A stretch of 64,000 nucleotides of DNA from Lachnospiraceae bacterium (lineage in GTDB: Bacteria > Bacillota > Clostridia > Lachnospirales > Lachnospiraceae), in the NCBI GenBank assembly GCA_910574715.1, contig CAJTCH010000004.1:116680-180679 (forward strand). The letters run 5' to 3'. The notes beneath the pieces were generated by a model, which was not told the origin of the DNA, made no database searches, and worked only from the letters and a program-made list of their open reading frames with translations. Below, one piece after another: positions 1 to 64,000 of the stretch. Within the stretch, counting starts at the first letter, position 1; the number at the start of each line of letters is the position of its first letter. The position numbers were made by a program, and so were the translations under genes.

Positions 1-19
1 AGGGGGGGGGGTGCAGTTT

Positions 20-421
20 TTATTTGGTCTGCAATTTCTGCATAAGCGCTTCCTGCAAAACTTGGGAGAAATTTACGCCGATGGCGGTAGCCTCCTCATT
101 GAGCCATTCTGGAATACTAAGTGTTTTTTTAACAGCCCGAGGACTTGTTCTTTTCTTATATGCCAGTATATCAAATTCAACTACAACAAGAAAAGAGTCT
201 TTTTCGACTATTATATCACTAGGGGCAGATGGTTCAGGTATAGGTTCATTTTCAATTTCGCGTGATGTGAGTGCCAGTCCGAGAGCATTGACGGCCATCT
301 CATACGCTTGTGTCATATCGTTTCCCTCAGTAAGACATTCTGGAAGGTCAGGGAAGGAAATCCAGAAGCCTCCGTCTTCAGCTTTGTGGAAAATAGCGGG
401 ATAAAATACTAATTTATTCAT
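20..421 (-). CDS. hicB: HicB-family antitoxin
   Basis: 133 residues. The N-terminal half (about residues 1-65, with the GGFWISFPDLPEC segment) has the partial RNase-H-like fold typical of HicB. The C-terminal part (about 95-133, KKTLSIPEWLNEEATAIGV) looks like a ribbon-helix-helix DNA-binding segment. It lies 28 bases downstream of hicA on the same strand with its own SD (ggaggt, 6 bases before the ATG). By family it neutralises HicA and represses the pair by binding the palindromes upstream of hicA. Family assignment is from sequence recognition; activity is not shown. Confidence 0.88.
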   Translation of the reverse strand: MNKLVFYPAIFHKAEDGGFWISFPDLPECLTEGNDMTQAYEMAVNALGLALTSREIENEPIPEPSAPSDIIVEKDSFLVVVEFDILAYKKRTSPRAVKKTLSIPEWLNEEATAIGVNFSQVLQEALMQKLQTK

Positions 422-449
422 GCAGATACCTCCATTTTTAATGACAGAA

Positions 450-638
450 CTATTTTAGCCCCGCCTGCTTTAATATTGCTTGTTCTAAGCCCTTTTTCAT
501 GGCTTTAGAATGATAAGGAACAATTACCTGTTTCCCAGATTCAGGATTTTTTAACTTTACATGAGAACCGTTTTGATTAATGATTATAAAACCATTTTGT
601 TTTAGTTCTTTAATAATTTCCTTTGGAGTTAATGGCAT
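450..638 (-). CDS. hicA: HicA-family mRNA interferase toxin
   Basis: 62 residues, the usual HicA length, with a double-stranded-RNA-binding-like fold. The conserved active-site His lies in NGSHVKL (about residue 26), followed by the family's basic strand and VPYHSKAMKKG. By family it cleaves mRNA in translation-independent fashion and is held inactive by HicB. It is the first gene of the hicA-hicB pair, with an SD (aaaggag) about 8 bases before the ATG and a promoter with embedded palindromes immediately upstream. Confidence 0.88.
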   Translation of the reverse strand: MPLTPKEIIKELKQNGFIIINQNGSHVKLKNPESGKQVIVPYHSKAMKKGLEQAILKQAGLK

Positions 639-668
639 CTTTTGCAGCTCCTTTTCCCATTATAATAC

Positions 669-718
669 ATTTTAATATGTAATATTGCGTGTGTCAACTA
701 AAATACGTAATATTACGT
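669..718 (-). promoter_or_regulatory. hicAB promoter with two operator palindromes
   Basis: On the minus strand TTGACA (697-692) and TAAAAT (674-669) are separated by 17 bases. A perfect 14-base palindrome ACGTAATATTACGT (705-718) sits just upstream of the -35, and a close copy TGTAATATTGCGT (about 678-690) lies inside the spacer. Centres are about 28 bases apart. The placement is that expected for autorepression by the RHH domain of HicB (inference). Confidence 0.7.
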
Positions 719-794
719 GTTAAAAACTGCGTGTTAATTTTTTCCGGATTTAGATTGAGAAATCAATATAGACACCAGAGCGGTTAAATATTAT

Positions 795-1187
795 TCAAAA
801 TTGTGAAATTAGTGAACTTATTTGCCCATACCCTAGTTTCTCTGCCAGTCTTTTAATCCCATCCAACGCTTCCTCTTTGGAATAATTGTGTGCTTCTAAG
901 AAATCAATATCTTTTTCGCTTATATATTGATAAAATAATACTGCTGCAAGAACTTCTTCTTTTTTTGCATAGTCAATACCTTCCAGCAATATATTTTCGG
1001 CTTCATTTATAAAGCCTTCATCAACCATTCTTTCGTATTTCTCCAGCGTGTCCCCTGAAACCTCGTATTTGTTTGCTTCCTGCAGTTCAACCGACTTGTA
1101 TTGTTTCCCAAGCATTAGAGAAAAAAGCACTCTAACCGCTTCCTTGATAAGCCGCATGATATAGTCTTTTTCATCGATAAAGTCCAT
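795..1187 (-). CDS. DUF6483-like small helical protein
   Basis: About 130 residues when started at the ATG at 1187, which has AGGAGG five bases upstream. A longer reading from 1241 exists but lacks an SD. The protein is charged and mostly alpha-helical (MDFIDEKDYIMRLIKEAV at the start), with no catalytic motif, signal peptide or membrane segment. It resembles the DUF6483 group of Firmicutes from memory. Function unknown. It is 19 bases before the MBL-hydrolase gene end and both are on the minus strand, so they may be co-transcribed. Confidence 0.6.
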   Translation of the reverse strand: MDFIDEKDYIMRLIKEAVRVLFSLMLGKQYKSVELQEANKYEVSGDTLEKYERMVDEGFINEAENILLEGIDYAKKEEVLAAVLFYQYISEKDIDFLEAHNYSKEEALDGIKRLAEKLGYGQISSLISQF

Positions 1188-1260
1188 GTTTTCCTCCTGT
1201 AAAATGTTTAAACAGGGCATATGATACTGCCGTTTTACCATGTGTGCCGCTGATTAAAGG

Positions 1261-1899
1261 TTACTTAACCCAATTCTTATTAAGAACCGGCTTGCCATGA
1301 CCGAAATATATGATTCTATTGCCTATATCGCTTATTTTTCTTGCGCTTTCCAGCATGCTGTCCTTATTATGATACAGCATGGAAACTGTCGGATAAAACA
1401 TATTCATCAGTGCATCGCCGGCTATAAAATGTTTACCGTCCACATCAATGCCGATGGAACCATCTGTATGTCCCGGTAAAGAAATGATGCGGGCATCTAT
1501 TCCGTAATCGTCCAGACGGTCATCATTATGCAGCCATACGTCAGGTTTAAATTCCGGTATGGAACGGACCGAAAATTCCCTGAGGGACGCTGATAGGACG
1601 ATTTTCCCTAATATAGTTGCAGCGGACAGCGATTGGTTTGAGTTAGATTGAATCAGATTACGATCATTCTCATTCATTCCAATAGGAATTCCTAAGGTAT
1701 CCGATATCCGGGCAGCATTTTCGGTGTGGTCAAAATGCGCGTGGGTTAAGATGATCAGTTTCACATTATAAGATCTGCATGCTTCCATCACCTTGTCAAG
1801 GAACTCTTTTTTTCCTGTGTCTACTAATATTCCGCTTGTTCCGTTATCGATAATATGGCAATTAACATTGCCGCATCTTAGCCGATGAATCTTGCTCAT
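1261..1899 (-). CDS. MBL-fold metallo-hydrolase (glyoxalase II-like)
   Basis: 212 residues. The metallo-beta-lactamase signature HAHFDH (about residue 53) supplies the two-metal site, with further ligands in LPGHTDGS (about residue 141), the GD of FIAGDALM and the late His in YFGHGKP. The order and spacing fit the glyoxalase II/RNase Z-like hydrolase superfamily. Substrate is not determinable. No signal peptide, so cytoplasmic. The ATG at 1899 has an SD (caggag) 5 bases upstream. Confidence 0.8.
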   Translation of the reverse strand: MSKIHRLRCGNVNCHIIDNGTSGILVDTGKKEFLDKVMEACRSYNVKLIILTHAHFDHTENAARISDTLGIPIGMNENDRNLIQSNSNQSLSAATILGKIVLSASLREFSVRSIPEFKPDVWLHNDDRLDDYGIDARIISLPGHTDGSIGIDVDGKHFIAGDALMNMFYPTVSMLYHNKDSMLESARKISDIGNRIIYFGHGKPVLNKNWVK

Positions 1900-1930
1900 T
1901 TTGTTCTCCTGTAAGTTTGAACTGACATTT

Positions 1931-2128
1931 TTATTCCTTTCCGTGTCGGAAAAGCCTTGATATGTCTATGTTTATTATAGCAAATTCAAAGCCGCTTTTC
2001 ACTATCTTTTTCAGCAAATCAATAATTGCGGCAAGCGCAGTTCTTGTTGATTTCGTGTCTGTAAGCCTGCCGCTCAATATTTTAAGATAAAAAGAATATA
2101 AATATATGGCTTGCACATCTCCAGGCAG
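1931..2128 (-). pseudogene. possible gene remnant, unrecognised
   Basis: An open minus-strand stretch of about 65 codons (LPGDVQAIYLYSFYLKILSG and onward) ending at 1931 has a protein-like composition but no start codon with an SD. Its 5' extension runs into the oppositely oriented ATPase gene. It faintly recalls the C-terminal effector domain of a TetR-type regulator, but that cannot be supported by motif. The rest of 1900-2179 shows nothing recognisable. Confidence 0.2.
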
Positions 2129-2179
2129 GCTTATAAAATGAGAAGTGAGCAAACAGATTTTATACGAGGGAGGATAAGT

Positions 2180-2896
2180 GTGAAGAATCATTTTATTCAG
2201 GGATTGATGATCGACTGGAAGAAGATTGAAGCGGACAGCTATTTGAGGAAGATAGAGGCCATAAAAGATGTGCATACATTAGATTTCAATAAGTCGGTAA
2301 CATTTTTTGTAGGGGAAAACGGAAGCGGGAAATCAACGTTGTTAGAAGCGATTGCCGTTGCATATGGATTTAATCCGGAGGGCGGAACCAGGAATTATTC
2401 CTTCTCGACGTATGATTCTCACTCGGAATTGTGTGATGCCGTTACGCTTATAAAAGGAGTCCGCAGGCCAAGAGTCGGATATTTTCTGAGGGCGGAGAGC
2501 TTCTATAATGTGGCGACGAAGGAACGGGAGTATGCAGATATCCAGCATCCTTCACAGGAATATCATGAGAAATCCCATGGCGAGAGCTTTCTGGCGATTG
2601 CGCAGAACTATATGAAAGCAGGCGGGATTTTTATTTTTGATGAGCCGGAGGCTGCGCTATCGCCGCAGAGACAGTTAACATTGTTAATGGACATATATAA
2701 ATGTGCGAAAGACGGGGCACAATTTATAATAGTGACGCATTCGCCGATCTTGCTGGGGATGCCGGATGCGGAGATATATAGCTTTGACAATGGTGAGGTT
2801 CATTTATGTGAATATGAAGATACGGACAGCTATATAGTTACAGAACTGTTTATTAACAATCGGGATATTTTGCTGCATAAATTGCTGAACGAGTAG
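2180..2896 (+). CDS. orphan AAA/ABC-type ATPase (RecF/OLD-like)
   Basis: 239 residues from a GTG start at 2180, chosen because ggagg lies about 6 bases upstream; an ATG at 2207 is an alternative. Walker A is GENGSGKST (about residue 46), a signature-like SHGESF precedes Walker B IFIFDEPEAALSP, and the H-loop is VTHSPIL. The arrangement is that of chromosome-type ABC ATPases used in overcoming-lysogenization, RecF and abortive-infection systems. No nuclease domain is attached. It lies between TA-type genes. Role unknown; a stand-alone ATP-binding effector or part of a decayed defence module is possible. Confidence 0.7.
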   Translation: MKNHFIQGLMIDWKKIEADSYLRKIEAIKDVHTLDFNKSVTFFVGENGSGKSTLLEAIAVAYGFNPEGGTRNYSFSTYDSHSELCDAVTLIKGVRRPRVGYFLRAESFYNVATKEREYADIQHPSQEYHEKSHGESFLAIAQNYMKAGGIFIFDEPEAALSPQRQLTLLMDIYKCAKDGAQFIIVTHSPILLGMPDAEIYSFDNGEVHLCEYEDTDSYIVTELFINNRDILLHKLLNE

Positions 2897-2916
2897 GTGA
2901 TGGTGAGATTGTGTAA

Positions 2917-3018
2917 GAACGGCTTTTCTGTGACAGTGATGACTCTGACAGTCCGGACGAATTTAACGAGGAAGATTTGCTGAACCATTACAGGCAAAAA
3001 CAGGCTATGAGGGCGTAG
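2917..3018 (+). pseudogene. 3' remnant of the gene that normally precedes vapD
   Basis: An open frame of 33 codons without any start codon encodes an acidic tail (DDSDSPDEFNEEDLLNHY, then RQKQAMRA) and stops at 3018, three bases before the VapD start in the same frame. Composition resembles the C-terminus of a small antitoxin-like partner. The 5' part is missing: a TAA at 2914 precedes it and the ATPase gene ends 20 bases upstream, suggesting a recombination junction at about 2897-2917 (inference). Confidence 0.45.
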
Positions 3019-3021
3019 TGT

Positions 3022-3393
3022 TTGGAGAGAAAATATTTTAAAGCAATCAATTTTGATTTGGACACGTATCAGCTAAAAGCACATTATCCAAGAGCAAACT
3101 ACCGGCAGGCCTATGATGACCTGCGGAGATTTTTCAAGCGACATAAATTTTCCCACCGTCAAGGCTCCGGCTACATATCGGACACAAAACTTGGTGCAGC
3201 GGATATCTATGATTTGATGGATGAATTAAGTAGGCAATTTCCGTGGATTGGGGTCTGTGTTAATAAGATTGGTGTTACCAATATTGGACGACAGCATGAC
3301 CTAACAGAGTTGTTGAAGGTAACAGAGGATATTGAGATAGACAGTTCTGTGTTGCTTACGGACGAGGCAGAATTAGAGAGTCTCCCTTCTTAA
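3022..3393 (+). CDS. VapD-like endoribonuclease
   Basis: 123 residues from a TTG start at 3022; no ATG is available before the conserved segment. The family pattern is clear: INFDLDT at the start (metal or catalytic Asp region), YRQAYDDLRRFF, then GSGYIS and a C-terminal KIGVTNIGRQHDLTELLK. VapD proteins have a Cas2-like ferredoxin fold and dimerise; some cleave RNA. This one is longer than typical VapD (about 95 residues) by an acidic tail. The upstream gene that usually accompanies it is truncated, so the toxin may be unpaired or already inactive. Confidence 0.7.
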   Translation: MERKYFKAINFDLDTYQLKAHYPRANYRQAYDDLRRFFKRHKFSHRQGSGYISDTKLGAADIYDLMDELSRQFPWIGVCVNKIGVTNIGRQHDLTELLKVTEDIEIDSSVLLTDEAELESLPS

Positions 3394-3422
3394 GCATTCC
3401 TGAAACAATCTAAAAAATAGCT

Positions 3423-3450
3423 TTACGAACCGCCTGTTATCCGCTACAAT
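3423..3450 (+). promoter_or_regulatory. candidate promoter for the cyclophilin gene
   Basis: TTACGA (3423-3428), a 16-base spacer and TACAAT (3445-3450) lie 60 bases before the cyclophilin start. Seen by eye only. Confidence 0.4.
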
Positions 3451-3510
3451 AGATAGCGTCTGAACAGGATATTTTAGTAGATAAATAACAGGGAAAAGAG
3501 GAAATGAAGT

Positions 3511-4029
3511 ATGGCGAATCCAATTGTGACATTTGAAATGGAAAACGGGGACATTATGAAGGCGGAGCTGTATCCTGAGATTGCGCCGAATACGGTGAAT
3601 AATTTTATCTCTTTGGTGAAGAAGGGATACTATGACGGGCTGATCTTCCACCGTGTGATCAGCGGTTTTATGATCCAGGGCGGATGCCCGGACGGAACGG
3701 GTATGGGCGGTCCGGGATATAATATCAAAGGTGAGTTCAGTCAGAACGGTGTGGCGAATGACTTGAAGCACACAGAAGGCGTGCTGTCTATGGCGCGGGC
3801 GATGCATCCAGATTCAGCAGGATCACAGTTCTTCATCATGCATAAGAACTCTCCGCATCTGGACGGTTCATATGCGGCGTTCGGCAAGGTGACAGAAGGT
3901 ATGGACATTGTGAATAAGATTGCGGATACAGATACGGATTATAATGACAGGCCGCTTATAGAACAGAAGATGAAGAAGGTTACGGTAGATACGCAGGGTG
4001 TGGATTATCCGGAACCGGAGAAGGAATAA
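3511..4029 (+). CDS. peptidyl-prolyl cis-trans isomerase, cyclophilin type
   Basis: 172 residues, a complete single-domain cyclophilin. Family motifs are GLIFHRVISGFMIQGG (catalytic Arg of FHRV about residue 50), GVLSMAR, SAGSQFFI and LDGSYAAFGKV. It catalyses proline isomerisation in protein folding and, lacking a signal peptide, is cytoplasmic. A C-terminal acidic tail (YPEPEKE) follows the domain. SD-like gaggaa lies upstream of ATG 3511, and its stop overlaps the start of the DMT transporter gene, so the two are translationally coupled. Confidence 0.93.
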   Translation: MANPIVTFEMENGDIMKAELYPEIAPNTVNNFISLVKKGYYDGLIFHRVISGFMIQGGCPDGTGMGGPGYNIKGEFSQNGVANDLKHTEGVLSMARAMHPDSAGSQFFIMHKNSPHLDGSYAAFGKVTEGMDIVNKIADTDTDYNDRPLIEQKMKKVTVDTQGVDYPEPEKE

Positions 4030-4949
4030 TGGAACGGTTTTATCAGAATACGGTAACCAGAACGATTCTGGCATTGATGTGCTGCGCCTTATGGGGCAGT
4101 GCATTTCCGTGTGTTAAAATAGGATATGAATTATTCCAGATAGAGGGCTCGGGGAGCCAGATATTATTTGCCGGGTATCGGTTTTTTCTGGCAGGCGTGT
4201 TTACCTTTATTCTGGCATGTGTGCTGGAGAAGGGTGTGATCACGATGAAGAAGAGTTCAGTCCCGTATGTGTTTGGACAAGGGCTTTTGCAGACGACGGT
4301 CCAGTATGTGTGTTTCTATATCGGCCTGGCGCACACAACGGGGGCCAAGGGGTCTGTGATCAACGCGTCGAATGCATTTTTCTCTATTATAGCGGCTCAT
4401 TTCCTGATGAGATCAGAGAAGCTTACCTGGAAGAAGGTTGCGGGCTGTTTGGTGGGATTTGCAGGGATCATTATCATCAATCTGGAGCCGGGAGCGTGGA
4501 GCAGCGGCTTCTCCCTGATGGGAGAGGGGATGGTCCTGGTGTGCGCGTTTTCCTATGGACTGAGCAGCGTGACGCTTAAGATGATCTCTGACAGGGAGAA
4601 GCCGGTGACGATCACGGCTTATCAGCTGTTGTTCGGCGGTGCGGTGCTGATTCTGACCGGCGCGGCGGCCGGCGGAAGCGTGCATGGATTTGCCTTGAAA
4701 TCAACGCTTCTTCTGCTGTATATGTCCTTGCTGTCTACGGTGGCTTTCAGCATATGGGCGGAGCTTCTGAAGTACAATTCTGTAGGCAAGGTTGCGATAT
4801 TCGGATTCAGTATCCCGGTGTTCGGGGTTGCGATGTCGGCAATATTCTTAGGAGAACAGGTAATATCCGTGAAGAATCTGATCGCGCTCGTCTGTGTGAG
4901 CGTCGGGATCATTATTATCAATCGGAAGGGCAAGGAAATACTATGTTAA
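4029..4949 (+). CDS. EamA/DMT-superfamily transporter
   Basis: 306 residues with about ten hydrophobic segments arranged as two EamA repeats (about residues 10-150 and 165-300), the standard length for the drug/metabolite transporter superfamily. The first helix carries LWGSAFPCVKIGYEL, a usual DMT opening. Substrate cannot be predicted; members export amino acids, nucleotides or metabolites. It overlaps the cyclophilin stop by one base and the following small gene by seven bases. Confidence 0.85.
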   Translation: MERFYQNTVTRTILALMCCALWGSAFPCVKIGYELFQIEGSGSQILFAGYRFFLAGVFTFILACVLEKGVITMKKSSVPYVFGQGLLQTTVQYVCFYIGLAHTTGAKGSVINASNAFFSIIAAHFLMRSEKLTWKKVAGCLVGFAGIIIINLEPGAWSSGFSLMGEGMVLVCAFSYGLSSVTLKMISDREKPVTITAYQLLFGGAVLILTGAAAGGSVHGFALKSTLLLLYMSLLSTVAFSIWAELLKYNSVGKVAIFGFSIPVFGVAMSAIFLGEQVISVKNLIALVCVSVGIIIINRKGKEILC

Positions 4950-5119
4950 AATGTACATATATCGTGGAGAGGATAGACGGTGATTACGCAATGCTTCGCA
5001 GGGAAGATGAGACGGATCAGAATGCGGAGCCTAAGATGACGGCGCGTGCGCTTCTTCCGCCGGAGATCATGGAAGGGACGAGGCTGCTGTACGAATATAT
5101 GCAGTATTCGGTTATCTAG
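4943..5119 (+). CDS. small protein, DUF3006-like
   Basis: 58 residues starting at an ATG inside the end of the transporter gene (7-base overlap). The pattern CTYIVERIDGDYAMLRRED then RALLPPEIMEGTRL resembles the DUF3006 group, in which an ERIEGDxAVL strand is followed by xLLPExxxEGD. No catalytic residues or membrane segment. Function unknown. Coupling to the transporter suggests joint expression only. Confidence 0.5.
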   Translation: MLKCTYIVERIDGDYAMLRREDETDQNAEPKMTARALLPPEIMEGTRLLYEYMQYSVI

Positions 5120-5123
5120 CCGG

Positions 5124-5441
5124 ATGAGTGTGACTGTAGAGGATCTGCTGAGTCTGCCGTCTCTTCGGCGGGCGGAGGTGCTGGGCGGAGCAAAGGGACT
5201 GCCGCGGATCGTCTCTTCTATATCGGTGTTAGAATCCGTCGATCCGGGCATACTGATCGATGAGCTGTTTCCCCAGGGAGAATTTTTCGGCAGCGAGATC
5301 GTGATTACGGGATTTGTTAATATTCTGGAGGATGTAGAGAGACAGTGCGCGAATATCCGCCGGATGGCGGAAGGCGGAGAAGTGGGGCTGATCCTTTTCT
5401 ATGTGGGCGTCTATCTGCCGCGGGTGGATGATCGATTATGA
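5124..5441 (+). pseudogene. truncated PucR-type regulator, N-terminal domain only
   Basis: About 105 codons from ATG 5124 match the N-terminal PucR-type (purine catabolism regulator-like) domain: SVTVEDLLSLPSLRRAEVL, then GSEIVITGF and GLILFYVGVYLPRVDDRL. The domain normally continues into a GGDEF-like segment and a C-terminal HTH. Here the frame ends at 5441 just after DDRL and the next recognisable sequence belongs to another gene in another frame. It is therefore a 5' gene fragment at a deletion junction and has no DNA-binding domain left. Confidence 0.7.
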
Positions 5442-5619
5442 CGATATTCCAAGGGAGAAGGCGCTTGAACAGGCGAAAATGGAGGCTGCCGAGCTTGCGG
5501 TGGCGGCAGGGGCGCTTCGGGAGACTGTGGAGATCATTGAGGCGGAGGATGTGCCGCTGGCGTATTATCCGGGCAATACGAACCGGGTGAAGGTGAGAGC
5601 GGCGGGAGATCTGCAGTAG
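5434..5619 (+). pseudogene. 3' fragment of a hydantoinase/oxoprolinase-type gene
   Basis: About 60 codons (DYDDIPREKALEQAKMEAAE, then PLAYYPGNTNRVKVRAAGDL) match an internal to C-terminal segment of hydantoinase/N-methylhydantoinase A-like proteins, where PLAYxPGNxxRVxVxAxGDL is conserved. The catalytic N-terminal ASKHA-like region is missing. It starts within a few bases of the end of the PucR fragment, in a different frame. Both pieces are best explained by one deletion that removed the rest of a regulator-hydantoinase locus (inference). Confidence 0.6.
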
Positions 5620-5772
5620 AGAGCTACAATTATAAAAAAAGATAATAAAGTTTATAATAGTATTAAATAAAAGATTCCGGAGAATCCGTTTACAGTTTAG
5701 AATGTGCGTGATACAATCGTCCCAATGACTTTGGAAGAGAGGTCAGAAATATTGATTTCAGGAGGAAAAGGT

Positions 5773-6885
5773 ATGAAAAAGAGATGGTTTTCAGCATTAT
5801 TAATGGGAACAATGATTCTGTCTTTGGCAGCCTGCGGGGGAGCGGACAGCAGTTCATCCAAGGACGGCAGCGTATCTGAGGAGAGCACAGAGAGCACAGA
5901 AGAGCCGGGCGAAGAGGCGGAGGAATTAGAGGATGTGGTAGTTGTATATTCGACCCATCCGGAAGAACTGTTGGAGACGATTGGAGATGCGTTCACAGAG
6001 GAGACAGGCGTCGAGGTCGAGTATATCAATCTGAAAGGTGAACTGGCAGACCGTGTGAGGAGTGAGAAGGACAACCCTCAGGCGGATATTATGTTCGGCG
6101 GGGACGCGGCTACTTATATGCAGCTTAACGGCGAGGAGTGTTTCGATTCGGCAGACCCGGCCTGGGCTTCTGAACTGTCAGACGATTATAAGGATGCGGA
6201 CGGCAAATGGTTTGGAACGATCAAGACTCCGGTTATGATGTTCTATAATACAGAGCATATGTCTGCAGAAGAGGCTCCGTCTGACTGGAGCGATCTGGCG
6301 GATGACGAGTACAAGGACAAGATCGTTACGCGTGATTCATTATCGTCATCCATGCGGTCTGCAATCACGGCATTGATTTATAATATTTCGCAGAATGACA
6401 GCGAAGATGCAGCGTGGGATTATATCCAGAAGTTGGATGCCAATACAAAGAATTACTATAACAGCGGCAGTATGATGTACGAGGCGGTTGGAAAGGGAGA
6501 GGCGCCGGTCTCTATTGCAGTATTGAATGATATCATTACAAACCGTGATAAGAACGGACTTCCGGTGGAAGTGATCGATGCAAAGAGCGGTGCGATCGTG
6601 CTGACAGACTGTATCGCGAAGATTAAGAATGCACCGCACCCAAGCGCCGCGGATGCTTTTCTTGAATTTGCGGGAAGCGCCGAGACACAGGCTATGGTTG
6701 CGAACGAATTCAGCCGTCTGCCTGCATTAGACAGCGCGCTGCCGGACTGCCCGGAGTGGATGCAGACAGAGTATAAGTCTATGGAGCTTGACTGGGTTGC
6801 GATCGGTGAAAATCAGTCGGATTGGCTTGAAAAATGGGAGACAGATTATCTGGATGCCGACAAAGCGGTTGCGTCAGACAATTAA
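5773..6885 (+). CDS. ABC transporter solute-binding lipoprotein (Fe3+/AEP/polyamine-like)
   Basis: 370 residues from ATG 5773, which has AGGAGG upstream; a longer reading from 5704 has no SD. A lipoprotein signal peptide ends in the lipobox LAAC, followed by a Ser/Glu-rich linker and a binding-protein fold beginning VVVVYSTHPEELLETIGDAF. This is the start typical of the AfuA/FbpA and 2-aminoethylphosphonate binding proteins. It is the membrane-anchored receptor of the importer encoded by the next two genes. Substrate is open: no phosphonate or iron gene is adjacent. A candidate -10 TATAAT lies at 5653-5658 without a clear -35. Confidence 0.85.
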   Translation: MKKRWFSALLMGTMILSLAACGGADSSSSKDGSVSEESTESTEEPGEEAEELEDVVVVYSTHPEELLETIGDAFTEETGVEVEYINLKGELADRVRSEKDNPQADIMFGGDAATYMQLNGEECFDSADPAWASELSDDYKDADGKWFGTIKTPVMMFYNTEHMSAEEAPSDWSDLADDEYKDKIVTRDSLSSSMRSAITALIYNISQNDSEDAAWDYIQKLDANTKNYYNSGSMMYEAVGKGEAPVSIAVLNDIITNRDKNGLPVEVIDAKSGAIVLTDCIAKIKNAPHPSAADAFLEFAGSAETQAMVANEFSRLPALDSALPDCPEWMQTEYKSMELDWVAIGENQSDWLEKWETDYLDADKAVASDN

Positions 6886-6958
6886 AACTGGTTGGAAGTA
6901 GCGGGACTGATACTGGGTTCCGCTATTTCTTATATATGTCTATTTGGGAGAATGTAAT

Positions 6959-7972
6959 ATGAGTAATATAGTATTGAAGAATATAAGCCATGCCTATGCG
7001 AAGGAGAAGGTATTGGATCAGGTCAATTTTTCCATAGAGGAAGGGGAACTGCTCACGCTTCTTGGGCCGTCTGGCTGCGGAAAAACAACGATTCTGCGGA
7101 TTATCGCCGGTTTTATCATCCCGGACGAAGGAACAGTAGCAAACGGAGAGAAGGATATCACGGCATGGACGCCGGAAAGCAGAAATATGGGGATCGTGTT
7201 TCAGAATTACGCGTTGTTTCCGAATATGAGCGTAAGGGATAATATTGCATACGGCTTAAAGATCCGCAAAAAAGACAAGACAAGTATCCGGGACAAATGT
7301 GAGCAGTATATGGAATTGACAGGGCTATTGGAGTATCAGAATCGGAAAGTGAACGAGCTGTCCGGCGGACAGCAGCAGCGCGTGGCCATCGCGAGGGCGC
7401 TGGCGATCGAACCGCAGATGCTTCTGCTGGATGAGCCGATGTCAAACTTAGATGTATCGCTTAGAACGAAGATGCGGGAAGAGATCAGGGCGATCCAGAA
7501 GAAGACGGGGATCACGACTCTTTTTATTACCCATGACCAGCAGGAGGCGCTGTCTATCTCTGACAGGGTTGCCGTAATGCAGAAGGGAAGAATTCTTAAG
7601 ATGGGGACGCCCAAGGAGATCTATGATGATCCGGGACAGGATTTTGTTGCTGATTTTGTCGGGACTTCGAACCATATAGGAGGAGCGGTATTAGAAAGCC
7701 TGCTGGGCAGGCGTATTGCCGATTCGGTGTCTGTCTGTGTGAGGCCGGAACAGATACAGCTTAGCCGCGATAAAGGAAACGGGATCTTGGTGACGGTAAA
7801 GGAAGTGAAATTCATGGGCATGTATTTTGAATATACGGTGGTCAGCGCGCAAAAGGAGGAATACCGTATCGTGGAAATAAACCTCGGGAAAATGTACCAT
7901 GAATGGCACGTCAATGATACGGCGTACATGACGGTTGATAATATCGGCGATATGGTGGGTGGATATGAATAA
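6959..7972 (+). CDS. ABC importer ATPase (CysA/PotA-like, with TOBE domain)
   Basis: 337 residues from ATG 6959 (SD gggag about 8 bases upstream). It has Walker A GPSGCGKTT, Q-loop FQNYALFPNM, signature LSGGQQQR, Walker B LLLDEP and H-loop THDQQEAL. A C-terminal extension of about 100 residues (VCVRPEQIQL) is a TOBE-like regulatory domain, placing it in the iron/polyamine/AEP importer group. It energises the fused permease that follows, with which it overlaps by 8 bases. It lies 73 bases after the binding protein. Confidence 0.9.
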   Translation: MSNIVLKNISHAYAKEKVLDQVNFSIEEGELLTLLGPSGCGKTTILRIIAGFIIPDEGTVANGEKDITAWTPESRNMGIVFQNYALFPNMSVRDNIAYGLKIRKKDKTSIRDKCEQYMELTGLLEYQNRKVNELSGGQQQRVAIARALAIEPQMLLLDEPMSNLDVSLRTKMREEIRAIQKKTGITTLFITHDQQEALSISDRVAVMQKGRILKMGTPKEIYDDPGQDFVADFVGTSNHIGGAVLESLLGRRIADSVSVCVRPEQIQLSRDKGNGILVTVKEVKFMGMYFEYTVVSAQKEEYRIVEINLGKMYHEWHVNDTAYMTVDNIGDMVGGYE

Positions 7973-9650
7973 TAAAAGTGATAGAGGAATGAAGAGTGGA
8001 TGGTTAAAGTGTATGTGGTATATGCTTCTGGCTTTTCTTCTGACCGGATATATCGTGGTGCCGTTTTTTTGTACTGTCATTAAGGCATTTGAGACGGAAA
8101 ACGGCTACGGGATCGGGAATATACAGGAATATCTGTCGAATCCAAACCAGCTCCGTGTGATAGGGAATACCGTTCTTCTGGGGGCGGCTTCGGTGCTGGT
8201 ATGCGGGGCAGTAGGAATCGCGCTGGCTCTCTATATGACATTCCTGGCAGGCAGGGAGAAGAAGGCTGTGCATATTCTTCTTCTGAGCCCGATGATGATT
8301 CCGGGGGTTATTGTCGTGATCGCATTTAACCAATTGTACGGGGAAAGCGGGATTATTACGAAGGGTCTGGAATATCTTCTGCAGCTTACGGAAATACCGT
8401 ATCGTTTTCAAGGATTCGGCGCGGTTGTGTTTGTGATCGCGTATACGCAGTATGTTTATTTTTATCTGAATGTGTATGTAGCGTTAAAATATATGGATTA
8501 CTCACTGATCGAGGCGGCAAGAGGAATGGGAGCGTCAAAATTAAGGGTATTTGCAGATGTCGTATGGCCGGAGATTCTGCCTGCTGTCCTGACGTCGGTG
8601 ATCGTTACATTTGCCTCGGGAATCAGTTCCTTTTCGGCGCCGAATCTGATCGGCGGAGGGTTCAAGGTGCTCAGCACGCAGATCGTCCGCTCGAAGGCGA
8701 ATAATCATATGGAGATAGCATCTGTACAGGTAATGCTGCTGTTTTTGATCAGTCTTTCAGTTATGCTGCTGATCCAATTCTACAGCAAAAAGTACGGCAA
8801 TGCCAGATCCTTCCGCGCCGCGTCGGCGGGAATGGGAAAGAAGAAGGGGTTCTTCGTATTTTTGTGCCGTATTGTGATCATCGTGCAGATCATATTGGTG
8901 ATTCTGCCGGTCATTGCCATAGTATATCTCTCTTTCGTGGAAACGAAATCTATTATGACTATGATCTTCCCGAGGGGATTTACACTGGAGAATTATCTGG
9001 TGATCGTTGAGAAAGGGCGGGTGTTAAAGCCCATTATCAATAGCGTGAAAATGTCGGTGATGGCGGTTGCGGCCGGACTTGTCCTTACGGTTCCGGCTGC
9101 ATATATGATCGTAAGGCGGGGAGGCAGATGGAATGCGGTGTTCAAGGTCCTTATTATGCTTCCGTGGGTAATGCCTGCAAGTGTGGTAGCGGTAAACCTG
9201 ATCAATGCGTTTAATCATAAGAGTATATTTGCCTTGAACCAGTCCTTGATCGGGGGCTTCTATATATTGCCGATCGCTTATACGATAACCTCTCTGCCTC
9301 TTCTGTTCAGCTCGAATGAGGTGGCGGTTCAGGGAATTAATAAGAATCTGGAGGAAGCGTCAAGAAGCCTTGGCGCGGATATGTTTTACACATTCGTTCA
9401 TGTGATCGTACCGAATATAGCGCCTGGGATCATGGCGGGCGGAGTGCTGGGGCTTATAAGGAATATAGGAGAATATACGATGTCAGCCCTGTTGTATGGA
9501 GTGTATAACAGACCGATATCAATCTCTATGGTCACGAATATGCAGGAATATAAGATGGGGATATCGCTGGCGTACGGGGTGATTGTGATCATGATCTGTT
9601 ATGTGGCCTTAGGTTTGATATTCAAATTTGATAAAGAGCGGTATTTTTAA
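7965..9650 (+). CDS. two-domain ABC permease (FbpB/AfuB-like fusion)
   Basis: 561 residues from ATG 7965, overlapping the ATPase stop. It contains two binding-protein-dependent permease domains in one chain, about 12 membrane helices. Each half has the EAA-type loop for the ATPase: EAARGMGASKLRVFADVVWP (about residue 185) and EEASRSLGADMFYTFVHVIVP (about residue 465). This layout is known from ferric iron, AEP and thiamine importers. With the binding lipoprotein and ATPase it forms a complete importer. Confidence 0.88.
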   Translation: MNNKSDRGMKSGWLKCMWYMLLAFLLTGYIVVPFFCTVIKAFETENGYGIGNIQEYLSNPNQLRVIGNTVLLGAASVLVCGAVGIALALYMTFLAGREKKAVHILLLSPMMIPGVIVVIAFNQLYGESGIITKGLEYLLQLTEIPYRFQGFGAVVFVIAYTQYVYFYLNVYVALKYMDYSLIEAARGMGASKLRVFADVVWPEILPAVLTSVIVTFASGISSFSAPNLIGGGFKVLSTQIVRSKANNHMEIASVQVMLLFLISLSVMLLIQFYSKKYGNARSFRAASAGMGKKKGFFVFLCRIVIIVQIILVILPVIAIVYLSFVETKSIMTMIFPRGFTLENYLVIVEKGRVLKPIINSVKMSVMAVAAGLVLTVPAAYMIVRRGGRWNAVFKVLIMLPWVMPASVVAVNLINAFNHKSIFALNQSLIGGFYILPIAYTITSLPLLFSSNEVAVQGINKNLEEASRSLGADMFYTFVHVIVPNIAPGIMAGGVLGLIRNIGEYTMSALLYGVYNRPISISMVTNMQEYKMGISLAYGVIVIMICYVALGLIFKFDKERYF

Positions 9651-9658
9651 ACAGTATC

Positions 9659-9687
9659 TTGCAAAACATACATCAATAACGTACAAT
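9659..9687 (+). promoter_or_regulatory. promoter of the ecf operon
   Basis: TTGCAA (9659-9664), a 17-base spacer and TACAAT (9682-9687) lie 35 bases upstream of the ecfA1 start, directly after the permease stop codon. Confidence 0.6.
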
Positions 9688-9721
9688 AAGAAAAGTGAAT
9701 GAACAGATTGGAGGCGTCCTC

Positions 9722-10573
9722 ATGGACATGGTTCAGACGGAGAAGCTGATATTTGAATATGAGAAGCGGGATGAGGAAGGGAATGTGATCGGCACCTCCC
9801 GCGCCATCGACGAGGTGGATATAGATGTACAGGAGGGCCAGTTTATCGCCATTCTGGGTCATAACGGCTCCGGGAAGTCTACCCTTGCTAAGCATATCAA
9901 TGCCATTCTCGTGCCGACGCAAGGGACGATGTGGGTGAACGGGCGCAATACCAAAGACCCGGAAGAGCTGTGGAACGTACGCCAGTCAGCGGGGATGGTA
10001 TTTCAGAATCCTGACAACCAGATCATCGGGACGGTCGTGGAGGAGGACGTGGGATTCGGCCCGGAGAACTTAGGCGTTCCCACGGATGAGATCTGGCAGC
10101 GGGTAGAGGACAGCTTAAGATCCGTGGGGATGATCGAGTACAGGCACCATTCTCCGAACAAATTATCCGGCGGACAGAAGCAGCGTGTGGCGATCGCGGG
10201 TGTGGTTGCGATGGAGCCTAAATGTATCGTGCTGGACGAGCCTACGGCGATGCTTGATCCGGTAGGACGCAGGGAAGTTCTTAAGACGGTTCAGAAACTA
10301 AGGGAGCAGAAGAAGGTGACGGTTATCCTGATCACTCATTATATGGAAGAGGTCGTAGATGCGGATAAGATCTATGTGATGGATCATGGGCATGTTGTGA
10401 TGGAAGGAACACCCAGGGAGATATTCTCACGGGTAGACGAGCTCAAATCCTACCGCCTGGATGTTCCGCAGGCGACGCTTCTTGCGGATGAACTGAGAAA
10501 AAGGGGGCTTAAGATTCCTGGCGGGATACTTAAGAAAGAAGAGTTGGTGGAAGCGCTATGTCAATTAAATTAG
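9722..10573 (+). CDS. ecfA1: energy-coupling factor transporter ATPase EcfA1
   Basis: 283 residues from ATG 9722 (SD ggagg 7 bases upstream). Walker A is GHNGSGKST, the Q-loop FQNPDNQIIGTVVEEDVGFG is characteristic of ECF ATPases, the signature is LSGGQKQR, Walker B IVLDEPTAMLDP and H-loop ITHYMEEV. It pairs with EcfA2 and EcfT to form the shared energising module of vitamin and metal importers. No substrate-specific S component is encoded here, as usual for group II ECF systems whose S genes are scattered. Overlaps ecfA2 by 16 bases. Confidence 0.95.
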   Translation: MDMVQTEKLIFEYEKRDEEGNVIGTSRAIDEVDIDVQEGQFIAILGHNGSGKSTLAKHINAILVPTQGTMWVNGRNTKDPEELWNVRQSAGMVFQNPDNQIIGTVVEEDVGFGPENLGVPTDEIWQRVEDSLRSVGMIEYRHHSPNKLSGGQKQRVAIAGVVAMEPKCIVLDEPTAMLDPVGRREVLKTVQKLREQKKVTVILITHYMEEVVDADKIYVMDHGHVVMEGTPREIFSRVDELKSYRLDVPQATLLADELRKRGLKIPGGILKKEELVEALCQLN

Positions 10574-11406
10574 AGCATTTGAATTATGTATACAGTCAGG
10601 GAACCGCATATGAGAAGAAGGCGTTAAACGATATCTGTATTGAGATCCCCCACGGGGAGTTCGTGGGGATTATCGGCCATACCGGGTCCGGGAAGTCTAC
10701 GCTGATCCAGCATTTGAACGGTCTGATCCGTGCGACGAGCGGGGAGCTGTATTATAACGGTGAGAATATTTACCGGGAAGGCTATTCTATGCGGGGGCTT
10801 CGGAACGAGGTGGGGCTTGTGTTCCAATACCCGGAGCATCAGCTGTTCGAGATCGACGTCATGACAGACGTATGCTTCGGACCGAAGAATCAGGGGCTTA
10901 CTGCGGAACAGTGTAAGGAACGGGCGCTTGAAGCGCTGCGTCTGGTAGGGCTCAAGGAGAAGTATTATAATGTCTCTCCGTTTGAACTGTCCGGCGGGCA
11001 GAAGCGCCGTGCGGCGATCGCAGGTGTGCTTGCCATGCGGCCTAAGGTCCTGGTGTTGGATGAACCGACTGCGGGGCTTGATCCCAAGGGGAGGGACGAC
11101 ATTCTGGATCAGATCGCATATCTTCACAGGGAGAGTGATATAACGGTGATCCTGGTATCTCACAGTATGGAAGATGTTGCCAAATATGCTGACAGGCTGA
11201 TCGTGATGAACAAGGGAGCCGTCATGTACAATGATGAGCCGAAGCGGGTGTTCGAGCATTATCAGGAGTTGGAGAAGGTAGGCCTTGCCGCGCCGCAGGT
11301 TACTTATATTATGCATGATCTTGCGGGAAGAGGGATTCCTGTCAGGACAGATGTGACGACGGTAGCGGAGGCAGCGGATGAGATTCTTAGAGCGGTGGGA
11401 TCATAA
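10558..11406 (+). CDS. ecfA2: energy-coupling factor transporter ATPase EcfA2
   Basis: 282 residues. Walker A GHTGSGKST, Q-loop FQYPEHQLFEIDVMTDVCFG (the QLFE form marks EcfA2), signature LSGGQKRR, Walker B LVLDEPTAGLDP and H-loop VSHSMEDV. Starts inside the end of ecfA1, implying translational coupling and equal production of the two partners. The order ecfA1-ecfA2-ecfT-truA is conserved in Firmicutes, usually beside ribosomal protein genes; those neighbours are absent here. Confidence 0.95.
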   Translation: MSIKLEHLNYVYSQGTAYEKKALNDICIEIPHGEFVGIIGHTGSGKSTLIQHLNGLIRATSGELYYNGENIYREGYSMRGLRNEVGLVFQYPEHQLFEIDVMTDVCFGPKNQGLTAEQCKERALEALRLVGLKEKYYNVSPFELSGGQKRRAAIAGVLAMRPKVLVLDEPTAGLDPKGRDDILDQIAYLHRESDITVILVSHSMEDVAKYADRLIVMNKGAVMYNDEPKRVFEHYQELEKVGLAAPQVTYIMHDLAGRGIPVRTDVTTVAEAADEILRAVGS

Positions 11407-11457
11407 TGCCTGCACGGCTTGCAGTGCAGGCGCATAACAGATGATGGAGACGAAGAG

Positions 11458-12282
11458 ATGGTAAGAGACATAACGATAGGACAATATTATCCGGCTAAGA
11501 GCGTTGTGCACAGGCTTGACCCGAGGGTGAAGCTTGTGTCTACTTTGTTATATCTGATTTCGTTATTTTTATTCCGCAGTATTTCCGGATATCTGGTTGC
11601 GACCGTATTCCTTGTCACGGTGATCCGAATATCGAGAGTTCCTTTTTCATTTATTGTGAGAGGGTTAAAACCAGTGGTCCTGCTGCTGATGATCACGGTA
11701 TTATTTAATCTGTTTCTGACGAGAAGCGGAGACGTATTGTTCCACGCCTGGATCATTACGATCACGGAGGGCGGCTTGGTAACGGCCGTCTATATGGCGG
11801 TCAGGCTCATTTACCTGATCATCGGCTCGTCCCTTATGACCTTCACCACAACGCCGAACGAGCTGACCGACGGGATAGAGGCGCTGCTCCATCCTTTGAA
11901 CAAGATCCGTGTGCCGGTCCATGAGGTCGCGATGATGATGTCGATTGCGCTTCGGTTCATTCCGATCCTCTTAGAAGAGACGGACAAGATCATGAAGGCG
12001 CAGATCGCCCGGGGGGCGGATTTTGAGAGCGGCAATATTATTCAGAGGGCGAAGAGTATGATTCCGATCCTTGTTCCGCTGTTCGTATCAGCCTTCCGCC
12101 GTGCCAACGACCTTGCCATGGCTATGGAAGCCCGCTGCTACCGCGGCGGGGAGGGAAGGACGAAGATGAAGCCCTTACATTATAAGCACCGTGATTACAC
12201 GGCGTATGCAATAGTGATAATATACGTTATAGCAGTATTTGCAATCGGAAGATACCTTCCGCTGCACATCTGGATATTTTAA
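11458..12282 (+). CDS. ecfT: energy-coupling factor transmembrane protein EcfT
   Basis: 274 residues from ATG 11458. Five or six hydrophobic segments, a motif HRLDPRVKL near the N-terminus, and the two Ala-Arg-Gly-type coupling motifs: AQIARGADFESG (about residue 183) and AMEARCYRGGEGRT (about residue 226), which dock into EcfA1 and EcfA2. Forms the membrane scaffold for exchangeable S components. Downstream an imperfect G-rich/C-rich hairpin (about 12302-12335) may be a weak terminator. Confidence 0.93.
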   Translation: MVRDITIGQYYPAKSVVHRLDPRVKLVSTLLYLISLFLFRSISGYLVATVFLVTVIRISRVPFSFIVRGLKPVVLLLMITVLFNLFLTRSGDVLFHAWIITITEGGLVTAVYMAVRLIYLIIGSSLMTFTTTPNELTDGIEALLHPLNKIRVPVHEVAMMMSIALRFIPILLEETDKIMKAQIARGADFESGNIIQRAKSMIPILVPLFVSAFRRANDLAMAMEARCYRGGEGRTKMKPLHYKHRDYTAYAIVIIYVIAVFAIGRYLPLHIWIF

Positions 12283-12360
12283 TATCCATTTTCAGTACAC
12301 AGGCAGGGGATCTGTGCCTTGCCGTCCCCTTAAAAAGAGATTTTATTCAGAGGTAACCCC

Positions 12361-13113
12361 ATGAAACGCATCCGACTTCTCGTCTCCTATGACGGTACAG
12401 ACTACTGCGGCTGGCAGATCCAGCCAAACGGCATAACTATCGAAGAGGTCCTGAACAAAAAACTTAAGAAACTGACCGGAGAAGACATTCACATTATCGG
12501 CGCAAGCCGTACAGACTCGGGTGTCCATGCCCTGGGAAATGTGGCGGTATTTGATACGGATTCTCCGATCCCCCCGGAGCGCATGGCATATGCGCTGAAC
12601 CAGAAGCTCCCGGCGGATATCGTAATCGTCAAGTCAGAGGAAGTGCTGCCTGACTGGCACCCCCGTTATCAGGAGCAGATAAGCAAAACCTACGAATACC
12701 ATATCTATAACGCCCGGCTGCCGGATCCGCTGAAGCGCAGATACAGCACTTTTGTTTCTTTTCCGTTGGACGTGGAGAAGATGCGGGAAGGAGCGGCATA
12801 TCTGGCAGGAGAGCATGATTTCGCCAGCTTTTGCAATATCCGCACGAATGCGGAGAACACGGTGCGCAGGATAGACGGGATCGAGATAGAGAAGGAAGAC
12901 CAAGATATTACGATCCGTGTCACGGGCAATGGATTCTTATACAATATGGTGCGGATCATAGCAGGCACGCTGATCCGGGTAGGACGAGGGTTCTACGATC
13001 CAGGGAAGGTTAAGGAGATTCTGGAAGCGGGAGAGCGGACGGAGGCAGGCGTGACAGCGCCGCCGGAGGGCCTGGTATTAGTGAAGATTGACTATGGGGA
13101 AGCGAAGCATTAA
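12361..13113 (+). CDS. truA: tRNA pseudouridine(38-40) synthase TruA
   Basis: 250 residues, the usual length. The catalytic Asp lies in GASRTDSGVHALGN (about residue 52). The N-terminal MKRIRLLVSYDGTDYCGWQ and later NGFLYNMVRIIAGTL are TruA signatures. Modifies positions 38-40 of the tRNA anticodon arm. SD gaggt upstream. Follows ecfT, the standard Firmicute context, and precedes the aminotransferase gene by 15 bases. Confidence 0.96.
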   Translation: MKRIRLLVSYDGTDYCGWQIQPNGITIEEVLNKKLKKLTGEDIHIIGASRTDSGVHALGNVAVFDTDSPIPPERMAYALNQKLPADIVIVKSEEVLPDWHPRYQEQISKTYEYHIYNARLPDPLKRRYSTFVSFPLDVEKMREGAAYLAGEHDFASFCNIRTNAENTVRRIDGIEIEKEDQDITIRVTGNGFLYNMVRIIAGTLIRVGRGFYDPGKVKEILEAGERTEAGVTAPPEGLVLVKIDYGEAKH

Positions 13114-13128
13114 GGAGGAAGATGAATC

Positions 13129-14301
13129 ATGTGTTTCGATCATGCGAATGATGGCAAGATCTATTTTGACAATGGGAGTACATCCTGGCCGAAAGCGCCG
13201 AATGTCGCAGAGGCAATGGCTGATCTGCTGACAAACGGCGCTTTTAACATTAACAGGGGGAATTACGAGGGCGCGTATGAGGTAGAGAGTATTGTCCTGG
13301 ATACGCGGGACCAGTTGGCGCGGCTGTTTCATGCGAAGGATTCCAGGTGCGTGATCTTTACTCCGGGAATCACCTATTCTCTGAATTATTTTATCAAAGG
13401 GTTTTTAAGGCGGGGGGATCATGTTCTGGTATCAGGGATGGAGCATAACGCGGTCATGCGTCCGCTTAAGCAGATGGAAGCGCAGGGGATAACCTGGGAT
13501 ACGGTCAGGACGGAGACGGACGGAACCGTGCACCCGGAAGCGTTAGAGGACGCGGTCAGAAGCAATACCAGAGCGGTGATCATGCTCCATGCATCCAATG
13601 TCTGCGGAACGGTCGTACCGATACGGGAGATCGGGGAAATATGCAGGAGGCGTCATCTCTTTTTCGCTGTGGATACGGCGCAGAGTGCAGGGACGATTCC
13701 GGTTGATATGCAAGGCTGCGGGATTGATTTCCTTGCATTTACAGGACATAAGGGGCTTCTTGGACCGCAGGGGATAGGCGGATTCCTGATCTCGGAAGAG
13801 CTGGATTCCTGCATGGAGCCGTATATCGCGGGAGGGACCGGAAGCCAGTCGGATTCGCTTCTGATGCCGGAGAGATTGACGGACAAGTATGAGAGCGGGA
13901 CTTTGAATCTTCCGGGGATCATCGGGCTTCACGCGGCTCTTTCTTATATTGAAGAGACGGGGCTTGAAAGGATACATGCCGGGAAAATGGAGCTGACACG
14001 GTATTTTCTGGAGCGCATCGGGGAGTTTCCTAAGATCCGTGTTGCAGGGAAGGCCGGATTAGAAGATCGGGTGGCGGTCGTTTCGCTGGATTTCGAGAAG
14101 GAAGACAATGCGGTGACCGCATTTGAACTGGAGCAGCGGTATGGAATTATGACGCGGGTCGGACTTCACTGTGCGCCGGCGGCGCATCAGACGCTGCATA
14201 CATATCCGCAGGGAACGGTGAGATTCGCATTTGGGACGGAGAATACGAAGGAAGAGATCGACCGGTGTATAGAAGGGATCCGTGAGCTGACGGCTGATTG
14301 A
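13129..14301 (+). CDS. class V aminotransferase, cysteine desulfurase family
   Basis: 390 residues, full length. PLP-enzyme features are MEHNAVMRPL, the AVDTAQSAGTIPVDM strand with its Asp, the Schiff-base Lys in FTGHKGLLGPQG (about residue 206), and the catalytic-Cys loop GLHCAPAAHQ (about residue 345). This is the EF2568-like branch of cysteine desulfurases rather than IscS/NifS proper. It would release sulfur or selenium from Cys or Sec as a persulfide. ATG 13129 has aggagg upstream. Closely linked to the dehydratase-like cluster that includes a DUF3343 Se/S-carrier-like protein, so it may supply that protein (inference). Confidence 0.85.
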   Translation: MCFDHANDGKIYFDNGSTSWPKAPNVAEAMADLLTNGAFNINRGNYEGAYEVESIVLDTRDQLARLFHAKDSRCVIFTPGITYSLNYFIKGFLRRGDHVLVSGMEHNAVMRPLKQMEAQGITWDTVRTETDGTVHPEALEDAVRSNTRAVIMLHASNVCGTVVPIREIGEICRRRHLFFAVDTAQSAGTIPVDMQGCGIDFLAFTGHKGLLGPQGIGGFLISEELDSCMEPYIAGGTGSQSDSLLMPERLTDKYESGTLNLPGIIGLHAALSYIEETGLERIHAGKMELTRYFLERIGEFPKIRVAGKAGLEDRVAVVSLDFEKEDNAVTAFELEQRYGIMTRVGLHCAPAAHQTLHTYPQGTVRFAFGTENTKEEIDRCIEGIRELTAD

Positions 14302-14454
14302 TGAAATGCTTGCCGGATGCGGCTTGAAAGAAATATACAAGTTATAGATGATATCAATATATAGAGGTAAAATATTATAAAAAACAATAAGTGTTCAGCC
14401 ATGAATCCATTGCCTCAAAATGTAAAAAGTGTTACGTTTATTCTAATAAAATAT

Positions 14455-14488
14455 AGGAACCTGCAGCGGCATATCCGCAGCGGTTCCT
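14455..14488 (+). promoter_or_regulatory. strong stem-loop in the leader of the double-cubane reductase gene
   Basis: AGGAACC (14455-14461) pairs with GGTTCCT (14482-14488). Inside it a second stem GC-A-GCGG pairs with CCGC-A-GC across one A-A mismatch, closing a CATAT loop. No T run follows, so it is not a typical intrinsic terminator. It lies 33 bases before the start codon. Could be an mRNA-stabilising or protein-binding leader hairpin. The rest of 14302-14521 is AT-rich with no gene. Confidence 0.5.
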
Positions 14489-14521
14489 GGCGATAACAAA
14501 AGATACAAGGAGGATATTATT

Positions 14522-15796
14522 ATGGCTGATTATCGCAAGATGTGGGAAGAACTGGGAATGGATCTGGAGACGCATGACCAGTTGTGTGCGGTGCTTCCGC
14601 AGGCGTTTGGAGACGTATATATGTCACAGGAGAACCGCCCGGAGGGCATGGATTATTACAATATGGTAGTGGCGGATATCCATGGCATCCGTCCGGCAGA
14701 GCTGATCGAGCATCAGAAGAAGGGCGGCAAGGTATTCGGAACCTTCTGCGTCTATGTGCCGGATGAGATCGTATTTGCCGCGGATGCGATAGCGACAGGA
14801 CTGTGCGGAGGCTCTCAGTTCTGGGTACCGGGCGGAGAGAAGGTGCTTCCGACCAATACCTGTCCGCTGATCAAGGCTTCCGTAGGTGCAAGATTAGACC
14901 GTACCTGCCCGTTCTTCAGGATCGCGGATATGTATGTGGGAGAGACGACCTGCGACGGCAAGAAGAAGGCATGGGAGATCTTAGGAGAGGATGTGCCGGT
15001 TCACGTTATGGATCTTCCTCAGATGAAGCGTGCGAAGGATATTAAGGCATGGGCGGAAGAGATAGAGGCGTTTAAGAAGGTGGTAGAGGAATTCACCGGC
15101 AATGAGATCACGGCAGAGAAGCTGGCGGAGAGTATTAAGCTGATCAACGGTAAGAGAAGGGCGCTTGAGAGATTGTATGAACTGCGTAAGAATGAGAATC
15201 TTCCGATCAGCGGCTGTGACGCTCTGCTGATCTCTCAGATCGCGTTCTACGATGATCCGGGAAGATTTACCCAGATGACCAATGCGTTGTGCGAGGAACT
15301 GGAACAGCGTGTGAAGGACGGAGTCAGTGTGGCGCCGGCGGGAACGAAGAGGATCCTGCTTACCGGAACGCCGCTTGCGATCCCGAACTGGAAGCTTCAT
15401 AATATCGTGGAGACCAGCGGAGGCGCTGTTGTCTGTGAAGAGATGTGTACGGGTACACGCTATTTCGAACATCTGGTAGACGAGTCGAAGACGGAAGTGG
15501 CAGATCAGATCACAGCATTGGCTGAGAGATACATGAATATCAATTGCGCATGCTTCACGCCGAATGCGGGAAGAATTGACGATATCCTGCGTCTTGCGAA
15601 GGAGTATAAGGCTGACGGTATCATTGATGTGAACCTGAAGTTCTGTAACCTGTATGACACCGAAGGGTATCTGGTAGAGCGTGCTCTTAAGGAAGCGGGA
15701 ATTCCGGTGCTTGGAATTGAGACGGATTATACGGACAGTGATGCGCAGCAGCTTCGTACGAGAGTCAGTGCATTCATCGAGATGCTGAATAATTAG
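14522..15796 (+). CDS. double-cubane-cluster-containing anaerobic reductase (HgdB/BcrC superfamily)
   Basis: 424 residues, one chain of the 2-hydroxyacyl-CoA dehydratase D-component superfamily. Cys residues sit at the positions expected for an Fe-S cluster: GTFCVYVP, TNTCPLIK, DRTCPFF, TTCDGKKK, and late in CACFTPN and KFCNLYD. Single-gene members partnered only by an activase, as here, have been shown in another species to carry a double-cubane [8Fe-9S] cluster and reduce small molecules with very low-potential electrons. The physiological substrate is unknown. SD aggagg precedes ATG 14522. Next genes are DUF3343 and the activase. Confidence 0.85.
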   Translation: MADYRKMWEELGMDLETHDQLCAVLPQAFGDVYMSQENRPEGMDYYNMVVADIHGIRPAELIEHQKKGGKVFGTFCVYVPDEIVFAADAIATGLCGGSQFWVPGGEKVLPTNTCPLIKASVGARLDRTCPFFRIADMYVGETTCDGKKKAWEILGEDVPVHVMDLPQMKRAKDIKAWAEEIEAFKKVVEEFTGNEITAEKLAESIKLINGKRRALERLYELRKNENLPISGCDALLISQIAFYDDPGRFTQMTNALCEELEQRVKDGVSVAPAGTKRILLTGTPLAIPNWKLHNIVETSGGAVVCEEMCTGTRYFEHLVDESKTEVADQITALAERYMNINCACFTPNAGRIDDILRLAKEYKADGIIDVNLKFCNLYDTEGYLVERALKEAGIPVLGIETDYTDSDAQQLRTRVSAFIEMLNN

Positions 15797-15810
15797 TCGG
15801 GTGAATATAT

Positions 15811-16071
15811 ATGCAGGAGATTCAGCATTATGTTTTATTTCCCAATCATGATAATGCAATGCGGCTACATAGAGAATTGAAGAATCTGGGGGTTCGGGCG
15901 ACGATCGCCCCTACCCCCAGAGCCGCGAGTAAATGCTGCGGGGTCTCGCTTCTGATCCGGGAGGAAGATAAGGAAGCGGTAGAGGCCTGTATAGAGGAGC
16001 ATGGAATTGAGATTCTTAAGATCGCGGCGATCGAGCGGGATGTGAACCCTAAGAGGGACAGATATTGTTAA
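15811..16071 (+). CDS. DUF3343 putative Se/S carrier-like protein
   Basis: 86 residues. The DUF3343 pattern is present: HYVLFPNHDNAMRLHRELK, then TIAPTPRAASKCCGVSLLI with a conserved Cys pair, and a C-terminal Cys in DRYC at the very end. The family occurs with selenium/sulfur-handling proteins, and a terminal Cys would suit persulfide transfer. It lies between the double-cubane reductase and its activase, 14 and 43 bases from each. The link to cluster assembly is inference. Confidence 0.8.
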   Translation: MQEIQHYVLFPNHDNAMRLHRELKNLGVRATIAPTPRAASKCCGVSLLIREEDKEAVEACIEEHGIEILKIAAIERDVNPKRDRYC

Positions 16072-16114
16072 TATTCGGCGCTTGCCGCGAGGTTTTTGAC
16101 TGAGGTAAAGGGAT

Positions 16115-16876
16115 ATGGATTATGTAGGGATTGATATCGGCTCCACGGCGTCCAAGGTGGTGGCGAGAGGAAAGAAGGAGATGGAGTTCGTTCTTCCGAC
16201 GGGATGGAGCAGCAAAGAAACTACTCACACAATTAAAGAAAAATTAAAAGAAAATGACATAGATGTACTGTCAGAAGACACCAAGGTGGTAGCGACAGGA
16301 TACGGCCGGGTGGCGGTAGATTTCGCAGACTATGTGATCACGGAGATCACCTGTCATGCCAGGGGCGGAAGAGAGATGGCGGGAGATCATTGCTCCATCA
16401 TTGATGTAGGCGGACAGGATACGAAGGTGATCCTGGTAGAGAACGGGATGGTGCAGGATTTCCTGATGAATGACAAATGTTCCGCCGGTACCGGGAAATT
16501 CCTGGAGATCATGGCAAACCGGCTGGGGGTTACCCTGCAGGAATTGTTTGATATGGCGGATACGGGAACGGTCCTTCCGATTAGCTCGCTGTGTACGGTA
16601 TTTGCGGAGTCCGAGGTGATCAACTATATCGGAGAGGGAAGGAAACGAGAGGATATCGCGGCCGGGGTTGTGGATTCGGTCGCGGCGAAGGTGGCGCAGT
16701 TAAGTCAGAAGAAGAGCCTTGCGGGAAGGATCATACTGACAGGAGGTTTAAGCAGCAGCCGGTATTTTACCAGGATCTTATCAGAGAAGATCGGGCGGGA
16801 GGTTGAACCGACCGAACGGGGTAGATATGCGGGAGCGCTGGGAGCGGCGCTGCTTGCAGAAGAGAAGTCAAGATAG
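16115..16876 (+). CDS. acyl-CoA dehydratase activase (ASKHA, [4Fe-4S])
   Basis: 253 residues. ATP-binding ASKHA motifs are VGIDIGSTASKVV (phosphate 1), IDVGGQDTKVI (phosphate 2) and LTGGLSSS (adenosine). The [4Fe-4S] cluster bridging the homodimer is held by Cys in NDKCSAGTGKF and SSLCTVFAESE. The protein couples ATP hydrolysis to injecting a low-potential electron into the partner dehydratase/reductase. SD gaggt lies before ATG 16115. The terminator hairpin overlaps its last codons. Confidence 0.93.
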   Translation: MDYVGIDIGSTASKVVARGKKEMEFVLPTGWSSKETTHTIKEKLKENDIDVLSEDTKVVATGYGRVAVDFADYVITEITCHARGGREMAGDHCSIIDVGGQDTKVILVENGMVQDFLMNDKCSAGTGKFLEIMANRLGVTLQELFDMADTGTVLPISSLCTVFAESEVINYIGEGRKREDIAAGVVDSVAAKVAQLSQKKSLAGRIILTGGLSSSRYFTRILSEKIGREVEPTERGRYAGALGAALLAEEKSR

Positions 16877-16895
16877 GTTTGACTTCTCTTTCTTA
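16861..16895 (+). terminator. intrinsic terminator of the double-cubane cluster
   Basis: AGAGAAGTCAA (16861-16871) pairs perfectly with TTGACTTCTCT (16879-16889) around a 7-base loop, followed by TTCTT. It overlaps the activase stop codon. The following 16896-17088 is very AT-rich and carries the hppA leader, with no other gene. Confidence 0.8.
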
Positions 16896-17088
16896 ATGTG
16901 ATATATTAATTTTGATAAAAAATTATTACTCTGATAAAAAAATATGAATTGTATGTACGAATATTCGAAATATTATTCGCAAACTGTTAAAAAGTAGCAA
17001 AAAATCTGAAAAAAATTATATACAAACTATTTTTTTGTGATAATATAAGGGTAATAAGTTTTATAGGAGGAAAGTAGGAGGGTTATTT

Positions 17089-19071
17089 ATGGAAATGTTT
17101 TTGAACGTGGTTCCTGTGTTGGGGATTATCGCACTTGTTTTTGCAGGTGTCCTGGCTGCAAAAGTGAATAAGCAGAGTGCAGGAACCGAGAGGATGCGGG
17201 AGATCGCATCATCAATCAGTGAGGGCGCCCAGGCATTCCTTACAGCAGAGTATAAGATACTGGTATTCTTCGTTCTGGTATTATTTCTGCTGATCGGCTT
17301 TGGAATCGGCAATTGGGTGACCGCAGTTTGTTTCGTGGTGGGGGCGGTATTCTCCACACTGGCAGGATATTTTGGAATGACTGTAGCGACGAGGGCTAAT
17401 GTCAGGACTGCGAATGCAGCGAAGGAAGGCGGCATGAATAAGGCTCTTTCTATTGCATTTTCAGGCGGCGCGGTTATGGGGATGTGTGTAGCCGGACTTG
17501 GCGTGCTGGGGGTAAGCACGATCTACCTGATTACGGGGAATGTAGACGTTCTCTCAGGATTCAGCCTTGGAGCATCTTCGATCGCTCTGTTTGCCCGTGT
17601 AGGCGGAGGAATCTATACGAAAGCGGCAGACGTAGGAGCGGACCTTGTCGGGAAGGTTGAAGCGGGAATCCCGGAGGATGATCCGCGTAATCCCGCAGTT
17701 ATCGCGGATAACGTAGGTGATAATGTAGGCGACGTTGCCGGAATGGGCGCGGACTTATTTGAGTCTTATGTGGGCGCCCTGATCTCAGCGCTCACTCTTG
17801 GAATTGTATATTATAAGATTGAAGGCGCGGTCTATCCGCTTCTGATCGCAGGACTCGGTCTGGTTGCGTCTATTCTCGGAACATTCTTTGTTAAAGGCGA
17901 TGAGAATTCGAATCCGCATAAGGCGCTTAAGATGGGATCTTATGTGGCCAGCGCGCTGGTGCTGATTGCGGCGTTCGTGTTCAGCCAGTATCTTTTCGGC
18001 AATATGAAAGCGGCGATCGCGATCGTAGCCGGGCTGATCGTCGGTCTTCTGATAGGAATTATCACTGAGGTCTATACATCCGGTGATTATAAGTCGGTCA
18101 AAGAGATCGCGGAACAGTCAGAGACAGGGCCGGCAACTACGATCATCAGCGGTCTGGCGGTAGGTATGAAGTCTACGGGAATCCCGATCCTGTTGATCTG
18201 TGTGGGAATCTTTCTGGCATATCAATTCTGCGGACTCTACGGAATCGCACTGGCGGCGGTAGGTATGCTCTCTACGACGGCGATCACGGTCGCGGTAGAT
18301 GCCTATGGGCCGATCGCAGATAATGCGGGCGGTATCGCAGAGATGTCAGGTCTGGATTCCGGCGTTCGCAAGATTACGGACAAGCTGGACGCGGTCGGCA
18401 ATACGACGGCAGCAATGGGCAAAGGCTTTGCCATCGGTTCCGCGGCGCTGACGGCGCTTGCATTGTTCGTTTCCTATGCGGAGGCGGTGCAGCTTAAGAA
18501 TATAGACCTGCTTGACAGCCGGGTGATCATCGGATTATTCATCGGCGGTATGCTGCCGTTCTTATTCTCTGCTATGACGATGGAGTCGGTGTCAAAGGCG
18601 GCGTATAAGATGATCGAGGAAGTGAGACGGCAGTTCCGTGAGAAGCCGGGTATCATGAAGGGAACAGAGAAGCCGGATTATAAGTCCTGTGTGGCCATTT
18701 CTACGACTGCAGCGCTTAAGGAGATGCTAGTGCCCGGAATCATGGCGGTATTATCTCCGCTGGCTATAGGATTATTGCTGGGGCCTGCATCCTTGGGCGG
18801 TCTGCTTGCAGGTGCGCTGGTGACGGGCGTTATGCTTGCGATCTTTATGTCGAACTCAGGCGGCGCATGGGATAATGCGAAGAAATATATCGAAGACGGA
18901 ACACACGGCGGCAAGGGCAGCGAAGCGCATAAGGCTGCGGTTGTGGGCGATACGGTAGGAGATCCGTTCAAGGATACTTCAGGACCGTCTATTAATATTC
19001 TGATCAAGCTGATGACCATTGTGTCACTGGTATTTGCGCCGTTATTCCTGGCTGTAGGCGGATTATTATAG
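17089..19071 (+). CDS. hppA: membrane-bound pyrophosphatase, K+-dependent type
   Basis: 660 residues with about 16 membrane helices. The pyrophosphate-binding motifs are present: [32 protein letters not shown] and [15 protein letters not shown]. The K+-site position reads [10 protein letters not shown]; Ala rather than Lys there marks K+-dependent enzymes, a group that includes Na+ pumps and Na+/H+ pumps. It couples PPi hydrolysis to ion export at the cytoplasmic membrane. ATG 17089 has an SD (aggagg). Whether Na+ or H+ is pumped cannot be settled by eye. Confidence 0.94.
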
Positions 19072-19120
19072 ATCAGCGGCAGATCTGCAGTCTGGTGACT
19101 ATAAGTTATATTTATTTAGA

Positions 19121-19158
19121 GAGAGAAGAGGGACGCGGTAAGTCTCTCTTCTTTCTCT
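19121..19158 (+). terminator. intrinsic terminator after hppA
   Basis: AGAAGAGGGAC (19124-19134) pairs with GTCTCTCTTCT (19142-19152, one G-U) around GCGGTAA, followed by TTCTCTTATT. Confidence 0.75.
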
Positions 19159-19284
19159 TATTGTATGGCAGTACATACCCCTAAGAGGAACTGAGCTAAA
19201 TGTTGAAAAAGGTTATTTCATAACGCAATTGGTTGTGAAGATTGTTAAAAATTTGACTTTTTAGAAAAAATTAGAGAATTTTTA

Positions 19285-19312
19285 TTGATTTTATTTTTTA
19301 AATATGTATACT
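19285..19312 (+). promoter_or_regulatory. pckA promoter
   Basis: TTGATT (19285-19290), 16-base AT spacer and TATACT (19307-19312), 38 bases upstream of the pckA start. The region 19160-19284 is AT-rich without a gene. Confidence 0.6.
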
Positions 19313-19350
19313 AAATAACATATACTATGAAAAAAAGGAGATTATGAAAG

Positions 19351-20955
19351 ATGGCAGAGATTAATTTGAGTAAGTATGGCATCAGCGGCACCACTGAAAT
19401 CGTACACAACCCTTCTTATGAGATGTTATTTGAAGAGGAGACAAAGCCAGAACTGGAAGGTTTTGAAAAGGGACAGGTCAGCGAGCTTGGCGCAGTGAAT
19501 GTCATGACTGGTATCTACACCGGGCGTTCGCCGAAAGACAAGTTCATTGTAATGGATGAGAATTCTAAGGACACCGTATGGTGGACCTCCGATGAATACA
19601 AGAATGACAATCATCCGGCTTCAGAGGAGACCTGGAAGACAGTTAAGGATATTGCTTTGAGTGAGCTCTCAAACAAGAAGCTGTTTGTGGTAGACGCCTT
19701 CTGCGGTGCGAATGAAGACACACGTATGTCAATCCGTTTTATCATGGAAGTGGCATGGCAGGCTCATTTTATCAGGAATATGTTCATTATGCCGACTGAA
19801 GAAGAGCTTGAGAAGTTTGAGCCGGATTTCGTTGTTTATAATGCATCCAAGGCTAAGGTTGAGAACTACAAGGAGCTTGGTCTGAATTCTGAGACAGCAG
19901 TTGTATTTAACATTTCAAGCCGCGAACAGGTTATTATCAATACATGGTACGGCGGAGAGATGAAGAAGGGTATGTTCTCTATGATGAACTACTATCTGCC
20001 GCTTAAGGGGATTGCTTCCATGCATTGTTCTGCCAATACAGATATGAACGGAGAGAATACCGCGATCTTCTTCGGACTTTCCGGAACAGGTAAGACTACG
20101 CTTTCTACTGATCCGAAGAGACTTCTCATCGGTGATGACGAGCACGGCTGGGATGACGACGGTATCTTTAACTTCGAGGGCGGATGTTATGCGAAGGTTA
20201 TCAACCTTGACAAGGAATCAGAGCCGGATATCTACAATGCGATCAAGAGAGATGCTCTTCTTGAGAATGTTACTCTGGATGCAGAGGGCAAGATTGATTT
20301 CAACGACAAGAGTGTGACAGAGAATACACGAGTGTCTTATCCGATCGATCACATCGAGAAGATCGTACGTCCTAAATCCGCTGCTCCAGCGGCGAAGGAA
20401 GTTATCTTCCTGTCCGCAGACGCTTTTGGTGTACTGCCTCCAGTATCTATTCTTACACCGGAGCAGACACAGTATTACTTCCTGTCAGGATTCACAGCTA
20501 AGCTTGCAGGTACAGAGCGCGGAATCACTGAGCCTACACCAACCTTCTCCGCATGCTTCGGACAGGCGTTCCTTGAATTACATCCTACGAAGTATGCAGA
20601 AGAGCTTGTTAAGAGAATGCAGAAGAGCGGCGCTAAGGCATACTTGGTTAATACAGGATGGAACGGCACAGGCAAGCGTATCTCTATCCGTGATACCCGT
20701 GGTATCATCGATGCGATCTTAAGCGGAGATATCCTGAAGGCATCAACGAAGAAGATTCCATACTTCAACTTTGATGTTCCGACAGAGCTTCCGGGCGTCG
20801 ACACCAACATCCTGGATCCTCGCAATACTTATGCAGATGCATCTGAGTGGGAGACGAAGGCTAAGGATCTTGCACAGAGATTCGTTAAGAACTTTGCGAA
20901 GTATGAAGGAAATGAAGCCGGCAAGGCTTTGGTTCCGGCTGGTCCGCAGTTATAA
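19351..20955 (+). CDS. pckA: phosphoenolpyruvate carboxykinase (ATP)
   Basis: 534 residues, normal for the ATP-dependent form. Motifs are GRSPKDKF, the kinase-1a loop [13 protein letters not shown], metal and oxaloacetate residues in [11 protein letters not shown] and FEGGCYAK, and the late [13 protein letters not shown]. Interconverts oxaloacetate and PEP; in fermenting gut Firmicutes it often fixes CO2 with ATP formation. Stand-alone gene flanked by its own promoter and terminator. SD aaggag before ATG 19351. Confidence 0.97.
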
Positions 20956-20987
20956 TTGACTATCTGTTAACTGTCTATAGACAGCAG

Positions 20988-21023
20988 GAGAACCAACATT
21001 AGGATATAATGTTGGTTCTCTTT
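20988..21023 (+). terminator. intrinsic terminator after pckA
   Basis: GAGAACCAACATT (20988-21000) pairs perfectly over 13 bp with AATGTTGGTTCTC (21008-21020) around AGGATAT, then TTTG. Confidence 0.85.
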
Positions 21024-21101
21024 GCATTAACGGATAAGGAATGTAAACTGCCGGTTGAGGACAGGCAAAGAAGATTTGATATTAGAAGAGAGGAATGGCA
21101 G

Positions 21102-22223
21102 ATGACAAAAGTAGATATTATATCAGGCTTCCTGGGGGCGGGCAAGACCACCTTTATTAAGAAGATGATCGACCAGGTATATGCGGGAGAGAAACTGGTT
21201 CTGATCGAGAATGAATTTGGAGAGATCGGGATTGACGGCGGTTTCTTGAAGGATGCAGGGATTGAGATCACGGAGATGAATTCGGGCTGTATTTGCTGTA
21301 CGCTGGTAGGTGATTTTAGCGAAGCGCTTCAGAAGGTGCTTAAGGAATATGAACCGGACCGTGTGCTCATTGAGCCGTCAGGAGTCGGCAAATTATCCGA
21401 CATCGTAAAAGCGATCGAGGCTGTGAAGAAGAAGGCCGAGATTGAGATTAACGGAAGGATCACGGTAGTTGACGGTAAGAAAGCGAAATTATATCTTAAG
21501 AATTTCGGTGAATTCTTTGAAGATCAGGTGAAGCATGCGTCTACGATCGTCGTCAGCAGGACGCAGATGATGACGGATGAGAAGATTGAAGAATGTGTTC
21601 ATATGCTTAGGGAAGAAAATGCGGATGCCGCGATCATATCAACACCCTGGGAAGAACTTGGTAAGGATGCGGTCTGCCGTGCGCTGCAGCGTAAGGCAGA
21701 GATAGAAGAACTGTTGGAGAACCGGGATGAACATGAGCACTGTCATCATGGCCATGGGGAAGGCTGCTGCGGTCATGGAGAGCATGGCAGCCATGAACAC
21801 CATCATGGCCATGGGGAAAGCTGTTGCGGCCATGGAGAGCATGGTCACCAACATGGCCATGGGGAAGGCTGCTGCGGTCATGAGGAGCATGGCCATGATC
21901 ATGGAGAGGGCTGCTGCGGTCATGGTCACCATGACCATCATCATGCGGACGAGGTTTTCACAAGCTGGGGCAGGGAAACAGCGCATAAATATACGGACGA
22001 GGAGCTTGATTTCCTGTTGAAAGCATTATCGGAGACGGACGGATACGGGACGATCCTGCGTTCAAAGGGGATCATCCCGATGGAGGACGGAACCTGGAAG
22101 CAATTTGACCTGGTGCCGGAAGAGTATGAGGTCCGCGCAGGACAAGCGGATTATACCGGGCGTGTATGCGTGATCGGAACGAATCTGAAGGAAGAGGAGC
22201 TTCGGAAGCTGTTTCATATTTAA
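21102..22223 (+). CDS. COG0523 (CobW/P47K) GTPase with His/Cys-rich metal-binding repeat
   Basis: 373 residues from ATG 21102 (gagagg upstream). The G3E GTPase domain has Walker A GFLGAGKTT, the metal motif GCICC (about residue 65), and IEPSGVG. Residues about 210-285 form four copies of a G-E-G/S-C-C-G-H-x-E/H-H unit embedded in His-Gly repeats, a dense chelating segment. A CobW C-terminal domain follows. By family it is an energy-dependent metal chaperone, often for zinc or cobalt. The adjacent related GTPase gene suggests a pair. Metal identity is not determinable. Confidence 0.9.
   Translation: MTKVDIISGFLGAGKTTFIKKMIDQVYAGEKLVLIENEFGEIGIDGGFLKDAGIEITEMNSGCICCTLVGDFSEALQKVLKEYEPDRVLIEPSGVGKLSDIVKAIEAVKKKAEIEINGRITVVDGKKAKLYLKNFGEFFEDQVKHASTIVVSRTQMMTDEKIEECVHMLREENADAAIISTPWEELGKDAVCRALQRKAEIEELLENRDEHEHCHHGHGEGCCGHGEHGSHEHHHGHGESCCGHGEHGHQHGHGEGCCGHEEHGHDHGEGCCGHGHHDHHHADEVFTSWGRETAHKYTDEELDFLLKALSETDGYGTILRSKGIIPMEDGTWKQFDLVPEEYEVRAGQADYTGRVCVIGTNLKEEELRKLFHI
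21733..21945 (+). repeat. tandem repeat encoding the His/Cys-rich segment
   Basis: Four degenerate in-frame copies of a unit whose core is CATGGCCATGGGGAAGGCTG followed by CTGCGGTCATGGAGAGCATG. Copies differ in length of the His spacer, as expected for repeat expansion and contraction. Encodes the metal-binding segment of the COG0523 GTPase. Confidence 0.85.
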
Positions 22224-22266
22224 GCTATAATAATCCGAATGGGATAATAGAAATGGAGGTGATTGC

Positions 22267-23208
22267 ATGAGAACGCCTGTATTCATATGTACAGGTTTTT
22301 TGGACAGCGGCAAGACAACGCTTGTCAAAGGAACGCTGATGGAGCAGGATTGGATCGCGCCGGGATTAACATTGCTGCTCTTGTGCGAAGAAGGGGAGGA
22401 AGAGTATCCGAAGGAATACCTGGAAGAAAAAGAGATAGCGCTGCTGAGAATTAATGAATTTGACCAGTTGAATCCGGCATTTTTTAAGAATTGTGATATG
22501 AATTATCATCCGGCGCAGGTTGTGATCGAGTATAACGGAATGTGGAAGTTAGAGGAACTCTTGTCTGTCAAATATCCCCGCAACTGGGAGCTGCAGGGAG
22601 TCTATTCCACCGTCAATGGGACGACTCTTGACATGTATCTTAAGAATATGAGAAATATATTGATGGAACAGTTGACGGAATCTGAGCTGATCGTGGTAAA
22701 CCGCTGCCCGGAAGGTACGGACCGCTCGGGCTTCCGGCGTGCGCTGAAGGTACAGAATCCGATGGCGCAGTTAATATTTGAAGGATTAGACGGCAGGATC
22801 ATCCAGCCGTCCGAGGAAGACCTGCCGTACGATGTGAAGGGGGATAAGATTGCCATAGATTCTATTGACTTCGGAATCTGGTATGTGGATGCCTGCGACC
22901 ATCCAGAACTGTATCTTCACAAGGAGATCGAATTCGTGGCTCAGGCGTTCCGGCCGAAAGGGATGAAAGAGAATATGTTTGTCCCTGTGCGCAAGATCAT
23001 GACATGCTGTGCGGAAGATATCAATTATTATGGATACCCGTGCAAGTCGGAAGATAAAATAGATTTTAAGAGGGGAGAATGGTTCAAGATCCGTGCCAGA
23101 TTCGAATTTGAACAGGTAGTTTCTTTTGGAAATGAACAGCCCGTTCTTTATCTGATCGATATGGAACCAGCAAAAAAACCAGACGAAGATGTGGTGTATC
23201 TGGGATAA
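22267..23208 (+). CDS. divergent COG0523-like GTPase fused to a UPF0703/DUF1980 (YcgQ) C-terminal domain
   Basis: 313 residues. The N-terminal half is a degenerate G3E domain: Walker A CTGFLDSGKTT, IEYNGMWKLEEL where IEPSG is expected, and VVNRCPEG where NKxD is expected. The CxCC metal motif is absent. The C-terminal part (about 180-313) has FVAQAFRP, VPVRKIMTCCAEDINYYG and WFKIRARFEFEQV, a pattern I recognise from YcgQ/UPF0703 proteins, which elsewhere pair with UPF0718 permeases in zinc-linked loci. SD ggaggt lies before ATG 22267. A permease partner is not in this window. Confidence 0.75.
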   Translation: MRTPVFICTGFLDSGKTTLVKGTLMEQDWIAPGLTLLLLCEEGEEEYPKEYLEEKEIALLRINEFDQLNPAFFKNCDMNYHPAQVVIEYNGMWKLEELLSVKYPRNWELQGVYSTVNGTTLDMYLKNMRNILMEQLTESELIVVNRCPEGTDRSGFRRALKVQNPMAQLIFEGLDGRIIQPSEEDLPYDVKGDKIAIDSIDFGIWYVDACDHPELYLHKEIEFVAQAFRPKGMKENMFVPVRKIMTCCAEDINYYGYPCKSEDKIDFKRGEWFKIRARFEFEQVVSFGNEQPVLYLIDMEPAKKPDEDVVYLG

Positions 23209-23275
23209 CCCCCTGCGGCGCGTGCAATCGCTATACTTGTACCGAAAAAGGAACAAAAATAAAGCTAAGAATGAC

Positions 23276-23304
23276 TAGACTTTTAAAAGAGTGTGAACTA
23301 TAAT
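23276..23304 (+). promoter_or_regulatory. candidate nifJ promoter
   Basis: TAGACT (23276-23281), 17-base spacer and a consensus TATAAT (23299-23304), 57 bases before the nifJ start. Confidence 0.5.
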
Positions 23305-23360
23305 AAATGCATACGTCAAATTATCCATAATTTGTACAATTATAAGGAGGAACAACGACA

Positions 23361-26300
23361 ATGGCAAGAAAAATGAAGACCATGGATGGTAATCAGGCGG
23401 CAGCTCATGCATCATATGCATATACAGAAGTCGCAGCTATTTACCCGATCACTCCATCATCTGTTATGCCGGAGCATGTAGATGAATGGGCAACTGAAGG
23501 CAGAAAGAACATATTTGGACAGACAGTTCAGGTAACAGAGATGCAGTCAGAGGCAGGAGCAGCAGGAGCAGTACACGGTTCTCTTGCGGCAGGAGCTTTG
23601 ACGACGACATTTACCGCATCTCAGGGCTTACTGCTTATGATTCCTAACTTATATAAAGTGGCAGGCGAGCAGCTCCCAGGTGTGTTCCACGTATCTGCAC
23701 GTGCCCTTGCCAGTCATGCACTGTCAATCTTTGGAGATCATTCAGATGTATACGCCTGCAGACAGACCGGTGCAGCCATGCTCTGTGAGTCAAGCGTACA
23801 GGAGGTTATGGACTTAACGCCGGTTGCACACTGTGCGGCGCTTAAGGGCAAGCTTCCGTTCATTAATTTCTTTGACGGTTTCCGTACTTCACATGAGATT
23901 CAGAAGATTGAGACTTGGGATTATGAAGATCTGAAAGAATTAGTAGATATGGATGCAATTGATGCATTCAGGAATCACGCATTGAATCCGAATCATCCAT
24001 GCCAGAGAGGTTCTGCTCAGAATCCGGATATTTTCTTCCAGGCAAGAGAAGCATGTAATCCATATTACGATGCTATGCCGGCGATCGTTCAGGAATACAT
24101 GGACAAGGTTAACGCTAAGATCGGTACAGATTATAAGCTGTTTAACTACTATGGAGCAGCGGATGCCGAGAAGGTCATCGTTGCAATGGGTTCCGTATGT
24201 GATACGATCGAAGAGACGATCGATTATATGCTGGCAGCAGGCGAGAAGGTCGGCGTTGTGAAGGTTCGCCTCTACAGGCCGTTCTGCGCTCAGGCATTGA
24301 TCGATGCGATCCCGGATACAGTAAAATATATCAACGTACTCGACAGGACAAAAGAGCCTGGAGCACAGGGCGAGCCATTGTATCTGGACGTTGTATCCGC
24401 ACTGAAGGGGTCTAAGTTCGATGCGGTTCCGATCAACTGCGGACGTTATGGATTAGGTTCCAAGGATACGACTCCTGCACAGATCGTTGCAGTATTTAAC
24501 AATGCTGACAAGGCAAGATTCACCATCGGTATCGAGGATGATGTAACGAATCTGTCTCTGGCAACAGGACCGGCTCTGGTTACGACTCCGGAAGGTACGA
24601 TCAACTGTAAGTTCTGGGGACTTGGAGCAGACGGTACGGTTGGAGCGAACAAGAACTCCATTAAGATCATCGGCGACAACACAGATATGTACGCACAGGC
24701 TTACTTCGATTATGATTCCAAGAAGTCCGGCGGTGTTACTATGTCCCACTTACGTTTCGGTAAGAAGGCGATCAAGTCCACCTATCTGATTCGTCAGGCG
24801 AACTTCGTTGCTTGCCACAATCCATCTTATGTGGACAAGTATAACATGGTTCAGGAGTTGGTTGACGGCGGTACATTCCTGTTGAACTGCCCATGGGATA
24901 TGGAAGGATTAGAGAAGCATCTGCCGGGACAGGTGAAGGCTTATATCGCAGATCACAACATTAAGTTCTACACCATCGACGGTATTAAGATCGGTAAAGA
25001 GATCGGACTTGGCGGACGTATCAATACAGTATTGCAGTCAGCGTTCTTCAAGCTGGCAGCGATTATTCCTGAGGAGGAAGCAATCGACCTGATGAAGGCT
25101 GCTGCGAAGGCAACCTACGGAAGGAAGGGAGACAAGATCGTTCAGATGAACTATGACGCTATTGACGCCGGTGCAAAGCAGATCGTAGAAGTATCTGTTC
25201 CAGAATCCTGGAAGTCCTGTGAGGATGAGGGATTATTTACACCAGAGGTTAAGGGCGGAAGAGAAGACGTTGTTGATTTCGTTAAGAACGTTCAGTCTAA
25301 GGTGAATGCTCAGGAAGGTAATTCACTTCCGGTATCTGCATTCAACGACTATGTTGACGGTTCTACGCCATCAGGATCTTCTGCATATGAGAAGCGCGGT
25401 ATCGCGGTAGATATTCCGGTATGGGTAGAGGAGAATTGTATCCAGTGTAACCGCTGTGCGTATGTATGTCCGCACGCTGTTATCCGTCCGATCGCTCTTA
25501 CAGAGGATGAGCTTGCCAAGGCTCCGGAAGGAACGAAGGCTATTGATATGATCGGTATGCCGGGCATGAAGTTCGCGATGTCTGTATCAGCATACGACTG
25601 TACGGGATGCGGTTCCTGTGCGAATGTATGTCCGGGCAAGAAGGGCGAGAAGGCTCTCGTGATGAAGAATATGGAAGAGAACGTTGCGTCTCAGGAATTA
25701 TTCGATTTCGGAAGAGAGATTCCGGTAAAACCAGAAGTCGTTGCGAAGTTCAAACCAGAGACTGTAAAGGGAAGCCAGTTCAAGCAGCCGCTGCTTGAGT
25801 TCTCAGGCGCTTGTGCAGGATGCGGCGAGACTCCTTATGCGAAGCTGATCACACAGTTATTCGGCGACAGAATGTATATTGCCAATGCAACGGGATGTTC
25901 CTCTATCTGGGGTAACTCTTCACCGTCCACGCCTTACACTGTAACTCCGGAAGGAAAGGGACCGGCTTGGTCAAACTCCTTGTTCGAGGATAACGCAGAG
26001 TTTGGTTATGGTATGCTCTTAGCTCAGAAGGCGATCAGAAACAGATTAAAAGCTCAGGTTGAGGCAGTTGCAGCAGCAGATGCGGCTTCCGAAGATGTGA
26101 AGGCAGCATGCAAGGAATACCTTGATACTTTCAACTGTGGTGTTACCAACGGCGATGCTACAGACAAGCTGGTTGCGGCATTAGAAGGATGCGACTGCGA
26201 TACATGCAAGGACATTGTTAAGAATAAAGACTTCCTCGCTAAGAAGTCTCAGTGGGTATTCGGCGGCGACGGATGGGCATATGATATTGGATTCGGCGGC

Positions 26301-26894
26301 GTTGACCATGTACTGGCAAGCGGCGAAGACATTAACGTAATGGTATTCGATACAGAGGTTTACTCCAACACAGGCGGACAGTCCTCTAAGGCTACCAAGA
26401 CAGGCGCTACAGCTCAGTTTGCTGCAGGCGGTAAAGAGACCAAGAAGAAGGACCTTGCGGGCATCGCTATGAGCTACGGTTATGTATATGTAGCGCAGAT
26501 CGCTATGGGTGCTGATTTCAACCAGACGGTTAAGGCTATTGCAGAGGCAGAGGCATATCCGGGACCATCACTGATCATTGCTTACGCTCCATGTATCAAC
26601 CATGGTATCAAGAAGGGTATGAGCAAGGCTCAGACGGAGGAAGCATTGGCAGTAGAGTGCGGTTACTGGAATAACTTCCGGTTCAATCCGGCAGCAGAGG
26701 GTGCGAAGTTCTCGCTTGACAGCAAGGAGCCGGCAGGAGATTATCAGGCATTCCTTGACGGAGAGGTTCGTTACAATGCACTTAAGAGAGCGAATCCAGA
26801 GAAGGCCGAGAGACTTTTCACGAAGAATGAGGCTGAGGCTATGGAGAGATATGCTTACCTTAAGAAACTGGTTACTCTGTATGGAGAAGACTAA
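23361..26894 (+). CDS. nifJ: pyruvate:ferredoxin (flavodoxin) oxidoreductase
   Basis: 1177 residues, single-chain type. The order is N-terminal pyruvate-binding domain (YPITPSS), the transketolase-like and EKR regions, two [4Fe-4S] motifs CIQCNRCAYVCPHA and CTGCGSCANVCPG (about residues 695 and 755), and a further cluster ligand in SGACAGCGETPY. The C-terminal TPP site is GDGWAYDIGFGG with VYSNTGGQSSKAT. It oxidises pyruvate to acetyl-CoA and CO2 with reduction of ferredoxin or flavodoxin, the main pyruvate route in anaerobes. It could feed reduced ferredoxin to the activase cluster upstream (inference). Confidence 0.97.
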   Translation: MARKMKTMDGNQAAAHASYAYTEVAAIYPITPSSVMPEHVDEWATEGRKNIFGQTVQVTEMQSEAGAAGAVHGSLAAGALTTTFTASQGLLLMIPNLYKVAGEQLPGVFHVSARALASHALSIFGDHSDVYACRQTGAAMLCESSVQEVMDLTPVAHCAALKGKLPFINFFDGFRTSHEIQKIETWDYEDLKELVDMDAIDAFRNHALNPNHPCQRGSAQNPDIFFQAREACNPYYDAMPAIVQEYMDKVNAKIGTDYKLFNYYGAADAEKVIVAMGSVCDTIEETIDYMLAAGEKVGVVKVRLYRPFCAQALIDAIPDTVKYINVLDRTKEPGAQGEPLYLDVVSALKGSKFDAVPINCGRYGLGSKDTTPAQIVAVFNNADKARFTIGIEDDVTNLSLATGPALVTTPEGTINCKFWGLGADGTVGANKNSIKIIGDNTDMYAQAYFDYDSKKSGGVTMSHLRFGKKAIKSTYLIRQANFVACHNPSYVDKYNMVQELVDGGTFLLNCPWDMEGLEKHLPGQVKAYIADHNIKFYTIDGIKIGKEIGLGGRINTVLQSAFFKLAAIIPEEEAIDLMKAAAKATYGRKGDKIVQMNYDAIDAGAKQIVEVSVPESWKSCEDEGLFTPEVKGGREDVVDFVKNVQSKVNAQEGNSLPVSAFNDYVDGSTPSGSSAYEKRGIAVDIPVWVEENCIQCNRCAYVCPHAVIRPIALTEDELAKAPEGTKAIDMIGMPGMKFAMSVSAYDCTGCGSCANVCPGKKGEKALVMKNMEENVASQELFDFGREIPVKPEVVAKFKPETVKGSQFKQPLLEFSGACAGCGETPYAKLITQLFGDRMYIANATGCSSIWGNSSPSTPYTVTPEGKGPAWSNSLFEDNAEFGYGMLLAQKAIRNRLKAQVEAVAAADAASEDVKAACKEYLDTFNCGVTNGDATDKLVAALEGCDCDTCKDIVKNKDFLAKKSQWVFGGDGWAYDIGFGGVDHVLASGEDINVMVFDTEVYSNTGGQSSKATKTGATAQFAAGGKETKKKDLAGIAMSYGYVYVAQIAMGADFNQTVKAIAEAEAYPGPSLIIAYAPCINHGIKKGMSKAQTEEALAVECGYWNNFRFNPAAEGAKFSLDSKEPAGDYQAFLDGEVRYNALKRANPEKAERLFTKNEAEAMERYAYLKKLVTLYGED

Positions 26895-26918
26895 GATAAT
26901 ATAAGATTAGAATAAGAG

Positions 26919-26954
26919 GAGTCCCACACTGAGAATTCGGTGTGGGACTCTTTA
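26919..26954. terminator. bidirectional terminator between nifJ and the SDR gene
   Basis: GAGTCCCACACTG (26919-26931) pairs with CGGTGTGGGACTC (26938-26950, one G-U) around AGAATT, with TTTA after it on the plus strand. It also lies just beyond the end of the minus-strand SDR gene. Confidence 0.8.
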
Positions 26955-26984
26955 TGCGTATTGCTTCTTGGAAGGACAATTGTA

Positions 26985-27719
26985 CTAGAAGGTCATCATC
27001 CCGCCCGTAATATTGAATGCCTGTCCCGTTACATAAGAAGCGTCGCTGTTCGCAAGGAACCAGACGATATTGGCAACATCATCAGGAGTGCCGAAGCGTC
27101 CTAACGGCGTGCGTTTGATCCACGGAATCTCCGGCTCAGGGGCATCATCGGCCATATTGGTCTCAATGATACCGGGACAGATGCTATTTACGCGTATTCC
27201 GTACGGTCCTAGTTCTTTAGCGAGCGTCTTCGCTAATTGGATAACGCCGCCTTTGGATGCGGCATATACAGATTGGTTGGCGGCGCTTTCTTTGCCGCCC
27301 ATAGAGCCGGTGAAGACGATACAGCCGTCTTTTTCTTCCATCATTTTTCTTGCAACAGGCTGTCCTACGAAGAACATTCCCTTTAAGTTAATATCGATCT
27401 CCCGGTGAATCTGTTCTTCAGTATACTCTACAAAGGGATGCCACTGGAGAATGCCGGCATTGCTGTGCAGCACATCAATTTTCTTGAACTCATCATAGAT
27501 ATCGGCCATTACAGAGTCAACCTGTGACTTGTTGGCTACGTCGCACTGATAGTATTTCCCTCCGCTTTCAGATGTAACCTTTTGGCAGCCCGGCGTTGGT
27601 TCGGCAGCCACGTCCAGGATGATCACACGCCATCCTTCTTTGGAAAAACGTCTTCCCACGCCTAATCCGATTCCTTTTTCTCCGTTTCCGCCCGTAATTA
27701 GAATTGTTTTTTTGCTCAT
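26985..27719 (-). CDS. short-chain dehydrogenase/reductase
   Basis: 244 residues from ATG 27719 (ggaggt 7 bases upstream). Rossmann NAD(P) motif GGNGEKGIGLGVG with an Asp-containing strand after it (LDVAAEP), the NAG motif HSNAGIL, catalytic Ser in GSMGGKES and YxxxK in VYAASKGG. The C-terminus VTGQAFNITGG is standard. Oxidises or reduces a hydroxyl/keto group, probably of a polyol or sugar acid. It shares orientation with the PHP gene and faces the divergent importer operon, so it probably belongs to the same pathway. Confidence 0.9.
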   Translation of the reverse strand: MSKKTILITGGNGEKGIGLGVGRRFSKEGWRVIILDVAAEPTPGCQKVTSESGGKYYQCDVANKSQVDSVMADIYDEFKKIDVLHSNAGILQWHPFVEYTEEQIHREIDINLKGMFFVGQPVARKMMEEKDGCIVFTGSMGGKESAANQSVYAASKGGVIQLAKTLAKELGPYGIRVNSICPGIIETNMADDAPEPEIPWIKRTPLGRFGTPDDVANIVWFLANSDASYVTGQAFNITGGMMTF

Positions 27720-27816
27720 TGAGACACCTCCTGAATTAAAATGATTCAATTATGATTAATATTATATCTTTTAATCTAAAAATGTCAATATAAATATCAA
27801 AATAGTTCAAAATAAA

Positions 27817-28545
27817 TCATATTCTGCCCCGGTCAGAAAGATAGCCTGCAAAATCATCATATGTGCGGTTGAGGATGAGCTCTGCAGGAAAATCTGCATC
27901 CATCAGAAGCTTCAAAGCCCTGGGGACAACACCCACCATAGAATCAAAATGCGCGTCGCTGGATACGCACACTCTGACCCCGTACTGTTTGCAGTAACGG
28001 ATGAATCTAAGGCAGTTCTCTTCGCTTCCCTTCCTTGCCCGAAAGGAATTATTGTTGATCTCAATTAATTTATCCAGCCGCTTGGCTTCTAAGACGATCG
28101 GTTCGGGATCGTTCGGGAAATAAGCATAGCCCGGATGACCGAGAATATCGACCAGAGGATTGTTGAGCGCGGCGATATATGCTTCTGTGTGCTGTTTTTT
28201 AGTGCCTAACGGCATACAGACATCGTGCATGCTGGCGATGCCGAAGTGGATATGCTTGTGAGAAACGGGCTCGATATGATCGATATCTCCGTTAAAATTC
28301 GTGATATTAAATTCCATGCCCGTGAATACGCGGATCCCATGTACGAACTCAGGGATCATGCCGAGGGAACAGGAAGAAAAGCTGTTCAAAGAGTGATCCA
28401 TTGCAGGGCCGTGTTCGGTCAGGCACAATCCTTTCAGACCCCGGGACGATGCGGCGATACAATTTTCGTTAAGCGTAGACCATGCGTGGCCTGAGAGAAC
28501 GGTATGGGTGTGGGTATCTACTTCGATATGCTGATAATTATACAT
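27817..28545 (-). CDS. PHP-domain phosphatase (YcdX-like)
   Basis: 242 residues from ATG 28545 (aaaggag upstream). Metal ligands typical of the PHP fold are DTHTHTVLSGHA at the N-terminus, LTEHGPAMDH, a central Glu in GMEFNI, GHPGYAYF, and C-terminal SSDAHFDSMVG. YcdX-type members are trinuclear-zinc phosphatases. Likely acts on a phosphorylated intermediate of the pathway served by the divergent operon (inference). It is 97 bases upstream of the SDR gene on the same strand. Confidence 0.85.
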   Translation of the reverse strand: MYNYQHIEVDTHTHTVLSGHAWSTLNENCIAASSRGLKGLCLTEHGPAMDHSLNSFSSCSLGMIPEFVHGIRVFTGMEFNITNFNGDIDHIEPVSHKHIHFGIASMHDVCMPLGTKKQHTEAYIAALNNPLVDILGHPGYAYFPNDPEPIVLEAKRLDKLIEINNNSFRARKGSEENCLRFIRYCKQYGVRVCVSSDAHFDSMVGVVPRALKLLMDADFPAELILNRTYDDFAGYLSDRGRI

Positions 28546-28608
28546 GAAGAACTCCTTTCGTTGATCTGTTTTGTTTAATAATCTACTCAAATGGTATCAC
28601 TATAATTC

Positions 28609-28651
28609 AAAAAGTGCAACAAAAAGATAAAAAATGATGTAAAAAGTGCAA
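28609..28651. promoter_or_regulatory. paired 11-base direct repeats, candidate operator
   Basis: AAAAAGTGCAA occurs at 28609-28619 and 28641-28651, 32 bases apart (about three helical turns), between the divergent PHP and importer genes. The second copy ends 8 bases before the -35 of the plus-strand promoter. The first overlaps a minus-strand -35-like TTGCAC. The placement suits a regulator controlling both directions, perhaps the DeoR protein at the operon end (inference). Confidence 0.5.
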
Positions 28652-28659
28652 AAAATAGG

Positions 28660-28688
28660 TTGACAGTGAGATAAAATGAAACTATAAT
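28660..28688 (+). promoter_or_regulatory. consensus promoter of the importer operon
   Basis: TTGACA (28660-28665), exactly 17 bases, TATAAT (28683-28688). A perfect sigma-A promoter implies that control is by repression. About 110 bases of leader follow before the first gene. Confidence 0.85.
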
Positions 28689-28797
28689 GTCATTACAGAA
28701 ACAAACAGAGCGGATAAGAAATTATTTTGTACAAAATGATTCGTTATAGAAATATTATGAATCAAAATACAAATAAAAGAGGAGAGGTTGATGAAAA

Positions 28798-29577
28798 ATG
28801 AAAGAATTGATGCGTTTGCAGGGAATCTGTAAGGTCTTTGATAAGGGGCTTGACGAGCTAGTGTGCCTGGATGATATCAATCTGACTATTCTGGAAGGGG
28901 AATATGTCTGTATTCTGGGGCCTTCGGGATGCGGCAAATCAACTTTATTGAAAATTATAGGAGGAATTGAGAAACCGACGCTTGGCAGCATTGTCATGGA
29001 TGAAGAAGTTTTTGAAGACGGAATTCCCAAAAGCCATCTGAAGGATTTCGGATTTGTTTTTCAACAGCATAATCTGCTGGAATGGAGGACGGTACAGAAG
29101 AATCTGAGATTAAATCTGGAAATCTTCAGGCTTAAAGGCAGTGAATGGGAGAAAAGAGTTGAAGAGATGCTGGAAATCGTAGGACTTCAGGATTATGCCA
29201 ATATTTATCCGCATGAGCTGTCCGGGGGTATGAAGCAGAGGACAGGGATCGCAAGGGCGTTGGTGCATGATCCGAAGGTGCTTATTATGGACCAGCCGTT
29301 CGGAGCGTTGGATGCGATCACAAGAAATATGCTTTCTTATGAGATGCTGGATATCTGGAAGAAGACTCAGAAGACTATGATCATGGTCACGAACAGTGTA
29401 GAGGAGGCGCTGTTGGTGTCAAGCAGGATCCTGGTCATGAATAAAAAGGGTGAATTCATCAGCAAGATCGTAAATGACGTGCCGCTTAAGGCCCGGGATG
29501 AAAAGATCGCGTACAACGACAGATATAATGAACTGAGAAAAAAATTAGATGATATTGTTCATGAGATACAGGAATGA
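28798..29577 (+). CDS. ABC importer ATPase A, degenerate catalytic site
   Basis: 259 residues, of the nitrate/sulfonate/thiamine-precursor importer group (SsuB/TauB-like). Walker A GPSGCGKST (41-49), Q-loop FQQHNLLEW and signature LSGGM (141-145) are intact. The catalytic Glu after Walker B is Gln (IMDQPFGALDA, residue 166; codon cag) and the H-loop His is Asn (MVTNSVEEA, residue 199; codon aac). It should bind but barely hydrolyse ATP. With the second ATPase it probably forms a heterodimer whose other site is active. First gene of the operon. Confidence 0.9.
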   Translation: MKELMRLQGICKVFDKGLDELVCLDDINLTILEGEYVCILGPSGCGKSTLLKIIGGIEKPTLGSIVMDEEVFEDGIPKSHLKDFGFVFQQHNLLEWRTVQKNLRLNLEIFRLKGSEWEKRVEEMLEIVGLQDYANIYPHELSGGMKQRTGIARALVHDPKVLIMDQPFGALDAITRNMLSYEMLDIWKKTQKTMIMVTNSVEEALLVSSRILVMNKKGEFISKIVNDVPLKARDEKIAYNDRYNELRKKLDDIVHEIQE

Positions 29578-29596
29578 TTAGGAGGTGGCGCAGAAG

Positions 29597-30355
29597 ATGA
29601 AAGGAAATAAAAAATGGCTGAATATTGTCTCTCCTGTCATATTGCTTATTGTAATTCTGGTATGTTGGGAGCTGTATGTTGCGGTAAGCGGTATTGACGC
29701 CCGGATCCTGCCTGCTCCCCATGTGATTCTAAGCAAGCTTGGGGAAAGGTTCATGAGGGATCTTTCGGGGGATTTTCTCTATACGATTCAGGTCATATTG
29801 ATCGGGTACTGTATCTCCATTCCAAGCGGGATCCTGCTTGCTGCATTGTGTTCACAGTCGAAGCTGGTGACGAAGGCGATCACGCCTGTGTTGATTCTGA
29901 TGGTGGTGATTCCGATGCTGACATTGGTGCCGATCCTTCAGCTATGGTACGGATATGTTATGAAGGTGCGGATTATTGTGGTGATCTGTCAGGCGGTCCC
30001 CATTATATGTCTGAACACTTTGAGGGGCTTCACAAAGGTTGAGACGGCGAAGCGGGAGTTGTTCCGCTCAATGGGTGCAGGACGGTTTAAGACATTTGTG
30101 AAGCTGATTTTCCCGAATGCACTGCCGCAGGTTTTTGTCGGTTTGAAGCTTGGATGTATATTCTCTACGATAGCTGCGATGAGCGCTGACCTTGCGGCAA
30201 GCAACGAAGGGCTGGGGAGCAGGATCTCTGTCTATTCCGGCATGCTTATGACGGATATGGCATACGGGACCATTATCGTCGTGGCGCTGATTGGTATCGT
30301 GTTGTTTATGATCGTGGCATATATAGAGAAAAAAGTTGTGATATGGATTAAATAG
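29597..30355 (+). CDS. ABC importer permease A (TauC/SsuC-like)
   Basis: 252 residues from ATG 29597, with GGAGG at 29581-29585; a GTG at 29585 would overlap its own SD. About six membrane helices with the EAA-type loop in ELFRSMGAGRFKTFVKLIFP (about residue 150). Belongs to the BPD_transp_1 family of nitrate/taurine-type importers. Lies 19 bases after ATPase A and 15 bases before ATPase B. Confidence 0.87.
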   Translation: MKGNKKWLNIVSPVILLIVILVCWELYVAVSGIDARILPAPHVILSKLGERFMRDLSGDFLYTIQVILIGYCISIPSGILLAALCSQSKLVTKAITPVLILMVVIPMLTLVPILQLWYGYVMKVRIIVVICQAVPIICLNTLRGFTKVETAKRELFRSMGAGRFKTFVKLIFPNALPQVFVGLKLGCIFSTIAAMSADLAASNEGLGSRISVYSGMLMTDMAYGTIIVVALIGIVLFMIVAYIEKKVVIWIK

Positions 30356-30370
30356 TGGAAGGGTGAGAGC

Positions 30371-31171
30371 ATGAAGGCTTCAAAGATCAGGACGGAAAAC
30401 TTGAATAAAGTTTTTCATACCAGGCATCAGGATATATACGCGGTGAAGGATGCCAATATAGACATAAGAGTAGGAGAATTCGTATCTCTGATCGGACCGA
30501 GCGGATGCGGAAAGTCTACGATCATACGCATGATAGATGATATTATCAAGCCGACATCGGGCAGTATCTACATAGATGGAAAGGAGATCACTTCTTATAA
30601 GAGAATTCCGAAGGAGATCAATCAGAAGATGGGATTTATCTTTCAGTTGCCCAATCTGTTCCCGTGGCTGACGGTAAGGGAGAATGTCGGGATCGCATGC
30701 AGAATATATAAGATTCGGGATGAGAGAACGCAGAGGTATATAGATGAACTGCTCGAGATGGCCGGGCTTACGGAATATCAGAATGCATATCCGGCAGAGA
30801 TCTCGGGAGGAGTCATGCAGAGAATAGGAGTGATCCGTGCAATGGTCCACAAACCGGAGATATTGCTGATGGATGAGCCGTTCGGCGCGTTGGATGCCAT
30901 GACGCGGGAGAAGCTGGATATGGAGATACTGGATATCTGGAAGAAGTTAGGAACGACGGTGATTTTCATCACCCATAATGTCGAAGAGGCAGTTCTTTTG
31001 TCAGACAGGGTCTATGTGATGGGGACGAATCCGGGAAGGATCACCAGAGAGATTACTTTGGATCTGGAGAGGCCAAGATCGCTTGATCTGCTCACAGAGC
31101 GGAAGTTTCAGGATTACTGTGCGGAATTGACAGAATGTATCGGACATGTGGATCTTAGGAAGGTCAAGTAA
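30371..31171 (+). CDS. ABC importer ATPase B, catalytically intact
   Basis: 266 residues. Walker A GPSGCGKST (42-50), Q-loop FQLPNLFPWL, Walker B LLMDEP with catalytic Glu (169) and H-loop His (ITHNVEEA, 202) are all present. The signature is altered to ISGGV (144-148). This is the complementary pattern to ATPase A: in a head-to-tail dimer the site built from A's Walker motifs and B's signature would be degenerate, and the other would be competent. Fifteen bases after permease A. Confidence 0.9.
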   Translation: MKASKIRTENLNKVFHTRHQDIYAVKDANIDIRVGEFVSLIGPSGCGKSTIIRMIDDIIKPTSGSIYIDGKEITSYKRIPKEINQKMGFIFQLPNLFPWLTVRENVGIACRIYKIRDERTQRYIDELLEMAGLTEYQNAYPAEISGGVMQRIGVIRAMVHKPEILLMDEPFGALDAMTREKLDMEILDIWKKLGTTVIFITHNVEEAVLLSDRVYVMGTNPGRITREITLDLERPRSLDLLTERKFQDYCAELTECIGHVDLRKVK

Positions 31172-31185
31172 AGGGGGAGAATGGA

Positions 31186-31995
31186 ATGAGCCGGATGCTG
31201 GATGAGACGAAAGAGAAAAGAATAATTGAGAGAAGACGGAAGAACCGGATATCTAAGATCTCTTCTGTTGCGATGCCGATATTGGGTATCGTGATGTTGT
31301 TCCTTATCTGGGAGCTGTGGGTTATTCTGGGGGATTTCCCTGCCTGGCAGATATCAAGGCCGTCTTTGATCATACGGTCTATGTTGGAAGATTTCGAATT
31401 GTATTGGCCGAATATCGTGAGAACGTTCACGTCAATATTGACGGGATGGGTCGCTGCATGTTTGATCGGAGTAGTCATGGGTGCGCTTATGGCAAACTAT
31501 GCGCTGCTTGGAACAACGCTTACGCCGTATATTAATCTGCTGTGTACGCTGCCGGTCATCACGTTGGTGCCGATGATGTATGTGTTTATGGGAATCGGGA
31601 GGGATGTCATTATCATAGCGATCATACTGCAGTCCTTTGCTATTGTGACGATGAATTCCTCGACTGGTTTCATGAATGTCCCGGTAATGCGAATCGAGCT
31701 TATGACATCTCTGCGGGCGACGAAGAGACAGACTTTTTTTCAGTGCATGTTTCCGTCGGCGATCAATAACGTATTTACCGGAATGAAGTTATCGGCGATA
31801 TTTGCAACTACGACGTGCGTGGCGGCTGAGGTCAACGGGAGTACGGTAGGACTCGGGGCTCTCGTGATCGAGGCAAAGACCTACGTCAGGACGGATCAGA
31901 TGTTTGGTTCTATTCTTTTTATTGCGATCATAGGCGTGTTCTTCTACATGCTTTCGGATGCGCTGGAGGCTGTGCTTGTCAAATGGAAAGAATAG
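31186..31995 (+). CDS. ABC importer permease B (TauC/SsuC-like)
   Basis: 269 residues with a basic N-terminus (KRIIERRRKNR), about six membrane helices, and the coupling loop MTSLRATKRQTFFQCMFP (about residue 172). Paralogous to permease A but clearly divergent, so the transporter core is probably heterotetrameric: two different permeases plus two different ATPases. Fourteen bases after ATPase B. Confidence 0.87.
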   Translation: MSRMLDETKEKRIIERRRKNRISKISSVAMPILGIVMLFLIWELWVILGDFPAWQISRPSLIIRSMLEDFELYWPNIVRTFTSILTGWVAACLIGVVMGALMANYALLGTTLTPYINLLCTLPVITLVPMMYVFMGIGRDVIIIAIILQSFAIVTMNSSTGFMNVPVMRIELMTSLRATKRQTFFQCMFPSAINNVFTGMKLSAIFATTTCVAAEVNGSTVGLGALVIEAKTYVRTDQMFGSILFIAIIGVFFYMLSDALEAVLVKWKE

Positions 31996-32043
31996 AAAGA
32001 ACATACATAACAATCAAAAAACAAAGAAAAGGAGTGAAAGGTT

Positions 32044-33201
32044 ATGAAGAAACGTATGGTGGCGTTATTGACGGCAGCGGCAATGCTCGTGGCTTTGGGA
32101 GGTTGTTCCTCGTCTTCCCAATCAGAGAAGGACGGTGCAGGCAAACCAGAAGAAAAGAAGGAAGAAGCAGGAGGCGCGGAAGATACAGGGGAGCTTCAGA
32201 CGGTGAAGGTTGTTATGCCAAGAGATATCGAATGTCTGGATGATATGGCGATGTGGATCGGGGATTCGCAGGGGTATTTCGAGGAGCAGGGATTGAAGTT
32301 GGAGATGATCTCAGGTTCCAATCCTTCTGATATCCAGATGGTATCGACCGGACAGGCAGACCTGGCGTGCCCGTCGCCGAATGTAACGATGGCGCAGATT
32401 GAAGCGGGAGTACCTGTCAAGATTGTTTCGGGATATGACGCGATCAATATTTATGGATTTTCCGCAGTAAACGGTAAGGGGATCGATACATGGGAAGACC
32501 TTAAGGGTAAGACGATCGCTCTGGGCGACGCTTCCTGGGAATCTATTGCGGCTCCGACACTGATTGCGGCAGGCCTGGATCCAGAAAAAGATGTGGAGTA
32601 CGTGGTGAACGGTGATTCCCGTTATCAGATGGTATCAGAGGGACAGGTGGACGTACTGTTTACATGGATATCGGAGTATGAACAGCTAAAAGGCATGGGC
32701 TATGATTTCAACTATCTTGACGGAAGTGAGATTCTGGAAGTGTTCGGTGCATCCTGGGTTGCGGGAACAGATTTCTTTGATGAGAAGGGAGAGACGCTTC
32801 AGAAGTTCTTATATGCACTTCAGAAGTCTATCTATTTCATGTATCTGAATCCTGAGGCAGCGGCAGATATCACATGTAATCAGTTCCCGGAGATCGAGGT
32901 AGAATGGGACGGCGCTCTGGGATGCGCAAACGGACGTGTCGGACAGGCTTTGGGCGTAGAAGGAAGCTTGGAAGAGTATTTTATTGACGAGGTCGGCGTT
33001 GGGTATATGTCGGACGAGGCATGGAACACAGTCATTGATAATGCGGTCAAGGCGGGTGTTATCAAGGAGAAGCTTAAGGTGGAAGACTGTTATTCAGATG
33101 AATTGCTTCCAGAATTGCTAAGTGATGAGGACAAGGCGGACGCCAAGGTAGACGCAGAGGCTTACCAATGTACGTCCAAGGTGTATGAGTCGGCGCATTA
33201 A
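32044..33201 (+). CDS. ABC importer solute-binding lipoprotein (NMT1/TauA-like)
   Basis: 385 residues. Lipoprotein signal peptide ends in lipobox LGGC (about residue 21), then a charged Lys/Glu linker. The NMT1/TauA-type fold follows: MPRDIECLDDMAMWIGDSQG, STGQADLACPSPNVTMAQIE, LKGKTIALGD. Tethered outside the membrane, it delivers substrate to the two-permease importer. Ligands of this fold are usually small anionic or heterocyclic compounds, although the operon's enzymes look like sugar or polyol enzymes. The SD is ggagtgaaagg before ATG 32044. Confidence 0.88.
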   Translation: MKKRMVALLTAAAMLVALGGCSSSSQSEKDGAGKPEEKKEEAGGAEDTGELQTVKVVMPRDIECLDDMAMWIGDSQGYFEEQGLKLEMISGSNPSDIQMVSTGQADLACPSPNVTMAQIEAGVPVKIVSGYDAINIYGFSAVNGKGIDTWEDLKGKTIALGDASWESIAAPTLIAAGLDPEKDVEYVVNGDSRYQMVSEGQVDVLFTWISEYEQLKGMGYDFNYLDGSEILEVFGASWVAGTDFFDEKGETLQKFLYALQKSIYFMYLNPEAAADITCNQFPEIEVEWDGALGCANGRVGQALGVEGSLEEYFIDEVGVGYMSDEAWNTVIDNAVKAGVIKEKLKVEDCYSDELLPELLSDEDKADAKVDAEAYQCTSKVYESAH

Positions 33202-33227
33202 TGCCGCGGGCTGTTGAATGAGAAATG

Positions 33228-33270
33228 CCCGGGATCCCTGCAAGAGTTCTTTTGGCGGAAGGATCCCGGG
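33228..33270 (+). promoter_or_regulatory. intra-operon stem-loop after the binding-protein gene
   Basis: CCCGGGATCC (33228-33237) pairs perfectly with GGATCCCGGG (33261-33270). No T run follows. Hairpins here commonly protect binding-protein mRNA or partly terminate, giving more binding protein than downstream enzymes (inference). Confidence 0.6.
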
Positions 33271-33300
33271 GAAATATATAACAAGTAAAGGGGATTATGT

Positions 33301-34104
33301 ATGAAGTGGATAAAAGAAGTATTTAAAACAGAGAAGCCCATTGTTGCGATGTGCCATCTCCAGGCATTGCCGGGAGATCCGGCGTACGACGCGAAAGGCG
33401 GAATGGCAAAAATCGTTGAGATGGCACGGCAGGATTTCCTGGCGCTGCAGGAAGGCGGAGTGGATGCGGTAATGTTTTCGAACGAATTCAGCCTGCCGTA
33501 CCTTAAGAAGGTCAAACCGGAGACGACGGCTGCAATGGCAAGAGTTATCGGAGAATTAAAATCTGAGATCAGGATTCCGTACGGCGTCAATGTTCTGTGG
33601 GATCCGTATGCGTCGCTTGATTTGGCTGCGGCGGTTAACGCCAAGTTTATCAGGGAGATCATGAGCGGAGTATATGCGAGCGATTTTGGGCTGTGGGATA
33701 CAGATACCGGTGACATTTACCGGCATAAAAAGGCATTGGAGCTGGATGATGTAAAGATGCTGTTCAATATTGTCCCGGAGTCTGCAAGGTACTTAGTGGA
33801 AAGGCCGATTGAAGAGATCGCGATGACAACTGTATTTAACAATAAACCGGATGTTATCTGCGTATCAGGGACGAATGCGGGAGCGGCTACAGATGTGAAT
33901 GTACTGAAGAAGGTTAAGGATGCTCTTGCGGACACGGCAGTATTCGCCAATACCGGATGCAGAGAAGAGACGATCGAAGATATCCTTAAAATTGCCGACG
34001 GAGCGGTTGTGGGGACGACATTTAAGAAGGACGGCAGATTCGAAAACCAGGTCGATCAGGAGAGAGTCCTGCGGTTTATGGAACGGGTCGAGAGATCAAG
34101 ATAA
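33301..34104 (+). CDS. BtpA/SgcQ family protein
   Basis: 267 residues with the BtpA family pattern: MCHLQALPGDPAYD at the N-terminus, EGGVDAVMFSNEF, IPYGVNVLWDPYASLDLA, FIREIMSGVYASDFGLWDTD, and C-terminal DGAVVGTTFKKDG. Predicted TIM barrel resembling phosphate-binding aldolase or epimerase enzymes. E. coli SgcQ is the nearest named relative I recall. The reaction is unknown. Sits between the binding protein and an M42 enzyme, and SgcX of the sgc operon is also M42. Confidence 0.85.
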   Translation: MKWIKEVFKTEKPIVAMCHLQALPGDPAYDAKGGMAKIVEMARQDFLALQEGGVDAVMFSNEFSLPYLKKVKPETTAAMARVIGELKSEIRIPYGVNVLWDPYASLDLAAAVNAKFIREIMSGVYASDFGLWDTDTGDIYRHKKALELDDVKMLFNIVPESARYLVERPIEEIAMTTVFNNKPDVICVSGTNAGAATDVNVLKKVKDALADTAVFANTGCREETIEDILKIADGAVVGTTFKKDGRFENQVDQERVLRFMERVERSR

Positions 34105-34114
34105 GGAGAATGCC

Positions 34115-35206
34115 ATGATAGATGTAAAAGAAGTTTTGATGGAGTTCATGCGTACACCGGCGCCGGCAGGCTATGAAAAAGAGATGTCCTATAAGATGAA
34201 AGGATATTTTGAGAGGTTCTGTGATGAGGTGTTCATTGATAATGTGGGAAATTGTATCGGGAAAATAGACGGAACAGATCCGAAGGCCCCGAAGATCATG
34301 TTCATTGGCCATATGGATTCGGTCGGACTTGTTATCAGGCATATTGATGAGGATGGATTTGCCGGGGTCAGCCGCTTGGGCGGAACGGAAGAGAAGGTTC
34401 TTGCCGGGTCAAAATTCCTTGTAAGAAGCGAGGACGGGCAGTGGTATCCTGCTTTGATTGGCCCCAAGGCGCATCATGTGACGCCGCCGGAAGAGAAGTA
34501 TGTGGTAGAGAATGTTAATCAGGTCTATCTTGATCTGGGAGCAGGATCGAAGAAGGAATTAGAAGAAAAGGGAATACATATCGGCTGCCCGGTGGTTTAT
34601 AAGCCGGAAGCGACAGAACTGATGGATGACAAAGTAACAGGTACGTCTGTGGATAACCGGGGAGCGTGCGCTGTCTTAGTGAAGATGGCGGAATTGCTGC
34701 ATCAAAACAGGCCCGTCTCCAGTGTCTATCTGGTCGGAACCGTATGGGAAGAATTCAATTTAAGAGGCGCGATCCTGGCGGCAAGGCATATTGCTCCTGA
34801 TATCTGTATATCCCTTGATGTTGCACTGGCAGGTGATACGCCGAATCTGAAGGGTGTCTTTGATGTGGAACTGGGGAAGGGGCCCTGTACGGAACTGCTT
34901 ACGTTCCACGGAAGGGGAACGCTGAACGGGGTGCTGCCCTGTGAAGGGCTGTTTCGGCTCGCGAAGGAGGTCTCCGGGGATATGGGGATATCGCTGCAAA
35001 GAACGGTTGCCTATGGTATGCTGATGGATTCCTCTTATGTTCAGTTAGAGGGAAAGGGCGTGGCGACTCTGGATATGGGATTCCCGGCAAGATATACACA
35101 TACGCCGGCGGAGGTATGCTGTGTACGGGATATTGAACAGTTGGCCGGCTTATGCAGCGGGATGGCCCAAAGAGTGAATGCGGATATGGAATTAAAACGC
35201 TTTTAA
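34115..35206 (+). CDS. M42-family metallo-aminopeptidase/deacylase (SgcX/FrvX-like)
   Basis: 363 residues from ATG 34115 (aaggag upstream). Two-metal ligands are all present: His66 in GHMDSVG, Asp180 in SVDNRGA, the Glu pair 212-213 in WEEFNLRGA, Asp235 in LDVALAGDTP, and His329 in RYTHTPAE. M42 proteins are classically aminopeptidases, but E. coli SgcX and FrvX sit in carbohydrate operons, where the substrate is unknown. Ten bases after the BtpA gene. A deacylase or amidase step on an imported conjugate would fit. Confidence 0.87.
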   Translation: MIDVKEVLMEFMRTPAPAGYEKEMSYKMKGYFERFCDEVFIDNVGNCIGKIDGTDPKAPKIMFIGHMDSVGLVIRHIDEDGFAGVSRLGGTEEKVLAGSKFLVRSEDGQWYPALIGPKAHHVTPPEEKYVVENVNQVYLDLGAGSKKELEEKGIHIGCPVVYKPEATELMDDKVTGTSVDNRGACAVLVKMAELLHQNRPVSSVYLVGTVWEEFNLRGAILAARHIAPDICISLDVALAGDTPNLKGVFDVELGKGPCTELLTFHGRGTLNGVLPCEGLFRLAKEVSGDMGISLQRTVAYGMLMDSSYVQLEGKGVATLDMGFPARYTHTPAEVCCVRDIEQLAGLCSGMAQRVNADMELKRF

Positions 35207-35234
35207 GTTGAAAAGGCCTATTGCGTGAGGTATA

Positions 35235-36755
35235 ATGATTATGAAAACAAGGTATTTTATGGGGATAGATATAGGGACATATGAGAGCAAGGGGGCTGTC
35301 ATAGACGAACGGGGTAAGGTCATTATGACTTACTCCTGTCCGCATGTTATGGAGACGCCGAAGCCGGGATATGCTGAACATGATGCCGAGGCAACCTGGT
35401 GGAAGGATTTTTGTGAGATCAGCAGGAAGCTGATTGAGGATTCGGGTATAGAACCGGAGGAAATCGAGGCGGTTGGATGCAGTACGATCGCTCCCTGTTG
35501 TCTGCCGGTGGATGAGAAGCTGCGCCCTCTAAGGAAAGCGATCCTGTACGGAGTGGACGTCCGGGTCGGAGAAGAGATCGAATATCTGGAGAATACTTTT
35601 GGAAAGGAAGAACTGTTCCAAAAGTGCGGAACGCCGATCACGTCTCAGTCAGCCGGTGCGAAATTACTCTGGATAAAGAACCATGAACCGGATATCTATG
35701 CGAAGACATATAAATTTATTACAGGAAGTACCTACTTAACAGCGAAACTGACCGGTGAATTTGTGATAGACCGTTATACGGCAGCATGCTGGACGCCGAT
35801 GTACAACATCGGGAAGCAGGATTGGGAAGAAGACCTGTCGCTGTTTTGCCGCCGGGATCAGTTGGCGGAATGCAGATGGTCGGATGAAGTGATCGGAACC
35901 GTAACGCCTGCTGCGGCTGCCGAGACCGGGCTTAGTGTTCATACGAAGGTGATTACGGGAACGGCTGACGCGTCTGCGGAAGCTTTCAGCGTGGGCGTAA
36001 TGAAACCGGGCGATATGATGGTTATGTATGGTTCTTCCATATTTATTATTCATGTGGTGGAAAATTTTACCAAAGACAGAAGATTATGGGCGGGACCTTA
36101 TCTGTTCCCGGGCACATATTCTATGGCGGCGGGAATGTCAACTTCGGGGACGCTTACCAGATGGTATAAAGAGCAGTTCGCAAGAGACGTGGCGGCAGAG
36201 GCAGAAGAGCGCGGGCAGAATGCTTATGAGGAGTTGGCGAAGAGAGCAGAGGATATTCCGGCAGGATCAAAGGGAGTGATCGTTCTGCCCTATTTCTCAG
36301 GAGAACGGACTCCGATCAATGATGTGAAGGCAAAGGGAGTGATATTCGGCCTGAATGTCCTTCATACAAGGGAACATATTTACCAGGCATGCCTGGAAGG
36401 GATCGGATACGGAATAGCGCAGCATTTTGATGTGTTTGAAGAGCGGAAGATAGAGACAAAGAAGGTAATGGCAGTAGGCGGCGGCACGAAAAATGAGAAA
36501 TGGATCCAGATCGTATCGGATATCTGCGGCAGAGAACAGAAGGAAGCAGAAGAAACGATCGGGGCGGCATACGGAGACGCGCTGCTTGCCGCACTGAGCG
36601 TGAAGGTTTTTCGGACTCCCGATGAAGTGAATGAGATTATCAAGATACGAAAAGCTGTGAAACCAGATATGGAAAATCATGAATTATACCGTCCGTTAAA
36701 GGAGAAATACACGGATCTGTATCTGGCGACGAGAGAGATTATGCACCGGGACTGA
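35235..36755 (+). CDS. FGGY-family carbohydrate kinase
   Basis: 506 residues, full length. N-terminal phosphate loop MGIDIGTYESKGAVID, substrate-domain QSAGAKLLWIK, and the catalytic Asp in ITGTADASAEAFSVG, with C-terminal VMAVGGGTKNEKWIQIVSD ATP-binding region. Family members phosphorylate ketoses or polyols (xylulose, ribulose, glycerol, erythritol, autoinducer-2). An alternative start is ATG 35241; both have the weak SD gtgagg. Last enzyme of the operon. Likely traps the imported or SDR-oxidised substrate. Confidence 0.9.
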   Translation: MIMKTRYFMGIDIGTYESKGAVIDERGKVIMTYSCPHVMETPKPGYAEHDAEATWWKDFCEISRKLIEDSGIEPEEIEAVGCSTIAPCCLPVDEKLRPLRKAILYGVDVRVGEEIEYLENTFGKEELFQKCGTPITSQSAGAKLLWIKNHEPDIYAKTYKFITGSTYLTAKLTGEFVIDRYTAACWTPMYNIGKQDWEEDLSLFCRRDQLAECRWSDEVIGTVTPAAAAETGLSVHTKVITGTADASAEAFSVGVMKPGDMMVMYGSSIFIIHVVENFTKDRRLWAGPYLFPGTYSMAAGMSTSGTLTRWYKEQFARDVAAEAEERGQNAYEELAKRAEDIPAGSKGVIVLPYFSGERTPINDVKAKGVIFGLNVLHTREHIYQACLEGIGYGIAQHFDVFEERKIETKKVMAVGGGTKNEKWIQIVSDICGREQKEAEETIGAAYGDALLAALSVKVFRTPDEVNEIIKIRKAVKPDMENHELYRPLKEKYTDLYLATREIMHRD

Positions 36756-36788
36756 TACGGTAATATAGTTGATGAGAGGGATTGGCTT

Positions 36789-37559
36789 ATGATCAGAAAT
36801 GAGAGACTGGAATGTATTGAGCGGTATGTGATGGAGCACAAATATGCTTCCACAGAAGAATTAATGAAAGCGCTGAATGTATCTAAAGCGACTGTGCGCA
36901 GAGATCTGTCATTATTGTCTGACAGCGACAATCTGAAGATCGTCCGCGGCGGAGTTATGCAGCGCAATACGGAAAGTACGAAATATGAGCCGTCCTATGA
37001 TGAGAAGATTATGATAAATGAAGACGAGAAAAGACGGATTGCAAAGCGGGCGAGCGAGCTGATCTCGGAAGGTACAACGATCGTGCTGGACTCCGGCACA
37101 ACGATCCTGCATCTGACCGAAGAGATGAATCGATTTAAACAGCTTGTCGTTGCGACGTGTGATGTCCGAAATGCTGTCTCGCTGGCAAAATGCGACGACC
37201 TGGATGTTATGATGATCGGCGGGGGAATGATCAGGGGCGGATTTTTTACGGTGATCGGCAGTATGGTGGAGAAGATGATCAGGGATTTGAATTTCAATCA
37301 GGCATTCATATCCTGTGATGCGGTGAATATAAAAAACGGCGTCATGATCACGAATTTTGATGAGGTTCAGATTAAGCAGTCTATGATCGCGTCATCCCAT
37401 GAAGTGATTCTTCTTGTAGATCACGGCAAGATCGAGTCGGTATCCTTCGGTTCATTTGCAAGCCTTGACCAGATCGACAAGATCATTACAGGGGTAGAAC
37501 TGCCGGATGAAACATACAACAAATTCATAAGCCTGGGGATCGATATAGAGCGCGTATAA
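36789..37559 (+). CDS. DeoR-family transcriptional regulator
   Basis: 256 residues. N-terminal winged HTH (ASTEELMKALNVSKATVRRD) and the DeoR sugar-phosphate sensor domain with DSGTTILHLTEEM and MIGGGMIRGGFFTVIG. DeoR repressors are released by a phosphorylated sugar intermediate, consistent with the FGGY kinase upstream. Probably represses the perfect consensus promoter at 28660 (inference). SD agaggga before ATG 36789. Confidence 0.92.
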   Translation: MIRNERLECIERYVMEHKYASTEELMKALNVSKATVRRDLSLLSDSDNLKIVRGGVMQRNTESTKYEPSYDEKIMINEDEKRRIAKRASELISEGTTIVLDSGTTILHLTEEMNRFKQLVVATCDVRNAVSLAKCDDLDVMMIGGGMIRGGFFTVIGSMVEKMIRDLNFNQAFISCDAVNIKNGVMITNFDEVQIKQSMIASSHEVILLVDHGKIESVSFGSFASLDQIDKIITGVELPDETYNKFISLGIDIERV

Positions 37560-37564
37560 ACATC

Positions 37565-37593
37565 TTTCAATTGAATCCAAATAAGTGTATAAT
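37565..37593 (+). promoter_or_regulatory. candidate promoter of the exonuclease gene
   Basis: TTTCAA (37565-37570), 17 bases, TATAAT (37588-37593), directly after the DeoR stop codon. Confidence 0.5.
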
Positions 37594-37640
37594 AGCTTAA
37601 GCACATAAGAAGCTAAGTGTACCTTAAAGGAGAAGAGAAG

Positions 37641-38318
37641 ATGCTTGGAGAAAAACGAGGAAGAAAGCTTGATAAATATATGCCGGATTACGTGGTCTTC
37701 GACCTGGAGACGACCGGGACGAATTCTAACAGCGACGCAGTCATAGAGATCTCGGCGGTCAAGGTGAAGAAGGGCAGGGTCGAGGATGAATTCTCGACTC
37801 TGGTCAACCCCGAATGCCCGATTCCGTTCTATGCGTCGCAGGTCAATAACATCTACGACAGCATGGTGAAGGATGCGCCGGTGTTCAGGGATGCGTTGGC
37901 GAAGTTCAATGAATTCATCGGCGGCATGGTCCTGGTGGGACATAACATACACACGTTTGATATGAAGTTTATCTGGCGGGACGCAGAAAATTATTGGGGG
38001 AAGACGATCGCGAATGACTACATAGATACGCTGACGCTTGCCAGGCAGTGTCTTTGGCAGTTGTCCCATTATAAGCTGGTGGATCTGGCGTCCCATTATC
38101 ACATATCAGCAGACGGAGCGCACCGTGCGCTTGCGGACTGCCGTATGAATCAGAAGGTGTTCGAGATGCTGGGGAAGGAACTGGAATCTCCGGCGGTGAA
38201 GGCGAATACGAGAACTTGTCCGAAGTGCGGGCAGTTCCTTAAGAAGCGCAGCGGGAAGTTCGGTGAGTTCTGGGGCTGTAGCGGGTATCCGGCATGCAGA
38301 TACACAGAGAATATATGA
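37641..38318 (+). CDS. DEDDh 3'-5' exonuclease with C-terminal topoisomerase-type zinc finger
   Basis: 225 residues from ATG 37641 (ggagaagagaag upstream). Exonuclease residues are VFDLETTGT (two acidic ligands), HNIHTFDMKF (Asp) and HRALADC (His and Asp), the DnaQ/PolC-like epsilon pattern. The last 40 residues, CPKCGQFLKKRSGKFGEFWG then CSGYPACRY, form a four-Cys zinc finger of the topoisomerase I type. The fusion suggests single-stranded DNA binding with trimming. Monocistronic. Confidence 0.88.
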   Translation: MLGEKRGRKLDKYMPDYVVFDLETTGTNSNSDAVIEISAVKVKKGRVEDEFSTLVNPECPIPFYASQVNNIYDSMVKDAPVFRDALAKFNEFIGGMVLVGHNIHTFDMKFIWRDAENYWGKTIANDYIDTLTLARQCLWQLSHYKLVDLASHYHISADGAHRALADCRMNQKVFEMLGKELESPAVKANTRTCPKCGQFLKKRSGKFGEFWGCSGYPACRYTENI

Positions 38319-38495
38319 TAAGGGAAGCATAACGGGATTTATAGATAATACAAATAAAAATCATATGTTCATGCGGAAAAGTGATTGGAATTCGAGACGC
38401 AGGACGGATATACTGAAACTAACGAAAAGGAAGGCGAATGCGAAGCATTTTTGAAGATGTCTTCCGGCGATACATGAAAGAGGAGGTATATCAGT

Positions 38496-38900
38496 ATGTC
38501 TATTACAGCGGAGACCGCAAAGTCACATGCAAATGATCCGGCAGTATTATGCTGCAGAGCAGAGGAAGGGATCACGATCGAGGCGGCGAATCTGGAAGAT
38601 CCAGCGATCTTTGATGAATTGGTTGATTCAGGGCTGCTGAACCTGGACGGATGTCTGACGATCGGTCAGGTGTTGGGAGCAAAGTTAACAAAGACGAGCG
38701 ATTCCTTATGCCCGCTGACGGCCGAGAATGTGGAAGGCTTCAAGGACGCGGCAGAAGATGACGCGACGGAAGAGACAGAAGAAGCCGCGGCGCCGGCAGC
38801 AGAGATGAGCGTACAGGGAGCAGTCACTACGATAAGGGGCGGCAAGGTGATCATTTCCATCAAGGAAGGCAAGGATATCTATCTGGAGCTTCCGATTTGA
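38496..38900 (+). CDS. small protein resembling the N-terminal segment of D-proline reductase PrdA
   Basis: 134 residues. Residues 1-80 (MSITAETAKSHANDPAVLCC, then EEGITIEAANLEDP and LTIGQVLGAKLTKTSDSLCPLT) look like the N-terminus of the D-proline reductase proprotein as I remember it. A Glu/Ala-rich linker and a short beta-rich end (TTIRGGKVIISIKEGKDIYL) follow. The reductase's catalytic and pyruvoyl-forming parts are absent, so it cannot be the enzyme. Function unknown. SD gaggaggt precedes ATG 38496. The similarity is from memory and unsearched. Confidence 0.55.
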   Translation: MSITAETAKSHANDPAVLCCRAEEGITIEAANLEDPAIFDELVDSGLLNLDGCLTIGQVLGAKLTKTSDSLCPLTAENVEGFKDAAEDDATEETEEAAAPAAEMSVQGAVTTIRGGKVIISIKEGKDIYLELPI

Positions 38901-38929
38901 TCCCCGCAGGCAGCGGACTGACGGGATGT

Positions 38930-39049
38930 GCTTGCGTGTACATTTTTGAGTCAAATACCCCGCTGCAAGCAACGGGGCATCAAATTTGCAACGCTGCAGA
39001 GCAGCGGGGTATTTGACCCTCGCGGCAGTCGCCAAATGTGCATGCAAGC
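38930..39049. repeat. nested palindromic intergenic element, possibly interspersed
   Basis: The 17-mer GTCAAATACCCCGCTGC (38950-38966) recurs inverted and perfect at 39001-39017. Outside it GCTTGCGTGTACATTT (38930-38945) pairs with AAATGTGCATGCAAGC (39034-39049) with two G-U positions. Inside is a small CCCCG...CGGGG hairpin (38958-38977). No ORF. The design resembles REP/MITE-like elements common in gut clostridia. Confidence 0.65.
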
Positions 39050-39092
39050 ATGCCCGCTTGGCTCGTTGCTCGCGGGAATAATGCATGAAATA

Positions 39093-39135
39093 AGCAGAGG
39101 ATTCGGTACGTTACGGTACTAATCCTCTGCTTTTA
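39093..39135. terminator. bidirectional intrinsic terminator
   Basis: AGCAGAGGATT (39093-39103) pairs perfectly with AATCCTCTGCT (39121-39131), with TTTAT after it on the plus side and TTATTTC on the minus side. It overlaps the stop of the minus-strand flavodoxin gene and also ends the plus-strand transcript of the PrdA-like gene. Confidence 0.8.
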
Positions 39136-39643
39136 TCTTCCGCAATATCTTTTCCACAAATACCTTGGCGTGTTCGAGGTCCAGACTGTCGGGATGTGTC
39201 AGCGCCGCGTCGAAGTTGCGGATGCACAGGTTGATCTGTGAGGCGTTCTTGTCGGTGCGCAGGGCTTCGTATTTCTGGCGGACCCGGTGGGGCATCTTGC
39301 CCTGGCAGATAAATGCGCCCAGATAGTCGTTGTCGGATTCGATCCACGCGTTGGCGCTGTACTCAATGGCGCTGTAATACTCGGGCGAATCGCCCATCCC
39401 GCAGGTTCCGAAGAGGGCGATCTGCTTGCCGCTTAATCCGCTTAGGAAGTCGCTGACGGCCATGCTGCAGGAACCCCGGTGTACGCAGAATCCGATGAAG
39501 TAGACCTTTGCTTCCGGGATCGTCTTGTCGGTTGTGATATCGATCAGATCTTTTGAGGTGCCCGGAAGATGGGAGAAGATAGTTGCGGCTATTTTCTTCG
39601 TATTGCCGGATTCACTTTGATACAGTACAAGATATTCGATCAT
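39119..39643 (-). CDS. flavodoxin-family protein, possibly BilS-like
   Basis: 174 residues. The FMN phosphate loop SESGNTKKIA is at residues 9-18, then FIGFCVHRGSCSM and ALFGTCGMGDSPEYY. The C-terminal part, LGAFICQGKMPHRVRQKYEA and NFDAALTHPDSLDLEHA, recalls the flavodoxin BilS that accompanies bilirubin reductase in gut Firmicutes, but no reductase gene is present here. SD aggagg before ATG 39643. Last of four minus-strand genes. Confidence 0.8.
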   Translation of the reverse strand: MIEYLVLYQSESGNTKKIAATIFSHLPGTSKDLIDITTDKTIPEAKVYFIGFCVHRGSCSMAVSDFLSGLSGKQIALFGTCGMGDSPEYYSAIEYSANAWIESDNDYLGAFICQGKMPHRVRQKYEALRTDKNASQINLCIRNFDAALTHPDSLDLEHAKVFVEKILRKIKAED

Positions 39644-39679
39644 GGCCTGGCCTCCTTTCCTGGATCGTGGGGAAATGAT

Positions 39680-40387
39680 TTAGATATAACCGCCCGGTAC
39701 GCCTCCGCAGCACATTCCGCTGCCGCAGCACAGATTGCACAGGATATTGGCGATACAAAGCTTCGTACACCAACTGCTTCCGACGGTGTATGTAGTCTCG
39801 TAGGGGTCTTGCTGCCGCTGATACCAGCTTCCGCCGCTCTGGAAACGGTTGACCAGAAGTTGATACTGGAAATTATTGGGTTCAAGGCGGAGCGCTTCCT
39901 GGGCATGCTGCAGTGCGATTACGTTGTTGCCGATGCCGGAATTGGCAAGCGCACTGTAATAGAACCAGCGTGCGTTCCGGTCTCTGATCCCGTTGAGGAG
40001 GTTCAGAGCTTCCCGGTAATGACGGCTGTTGATGAAGTTGCTTGCCGCCTTCATATGAAGGTCATCTTCCGATTCGGTGGGACCGGCGTCTGCCTGACGG
40101 TACTGTCCGCTGAAGCCGCGGAAGCTGCCGAACCCGCCGAATCCGCCGAAATCACCCGACGGATCATAACCGTCCTGGGCGCTACCGGAAGTCTGGTATT
40201 CACGTTCCTGCATGATCTGCTGATATGCCTGCTGAACTTCCTTGAACCGCGCTTCGGCCTGATCCTTGTTGGGATTGTTGATGTTGGCGTCAGGGTGGTA
40301 TTTGCGGCTTAAGCTTCTGTATGCTTTTTTGATCTCTTCATCTGAGGCGCTCTGTGATACGCCTAAGACGCTGTATGGATTTATCAT
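39680..40387 (-). CDS. DnaJ-domain protein with TPR-like region and Cys-rich tail
   Basis: 235 residues. The N-terminal J-domain (about 1-65, [20 protein letters not shown], with HPD in RKYHPDAN) is complete. A Gly/Phe-rich linker, a helical TPR-like segment (about 125-195) and a Cys-rich end, [16 protein letters not shown], follow. No zinc-binding CxxCxGxG repeats, so it is a class III J-protein that would recruit a DnaK to a specific client. SD aggag before ATG 40387. Confidence 0.85.
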
Positions 40388-40440
40388 GGTTATACTCCTG
40401 AAACTGACTGAATGATCTTACCCGGTTGGGTATGGCAAAC

Positions 40441-41262
40441 TCAGCGCCGTGATGTTACTTCTGTGTAACGGCACCACACGCCAGAATACAATATATTGCG
40501 AAGAATGTCAACATGCAGAAGAATCGGCAGCTTCTCGAATTCCCGGGAGCATTCCGCCATCATCAGGGTCAGCAGATGTCGGCTGTTTTCTGCAAAAAGC
40601 GAGTCTTTCTGATACGCTTCTTTGAAAGGGTTATAGGTTCCTGCTGCGATATCCTTTTCTACATCCTCGTAAGCATCCATCAGATAGATGAATTTGCCCA
40701 GGAAGAAACCGATCTTTCGGAGAGAAGGTTCCCACTCGTCCCTGCGGCAGGCGAAGATCTCTGACATAATATTGCCGAAGATTCCCGCCATCAGATCAAT
40801 GTTCTGTTCGTTCTGCCGTTCCAGCTCGGACAGTCTTCGGAGATTATCCGATACGGCCGCAATTTTATGGGGGTATTGCTGCTGGATCGTTCTCATATGA
40901 GGATATAAGAGCCGGGCTTCGATGTAACGCCGCCGTCTGCGTTCGTCTTCCCAGTCGTCCTTGCACTTGAAATAAGAGAGGATGAGATTGACGGCGGCGG
41001 CGTAATCCGTGTATTCGTTGGTTCTGGCCAGGTGCTTTTCCAGAGGGTGCGCGATGCAGTTCACCGTTACTTCCCTGGTATCCGGTTCGTACAGCCCGGT
41101 CAGAAGTACGATGAGAAAGGTCATATCATAAGATAAAGTAAGCTGTCCGCGGATGCCGTAAGATTCTTTCAGACGCTTGCAGAGTCCGCAGTAGTAGGAG
41201 TGATATACGTCATAATCTTTGAATTTCATCTCGGCCTTGTTGATTGCGATATATCCAAACAT
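40441..41262 (-). CDS. DUF5685-family protein
   Basis: 273 residues. It starts MFGYIAINKAEMKFKDYD and has a conserved CGLC pair (HSYYCGLCKRLKESYG, about residue 31) and Cys residues in VNCIAH and YFKCKDDWED, with YLMDAYEDVEKDIAAGTYN late. All-helical, possibly metal-binding or prenyltransferase-fold-like. I recognise the DUF5685 family only; function unknown. It lies 13 bases after the zinc-ribbon gene and 53 before the J-protein gene, which suggests the J-protein and this protein work together. Confidence 0.75.
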   Translation of the reverse strand: MFGYIAINKAEMKFKDYDVYHSYYCGLCKRLKESYGIRGQLTLSYDMTFLIVLLTGLYEPDTREVTVNCIAHPLEKHLARTNEYTDYAAAVNLILSYFKCKDDWEDERRRRRYIEARLLYPHMRTIQQQYPHKIAAVSDNLRRLSELERQNEQNIDLMAGIFGNIMSEIFACRRDEWEPSLRKIGFFLGKFIYLMDAYEDVEKDIAAGTYNPFKEAYQKDSLFAENSRHLLTLMMAECSREFEKLPILLHVDILRNILYSGVWCRYTEVTSRR

Positions 41263-41275
41263 GTAGTTATCCTCA

Positions 41276-41671
41276 TTAGCTGTTCTTGATAAAGGTTGCG
41301 CTGCATTTCGGGCAGCGGATCTCTATGCGTCCCTTGCCTCTCGGGATGCGGATCTTCTGCCGGCAGGCCGGACATTTGTAGATGTGGTGGGTCTTGCGCT
41401 GTATCATCAGGTTCTTCTGCCGGTAAACGGCGGTCCGCAGCTTATATGTTTTGTTCAGATACCATTGGTTCTCCGAAGAGCGCTTGTAGATATTCCGTGA
41501 AAACATGCGGAAATAAGAATAGATGATGCAGAACCAGGATACAAGCGACAGGATCATGCTGTGATTCCAGCCTGCAAGCACCATGGAGACCACACCGGTA
41601 ATAATTGTAAATTTGCCCAGAGAATCCATTCCGTAGCGTCCGTACATAAAGCGAATTAATTTTTCTTTCAA
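41276..41671 (-). CDS. small membrane protein with C-terminal zinc ribbon
   Basis: 131 residues from a TTG start at 41671, chosen because AGGAGG lies 9 bases upstream; an ATG 10 residues further in is the alternative. Two hydrophobic helices (about residues 20-60) are followed by a basic segment and a zinc ribbon CPACRQKIRI...CPKCSATF. Function unknown. First gene of the minus-strand block, divergent from the cysteine desulfidase-like gene. Confidence 0.7.
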   Translation of the reverse strand: MKEKLIRFMYGRYGMDSLGKFTIITGVVSMVLAGWNHSMILSLVSWFCIIYSYFRMFSRNIYKRSSENQWYLNKTYKLRTAVYRQKNLMIQRKTHHIYKCPACRQKIRIPRGKGRIEIRCPKCSATFIKNS

Positions 41672-41765
41672 GTGAATCAACCTCCTAAACTTATTTATAA
41701 TCATACGCGGGGAAAGGAGAAAGTCAATAAATTGCGGATAAAAAATATATAAAGTTTTTAAAGTC

Positions 41766-41794
41766 TTTATACACAGATCGGTTCGTGCTATAAT
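41766..41794 (+). promoter_or_regulatory. candidate promoter of the desulfidase-sortase operon
   Basis: TTTATA (41766-41771), 17 bases, TATAAT (41789-41794). Good -10, weak -35. Confidence 0.45.
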
Positions 41795-41839
41795 AGAAAG
41801 CACGTTGGGATACAGTAAATGATTGGCGGAGTTAGAGAA

Positions 41840-43210
41840 ATGGACAGATTAACAAGATTGATCAAAGATGATATGAAACCGGCGCTGGGGGTGACGGAGC
41901 CGGGGGCGATTGCTTTTGCGGTGGCAAGCGCCAGGGCGCGGATTCAAGGTGAGGTTAAGAAGGTCCGCGTGGCGCTTAATTCGGGTATGTATAAGAATGC
42001 CTATACCTGCGGGATCCCGAATTCGGCCAGGTTCGGGAATCTCTATGCGGCGGCGTTAGGAGCGGTGGCTGCTGATGCAGGCCGGGGGTTGGAGTCTCTG
42101 GCAGAGATTACCCCGGAAGATGACGAGAGAGCGTCGCGTCTGGTGGATGACGGCGCGGTCGAGGTAGTTATGGATCATATCGGTTCCAATATCACGATTG
42201 ATGCGGAAGTAGAGACGGATCAGGAATGGTGTGCGGTACATATCCGGGACAGCCATACGAATATTGTGGCTATAGAGAAGAATGGGGAGCGGATCGGTGA
42301 AAGTTCTGATGCATATAACGGCGGTGCAGGAGAAAGAAGCTTTGACCAGGGCGGAACTGATGCAGACAGAGTGTGCGAAGACAAGGATATACCGATGATT
42401 CATCGGTATTCTCTGCGTGATATATTGAGTTATGTCAACGAGGTGCCGGAAGAGGAGATTGATTTCATACAGGATGCTTTTGCCATGAATATGGAATTGC
42501 TGGAGGAAGGGCTGGCATCTGACCGGACAGTGATCACGAAGCGGCTTCTGAAAGAGAACGGCGGTAAGGTGATATCGGAGCATCCTCTCCGGACAGCGCA
42601 GCTATTATGTAACGGAGCGATTGAGGCGAGAGTATTAGGGCTTAGCAGGCCGGCAATGAGTATTACAGGGAGCGGGGCTCACGGCATTATCGTGACGATG
42701 CCGCTGCTGGCATGGTATCGGACGGCGGGCTGTCCGGGTGAAGGTCCCTATGGTCTTCCGGCAAGGGAGAAGGGTGCGGCGGACGGATCGGTTCTCCTGC
42801 GGGCAGCGGCGCTAAGTTTCTTGATTACAATGTATATCAAGGAGTATTCGGGAAGACTGTCGGCATTCTGCGGGTGCGGGATCGCGGCAGGAACGGGGAT
42901 GGCATGCGGTCTGGCATATATGAGGGGCGCAGACGAGGCGGCGGCAGGCAGGGTGATCCAGAATATGGCGAGCGGCCTGACCGGTATGATCTGCGACGGA
43001 GGAAACCACGGCTGCACGATGAAAGGGATCGTGGCAGTGGATGCGGCGTTCAGGTCTGTGGATCTGGCGCTGGACGGCGTATGTATCGGAGAGATCCATG
43101 GAATCAACGGGAAGACGCCGGAGGATACCATGAGGCATATGGGGATGATCGCATCTCCGGGAATGGTCGAGACAGAGAAGACGATCGTAGAGATCATGGA
43201 GCAGAAATGA
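41840..43210 (+). CDS. L-cysteine desulfidase-like / UPF0597 (YhaM) family protein
   Basis: 456 residues from ATG 41840 (ggag 9 bases upstream; ATG 41819 lacks an SD). It begins with the family segment MKPALGVTEPGAIAFAVA. Cys residues for a [4Fe-4S] cluster are in FCGCGIAAGTGMACG and ICDGGNHGC, as in serine dehydratase alpha-type proteins. Methanogen relatives release sulfide from cysteine. E. coli YhaM has a related role. Probably cytoplasmic cysteine breakdown giving pyruvate, ammonia and sulfide, but substrate is inferred from family. Confidence 0.85.
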   Translation: MDRLTRLIKDDMKPALGVTEPGAIAFAVASARARIQGEVKKVRVALNSGMYKNAYTCGIPNSARFGNLYAAALGAVAADAGRGLESLAEITPEDDERASRLVDDGAVEVVMDHIGSNITIDAEVETDQEWCAVHIRDSHTNIVAIEKNGERIGESSDAYNGGAGERSFDQGGTDADRVCEDKDIPMIHRYSLRDILSYVNEVPEEEIDFIQDAFAMNMELLEEGLASDRTVITKRLLKENGGKVISEHPLRTAQLLCNGAIEARVLGLSRPAMSITGSGAHGIIVTMPLLAWYRTAGCPGEGPYGLPAREKGAADGSVLLRAAALSFLITMYIKEYSGRLSAFCGCGIAAGTGMACGLAYMRGADEAAAGRVIQNMASGLTGMICDGGNHGCTMKGIVAVDAAFRSVDLALDGVCIGEIHGINGKTPEDTMRHMGMIASPGMVETEKTIVEIMEQK

Positions 43211-43228
43211 TATAGAGGAGTGTATGAT

Positions 43229-44098
43229 ATGGGAGAAGTCAGAAAGAGGAACGGTAATCCTGCAGGCGGCAGCAGACGGACGTCCAGAGGAGCAGATTCG
43301 GCGGAGGGGCCGCACAGGGGCCGCCGAAGGAAGGGAAAAGGCAAGAAGGGGAAGGGCATTGTGTCGAACTTGATCCTGATCGTGGCGCTGGCAGTATTTG
43401 CCGTGTCTGCATATCAGTTGTTCAAGATCGGTAAGGGCTATTATGACGGGAGAAGCGAATATGATAAGATTCGGGATCTTGCGATCGAGACGAAAGACGA
43501 CGGCGGGGATGATGCCGGGAATCAGCCGAGATACCAGGTGAATTTCGACGAGTTGATGGCGCTTAATTCCGATACCATCGGCTGGATCCGTTTCGATCCG
43601 GAACCGGCGATCATCAATTATCCGATCGTCCAGGGGAAGGATAATCAGGAATATTTGCACAAGACGTTCTCTGCAAATGATAATTCTCTGGGGACGATCT
43701 TCTTGAATGTGGAGAATAACCCGAACTTTCGGGATCAGAACTCGATCATATACGGACACAGAATGAAGGACGGCTCCATGTTCCGGCATCTGCAGGATTA
43801 TGAGGATCGGGCGTTCTGGGAGGCGAATCCGTATTTCTATATCTATACGCCGGACGGACAGGAGCTGATATACCACATCTATTCCATGGGCGAGGTGCTG
43901 GACACTTCGGATACGTATCTTACCGAGTTTAATACGGAGGAAGAGTATCAGAATTTCCTGAATATGACGAAGCAGGTATCCTTATATGATACAGGGATCG
44001 AGGTGACGACCAGCGACACGATCGTTACATTGTCGACCTGTACCAGTGCCAGCGATAATCATCGGTTCGTAGTCAGGGGCGTGAGAGTGAAAGAGTGA
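43229..44098 (+). CDS. srtB: class B sortase
   Basis: 289 residues from ATG 43229 (agaggag upstream). A basic, disordered N-terminus precedes one membrane helix (about residues 45-65), then the sortase barrel. The catalytic triad is His in IIYGHRMKDGS, Cys in TLSTCTSAS and Arg in HRFVVRG. The length of the N-terminal region and the RHLQDYEDRAFWEANPYF segment place it in class B. It anchors surface proteins to the cell wall; no substrate with a sorting signal is visible in the window. Confidence 0.9.
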   Translation: MGEVRKRNGNPAGGSRRTSRGADSAEGPHRGRRRKGKGKKGKGIVSNLILIVALAVFAVSAYQLFKIGKGYYDGRSEYDKIRDLAIETKDDGGDDAGNQPRYQVNFDELMALNSDTIGWIRFDPEPAIINYPIVQGKDNQEYLHKTFSANDNSLGTIFLNVENNPNFRDQNSIIYGHRMKDGSMFRHLQDYEDRAFWEANPYFYIYTPDGQELIYHIYSMGEVLDTSDTYLTEFNTEEEYQNFLNMTKQVSLYDTGIEVTTSDTIVTLSTCTSASDNHRFVVRGVRVKE

Positions 44099-44111
44099 AA
44101 GAGGGCGGTCA

Positions 44112-44309
44112 ATGATGAAGAATGATTACACATACGAAGTTGGAGATATCGTTACATTGAAGAAGCAGCACCCGTGCGGAAGTAAGGAATGGGAGATCCT
44201 GAGGGTGGGTGCGGATTTTCGGTTGAAATGTTTGGGCTGCGGGCATCAGATCATGATCGCACGCAAGCTTGTCGAAAAAAACACGAAGGATTTGCGCAAA
44301 AAAACTTGA
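44112..44309 (+). CDS. DUF951 small protein
   Basis: 65 residues matching DUF951: YEVGDIVTLKKQHPCGSKEW, then EILRVGADFRLKCLGCGHQIM. A Cys and a CxGC pair may bind zinc. The family often lies next to mechanosensitive-channel or ribosomal genes, and here it precedes rpsF. Function unknown. The -35 of the rpsF promoter overlaps its stop codon. Confidence 0.85.
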   Translation: MMKNDYTYEVGDIVTLKKQHPCGSKEWEILRVGADFRLKCLGCGHQIMIARKLVEKNTKDLRKKT

Positions 44310-44334
44310 AACAAGCTCGCTGTTATGGTATCAT
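44306..44334 (+). promoter_or_regulatory. rpsF operon promoter and leader
   Basis: TTGAAA (44306-44311), 17 bases, TATCAT (44329-44334). About 75 bases of leader follow with a GCTCCC...GGGGGC hairpin possibility (about 44360-44385) and AGGAGGTG before rpsF. It may be the S6:S18 autoregulatory leader, but I could not confirm the conserved fold. Confidence 0.55.
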
Positions 44335-44415
44335 ATTAATCCGTGATACAATATATCCTTGCTCCCACATAAGCTGAGCGGGGGCCAAAAGACCAGAAGG
44401 AGGTGCAAAGGCGAC

Positions 44416-44703
44416 ATGAACAAATATGAATTAGCTGTTGTTGTCAGTGCAAAGATCGAAGATGACGAGAGAGCACAGGTAGTCGAGAAGGTGAAGGCTT
44501 TAGTAGAGCGTTTCGGCGGCCAGATCTCTGATGTCGATGAATGGGGTAAGAGAAGACTGGCTTACGAGATTCAGAAGATGAGAGAAGCATACTACTATTT
44601 CATCCACTTCGATGCTGAAGCTGATGTCCCGGGTGAGATTGAACAGAGAATCCGCATCATGGACAACGTGATCAGATATTTATGCGTTAGACAGGAAGCA
44701 TAA
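44416..44703 (+). CDS. rpsF: 30S ribosomal protein S6
   Basis: 95 residues from ATG 44416 with AGGAGGTG upstream. S6 hallmarks are MNKYELAVVVSAKIED, WGKRRLAYEIQKMREAYYYF and the RIMDNVIRYL end. It binds S18 on the 30S platform. Followed by ssb and rpsR, the universal Firmicute order. Confidence 0.96.
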   Translation: MNKYELAVVVSAKIEDDERAQVVEKVKALVERFGGQISDVDEWGKRRLAYEIQKMREAYYYFIHFDAEADVPGEIEQRIRIMDNVIRYLCVRQEA

Positions 44704-44724
44704 GCGGGAAGTAGAGGTAATTAT

Positions 44725-45180
44725 ATGAATAAAGTAATTTTGATGGGACGCTTGACAAGAGATCCGGAAGTGAGATACTCACAGGGAGGAGAGAATCCGT
44801 TGGCGATCGCCAGATTTACGCTGGCCGTTGACCGCAGATTTAAGCGTGACGGAGAAGCAACCGCAGATTTTATCAACTGTGTTGCTTTTGGAAGACAGGC
44901 AGAGCATGCCGAGAGATTTTACCGTCAGGGCTTGAAGGTTGTGATCACAGGGCGGATCCAGACCGGAAGCTATACCAACAAGGACGGCGTGAAGGTATAC
45001 ACGACGGATATTGTCGTAGAAGAACAGGAATTTGCCGAGAGCAAGGCTGTCAGTGACGCCAATGCCGGAGGATATCGTTCTGCTCCCACACCGGCACCAG
45101 CACCGGCTCCGGTATCGGATGCAGGTGACGGCTTCATGAATATTCCGGATGGAATTGATGAAGAATTACCATTTAGTTGA
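44725..45180 (+). CDS. ssb: single-stranded DNA-binding protein
   Basis: 151 residues. OB-fold N-terminus ([20 protein letters not shown], then [17 protein letters not shown]), a Pro/Ala-rich linker ([15 protein letters not shown]) and the acidic tip DEELPFS that recruits partner proteins. Lies between rpsF and rpsR, as usual. SD agaggtaa before ATG 44725. Confidence 0.96.
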
Positions 45181-45209
45181 TATCATATGTGAAAGGAGAG
45201 TTGAACACC

Positions 45210-45476
45210 ATGGCTTACGATAAAGGTAATCGCCCGGAAGGCGGCTTCAAGAGAAGAGGCGGCGGACGCAGAAGAAAGAAAGTATGCGTATTCTGCGGCA
45301 AGGAGAATAATGAAATTGATTACAAGGATGTAGCAAAGTTAAGGAAATATATCTCTGAGAGAGGTAAGATCCTTCCGAGAAGGATCACGGGTAACTGTGC
45401 GAAGCATCAGAGAGCGCTGACGGTAGCGATCAAGAGAGCACGTCACATCGCTCTGATGCCATACGTACAGGATTAA
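45210..45476 (+). CDS. rpsR: 30S ribosomal protein S18
   Basis: 88 residues from ATG 45210 (gaaaggag upstream). The N-terminus is basic and Gly-rich. The conserved part is [20 protein letters not shown] and [15 protein letters not shown]. The two Cys in VCVFC make it the zinc-capable C+ form. Last gene of the operon, before a strong terminator. Confidence 0.96.
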
Positions 45477-45496
45477 GCGAATACTTGTATGGTATA

Positions 45497-45537
45497 AGGG
45501 CTGCCGCGCCGGGTATTAACCGGGCGGCAGCCTTTTT
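45497..45537 (+). terminator. intrinsic terminator of the rpsF operon
   Basis: GGGCTGCCGC (starting 45498) pairs with GCGGCAGCC (ending about 45532) around an inner CCGG/CCGG stem, followed by TTTTTG. Confidence 0.88.
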
Positions 45538-45653
45538 GATACCTGCATGGCAAAATTATCCGTTTCTGACGGTCTGCCCTTGCTTTTAGCAGCCTTTTTT
45601 GGTACATTAACAGTAGGGAATGATTAGGGAAAGGACTGTTAAAGGGATTGTCT

Positions 45654-47081
45654 ATGATAGTAGAAGTAATTAGCAGTAATAAGGAACTGGAGAATGTAAG
45701 GCCGTTTCATGTGGAGCATCTGCTGTGGGGAACGAAGGCTATTCCAAGGACGTACGGATATCTGGGTTTTGTTCCGGATGAAGGGTTCTATCTGAAGATG
45801 GTATGTGAGGAGAGTGAACCGCTCCGCACATATGAGAATTTTCTGGACCCTGTTTACAGGGACAGTGCAATGGAAGCATTTCTCCAATTTGAACCTCAGA
45901 GAGGCGGACGTGAGACGGCGGTTTATCTTAATTTTGAGGCGAATGCGAACGGCGCGCTGTTGGCGGCGTATGGCAGCGGGCGTACATACAGGACCTATTT
46001 TTCCAAAGAAGAGTTGGACCTGTTTGGCTGCACGGCGGCGATAGAGGAGGATCATTGGAGTTTTTCGATTTTTATTCCGATTCAGGTGCTGGAGAATGTC
46101 TATGGATCTCTGAATCTTGGGATAGGAAGCAGATTCACCTGCAATTTTTATAAGATATCAGAGTCGAAGGCTATTGAGCATTATGCATCCTGTTTCCCGA
46201 TCCGGTCAGAGATTCCAAGCTTCCACATGCCGGAATATTTCGGCGAGGCAAGGATCGGCGAGCACAAGGATGCGGACGCACATTTATTATATTCCCCTTA
46301 TGCAGGGGTGGATATAAAACAAAGAAAGGATAATCAGGAGGGTATATTCATGAAGATCTACAAAGCAGCAGATTACAAGGAGATGAGCAGAAAGGCGGCG
46401 AATATTATCGCGTCACAGGTGATCTTGAAGCCGGATTGCGTACTGGGACTGGCGACGGGATCTACACCGATCGGAACTTATGAGAGGTTGGTTTCTCTGT
46501 ATAAGGAGGGGAATCTGGACTTTTCCAATGTGAAGACGGTGAATCTGGACGAGTACAAGGGACTTCCCCGTACCAATGACCAGAGCTATTATTACTTCAT
46601 GCATGAGAACCTGTTTGACAAGGTGAATATTGATCCGGCTAACACGAACCTCCCGGATGGAATGGAACCGGACAGCGACAAGGAGTGTGCGAGATATGAG
46701 GAACTGATCGAGTCTCTTGGCGGGGTGGATCTGCAGCTTCTGGGTCTTGGCCATAACGGGCATATCGGATTCAATGAGCCGGCAGATGCGTTTGATAAGG
46801 TGACGCACTGTGTAGATCTGCAGGAGAGTACGATCGAGGCGAATAAGAGGTTTTTCGCTTCGGCAGATGATGTTCCGAAGCAGGCGTATACCATGGGGAT
46901 CGGGACGATCATGCGTGCGAAGAAGGTGTTGCTTGTTGTCAGCGGAGAGGACAAGGCGGATATTGTGGCGAAGGCGTTCTTTGGGCCTGTGACTCCGGCG
47001 GTTCCGGCTTCGATCCTTCAGATGCATGGAGATGTAACATTGGTAGCGGACGCGGCGGCGTTATCTAAGATCCCTCAGTAA
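45654..47081 (+). CDS. nagB: CBM9-like protein fused in frame to glucosamine-6-phosphate deaminase
   Basis: 475 residues from ATG 45654. Residues about 1-215 are a carbohydrate-binding family 9-like domain (FHVEHLLWGTKAIPRTYGYL, YLNFEANANGALLA, FTCNFYKI). Residues 233-475 are a complete NagB: LGLATGSTPIGTYE, NLDEYKGLP with catalytic Asp, LGLGHNGHIGFNEP. NagB converts GlcN-6-P to Fru-6-P and ammonia. A perfect SD (CAGGAGGG) precedes the internal ATG at 46350, so NagB can also start there. The linker reads like untranslated sequence that happens to be open. Loss of the first stop codon is likely. Confidence 0.85.
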   Translation: MIVEVISSNKELENVRPFHVEHLLWGTKAIPRTYGYLGFVPDEGFYLKMVCEESEPLRTYENFLDPVYRDSAMEAFLQFEPQRGGRETAVYLNFEANANGALLAAYGSGRTYRTYFSKEELDLFGCTAAIEEDHWSFSIFIPIQVLENVYGSLNLGIGSRFTCNFYKISESKAIEHYASCFPIRSEIPSFHMPEYFGEARIGEHKDADAHLLYSPYAGVDIKQRKDNQEGIFMKIYKAADYKEMSRKAANIIASQVILKPDCVLGLATGSTPIGTYERLVSLYKEGNLDFSNVKTVNLDEYKGLPRTNDQSYYYFMHENLFDKVNIDPANTNLPDGMEPDSDKECARYEELIESLGGVDLQLLGLGHNGHIGFNEPADAFDKVTHCVDLQESTIEANKRFFASADDVPKQAYTMGIGTIMRAKKVLLVVSGEDKADIVAKAFFGPVTPAVPASILQMHGDVTLVADAAALSKIPQ

Positions 47082-47116
47082 AGGGAGCCTGTAAACGGGT
47101 CAAAAGAGGTAAGAAT

Positions 47117-49324
47117 ATGGATAATCATAGGAGAGGGCGGGTTACGATCCCGACAGATGTAGATGTGGTTCCGGAGACATTGGAACTTGTGAAGCGCTGG
47201 GGAGCAGACGCGATCCGTGACTGCGACGGAACGGAATATCCGGAAGAGCTTAAGGCTGTGGATGCTAAGGTGTATTCGACTTACTATACTACAAGGAAAG
47301 ATAACGAGTGGGCGAAGGCCCACCCGGAAGAGATTCAGCAGATGTATATCATGACGCCGTTTTATAATGCGGCGGAGGATACCTTAAGGATTCATTTGAT
47401 GAACCATCTGTATCCGGATATGCTGGCAGTAAATTCGCGGGACGATATCCGGAGATGGTGGGAGGTCATAGACCGTACCACAGGTCTGGCCGTACCTGCA
47501 GACGAGAAGGACGGCACAAGGATATGCGGTGCGGACGGCGCCGCGGCCAGATGGCATTATGAAGAGGCGGCAGGTGATGTAGTGATCACACATGCGGATG
47601 AATTCCATGATTATACGGTGAGCTTCCTTGCCTATATTATGTGGGATCCGGTGCATATGTACAATGCGGTGACCAATGACTGGCAGGGTGTGGAGAAGCA
47701 GATCACGTTTGATGTGCGCCAGCCGAAGACCAGGGAATTCTCCATGAAGCGTCTGCGGCGGTATATTGCGGATAATCCGCATATTGATGTGATTCGCTAT
47801 ACTACATTCTTCCATCAGTTTACACTGATTTTCGATGAGTTTGCCAGAGAGAAATATGTGGACTGGTACGGATATTCGGCGTCGGTAAGTCCGTATATCT
47901 TGGAGCAGTTCGAGCGGGAGGCAGGATATCCGTTCCGGCCGGAGTATATTATCGATCAGGGATATATGAACAATACCTACCGGATCCCGTCCAGAGAGTT
48001 CCGGGATTTTCAGGATTTCCAGAGAAGAGAGGTCGCAAAGCTTGCCAAAGAGATGGTGGACATCACGCACGAATACGGAAAAGAGGCGATGATGTTCCTT
48101 GGAGACCACTGGATCGGAATGGAACCTTTCATGGATGAATTCAAAGAGATCGGGCTGGATGCAGTCGTTGGAAGTGTGGGTAACGGTGCGACCCTGCGGC
48201 TGATCAGTGATATCGAGGGAGTCCGCTATACGGAAGGCCGGTTCCTGCCGTATTTCTTCCCGGATACCTTCCATGAAGGAGGAGATCCTGTGAGGGAAGC
48301 GAAGGTGAACTGGGTGACGGCAAGAAGGGCGATCCTTCGCAAACCGATCGACCGTATCGGGTACGGCGGCTATCTGAAGCTTGCAATGGAATTCCCGGAA
48401 TTCATAGACTATGTAGAGGAGGTCTGCGAGGAGTTCCGGGTTCTGTATGAGAATATCAAGGGTACGGTTCCTCATTGCGTGAAGAGAGTGGCTGTGCTGA
48501 ACAGTTGGGGAAAGATGCGTGCATGGGGGAATCATATGGTGCATCATGCGCTCTATCATAAGCAGAATTATTCTTATGCGGGAGTGATCGAGGCGTTAAG
48601 CGGCGCTCCGTTTGATGTCAGCTTCATCAGCTTCGATGATATCAGGGAGAATCCGTCCATCATGGATGATATTGATGTGATCCTGAACGTGGGAGACGCC
48701 AATACGGCCTACACCGGCGGAGAGAACTGGAAGGATGAGAAGATCGTGACTGCTGTCAAGAGATTTGTCTACCGGGGAGGCGGCTTCATCGGAGTTGGCG
48801 AGCCGGCGGCATATCAGTGGCAGGGGCGGTTCTTCCAGTTGGCCGGCGTCCTGGGTGTTGAGGAAGAGACCGGATTTACGCTGAATGTTGACAAATATAA
48901 CTGGGAGGAGCATGAGCATTTTATTACGGAGGACTGCAAAGGCGATATTGATTTTGGGGAAGGCAAGAAGAATATCTTCGCGCTCGACGGTACGACTGTG
49001 ATCTGCCAGAAGGATAAGGAAGTACAGCTGGCAGCGAATTCCTTCGGCAAGGGGAGAGGCGTGTACATCGGCGGACTTCCCTACAGCTTCGAGAACAACA
49101 GGCTTCTGTACCGGGCGATCCTGTGGGCTGCCGGCGCGGAAGATGAGCTTCACCGGTGGTTCAGTACCAACTACAACGTGGAAGTGCATGCCTATACCAA
49201 GAACGGCAAATACTGCGTGGTAAATAATACTTATGAACCGCAGGAGACGACAGTATATAAGGGAGACGGAACGAGTTTTGACCTTCAGATGAAGGCGAAC
49301 GAGATTATATGGTATCCTATATAG
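47117..49324 (+). CDS. lnpA: 1,3-beta-galactosyl-N-acetylhexosamine phosphorylase (GH112)
   Basis: 735 residues, normal for GH112. It begins GRVTIPTDVDVVPETLELVK and has WGADAIRDCDGTEYPEELK (catalytic Asp region), YSTYYTTRKDNEWAKAHPEE and IDRTTGLAVP. It phosphorolyses galacto-N-biose and lacto-N-biose from mucin or milk glycans, giving Gal-1-P and GalNAc or GlcNAc. Clostridial GH112 relatives include a galactosyl-rhamnose phosphorylase, but the adjacent NagB and N-acetylhexosamine kinase favour the aminosugar role. No signal peptide, so it acts in the cytoplasm; the disaccharide importer is not in this window. Confidence 0.9.
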   Translation: MDNHRRGRVTIPTDVDVVPETLELVKRWGADAIRDCDGTEYPEELKAVDAKVYSTYYTTRKDNEWAKAHPEEIQQMYIMTPFYNAAEDTLRIHLMNHLYPDMLAVNSRDDIRRWWEVIDRTTGLAVPADEKDGTRICGADGAAARWHYEEAAGDVVITHADEFHDYTVSFLAYIMWDPVHMYNAVTNDWQGVEKQITFDVRQPKTREFSMKRLRRYIADNPHIDVIRYTTFFHQFTLIFDEFAREKYVDWYGYSASVSPYILEQFEREAGYPFRPEYIIDQGYMNNTYRIPSREFRDFQDFQRREVAKLAKEMVDITHEYGKEAMMFLGDHWIGMEPFMDEFKEIGLDAVVGSVGNGATLRLISDIEGVRYTEGRFLPYFFPDTFHEGGDPVREAKVNWVTARRAILRKPIDRIGYGGYLKLAMEFPEFIDYVEEVCEEFRVLYENIKGTVPHCVKRVAVLNSWGKMRAWGNHMVHHALYHKQNYSYAGVIEALSGAPFDVSFISFDDIRENPSIMDDIDVILNVGDANTAYTGGENWKDEKIVTAVKRFVYRGGGFIGVGEPAAYQWQGRFFQLAGVLGVEEETGFTLNVDKYNWEEHEHFITEDCKGDIDFGEGKKNIFALDGTTVICQKDKEVQLAANSFGKGRGVYIGGLPYSFENNRLLYRAILWAAGAEDELHRWFSTNYNVEVHAYTKNGKYCVVNNTYEPQETTVYKGDGTSFDLQMKANEIIWYPI

Positions 49325-49375
49325 GAGATGCTGCGTCTTCTTGGCAGCAGTATACCAGATGAGAGGGCGGAGGGG

Positions 49376-50290
49376 CTAGAAGCTTCCCTCCGCCATTGCT
49401 TTGATGGACAGTGCGTATTCTGACGGCGTCATACCGGTGACTTTCTTGAACTGCCGGGAGAAATAGTGAATGGAAGAATAGCCAAGCTGTTCGGAGATCT
49501 GTGTGAAATTCAGCCGGTTCATCCGTATCATTTCCTTTGCCGCGTTGATCTTCATCAGGGAGAAATACTCGATGATCCCAAGGCCGCAGCAGTCTTTGAA
49601 GATCTTCTGAAGCTGGGATCTGCCGATCAGGTTAGCGCGGCAGATCTGGTCGATGGTGACGGATGTGTGGATATGGACTTTCAGATATTCCGTGACCCGG
49701 TTGAAGATCTCAGTATCGCTTTTGCTCTTGGTGGATTTGAGCACCCTGGGATTGGAAAGCTGCTTATGAAGCGTTGCGGAATCGGAATATCTGCGGATCA
49801 GATGGATCAGAAGCTGCTCCAGATAGAGACTGATCAACTGTTCGGCGCCGAACAGCTCCGGTTCCTTTCTTGGCATGTTCTGCAGGTATGGGTCATCCAG
49901 CCGGCAGTCGAAGCAGCGTCTTGCCTCGCTGATGATATTGGCAAGGATATTGCGTTCTGCTTCGTCGATCTTGAGTGTCTTCCTTCGGAAAAATGCCATT
50001 GCTTTGTCCTCACAGCGGAAGGAAATGACGACCAGGTTAGGGGCAACCTCTCCGGTTGCTCTGACGTTGTGGAATTCGTTGGGCTGATGAAAGGTGATCT
50101 CGCCGTGCCTTAAGACGGAACGTTCCGTGTCTGCCGTTACGATCACCTCTCCTTTGTCAACACAGAGGAATTCCCAGAAATCATGGGATTCTCCTTCGAA
50201 AGAGAAATCACTCATATATTCAAAGTAGTGGATGCTGTAGACCTTGCTGATAGATATTGATTTTCTAAGTATGATTCCGTTGTAGCTCAT
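49376..50290 (-). CDS. AraC-family transcriptional regulator
   Basis: 304 residues. N-terminal cupin-like sensor (about 1-140, SHDFWEFLCVDKGEVIV, LRHGEITFHQPNEFHN) and two C-terminal HTH motifs, TIDQICRANLIGRSQLQKIF and NFTQISEQLGYSSIHYFSRQ with the AraC signature RQFKKVTGMTPSEY. Divergent to the nucleotidyltransferase-kinase pair and between the two halves of the GNB/LNB cluster. It probably activates the cluster in response to a sugar (inference). Confidence 0.92.
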   Translation of the reverse strand: MSYNGIILRKSISISKVYSIHYFEYMSDFSFEGESHDFWEFLCVDKGEVIVTADTERSVLRHGEITFHQPNEFHNVRATGEVAPNLVVISFRCEDKAMAFFRRKTLKIDEAERNILANIISEARRCFDCRLDDPYLQNMPRKEPELFGAEQLISLYLEQLLIHLIRRYSDSATLHKQLSNPRVLKSTKSKSDTEIFNRVTEYLKVHIHTSVTIDQICRANLIGRSQLQKIFKDCCGLGIIEYFSLMKINAAKEMIRMNRLNFTQISEQLGYSSIHYFSRQFKKVTGMTPSEYALSIKAMAEGSF

Positions 50291-50367
50291 GGTGTAACCT
50301 CTTTATCTGAAATAACATGTATGACTTTATTTTACTGTATTTCGGATTAAATGAAAAGACGGGAAGC

Positions 50368-50438
50368 GCAGATAGTGCAGATAGTGCAAATCATGTAAAA
50401 CATATTATAAAGATTTTTAGACATCTTTGTAATACAAT
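50368..50438 (+). promoter_or_regulatory. tandem 9-base repeats upstream of a -10 without a -35
   Basis: GCAGATAGT (50368-50376) is repeated at once (50377-50385) and followed by the degenerate GCAAATCAT (50386-50394). A TACAAT -10 lies at 50433-50438 and its -35 position (AAGATT) is not consensus, typical for an activator-dependent promoter. The adjacent AraC regulator is the obvious candidate (inference). Confidence 0.45.
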
Positions 50439-50492
50439 GCAGATACATGGAAATGGTTTGTAACAGTTCAGAAAGAAATGGAGGTAAAAAAG

Positions 50493-51419
50493 ATGAACAA
50501 ACCTGTATTGGTGATCATGGCGGCAGGAATGGGGAGCCGTTATGGAGGATTGAAGCAGATGGACCCGGTTGACAGCGAAGGACATATTATCATGGATTTT
50601 TCCATGTATGACGCGAAAAGGGCAGGATTTGATAAAGTGATCTTTATAATTAAGCGGGAATTTGAAGAAGGTTTCCGGGAGAAGGTCGGTAAACGTATCG
50701 AGAAATATATGGAAGTATCCTATGCATTTCAGGATATCGGGAATATTCCGGCGGGCTATGAGGTGCCTGAGGGCCGCGTGAAGCCATGGGGAACGGCGCA
50801 TGCGGTACTGAGCTGTATTGATCAGGTTGACGGGCCGTTTGCAGTGATCAATGCAGATGACTATTATGGAAGAGAAGCGTTCCGACTGATCTATGACTAT
50901 CTGTCAGCACATGAGGATGACGAGAAATACCGTTATACGATGGTAGGATACCTGCTTGGCAATACGGTAACGGATAATGGACATGTGTCACGCGGCATCT
51001 GCGAGATCAATATGCAGGGGGAACTGATCAGCGTCGAGGAGAGGACACGGATCGAGAAACGTGATGGCGGGATCGCATTTACGGAGGATGACGGCAAGAC
51101 CTGGACGGAAGTTTCCGGAGACGCTGTCGTGTCCATGAATATGTGGGGATTTACGAAGAGTATCTTACATGAGATCAGAGACGGATTCCCGGCGTTTCTT
51201 GACAAAGGGCTTAAAAGCAATCCGATGAAGTGTGAGTATTACCTTCCGGCGGTGGTGAGCCGTCTCCTGGAAGAAGGGAAGGCAACGGCGGCTGTTCTTA
51301 AGTCGGCGGATAAGTGGTATGGGATCACGTACAAAGAGGATAAACCAGTGGTAGTTGCAGCGCTTCAGAAGATGAAGGACGATGGGATCTATCCAATGCA
51401 TTTATGGGAGGAAGAATAA
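50493..51419 (+). CDS. sugar-phosphate nucleotidyltransferase
   Basis: 308 residues from ATG 50493 (ggaggt 6 bases upstream). The nucleotide loop VLVIMAAGMGSRYGGLKQMD, KPWGTAHAVL, FAVINADDYYG (metal Asp) and NMWGF show an NTP-transferase fold related to GalU-type uridylyltransferases. It overlaps the kinase gene by one base. In the bifidobacterial lnp pathway the corresponding gene, lnpC, encodes a hexose-1-P uridylyltransferase of another fold; this enzyme may take that place by activating Gal-1-P or HexNAc-1-P (inference). No GalE is nearby. Confidence 0.85.
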   Translation: MNKPVLVIMAAGMGSRYGGLKQMDPVDSEGHIIMDFSMYDAKRAGFDKVIFIIKREFEEGFREKVGKRIEKYMEVSYAFQDIGNIPAGYEVPEGRVKPWGTAHAVLSCIDQVDGPFAVINADDYYGREAFRLIYDYLSAHEDDEKYRYTMVGYLLGNTVTDNGHVSRGICEINMQGELISVEERTRIEKRDGGIAFTEDDGKTWTEVSGDAVVSMNMWGFTKSILHEIRDGFPAFLDKGLKSNPMKCEYYLPAVVSRLLEEGKATAAVLKSADKWYGITYKEDKPVVVAALQKMKDDGIYPMHLWEEE

Positions 51420-52570
51420 TGGGGGAAGCATCACCGATTCAGATTGCAGAGGTAATTGCTAATTTTCAGTATAACGGAAGGCTTGTGAGAGGATGTGCCT
51501 ATGGAAATGGACATATCAATGACACATATCTTCTGACATTCCAGATCTCCGGCATGGGAAGCATCAAGGTCATCCTGCAGAAGATGAATAAGGACGTCTT
51601 TGGGAAGCCGGAGGAGTTGATGGAGAATGTGATGGGTGTCACTGCATTTCTGAGGGAACAGATCATCAAGAACGGCGGAGATCCGGAGCGGGAGACGCTG
51701 AATGTGATCCCTGCCTACGATAACAAACCGTATTACCGTGATTCTTATGGTGATTACTGGCGTTCTTATAAGTTCATCACGGATGCTACCAGCTATGATG
51801 TGGTGGAGAAGCCGGAGCATTTCTATGAGAGCGCGCTGGCGTTCGGGAATTTCCAGTGTATGCTGGCGGATTATCCGGCTGAGACGCTCAATGAGACGAT
51901 CGAAGGGTTTCATGATACTAAGGCGAGATTCGCGGTATTCAAGAAGGCCGTGGAAGAGGATGTGATGGAGCGGGCGGCTTTCGTGAGAGATGAGATCCAG
52001 TTTGTTCTAGACAGAGAGGAGGTTGCGGATTATTTCGGGGACCTTCAGGCGAAGGGAGAGCTGCCGATCCGTGTAACACATAACGATACGAAGCTTAACA
52101 ATATTATGATCGATAATAAGACGGGGAAAGGAATCTGCGTGATCGATCTGGATACGGTTATGCCGGGGCTTGCCATGAATGACTTCGGGGATTCGATCCG
52201 TTTCGGCGCAAGTACGGCGGCAGAGGACGAGAGGGATCTGTCGAAAGTGTCCTGTGATATGGAGTTGTTCGAGCTGTATGCCAAAGGCTTCATAGAAGGA
52301 TGTGCAGGAAGGCTGACGGACAGGGAGATCGAACTGCTTCCCATGGGTGCGAAGGTGATGACTTTCGAGTGCGGTATGCGCTTCCTGACGGATTATCTCC
52401 AGGGGGACCGGTATTTTAAGATCCACAGAGAAGAGCACAATCTTGACCGGTGCCGGACGCAGTTCAAGCTGGTTGAGGATATGGAGAAGAAATGGGATAT
52501 TATGCAGGATATTGTTAAGAAATATGGGTTCAATAATAGAAAACCCCTTGACAAGGGAGACTATTCGTAA
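51419..52570 (+). CDS. nahK: N-acetylhexosamine 1-kinase-like phosphotransferase
   Basis: 383 residues from ATG 51419, which overlaps the preceding TAA. APH-type kinase fold: N-terminal GCAYGNGHINDTYLL, the catalytic loop RVTHNDTKLNNIMI and metal motif CVIDLDTVMPGL. The context of GH112 phosphorylase and NagB fits NahK (LnpB), which phosphorylates GlcNAc or GalNAc at C1 in the lacto-N-biose route. Symbol is given from that context. A short C/G hairpin then TTTTTTG at about 52584-52610 may terminate the transcript. Confidence 0.82.
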   Translation: MGEASPIQIAEVIANFQYNGRLVRGCAYGNGHINDTYLLTFQISGMGSIKVILQKMNKDVFGKPEELMENVMGVTAFLREQIIKNGGDPERETLNVIPAYDNKPYYRDSYGDYWRSYKFITDATSYDVVEKPEHFYESALAFGNFQCMLADYPAETLNETIEGFHDTKARFAVFKKAVEEDVMERAAFVRDEIQFVLDREEVADYFGDLQAKGELPIRVTHNDTKLNNIMIDNKTGKGICVIDLDTVMPGLAMNDFGDSIRFGASTAAEDERDLSKVSCDMELFELYAKGFIEGCAGRLTDREIELLPMGAKVMTFECGMRFLTDYLQGDRYFKIHREEHNLDRCRTQFKLVEDMEKKWDIMQDIVKKYGFNNRKPLDKGDYS

Positions 52571-52708
52571 TAAACTAATCTAGCGTGCATCGGAAACGCC
52601 GTGTTTTTTGTGTATAAATATGTTTCCATGCAGCAGACGGGCGAAGGTCAGCCCGAAGGAATTGGCAACAAGAATGCAACTTATTATGATCGTAGGAGGT
52701 GAAAGAGA

Positions 52709-53131
52709 ATGCCAACATTTAACCAGTTAGTAAAGAAAGGACGTCAGACATCTGTTAAGAAGTCTACAGCTCCAGCACTCCAGAAAGGGTATAACTCTTT
52801 GAGGAAGAGAAGCACGGATGTATCCGCTCCTCAGAAGAGAGGCGTATGTACTGCTGTTAAGACAGCTACACCTAAGAAGCCTAACTCAGCTCTTAGAAAG
52901 ATTGCCAGAGTTCGTCTGTCTAACGGTATCGAGGTAACAAGTTATATCCCGGGAGAAGGACATAATCTTCAGGAGCATAGTGTTGTCCTGATCCGCGGAG
53001 GAAGAGTAAAAGACCTTCCAGGTACCAGATATCATATCGTTAGAGGTACACTCGACACAGCAGGCGTTGCAAAGAGAAGACAGGCACGTTCAAAATACGG
53101 CGCTAAAAGGCCGAAAGATGCTAAAAAGTAA
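52709..53131 (+). CDS. rpsL: 30S ribosomal protein S12
   Basis: 140 residues. S12 signatures are [30 protein letters not shown] and [20 protein letters not shown], with the streptomycin-site Lys at PKKPN and the [10 protein letters not shown] end. Decoding-centre protein. First gene of the str operon here; SD aggaggt before ATG 52709. Confidence 0.97.
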
Positions 53132-53183
53132 ACCTGAACACTTAGCGAGGTATTTGTGAGCTTAGTGTGAAGGTTGTTCTTCT

Positions 53184-53241
53184 GAACGAAGAGAAGAAGA
53201 ACTTCACTTAGAAGGCTAGAACGAAGAGAAGAAGAACTTCA
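53184..53241 (+). repeat. 23-base direct repeat in the S12-S7 intergenic region
   Basis: A 23-base sequence beginning GAACGAAGAGAAGAAGAACT occurs at 53184-53206 and again at 53219-53241, 35 bases apart. The segment before the first copy (GTTGTTCTTCT) is nearly complementary to it, so alternative hairpins are possible. The whole gap 53132-53404 holds no gene and is unusually long for the rpsL-rpsG junction. Confidence 0.7.
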
Positions 53242-53326
53242 TTTATTACAATTTAAGTAGTCACAAACAGAACTATGATTAAGTAAGTTGCAAGATATAG
53301 AGAATTGCACTACACAGTATCATTAG

Positions 53327-53875
<549 letters not shown>

Positions 53876-53888
53876 GAGGCAGCAAAGA

Positions 53889-56006
53889 ATGGCTGGAAGA
53901 GAATATCCGTTAGAGAGAACCAGGAACATCGGTATTATGGCGCATATTGATGCTGGAAAGACAACAACAACAGAGCGTATCTTATATTATACCGGTGTTA
54001 ATCACAAGATTGGTGATACTCATGAAGGTACCGCTACAATGGACTGGATGGCTCAGGAACAAGAGAGAGGTATCACCATTACTTCCGCTGCTACAACATG
54101 TCACTGGACGCTGCAGGAGAACTGTAAGCCAAAAGAAGGTGAGTTGGAACACCGTATCAATATCATTGATACTCCGGGACACGTTGATTTTACGGTAGAA
54201 GTAGAACGTTCACTCCGTGTACTTGACGGTGCAGTAGGTGTATTTTGTGCTAAGGGCGGAGTTGAACCGCAGTCAGAGAACGTATGGCGTCAGGCTGACA
54301 CATACAATGTACCGAGAATGGCATTTATTAACAAGATGGATATCTTGGGAGCTAATTTCTATGGTGCAGTAGAACAGATCAAGACCAGATTGGGAAAGAA
54401 TGCGATCTGCATCCAGCTTCCGATTGGAAAAGAAGACGATTTCAAGGGAATCATCGATCTCTTCGAGATGAAGGCTTATATCTACAATGATAATAAGGGA
54501 GATGATATCTCAATCGTTGATATTCCGGAGGATATGGCAGATGACGCAGAGCTTTACCGTTCAGAACTGGTTGAGAAGATCTGCGAATTAGATGACGATC
54601 TGATGATGGCTTATCTGGAAGGTGAAGAGCCGACCGTTGATGAGTTAAAAGCAGTTTTAAGAAAAGCTACCTGCGAGTGTACTGCAGTTCCGGTATGCTG
54701 CGGAACTGCTTACAGGAATAAGGGAGTTCAGAAGCTCCTGGATGCAGTGGTTGAATTTATGCCTTCACCGCTTGATATACCGCCGATTCAAGGCGTTGAT
54801 GCGGATGGCAATGATACAGAGAGACATTCTTCTGATGAAGAACCGTTCTCAGCCCTTGCATTTAAGATTATGACAGACCCATTCGTTGGTAAGCTGGCAT
54901 ATTTCAGAGTTTATTCTGGTACAATGAACTCAGGTTCTTATGTATTGAATGCAACAAAGGGAAAGAAAGAGCGTGTCGGACGTATTCTTCAGATGCACGC
55001 TAACAAGAGAGAAGAACTTAGCAAGGTATATTCCGGAGATATCGCGGCAGCGATCGGATTCAAGTTTACAACGACAGGTGATACCATCTGTGATGAGCAG
55101 CACCCGGTAATCTTAGAGTCTATGGAGTTCCCGGAGCCGGTTATCGAGCTTGCGATCGAGCCGAAGACCAAGGCTTCCCAGGGCAAGCTTGGAGAGTCGC
55201 TTGCGAAGCTTGCGGAAGAGGATCCGACCTTCCGTGCGCATACTGATCAGGAGACAGGTCAGACGATCATTGCCGGAATGGGAGAGCTTCATCTGGAGAT
55301 CATCGTTGACAGACTTCTCCGTGAGTTCAAGGTAGAGGCTAATGTAGGAGCACCTCAGGTTGCTTACAAGGAGGCATTTACCAAGGCAGTTGACGTAGAT
55401 AGCAAGTACGCGAAGCAGTCCGGCGGACGCGGACAGTACGGACACTGTAAGGTTAAGTTTGAGCCAATGGATATCAACGGCGAAGAAGTATTCAAGTTCG
55501 AGTCTACAGTAGTCGGCGGCGCGATTCCTAAGGAATATATCCCTAAGATCGGGGAAGGTATCGAGGAAGCTATGCAGGCTGGTATCCTTGGAGGATTCCC
55601 TGTTGTAGGCGTTAAGGCGAATGTATACGATGGTTCTTACCATGAAGTCGATTCAAGTGAGATGGCATTCCACATCGCCGGATCACTGGCGTTTAAGGAC
55701 GCTATGAAGAAGGCTGCTCCGATATTGTGCGAGCCTATCATGAAGGTTGAAGTTACAATGCCGGAGGAATATATGGGCGACGTAATCGGTGATATCAATT
55801 CCCGGCGCGGAAGAATCGAGGGTATGGACGACTTAGGCGGCGGTAAGATCGTACGCGGATATGTTCCGTTGTCCGAGATGTTCGGGTACTCTACAGACCT
55901 TCGTTCCAGAACACAGGGACGCGGTAACTACTCAATGTTCTTCGAGAAATATGAGCCGGTTCCGAAATCTGTTCAGGAAAAGGTATTATCGAATAAAAAT
56001 GCTTAA
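53889..56006 (+). CDS. fusA: elongation factor G
   Basis: 705 residues from ATG 53889 (taggagg upstream). GTPase motifs are [23 protein letters not shown] and NKMD, the switch [11 protein letters not shown], and the domain IV-V parts [15 protein letters not shown] and RGRIEGMDD. Catalyses ribosomal translocation. Thirteen bases after rpsG. Confidence 0.97.
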
Positions 56007-56123
56007 TTAAGTAAGAAAAGGCTTGAAAAACTGTATGATTTGAAATATAATCAATGTTAGCCGAGTAAACGTAAATATAATAACATGCCGTTAGCGGCAC
56101 CGTAATAAGGAGGATTATTCAAA

Positions 56124-57311
56124 ATGGCAAAAGCTAAATTTGAAAGAAACAAACCACATTGTAATATTGGTACAATCGGTCACGTTGACCACGGCAAGAC
56201 TACTCTGACAGCTGCTATTACAAAGGTTCTGGCAGAGAGAGTTGAAGGTAACGCGGTAGTAGATTTCGAGAACATTGATAAGGCTCCGGAAGAGAGAGAG
56301 CGTGGTATCACAATTTCTACAGCACACGTTGAGTATGAGACAGAGAAGCGTCACTATGCACACGTTGACTGCCCAGGACATGCTGACTACGTTAAGAACA
56401 TGATCACAGGTGCAGCTCAGATGGACGGCGCTATCCTTGTAGTTGCTGCTACTGACGGTGTTATGGCTCAGACAAAAGAGCACATCCTGCTTTCTCGTCA
56501 GGTAGGTGTTCCTTACATCGTTGTATTCCTTAACAAGTGCGATATGGTTGATGACGAAGAGCTTATTGAATTAGTAGAGATGGAAGTAACAGAGCAGTTA
56601 GAGGAATATGAGTTCACAGACTGCCCGATCATCAAGGGTTCTGCTCTTAAGGCACTTGAGGATCCATCAGGAGAGTGGGGAGATAAGATCATGGAGCTTA
56701 TGGCTACAGTTGATGAGTATATCCCGGATCCACAGCGTGCAACAGATCAGCCATTCCTGATGCCTGTAGAGGACGTTTTCTCTATCACAGGACGTGGAAC
56801 AGTTGCTACTGGTAGAGTAGAGCGTGGTGTTCTTCATGTATCTGATGAAGTTGAGATCATCGGTATCCATGAGGAGACAAGAAAGACTGTTGTAACTGGT
56901 GTTGAGATGTTCCGTAAGCTGCTTGACGAGGCTCAGGCTGGTGATAACATCGGTGCTCTTCTTCGTGGTGTTCAGAGAACAGAGATCGAAAGAGGACAGG
57001 TTTTGATCAAACCAGGTACAGTTAAGTGCCACAAGAAATTTACCGCTCAGGTATACGTTCTGACAAAAGATGAAGGTGGACGTCATACTCCATTCTTCAA
57101 CAACTACAGACCACAGTTCTATTTCAGAACAACAGACGTTACAGGTGTCTGCAACCTTCCAGAGGGTGTAGAGATGTGTATGCCTGGTGATAACGTAGAG
57201 ATGTCAGTTGAGCTGATTCATCCAGTAGCTATGGAGCAGGGTCTTACATTCGCTATCCGTGAGGGTGGTCGTACTGTAGGTTCTGGAAGGGTTGCTACAA
57301 TCATTGAGTAA
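56124..57311 (+). CDS. tuf: elongation factor Tu
   Basis: 395 residues. GTPase motifs [22 protein letters not shown], the effector stretch [11 protein letters not shown] and the C-terminal [14 protein letters not shown]. Delivers aminoacyl-tRNA to the ribosome. The usually conserved K-E/D in [11 protein letters not shown] is intact. Codon use is more biased than in neighbours, as expected for a very highly expressed gene. SD aaggagga upstream. Confidence 0.97.
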
Positions 57312-57332
57312 TTGAAAATTCATTGAATTTAT

Positions 57333-57367
57333 GGGACTTTCCGAGATTTCTCGGAGAGTCCTTTTTC
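57333..57367 (+). terminator. intrinsic terminator of the str operon
   Basis: GGACTTTCCGAGA pairs with TCTCGGAGAGTCC (one G-U) around a short TTTC-type loop, followed by TTTTTC. The mobile element begins just downstream. Confidence 0.88.
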
Positions 57368-57383
57368 GATGTTTGATGGAATT

Positions 57384-57494
57384 GATAAGCCGTGATAACA
57401 GAATGATAACAAAAATTCGCTAATTTTGAAGAAACGAGTGTAGCGCAATAGTTATCAGATTCTAGCAGATAACTATTTAGCCTTATACGATAAC
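57384..57494. promoter_or_regulatory. cluster of GATAAC hexamers, candidate integrase arm sites
   Basis: GATAAC occurs at 57394, 57405, 57468 and 57489 on the plus strand and at 57456-57451 inverted; GATAAG at 57384 is a near copy. The inverted pair forms ATAGTTATC (57448-57456) / GATAACTAT (57468-57476). Five exact copies in about 100 bases is far above chance. Position at the element's edge suits binding of the integrase arm domain or excisionase. Confidence 0.5.
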
Positions 57495-57513
57495 TCAACA
57501 TTTGCTTTGTGCA

Positions 57514-58743
57514 TTAATTCTTTGAAGAATCTAACTTGAGCAATTCTTTATTCTTTTCAATGTATTCTTTCCATACAGCTTCGCGGTCTTTCTGGTGTGT
57601 GTTCTCATATTTTTCGGTATATTCGTCATGAAGTGCCTTTAACTGATCCATGAGTGGTGTGTCAGCAGGGAGTTTCCCTCTGCGGATGCGGGCATACAGT
57701 CTGTTGTATGATTTAGTAAATTCCGTATGAATCGGGTGGCTGAATAACTTTTCCTTATAGGATTTCCGGCTGGCGTACTCATTACAGGTAGTGGAAGTGT
57801 CTCTGTATATTCTTGTGCAGTATTCTTGGTTGGAAGTGTACTTCACACGAAAATATCCATTACATAGTTTGCATTTTTTGATAACGAGTTCATCTTCAAG
57901 AAACAGCCGGATGCCTATACATAAGAACTGTTTGAATGACGTAATGGGGTATTTCCCGATTGCATTATCTGTAATAAGATTGGAGGCATGATTTAGATAT
58001 TCTGTCCAATTTTGCGTATTGCAACTGTCTTTTTGGGCACGGATGTCAGATAGAAAATTGTTTTTCAGTTCCATAGTGGATAATGCATCCGATTGAAAAT
58101 CCTGCTTACTGGCATACAGGCAATAGGAATGGTATATTTCAGCTATTGCACTGCTAGGCAACTGTAAGCCTTGTTTTGACGGCTCTATGGCAACCTCAGT
58201 TAAATAATTTCTTGCCTGCGTATATAAAGTTTCAAGACTGCTGACTTCTTCGGATAATAGTTTTGCGCTTTGGAATAGCCCCGCATCGGCTGATTTTCCA
58301 GCTTGCTGATAGCAGGAAAGCATTACCATATGAAATAGAGGATACAGATAAGACAGTGCCGGATGTTCTTCAAAGCAGGACTGCAATATCGGCATGATTT
58401 GTCCGGCAGAAGTCTCGATATCTTTTGGTATGTGTTCGCAGCAATATAAATTGAAGGTTTCTTTGTCAAAGGGGCAGTCGATGCCAAGCAATAGCAAAAC
58501 AGACTTCAATTTCTCAAATGCTACAATAGCAGATTCCTTTTCAGGCATATCATAATCAAGGATTTCCATAATGCCGGTATGGATAGCTGCTTTCTTTATA
58601 AAATAGGCAGTACCGTTTTTGTGCGTATTCTTATCATCATAAGTGGAAGAAAGCGTTTCTTCGTGGGTGCGGCGGTTAATGCCATAGGTTGCAACACTAA
58701 AGTGAAAATCATTTTTGATGATGTCCTGCGAATATAAATTCAT
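57514..58743 (-). CDS. DUF6076-like element protein with C-terminal Cys cluster
   Basis: 409 residues, SD aaagga before ATG 58743. Mostly helical. Near residue 290-330 is a metal-binding-like motif: KKCKLCNGYFRVKYTSNQEY followed by CTRIYRDTSTTCNEYASRK, similar to the CGNR-type and DUF6076 zinc motifs in element-borne proteins. It is divergent from the xis-int pair and often accompanies them in clostridial elements. Function unknown; family name from memory. Confidence 0.55.
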   Translation of the reverse strand: MNLYSQDIIKNDFHFSVATYGINRRTHEETLSSTYDDKNTHKNGTAYFIKKAAIHTGIMEILDYDMPEKESAIVAFEKLKSVLLLLGIDCPFDKETFNLYCCEHIPKDIETSAGQIMPILQSCFEEHPALSYLYPLFHMVMLSCYQQAGKSADAGLFQSAKLLSEEVSSLETLYTQARNYLTEVAIEPSKQGLQLPSSAIAEIYHSYCLYASKQDFQSDALSTMELKNNFLSDIRAQKDSCNTQNWTEYLNHASNLITDNAIGKYPITSFKQFLCIGIRLFLEDELVIKKCKLCNGYFRVKYTSNQEYCTRIYRDTSTTCNEYASRKSYKEKLFSHPIHTEFTKSYNRLYARIRRGKLPADTPLMDQLKALHDEYTEKYENTHQKDREAVWKEYIEKNKELLKLDSSKN

Positions 58744-58818
58744 GCTTAAAATTCCTTTCTATCAGATGAACGGTGTAAAATAGCTTCTCATAAATGCATT
58801 TCTTTTCTTATAGATACA

Positions 58819-58905
58819 ATAGTATCACAAGATAAAAATAAATTCAACAAAATTATCTTGACAAATAGTCTGTATTGATTTATTATAGGAAACAAGTCAA
58901 GATAA
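58819..58905. promoter_or_regulatory. divergent promoters flanked by a 10-base inverted repeat
   Basis: Plus strand: TTGACA (58858-58863), 17 bases, TATTAT (58881-58886). Minus strand: TTGAAT (58847-58842), 17 bases, TACTAT (58824-58819). TTATCTTGAC (58853-58862) and GTCAAGATAA (58896-58905) form a perfect inverted repeat that brackets the plus-strand spacer and -10; a third half-site CAAGATAA lies at 58828. A second TTGACA occurs at 58927. Looks like an operator for an element regulator. Confidence 0.6.
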
Positions 58906-58966
58906 ATTAGAATATCAAAATAAAAACTTGACAATATACAGCGTCAGTGCAGGAGGAGGGAGGTAG

Positions 58967-59164
58967 ATGAATAACAATTATATGGTAACGGCACAGGATG
59001 TCGTTGATATGCTTGGCGTTTCTAAGGGACACGCATATAGGATTATCAGACAGTTGAACAAAGAACTGGAAGATAGCGGCTATATTGTCGTGTCAGGCAA
59101 GATTCCCAGAGCATATTGGGATAAGAAGTTTTACGGGTATCAAAGTGGAGTGACAACAGCGTAA
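58967..59164 (+). CDS. excisionase-like helix-turn-helix protein
   Basis: 65 residues. It has a MerR/excisionase-type HTH (TAQDVVDMLGVSKGHAYRII, then RQLNKELEDSGYIVVSGKIP). Position 120 bases before an integrase gene in the same direction is typical for Xis, which bends the element end and favours excision. A strong SD (ggaggagggaggt) precedes ATG 58967. Confidence 0.7.
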   Translation: MNNNYMVTAQDVVDMLGVSKGHAYRIIRQLNKELEDSGYIVVSGKIPRAYWDKKFYGYQSGVTTA

Positions 59165-59286
59165 CAGGAGGTCGGCATATCATTCAGATAGCATATGCGG
59201 CTGAAACTAAAAGCAAATTTGAGGGTAGTTCTGCGGGATTGATTATATGGCAAACCGCAGACTGCCTTGAGAGGAAAGGAGATTTT

Positions 59287-60396
59287 ATGTCAGTCTATAA
59301 GGATGAGCAGAGGGGAACATGGTATTGTATGTTCCGTTACAATGATTGGACGGGCAGGCAGAAACAAAAGTGCAAAAGAGGTTTCAAGACAAAGAGGGAA
59401 GCGAAAGAGTATGAGGAGCAGTTTATGCAAACAACAGAAGCAGACATGAATATGAAAGTGGGAGCTTTTGTTGAGATTTATTTCAGGGATAAGCAGGGTG
59501 AATTGAAGGAACGGTCGATCAAGAATAAGAGATATATGATTGAACGGCATATCCTTCCGTACTTTGAAAATAAGTCCATGAATGAAATTACACCGGCAGA
59601 CATTATCCAGTGGCAGAACAAAATGCGGGAGGCTGGATATTCGCAGACATATCTGCGGATGCTTCAGAATCAGATGACTGCGCTGTTTACCCATGCTTCC
59701 AATATCTACAACTTGACAAACAATCCCTGCAAGAAAGTAAAGAAAATGGGGAAGTCAGATGCGGATAAAATGGATTTCTGGACTTATGAGGAGTACCAGC
59801 AATTCATTAATACGATTGAGGTGGGAAGCAGATATTATGTGCTGTTTGAGATTTTATTCTGGACGGGTATGCGTATTGGAGAATTACTTGCTATAACGAA
59901 GAATGACATTGACTTTCAGGAGAACAAAATATCCATTTCAAAAACTTATTACCGTACAGGGGGAAAGGATGTCATCACAACGCCTAAGACGGAACAGTCA
60001 GTCAGGACAATAGATATTCCAGAATTTTTGACGCAAGAAATCAAGGCGTATTGTGATAAGCTGTATGAATTTCCCGACAGTGAAAGGCTTTTCCCCATTG
60101 TATGCGAAGCAGTGCAGCATAAAATGGTAAGGCACATTCAAAAATCGGGAGTAAAAAGGATCAGGGTGCATGATTTAAGACATTCCGCATGTGCGTATCT
60201 CGCGCATCAGGGAGTAGCGCCTATGGTCATCAAGGAACGCATGGGACATAAGGATATCAAGATTACGCTGAATACATACGGACATTTATATCCTAACGAA
60301 CAGAAGAAGGTTGCGGATATGCTGAACCGGAAAAGGAATGAAGCATCAAATGAAAATGCCCCTGTCGGAAACAGGGACAGTTCAGATGCAGATTAA
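59287..60396 (+). CDS. int: tyrosine-type site-specific integrase
   Basis: 369 residues from ATG 59287 (aaaggag upstream; an earlier ATG at 59239 lacks an SD). N-terminal AP2-like arm-binding domain (MSVYKDEQRGTWYCMFRYND), SAM-like core-binding domain (about 65-150), and catalytic residues Arg in TGMRIGELL, HxxR in HDLRHSACAY, His in GHKDIKITL and Tyr in NTYGHLYP. Tn916/phage-type. It integrates and excises the element, whose att core probably lies downstream of tuf. Confidence 0.93.
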   Translation: MSVYKDEQRGTWYCMFRYNDWTGRQKQKCKRGFKTKREAKEYEEQFMQTTEADMNMKVGAFVEIYFRDKQGELKERSIKNKRYMIERHILPYFENKSMNEITPADIIQWQNKMREAGYSQTYLRMLQNQMTALFTHASNIYNLTNNPCKKVKKMGKSDADKMDFWTYEEYQQFINTIEVGSRYYVLFEILFWTGMRIGELLAITKNDIDFQENKISISKTYYRTGGKDVITTPKTEQSVRTIDIPEFLTQEIKAYCDKLYEFPDSERLFPIVCEAVQHKMVRHIQKSGVKRIRVHDLRHSACAYLAHQGVAPMVIKERMGHKDIKITLNTYGHLYPNEQKKVADMLNRKRNEASNENAPVGNRDSSDAD

Positions 60397-60428
60397 ACTG
60401 GTGGAACAATTTAATCTGTGACATAAAA

Positions 60429-60483
60429 AGGACAAGCCTCTCTATGAAAATCCTGCAAATTTATTATAGCAGAGGCTTGTCCT
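60429..60483 (-). terminator. long inverted repeat, T-tract on the minus strand
   Basis: AGGACAAGCCTCT (60429-60441) pairs perfectly with AGAGGCTTGTCCT (60471-60483), with a 29-base interior. A T run (TTTTTATG) follows only when read on the minus strand, although no minus-strand gene ends here. On the plus strand it is a stem-loop after int. It could alternatively mark an element end. Confidence 0.5.
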
Positions 60484-60586
60484 GAGCAAAAGAGATTTTT
60501 ATGCATTATAGAGATTTATTTTGCAATGGAAAGATAGATGAAAAATATTTATAGAAAAGATATAAAAAATCAGGAGGACAAGCTAT

Positions 60587-61504
60587 ATGCAGAAATATAA
60601 CAGCAACATAAGAATAATTGTCGGCGTGGATCATGGATATGGGAATATGAAGACCGCGCACAGGGTATTCCGGACAGGCGTGGAATGCATGGAGGAAGAG
60701 CCAATCGTCAGTAAGAATTTTGTGAGATATAAGGATAAGTTTTATGTGATCGGAGAGTCACATTTGGTATATCAGGGGAATAAAACGGATTCCGAAGATT
60801 TTTATATTCTGACACTTGCAGCGCTGGCGGAGGAATTGAAGTTCAGGGGACTTCATGAGGCAAATGTGATATTGGCGGTTGGGCTTCCGCTTGCATGGAT
60901 GAAAAGTCAGGGCGCAGACTTTAGGCACTATTTGATGAAAGAACAGGAACTGCATTTTGAGTTCCGAAAAGAGAGATATTATGTGCATCTGTGCGGCGTA
61001 GAAATATTTTCACAGGGATTTGCGGCTGTTGTTAATTTAGGAGCAATGCAGGGAATGAATATGCTGGCGGATATTGGAAACGGAACTATGAACGTAATGC
61101 AGATTGTTGATAATAAACCGTTGGAAAAGAGCCTTGTGACGGAGAAATTTGGTGTGGGCATCTGTATGAAAGAGATACAGAAAGAATTATCAAAAGAAAA
61201 CGGGGAGGATATTTCTGAAATGTTGATAGAACCGCTTCTTCGGAACGGTTTACAGGAAAGAACAGATAGTACCGCTAAAAAAGTAGAACATATTGCGACG
61301 AGGTATACGGAAAATATCAGAAGGCGTTTGACAGACTATGGATATAAGGAAGGGTTGGTACATCTGTATGTGATTGGCGGAGGCGGCTGTCTGATTCGGA
61401 ATTATTCGGACTTGGCGGAGAAGACAGGAGTGACTTTTATTACGGATATTTGCGCCAATGCAAAGGGATATGAGACTTTGGCGGAGAAGAAATTGCGCAG
61501 ATAG
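60587..61504 (+). CDS. ParM/StbA-like actin-family segregation protein
   Basis: 305 residues. Actin-fold ATP motifs are VGVDHGYGNMKTAH (phosphate 1), LADIGNGTMNVMQI (phosphate 2) and VIGGGGCLIRNYSD (adenosine). By family it polymerises to move plasmid-like DNA copies apart; in integrative elements it helps keep the excised circle. SD aggagg before ATG 60587. The following small gene is its probable adaptor. Confidence 0.85.
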   Translation: MQKYNSNIRIIVGVDHGYGNMKTAHRVFRTGVECMEEEPIVSKNFVRYKDKFYVIGESHLVYQGNKTDSEDFYILTLAALAEELKFRGLHEANVILAVGLPLAWMKSQGADFRHYLMKEQELHFEFRKERYYVHLCGVEIFSQGFAAVVNLGAMQGMNMLADIGNGTMNVMQIVDNKPLEKSLVTEKFGVGICMKEIQKELSKENGEDISEMLIEPLLRNGLQERTDSTAKKVEHIATRYTENIRRRLTDYGYKEGLVHLYVIGGGGCLIRNYSDLAEKTGVTFITDICANAKGYETLAEKKLRR

Positions 61505-61564
61505 ACAGCAAAGTTTCCATATCCGATTATATGTAGATTGAGTTATGGGAAAGGAATAAGTGTT

Positions 61565-61966
61565 ATGAGAGGAACATATCGCTGTACCAATGTAAAATTC
61601 TGCATGGAAGATGAAAATCAGCGCAGGGCATGGGAATATCTGCATGGGCTGAACCGCAGGGATGGATCTTATGGAAAAGTGCTTGCGGATGCGCTTATTG
61701 CAGTGATAGACAGTCGGAGTAATTCGCAAAATGCGATGAGAAAGCGGTTTTCAGGTAAACAGTGTGAGAACTCAGAGGATGAGATTAAGGAGTTTGCAAA
61801 TGAGATTGCAGGGGTTGTGTTGGAGGGCATAAACGACTATTTTGCCGAAAAAGCTGTTTTTCAAGGTGCAGAACAAGGAACTGCTGGAGCGCAAGTATCC
61901 AAACAAGAGCCAAAAGAGGAGATTGCAGAAGATATGTTGGATTTTGCTTTTTCAATGGGAGAGTAG
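61565..61966 (+). CDS. small partner of the ParM-like protein (ParR-like)
   Basis: 133 residues from ATG 61565 (aaagga upstream). Residues about 1-60 (RGTYRCTNVKFCMEDENQRR, AWEYLHGLNRRDGSYGKVLA) resemble a ribbon-helix-helix-type start, followed by an acidic Glu/Gln-rich tail ending EDMLDFAFSMGE. Directly follows parM and precedes inverted repeats. ParR function, linking filament to DNA, is inferred from position and architecture. Confidence 0.6.
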   Translation: MRGTYRCTNVKFCMEDENQRRAWEYLHGLNRRDGSYGKVLADALIAVIDSRSNSQNAMRKRFSGKQCENSEDEIKEFANEIAGVVLEGINDYFAEKAVFQGAEQGTAGAQVSKQEPKEEIAEDMLDFAFSMGE

Positions 61967-61999
61967 GGTACAGAAGAATAGAGGGTAAATGGCACCGAG

Positions 62000-62041
62000 T
62001 TGGCACCCAGTTAATAAAGGCAAAGTGATTTTGGGTGCCAA
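62000..62041. repeat. inverted and direct repeats downstream of the parR-like gene
   Basis: TTGGCACCCA (62000-62009) pairs with TGGGTGCCAA (62032-62041). Further copies of the GTTGGCA or GGCACC core occur at about 61990 and 62064. No ORF. Possibly the DNA site bound by the ParR-like protein (centromere) or a terminator-like stem; T run absent. Confidence 0.5.
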
Positions 62042-62172
62042 TTGGGAACCATAATGGGAGCAAGTTGGCAGATACTTTTCTGTTGGTAAAAAATCTAACG
62101 AGAGCAGAAATAGGAAATCTGTAAAAAAGACTTTAGGAAAATTTGCTATAAAGTAGAATATCAAGCACTGGA

Positions 62173-62257
62173 TTTGGATATCCAAATGACGATTTTGCAT
62201 CGTTTACACGTTTGCAAAATGGATATCCAATCCGCTTGTAGGGGAAAAAATCCCCTA
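62173..62257. other. oriT-like nested palindromes upstream of mobC
   Basis: Perfect palindrome TTTGGATATCCAAA (62173-62186), stem ATTTTGCA (62192-62199) / TGCAAAAT (62213-62220), a second TGGATATCCA (62220-62229), then TAGGGGA (62239-62245) / TCCCCTA (62251-62257) followed by ACCCC. Located 86 bases before mobC and no gene between. This layout of inverted repeats before mobC-relaxase is that of a transfer origin; the nick site cannot be fixed by eye. Confidence 0.6.
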
Positions 62258-62342
62258 ACCCCTTATGAATACATATAGAACGGAATACAGAGCAAAAAAG
62301 CAACAACATCAATTTTGGACAATAAAACGATGGAGGGTGAGA

Positions 62343-62684
62343 ATGGAAAAAAGGAAACGATGCAATCAGCTTATTTTGCGTCTAAGTGATGATGAGAAGT
62401 ATGTCTTAGATGCCAAATGTAAAAATGCAGAATACAAGAATAAAAATGATTATCTTCGGCATTTGATCTTGTATGGATATACTTATTTTGTGGATTACTC
62501 GGAACTGCATGACTACAATGTTAATCTAAGTAGAATCAGCAAAAGCCTGAATCAGATAGCTGCAAGGATAAGTTCTACTGGTAACACTTATCAGGACGAT
62601 ATAGAAGAAGTAAAGGAGCTGATGAAACAGGTATGGCGTACACACGAATCCATGCTATCAAAGCAACCGTACAGAAAGCATTAA
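62343..62684 (+). CDS. mobC: MobC-like relaxosome accessory protein
   Basis: 113 residues from ATG 62343 (ggagggtgaga upstream; ATG 62265 lacks an SD and overlaps the oriT region). RHH-type N-terminus KRCNQLILRLSDDEKYVLDA, NKNDYLRHLILYG, then LSRISKSLNQIAARISSTGN, which are MobC hallmarks. It helps the relaxase open oriT. Overlaps the relaxase gene by 52 bases. Confidence 0.88.
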   Translation: MEKRKRCNQLILRLSDDEKYVLDAKCKNAEYKNKNDYLRHLILYGYTYFVDYSELHDYNVNLSRISKSLNQIAARISSTGNTYQDDIEEVKELMKQVWRTHESMLSKQPYRKH

Positions 62685-64000
62685 AATATATCTGCAATCC
62701 GGAGAAAACTGACGGACAGATTTTGATAGATTCCTTTGCCTGTGGGATAGAAACGGCGCACTATGATTTTATGGATGCGTTGTCAAAATCTTCTGGTGTG
62801 GGTGATAAACAGGCATTTCATCTAATTCAGTCATTTGCACCCGGAGAAATAGATTTTGATACGGCTCATCAGGTGGGAATAGAGCTTGCGGACAAGCTGT
62901 TAGAAAATAAATACAGTTATGTCATTGCAACGCATATAGACAAGGAACACTGTCATAATCATATCATTTTCTGTGCGGTTGATAATGTGGAACATAAAAA
63001 ATACAATGACTGTAAGCGTACATACAGGCAAATACGGAATTTGTCAGACGAACTGTGCAGGGAACATGGATTGTCGGTCATTATTCCATCAGGACAAAAA
63101 GGAAAGACACATTATGAGTGGCAGATGGCAAAGGCGGGAACTTCGTGGAAAGCGCAGATGAAATCTGATATGGACGATGCCATTCGTGAAGCACACAGCT
63201 ATGAAGATTTTATCAGCCGGATGCAGACAAAAGGATATGGGGTAAAAGGGGAAACTTTTGGAGATAATGCGCTGAAATATTTATCATTTTCTGCTTCAGG
63301 GCAGACACGTTTTACACGTGTCAATGAAAAGAATTTCGGTGTGGGATATACGAAAGAAGCCATTAGAGAGAGAATTGAAAAACGTGTAATGGCACAGGAA
63401 AAATTTCCTGTAAAAAGGAAATTTCCCTTTCCAAAGCGACCGGATGCAAAGCGGACTTTGATTGATACAGACAAGGAGAAGTTTCAAGAAAATGGTGCGT
63501 TAAAGCGTTGGGCGGATATACAGAATTTAAAGATTGCTGCGGCGAGTTATGCAGAGGGCGGTTCGGTAGAGGAACTGAAACAGAAAATATCAGAGAGAAA
63601 TGCTACAGCAAAAGCGGCACGAAGTGCGATTGTGGATTTGGAGCATGAGATGAAAGCCAAAGCAGAAATCCTAAAATACGCAAAACAGTATATGGCAAAC
63701 AGAAAATACCAGAGGGGATATGAGAAAGCGAAGGATCAGGATGCCTATTTCCGGAGTCATGAAACACAGATTATTCTCTTTGGCGGCGCTGAAAATATGT
63801 TGAAGCGATATGGGATAAAGACTTCTTCACTAGATGTGGAAAAGATGCAGGTGGAATATGATGCAATGACAGTGCAAAAAGCAAAGTTGAAGAAAACATA
63901 CCAGACAGCAGAAAAGGAGGCAATGGAAACGGATAAGCAGTTGAAGAACATAAGGCAGTATTTAGGGTTTGAGAGAGATACGCAGGAAAAAGAAAAAACT
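62633..64000 (+). CDS. relaxase/mobilization nuclease, partial (window edge)
   Basis: 456 codons are open from ATG 62633 to the end of the window; no stop is reached. Starts MAYTRIHAIKATVQKALKYI. The HUH-type metal motif is ATHIDKEHCHNHIIFC (about residue 105), with the candidate nucleophile Tyr in the N-terminal region (about residues 3 or 19). MobA/VirD2-type relaxase of the MOBP-like group: nicks oriT and leads the strand during transfer. A long coiled-coil-rich part follows from about residue 290. Overlaps mobC. Confidence 0.92.
   Translation, partial: MAYTRIHAIKATVQKALKYICNPEKTDGQILIDSFACGIETAHYDFMDALSKSSGVGDKQAFHLIQSFAPGEIDFDTAHQVGIELADKLLENKYSYVIATHIDKEHCHNHIIFCAVDNVEHKKYNDCKRTYRQIRNLSDELCREHGLSVIIPSGQKGKTHYEWQMAKAGTSWKAQMKSDMDDAIREAHSYEDFISRMQTKGYGVKGETFGDNALKYLSFSASGQTRFTRVNEKNFGVGYTKEAIRERIEKRVMAQEKFPVKRKFPFPKRPDAKRTLIDTDKEKFQENGALKRWADIQNLKIAAASYAEGGSVEELKQKISERNATAKAARSAIVDLEHEMKAKAEILKYAKQYMANRKYQRGYEKAKDQDAYFRSHETQIILFGGAENMLKRYGIKTSSLDVEKMQVEYDAMTVQKAKLKKTYQTAEKEAMETDKQLKNIRQYLGFERDTQEKEKT

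Follow-up and report, generated by a model that had tools for sequence, protein, structure and literature searches.

A gene row for an importer with two ATPases

The window, a 64,000-nucleotide stretch of a Lachnospiraceae genome, carries a row of + strand genes in the order ATPase A, permease 1, ATPase B, permease 2, with intergenic gaps of 7, 15 and 14 nt, followed by a gene for a substrate-binding protein. The features of the row and its surroundings are:

28660..28688, + strand: sigma-70-type promoter-like site, 12/12 consensus matches, spacer 17, about 110 nt upstream of ATPase A
28798..29577, + strand: ATPase A, 259 aa, PF00005; its catalytic residues are substituted, with an intact Walker A and LSGGM
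29218..29232, + strand: LSGGM signature of A, expected to serve the ATP site of B; LSGGM in 6/6 orthologues
29293..29295, + strand: codon of Gln166 in ATPase A, replacing the catalytic Glu; invariant in 6 aligned A orthologues
29392..29394, + strand: codon of Asn199 in ATPase A, replacing the H-loop His; invariant in 6 aligned A orthologues
29585..30355, + strand: permease 1, BPD_transp_1 (PF00528), from its Pfam match and the permease tree
30371..31171, + strand: ATPase B, 266 aa, from its Pfam match; Glu169 and His202 intact, from the alignment
30800..30814, + strand: ISGGV signature of B, expected to serve the degenerate ATP site of A, from the alignment
31186..31995, + strand: permease 2, BPD_transp_1 (PF00528), from its Pfam match and the permease tree
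32044..33201, + strand: substrate-binding protein, NMT1/THI5 type (PF09084)
33301..34104, + strand: BtpA/SgcQ family protein (PF03437, TIGR00259)
34115..35206, + strand: M42 peptidase-like protein (PF05343), its start codon a choice inside a longer open frame
35235..36755, + strand: FGGY-type sugar kinase (PF00370, PF02782)
36789..37559, + strand: DeoR-type regulator (PF00455, PF08220)

A consensus scan of the region returned 16 promoter-like sites, with 15.2 expected from shuffles; the site at 28660-28688 is the sole 12/12 match, and an 11/12 match lies at 35208-35236, ahead of the FGGY kinase.

Two PF00528 permeases, one PF09084 binding protein and an ABC_tran ATPase nearest the NrtD/CmpD class place the row among type I importers of the NitT/TauT class. 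ATPase A has an ordinary NBD fold (AlphaFold2 model, mean pLDDT 90), and its top fold matches, CmpD and NrtD, are also the top matches in the PDB by sequence profile, making the cyanobacterial nitrate and bicarbonate importers NrtBCD and CmpBCD (8wm7, 8w9m, 9u9z, 9ua1) its nearest solved relatives. No named NCBIfam model (SaoA, nitrate NtrCD, taurine, sulfonate) reached its curated cut-off: A scored 216.7 against 360 for SaoA and 200.5 against 291.8 for ntrCD, and B 233 and 201.2 against the same two thresholds. Exporters of the TM287/288 type have the membrane domain fused to the NBD; the row, with its separate BPD_transp_1 permeases and its binding protein, falls outside that class.

The original prediction took a homodimer as the norm for importers of the SsuB/TauB type. 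Two-ATPase importers are nevertheless already known (NrtC/D, CmpC/D and, from PMC12136057, DppD/F).

Fixed losses in ATPase A

In the alignment, the window's ATPase A has Gln166 in place of the catalytic Glu, Asn199 in place of the H-loop His and the signature LSGGM. These residue calls and their coordinates had been predicted correctly, and the observation is now stronger than at first. Orthologues were retrieved by similarity, with neither Gln nor Asn as a search criterion, and the six distinct A sequences, which come from Lachnospiraceae and from a second phylum, presumably Synergistota, all share Gln, Asn, LSGGM and the Q-loop Gln. Relative to the window, identity is 69% in another Lachnospiraceae genome (L014), 55% in a Synergistaceae MAG (L015) and 44-46% in three further second-phylum genomes; the L052 and L053 copies are close to each other. 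An orthologous operon in which A retained Glu and His would have spoken against the asymmetry, and there was none among the six distinct orthologues (0/6). A near-identical operon is present in a sister species (L013), and this near-identical copy (L013, L056) is left out of the orthologue counts. A fourth locus from the A search, L016, was dropped at 24% identity.

The subunit is rare. It was found in 2/12 genomes of the genus; searches that scored, under strict thresholds, the top 6 or top 14 candidates in each genome found it in 2/397 genomes of the family, 1/398 of the phylum and 4/185 of the second phylum. A search of plasmids for A orthologues matched 1232 records, all below 60% identity and, among the matches listed, at most 43.2%. 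The DNA pattern for D-Q-P-x-G-A-L-D, which is blind to other D-loops such as the DAVD of L052 and L053, has a single match across 150 whole family genomes, and this is the ATPase A gene itself. Its Glu version, which picks up other ABC families as well, matches 122 sites (summed) in 21/21 genomes.

Compared with the sister species (L013), ATPase A has 2 non-synonymous and 12 synonymous changes, a dN/dS of 0.04 from 14 changes; the values for permease 1, B, permease 2 and the binding protein are 0, 0.11, 0.12 and 0.07. The conservation of A and its low dN/dS led us to reject a pseudogene as improbable.

Related ATPases are canonical at these positions. Glu, His and [LI]SGGM were read in 60/60 control rows, a set in which at least one place is counted twice and which comprises 21 matches to the NtrCD profile, 37 sequences from the B profile searches and two solved sequences, NrtD and CmpD, which belong to two-ATPase importers. 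The NtrCD profile gave 71 matches in 14 genomes, 13 of them holding two-ATPase pairs; by our own count 29 matches lie within such pairs and 42 outside, and the 42 divide into the 21 control rows and 21 that were read separately. The latter have Glu in 21/21 and His in 20/21, with one unreadable at the H-loop because of a stop, leaving 20/21 fully canonical. In the window's phylum, 29 matches to the B profile besides the window were read for controls. Close to four control loci (L085, L108, L109, L113) lies a further ABC ATPase, of a different type, and not all controls are demonstrably single-ATPase.

In all six A sequences, Walker A retains GxxGCGKS. The loss of its catalytic residues would also fit a regulatory or assembly subunit whose ATP site is empty and which serves B as a fixed scaffold. 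We consider this unlikely; Walker A and the Q-loop Gln are intact in 6/6 A sequences, as expected if ATP is still bound.

ATPase B and the predicted composite site

The window's ATPase B has Glu169, His202 and the signature ISGGV. Five partners of A orthologues could be read, as the L014 contig stops before B, and all five keep Glu and His; thus both the catalytic Glu and the H-loop His are changed in one NBD only (Gln and Asn in 6/6 A, Glu and His in 5/5 B). The partner signatures are ISGGV, ISGGM, LSGGM, LSQGM and LSRGM, so that a signature Gly is lost in 2/5 (LSQGM, LSRGM), while the window's ISGGV keeps S-G-G and one partner (L051) has an intact LSGGM. Searches with the B profile matched 115/398 genomes of the window's phylum, where only the window's B fell in the orthologue score range, and 10/185 genomes of the second phylum, where the four A-bearing genomes stand out from the six others.

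As had been proposed, the changes in A and B fall in one composite site, in which Gln166 and Asn199 of A would meet the drifting signature of B. Glu169 and His202 of B were likewise called correctly, and the asymmetry and the absence of decay are borne out by the 0/6 count, the dN/dS and the shared site. What fails is the idea that the losses are coordinated, with ISGGV as B's share. ISGGM is found in 4/60 control rows, including the solved NrtD and CmpD, and in 1/21 of the further rows; ISGG in canonical ATPases means that the window's signature change is by itself no evidence of loss, and ISGGV was discarded as a hallmark. Nor do the losses in A strictly co-vary with B's signature, given the intact LSGGM of the L051 partner. 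With ISGGV still S-G-G, it is chiefly the changes in A that make the site asymmetric. As read from the alignments, the losses in A are fixed, and the signature of B, which is predicted to complete A's site, drifts.

We think it probable that the two ATPases, the two permeases and the binding protein make up a single NitT/TauT-class type I importer, built on an A–B heterodimer with one idle ATP site. Two other arrangements were weighed against it. A could be a decaying pseudo-ATPase, with transport carried out by a B homodimer together with both permeases: A has lost two catalytic residues, and MalK-type homodimers serve hetero-permeases elsewhere. Such decay is improbable, more so than the scaffold: A has been retained in both phyla, its two substitutions unchanged and its LSGGM invariant, and has a dN/dS of 0.04 against the sister species. 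The signature that drifts, with a Gly lost in two of five partners, is that of B, on which both sites of a B homodimer would depend. The interleaved order, with a permease after each ATPase, might instead point to two tandem homodimeric transporters, one built from A and permease 1, slow but active, the other from B and permease 2. This we regard as very improbable: a single binding protein lies downstream, an A homodimer would have two sites lacking Glu and His, and the pattern of losses divides cleanly between the partners.

A second kind of two-ATPase importer

A search of 150 genomes of the family for the H-loop Asn gave 23 matches in 12 genomes. One of them is in the window, 14 belong to another two-ATPase importer, and the remaining 8 were dropped because they lack convincing ABC motifs. 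Together with one pair from another search, 15 pairs of this second kind were read, all in genomes of the family Lachnospiraceae (L054 and L057-L070; for example L060:6655-8236 and L070:6703-8246). Their first ATPase has in 15/15 cases the H-loop Asn, the catalytic Glu, LSGGM and an altered P-loop, which is GPGxCGKT in 14 and GAGQCGKT in 1. Their second ATPase has in 15/15 cases Glu, His and an LSxS-type signature (LSASM in 10, LSVSS in 2, and LSTSS, LSVSA and MSVSM). The losses again fall in one composite site, as in the window importer, in 15/15 pairs, of which 14 have the Asn by construction of the search; the partner signature was not selected for. LSGGM is kept in 21/21 A-type subunits of both kinds. 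The altered P-loop makes an empty site more plausible in the second kind than in the window importer.

The gene order differs as well. In two second-kind operons (L060, L070) the binding protein comes first, followed by two permeases and then two ATPases, unlike the ATPase-permease-ATPase-permease order of the window. The same change in distant relatives and a similar one in a separate group of pumps argue for a working design as opposed to decay.

Origin of the pairs

An ATPase tree of 51 rows was built after the motif columns had been taken out; it retains 8 of the 15 second-kind pairs, five near-duplicates having been dropped and six sequences added. A and B of the window kind (A1, B1) are sisters with support 92/92, and those of the second kind (A2, B2) are sisters with support 95/88. 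A branch with support 100/94 separates the two pairs, each of which lies together with canonical ATPases. The fuller quick tree, of 64 rows, again recovers A1 and B1 as sisters (98); A2 and B2 did not resolve as sisters there. In the permease tree, a quick one that carries a long-branch warning and in which permease 2 did not resolve as one clade, permeases 1 and 2 form a group (93) next to the L145 permease (87). Sister ATPases and grouped permeases are as expected from tandem duplication of an ATPase-permease module.

A single origin of the Asn subunits, with A1 and A2 held together, is disfavoured (AU p 0.022 with 64 rows and 0.041 with 51 rows), and forcing all four subunit groups into one clade is not rejected (AU p 0.073). 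The trees give moderate support to separate duplications for the two kinds of importer, and an independent origin would be the better reading of these sequences. At L145 one canonical ATPase is seen; we set this locus aside as a model of the single-module ancestor, since the contig ends just upstream of that ATPase and leaves room for a missing partner.

Comparison with known systems

NrtBCD and CmpBCD resemble the window importer in using two different ATPases within the NitT/TauT class, but the catalytic residues differ. NrtD (8wm7) and CmpD (9u9z) have Glu and His, unlike A. NrtC in 8w9m and the chains of NrtD and CmpD in the ATP complexes do have Gln, which is probably engineered in each, and all keep the H-loop His that A has lost. 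Our literature search turned up, among the matches listed, no paper on a degenerate site in the NitT/TauT importer class.

Importers with one degenerate ATP site have been described in Bacillus subtilis. According to PMC11466899, RbsA and NupO have a deviating signature and lack the lysine of the second Walker A, and NupO also lacks the acids of the second Walker B. These are type II importers with both NBDs in one chain and, in that paper's account, without the paired Glu-to-Gln and His-to-Asn changes of A. An importer with one degenerate site is thus not new as such, and the window's is a variant. The E. coli dipeptide importer DppABCDF also uses two different ATPases, but there the asymmetry lies in nucleotide occupancy and not in the residues: PMC12136057 describes the motifs for binding and hydrolysis as functional in DppD as well as in DppF, and reports that without the binding protein an ATP analogue was seen in DppF only.

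The window pair had been equated exactly with the asymmetry of TM287/288, and here the likeness is partial. In TM287/288 and other heterodimeric exporters the catalytic Glu is lost in one NBD and the signature of the partner deviates, both in one composite site (PMC7756269, PMC5216877). The window importer shares the loss of Glu in one NBD, and its partner signatures range from an intact LSGGM through ISGGV to LSQGM and LSRGM. Yet TM287/288 is an exporter, with a Walker B aspartate at its degenerate site where A has Gln (PMC5216877), and the window has separate genes for permeases and ATPases, with a binding protein. In degenerate-site exporters ATP stays at the degenerate site and holds the NBDs together, as PMC7756269 and PMC5216877 report; from these reports we infer that A's site holds ATP and that B's hydrolyses it.

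Proposed working and implications

For the asymmetric A–B importer the following course can be proposed. An ATPase-permease module would have been duplicated in tandem, after which A may have lost its catalytic Glu and H-loop His and the losses become fixed. A and B would assemble as a heterodimer with two unlike sites: one, formed by the Walker motifs of A with Gln166 and Asn199 and by the signature of B, would bind ATP and hydrolyse it poorly or not at all; the other, formed by the Walker motifs of B with Glu169 and His202 and by the constant LSGGM of A, would carry out hydrolysis. In each cycle, one ATP would be held as a clamp and one spent.

Looking across both kinds, we lean slightly towards the view that duplication of an ATPase and a permease, followed by the switching off of the same composite ATP site, has happened independently at least two times among type I importers, yielding natural 'one clamp, one stroke' importers. 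If so, there would be two routes to this state, Glu-to-Gln with His-to-Asn in the window, and His-to-Asn with an altered P-loop and an LSxS signature in the second kind, and these pumps would be an import-side counterpart of CFTR, TAP and TM287/288. ATPase A would then amount to nature's own form of the Glu-to-Gln trap used in the laboratory. It has long been asked whether an ABC importer must hydrolyse two ATPs in each cycle, and separate subunit genes with one naturally dead-looking site make the question addressable by comparing A–B with its canonical relatives. Independent origins in importers would also suggest that asymmetry is a general outcome of ABC subunit duplication and not a peculiarity of exporters. 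For annotators, the survey yields a motif rule by which such ATPase pairs can be recognised.

Neighbourhood and side observations

The nearest solved proteins to the binding protein (32044..33201) by sequence are 4nmy and 3ix1, a formyl-aminopyrimidine-binding protein. The genes next to the importer differ between genomes: BtpA, M42, FGGY kinase and DeoR genes in the window, transketolase and epimerase in L051, and, in the second phylum, RACo in L052 and a nitrilase-family protein in L053. With such differing neighbours no one substrate fits all, and none is assigned; the importer lineage seems to serve different pathways. The window's set at 33301-36755 (BtpA, M42, FGGY kinase) presumably recalls the E. 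coli sgc operon, and BtpA-like and M42-like genes were also seen by eye near the importer in L051.

The L052 and L053 copies of the importer also lie, by eye, near corrinoid methyltransferase-like genes. Upstream of the importer in L053 (7396-8901) is a gene for a 502-residue protein with no Pfam match, regulator-like by eye, and L052:7922-9415 encodes a similar protein. Elsewhere in the window, an RNase_T exonuclease domain is fused to a topoisomerase-type zinc ribbon at 37617-38318. A single open frame at 45648-47081 joins a CBM9_2 carbohydrate-binding domain to a glucosamine-6-phosphate isomerase domain, an odd combination for a cytoplasmic enzyme; the two may be truly fused or belong to separate genes that share the frame.
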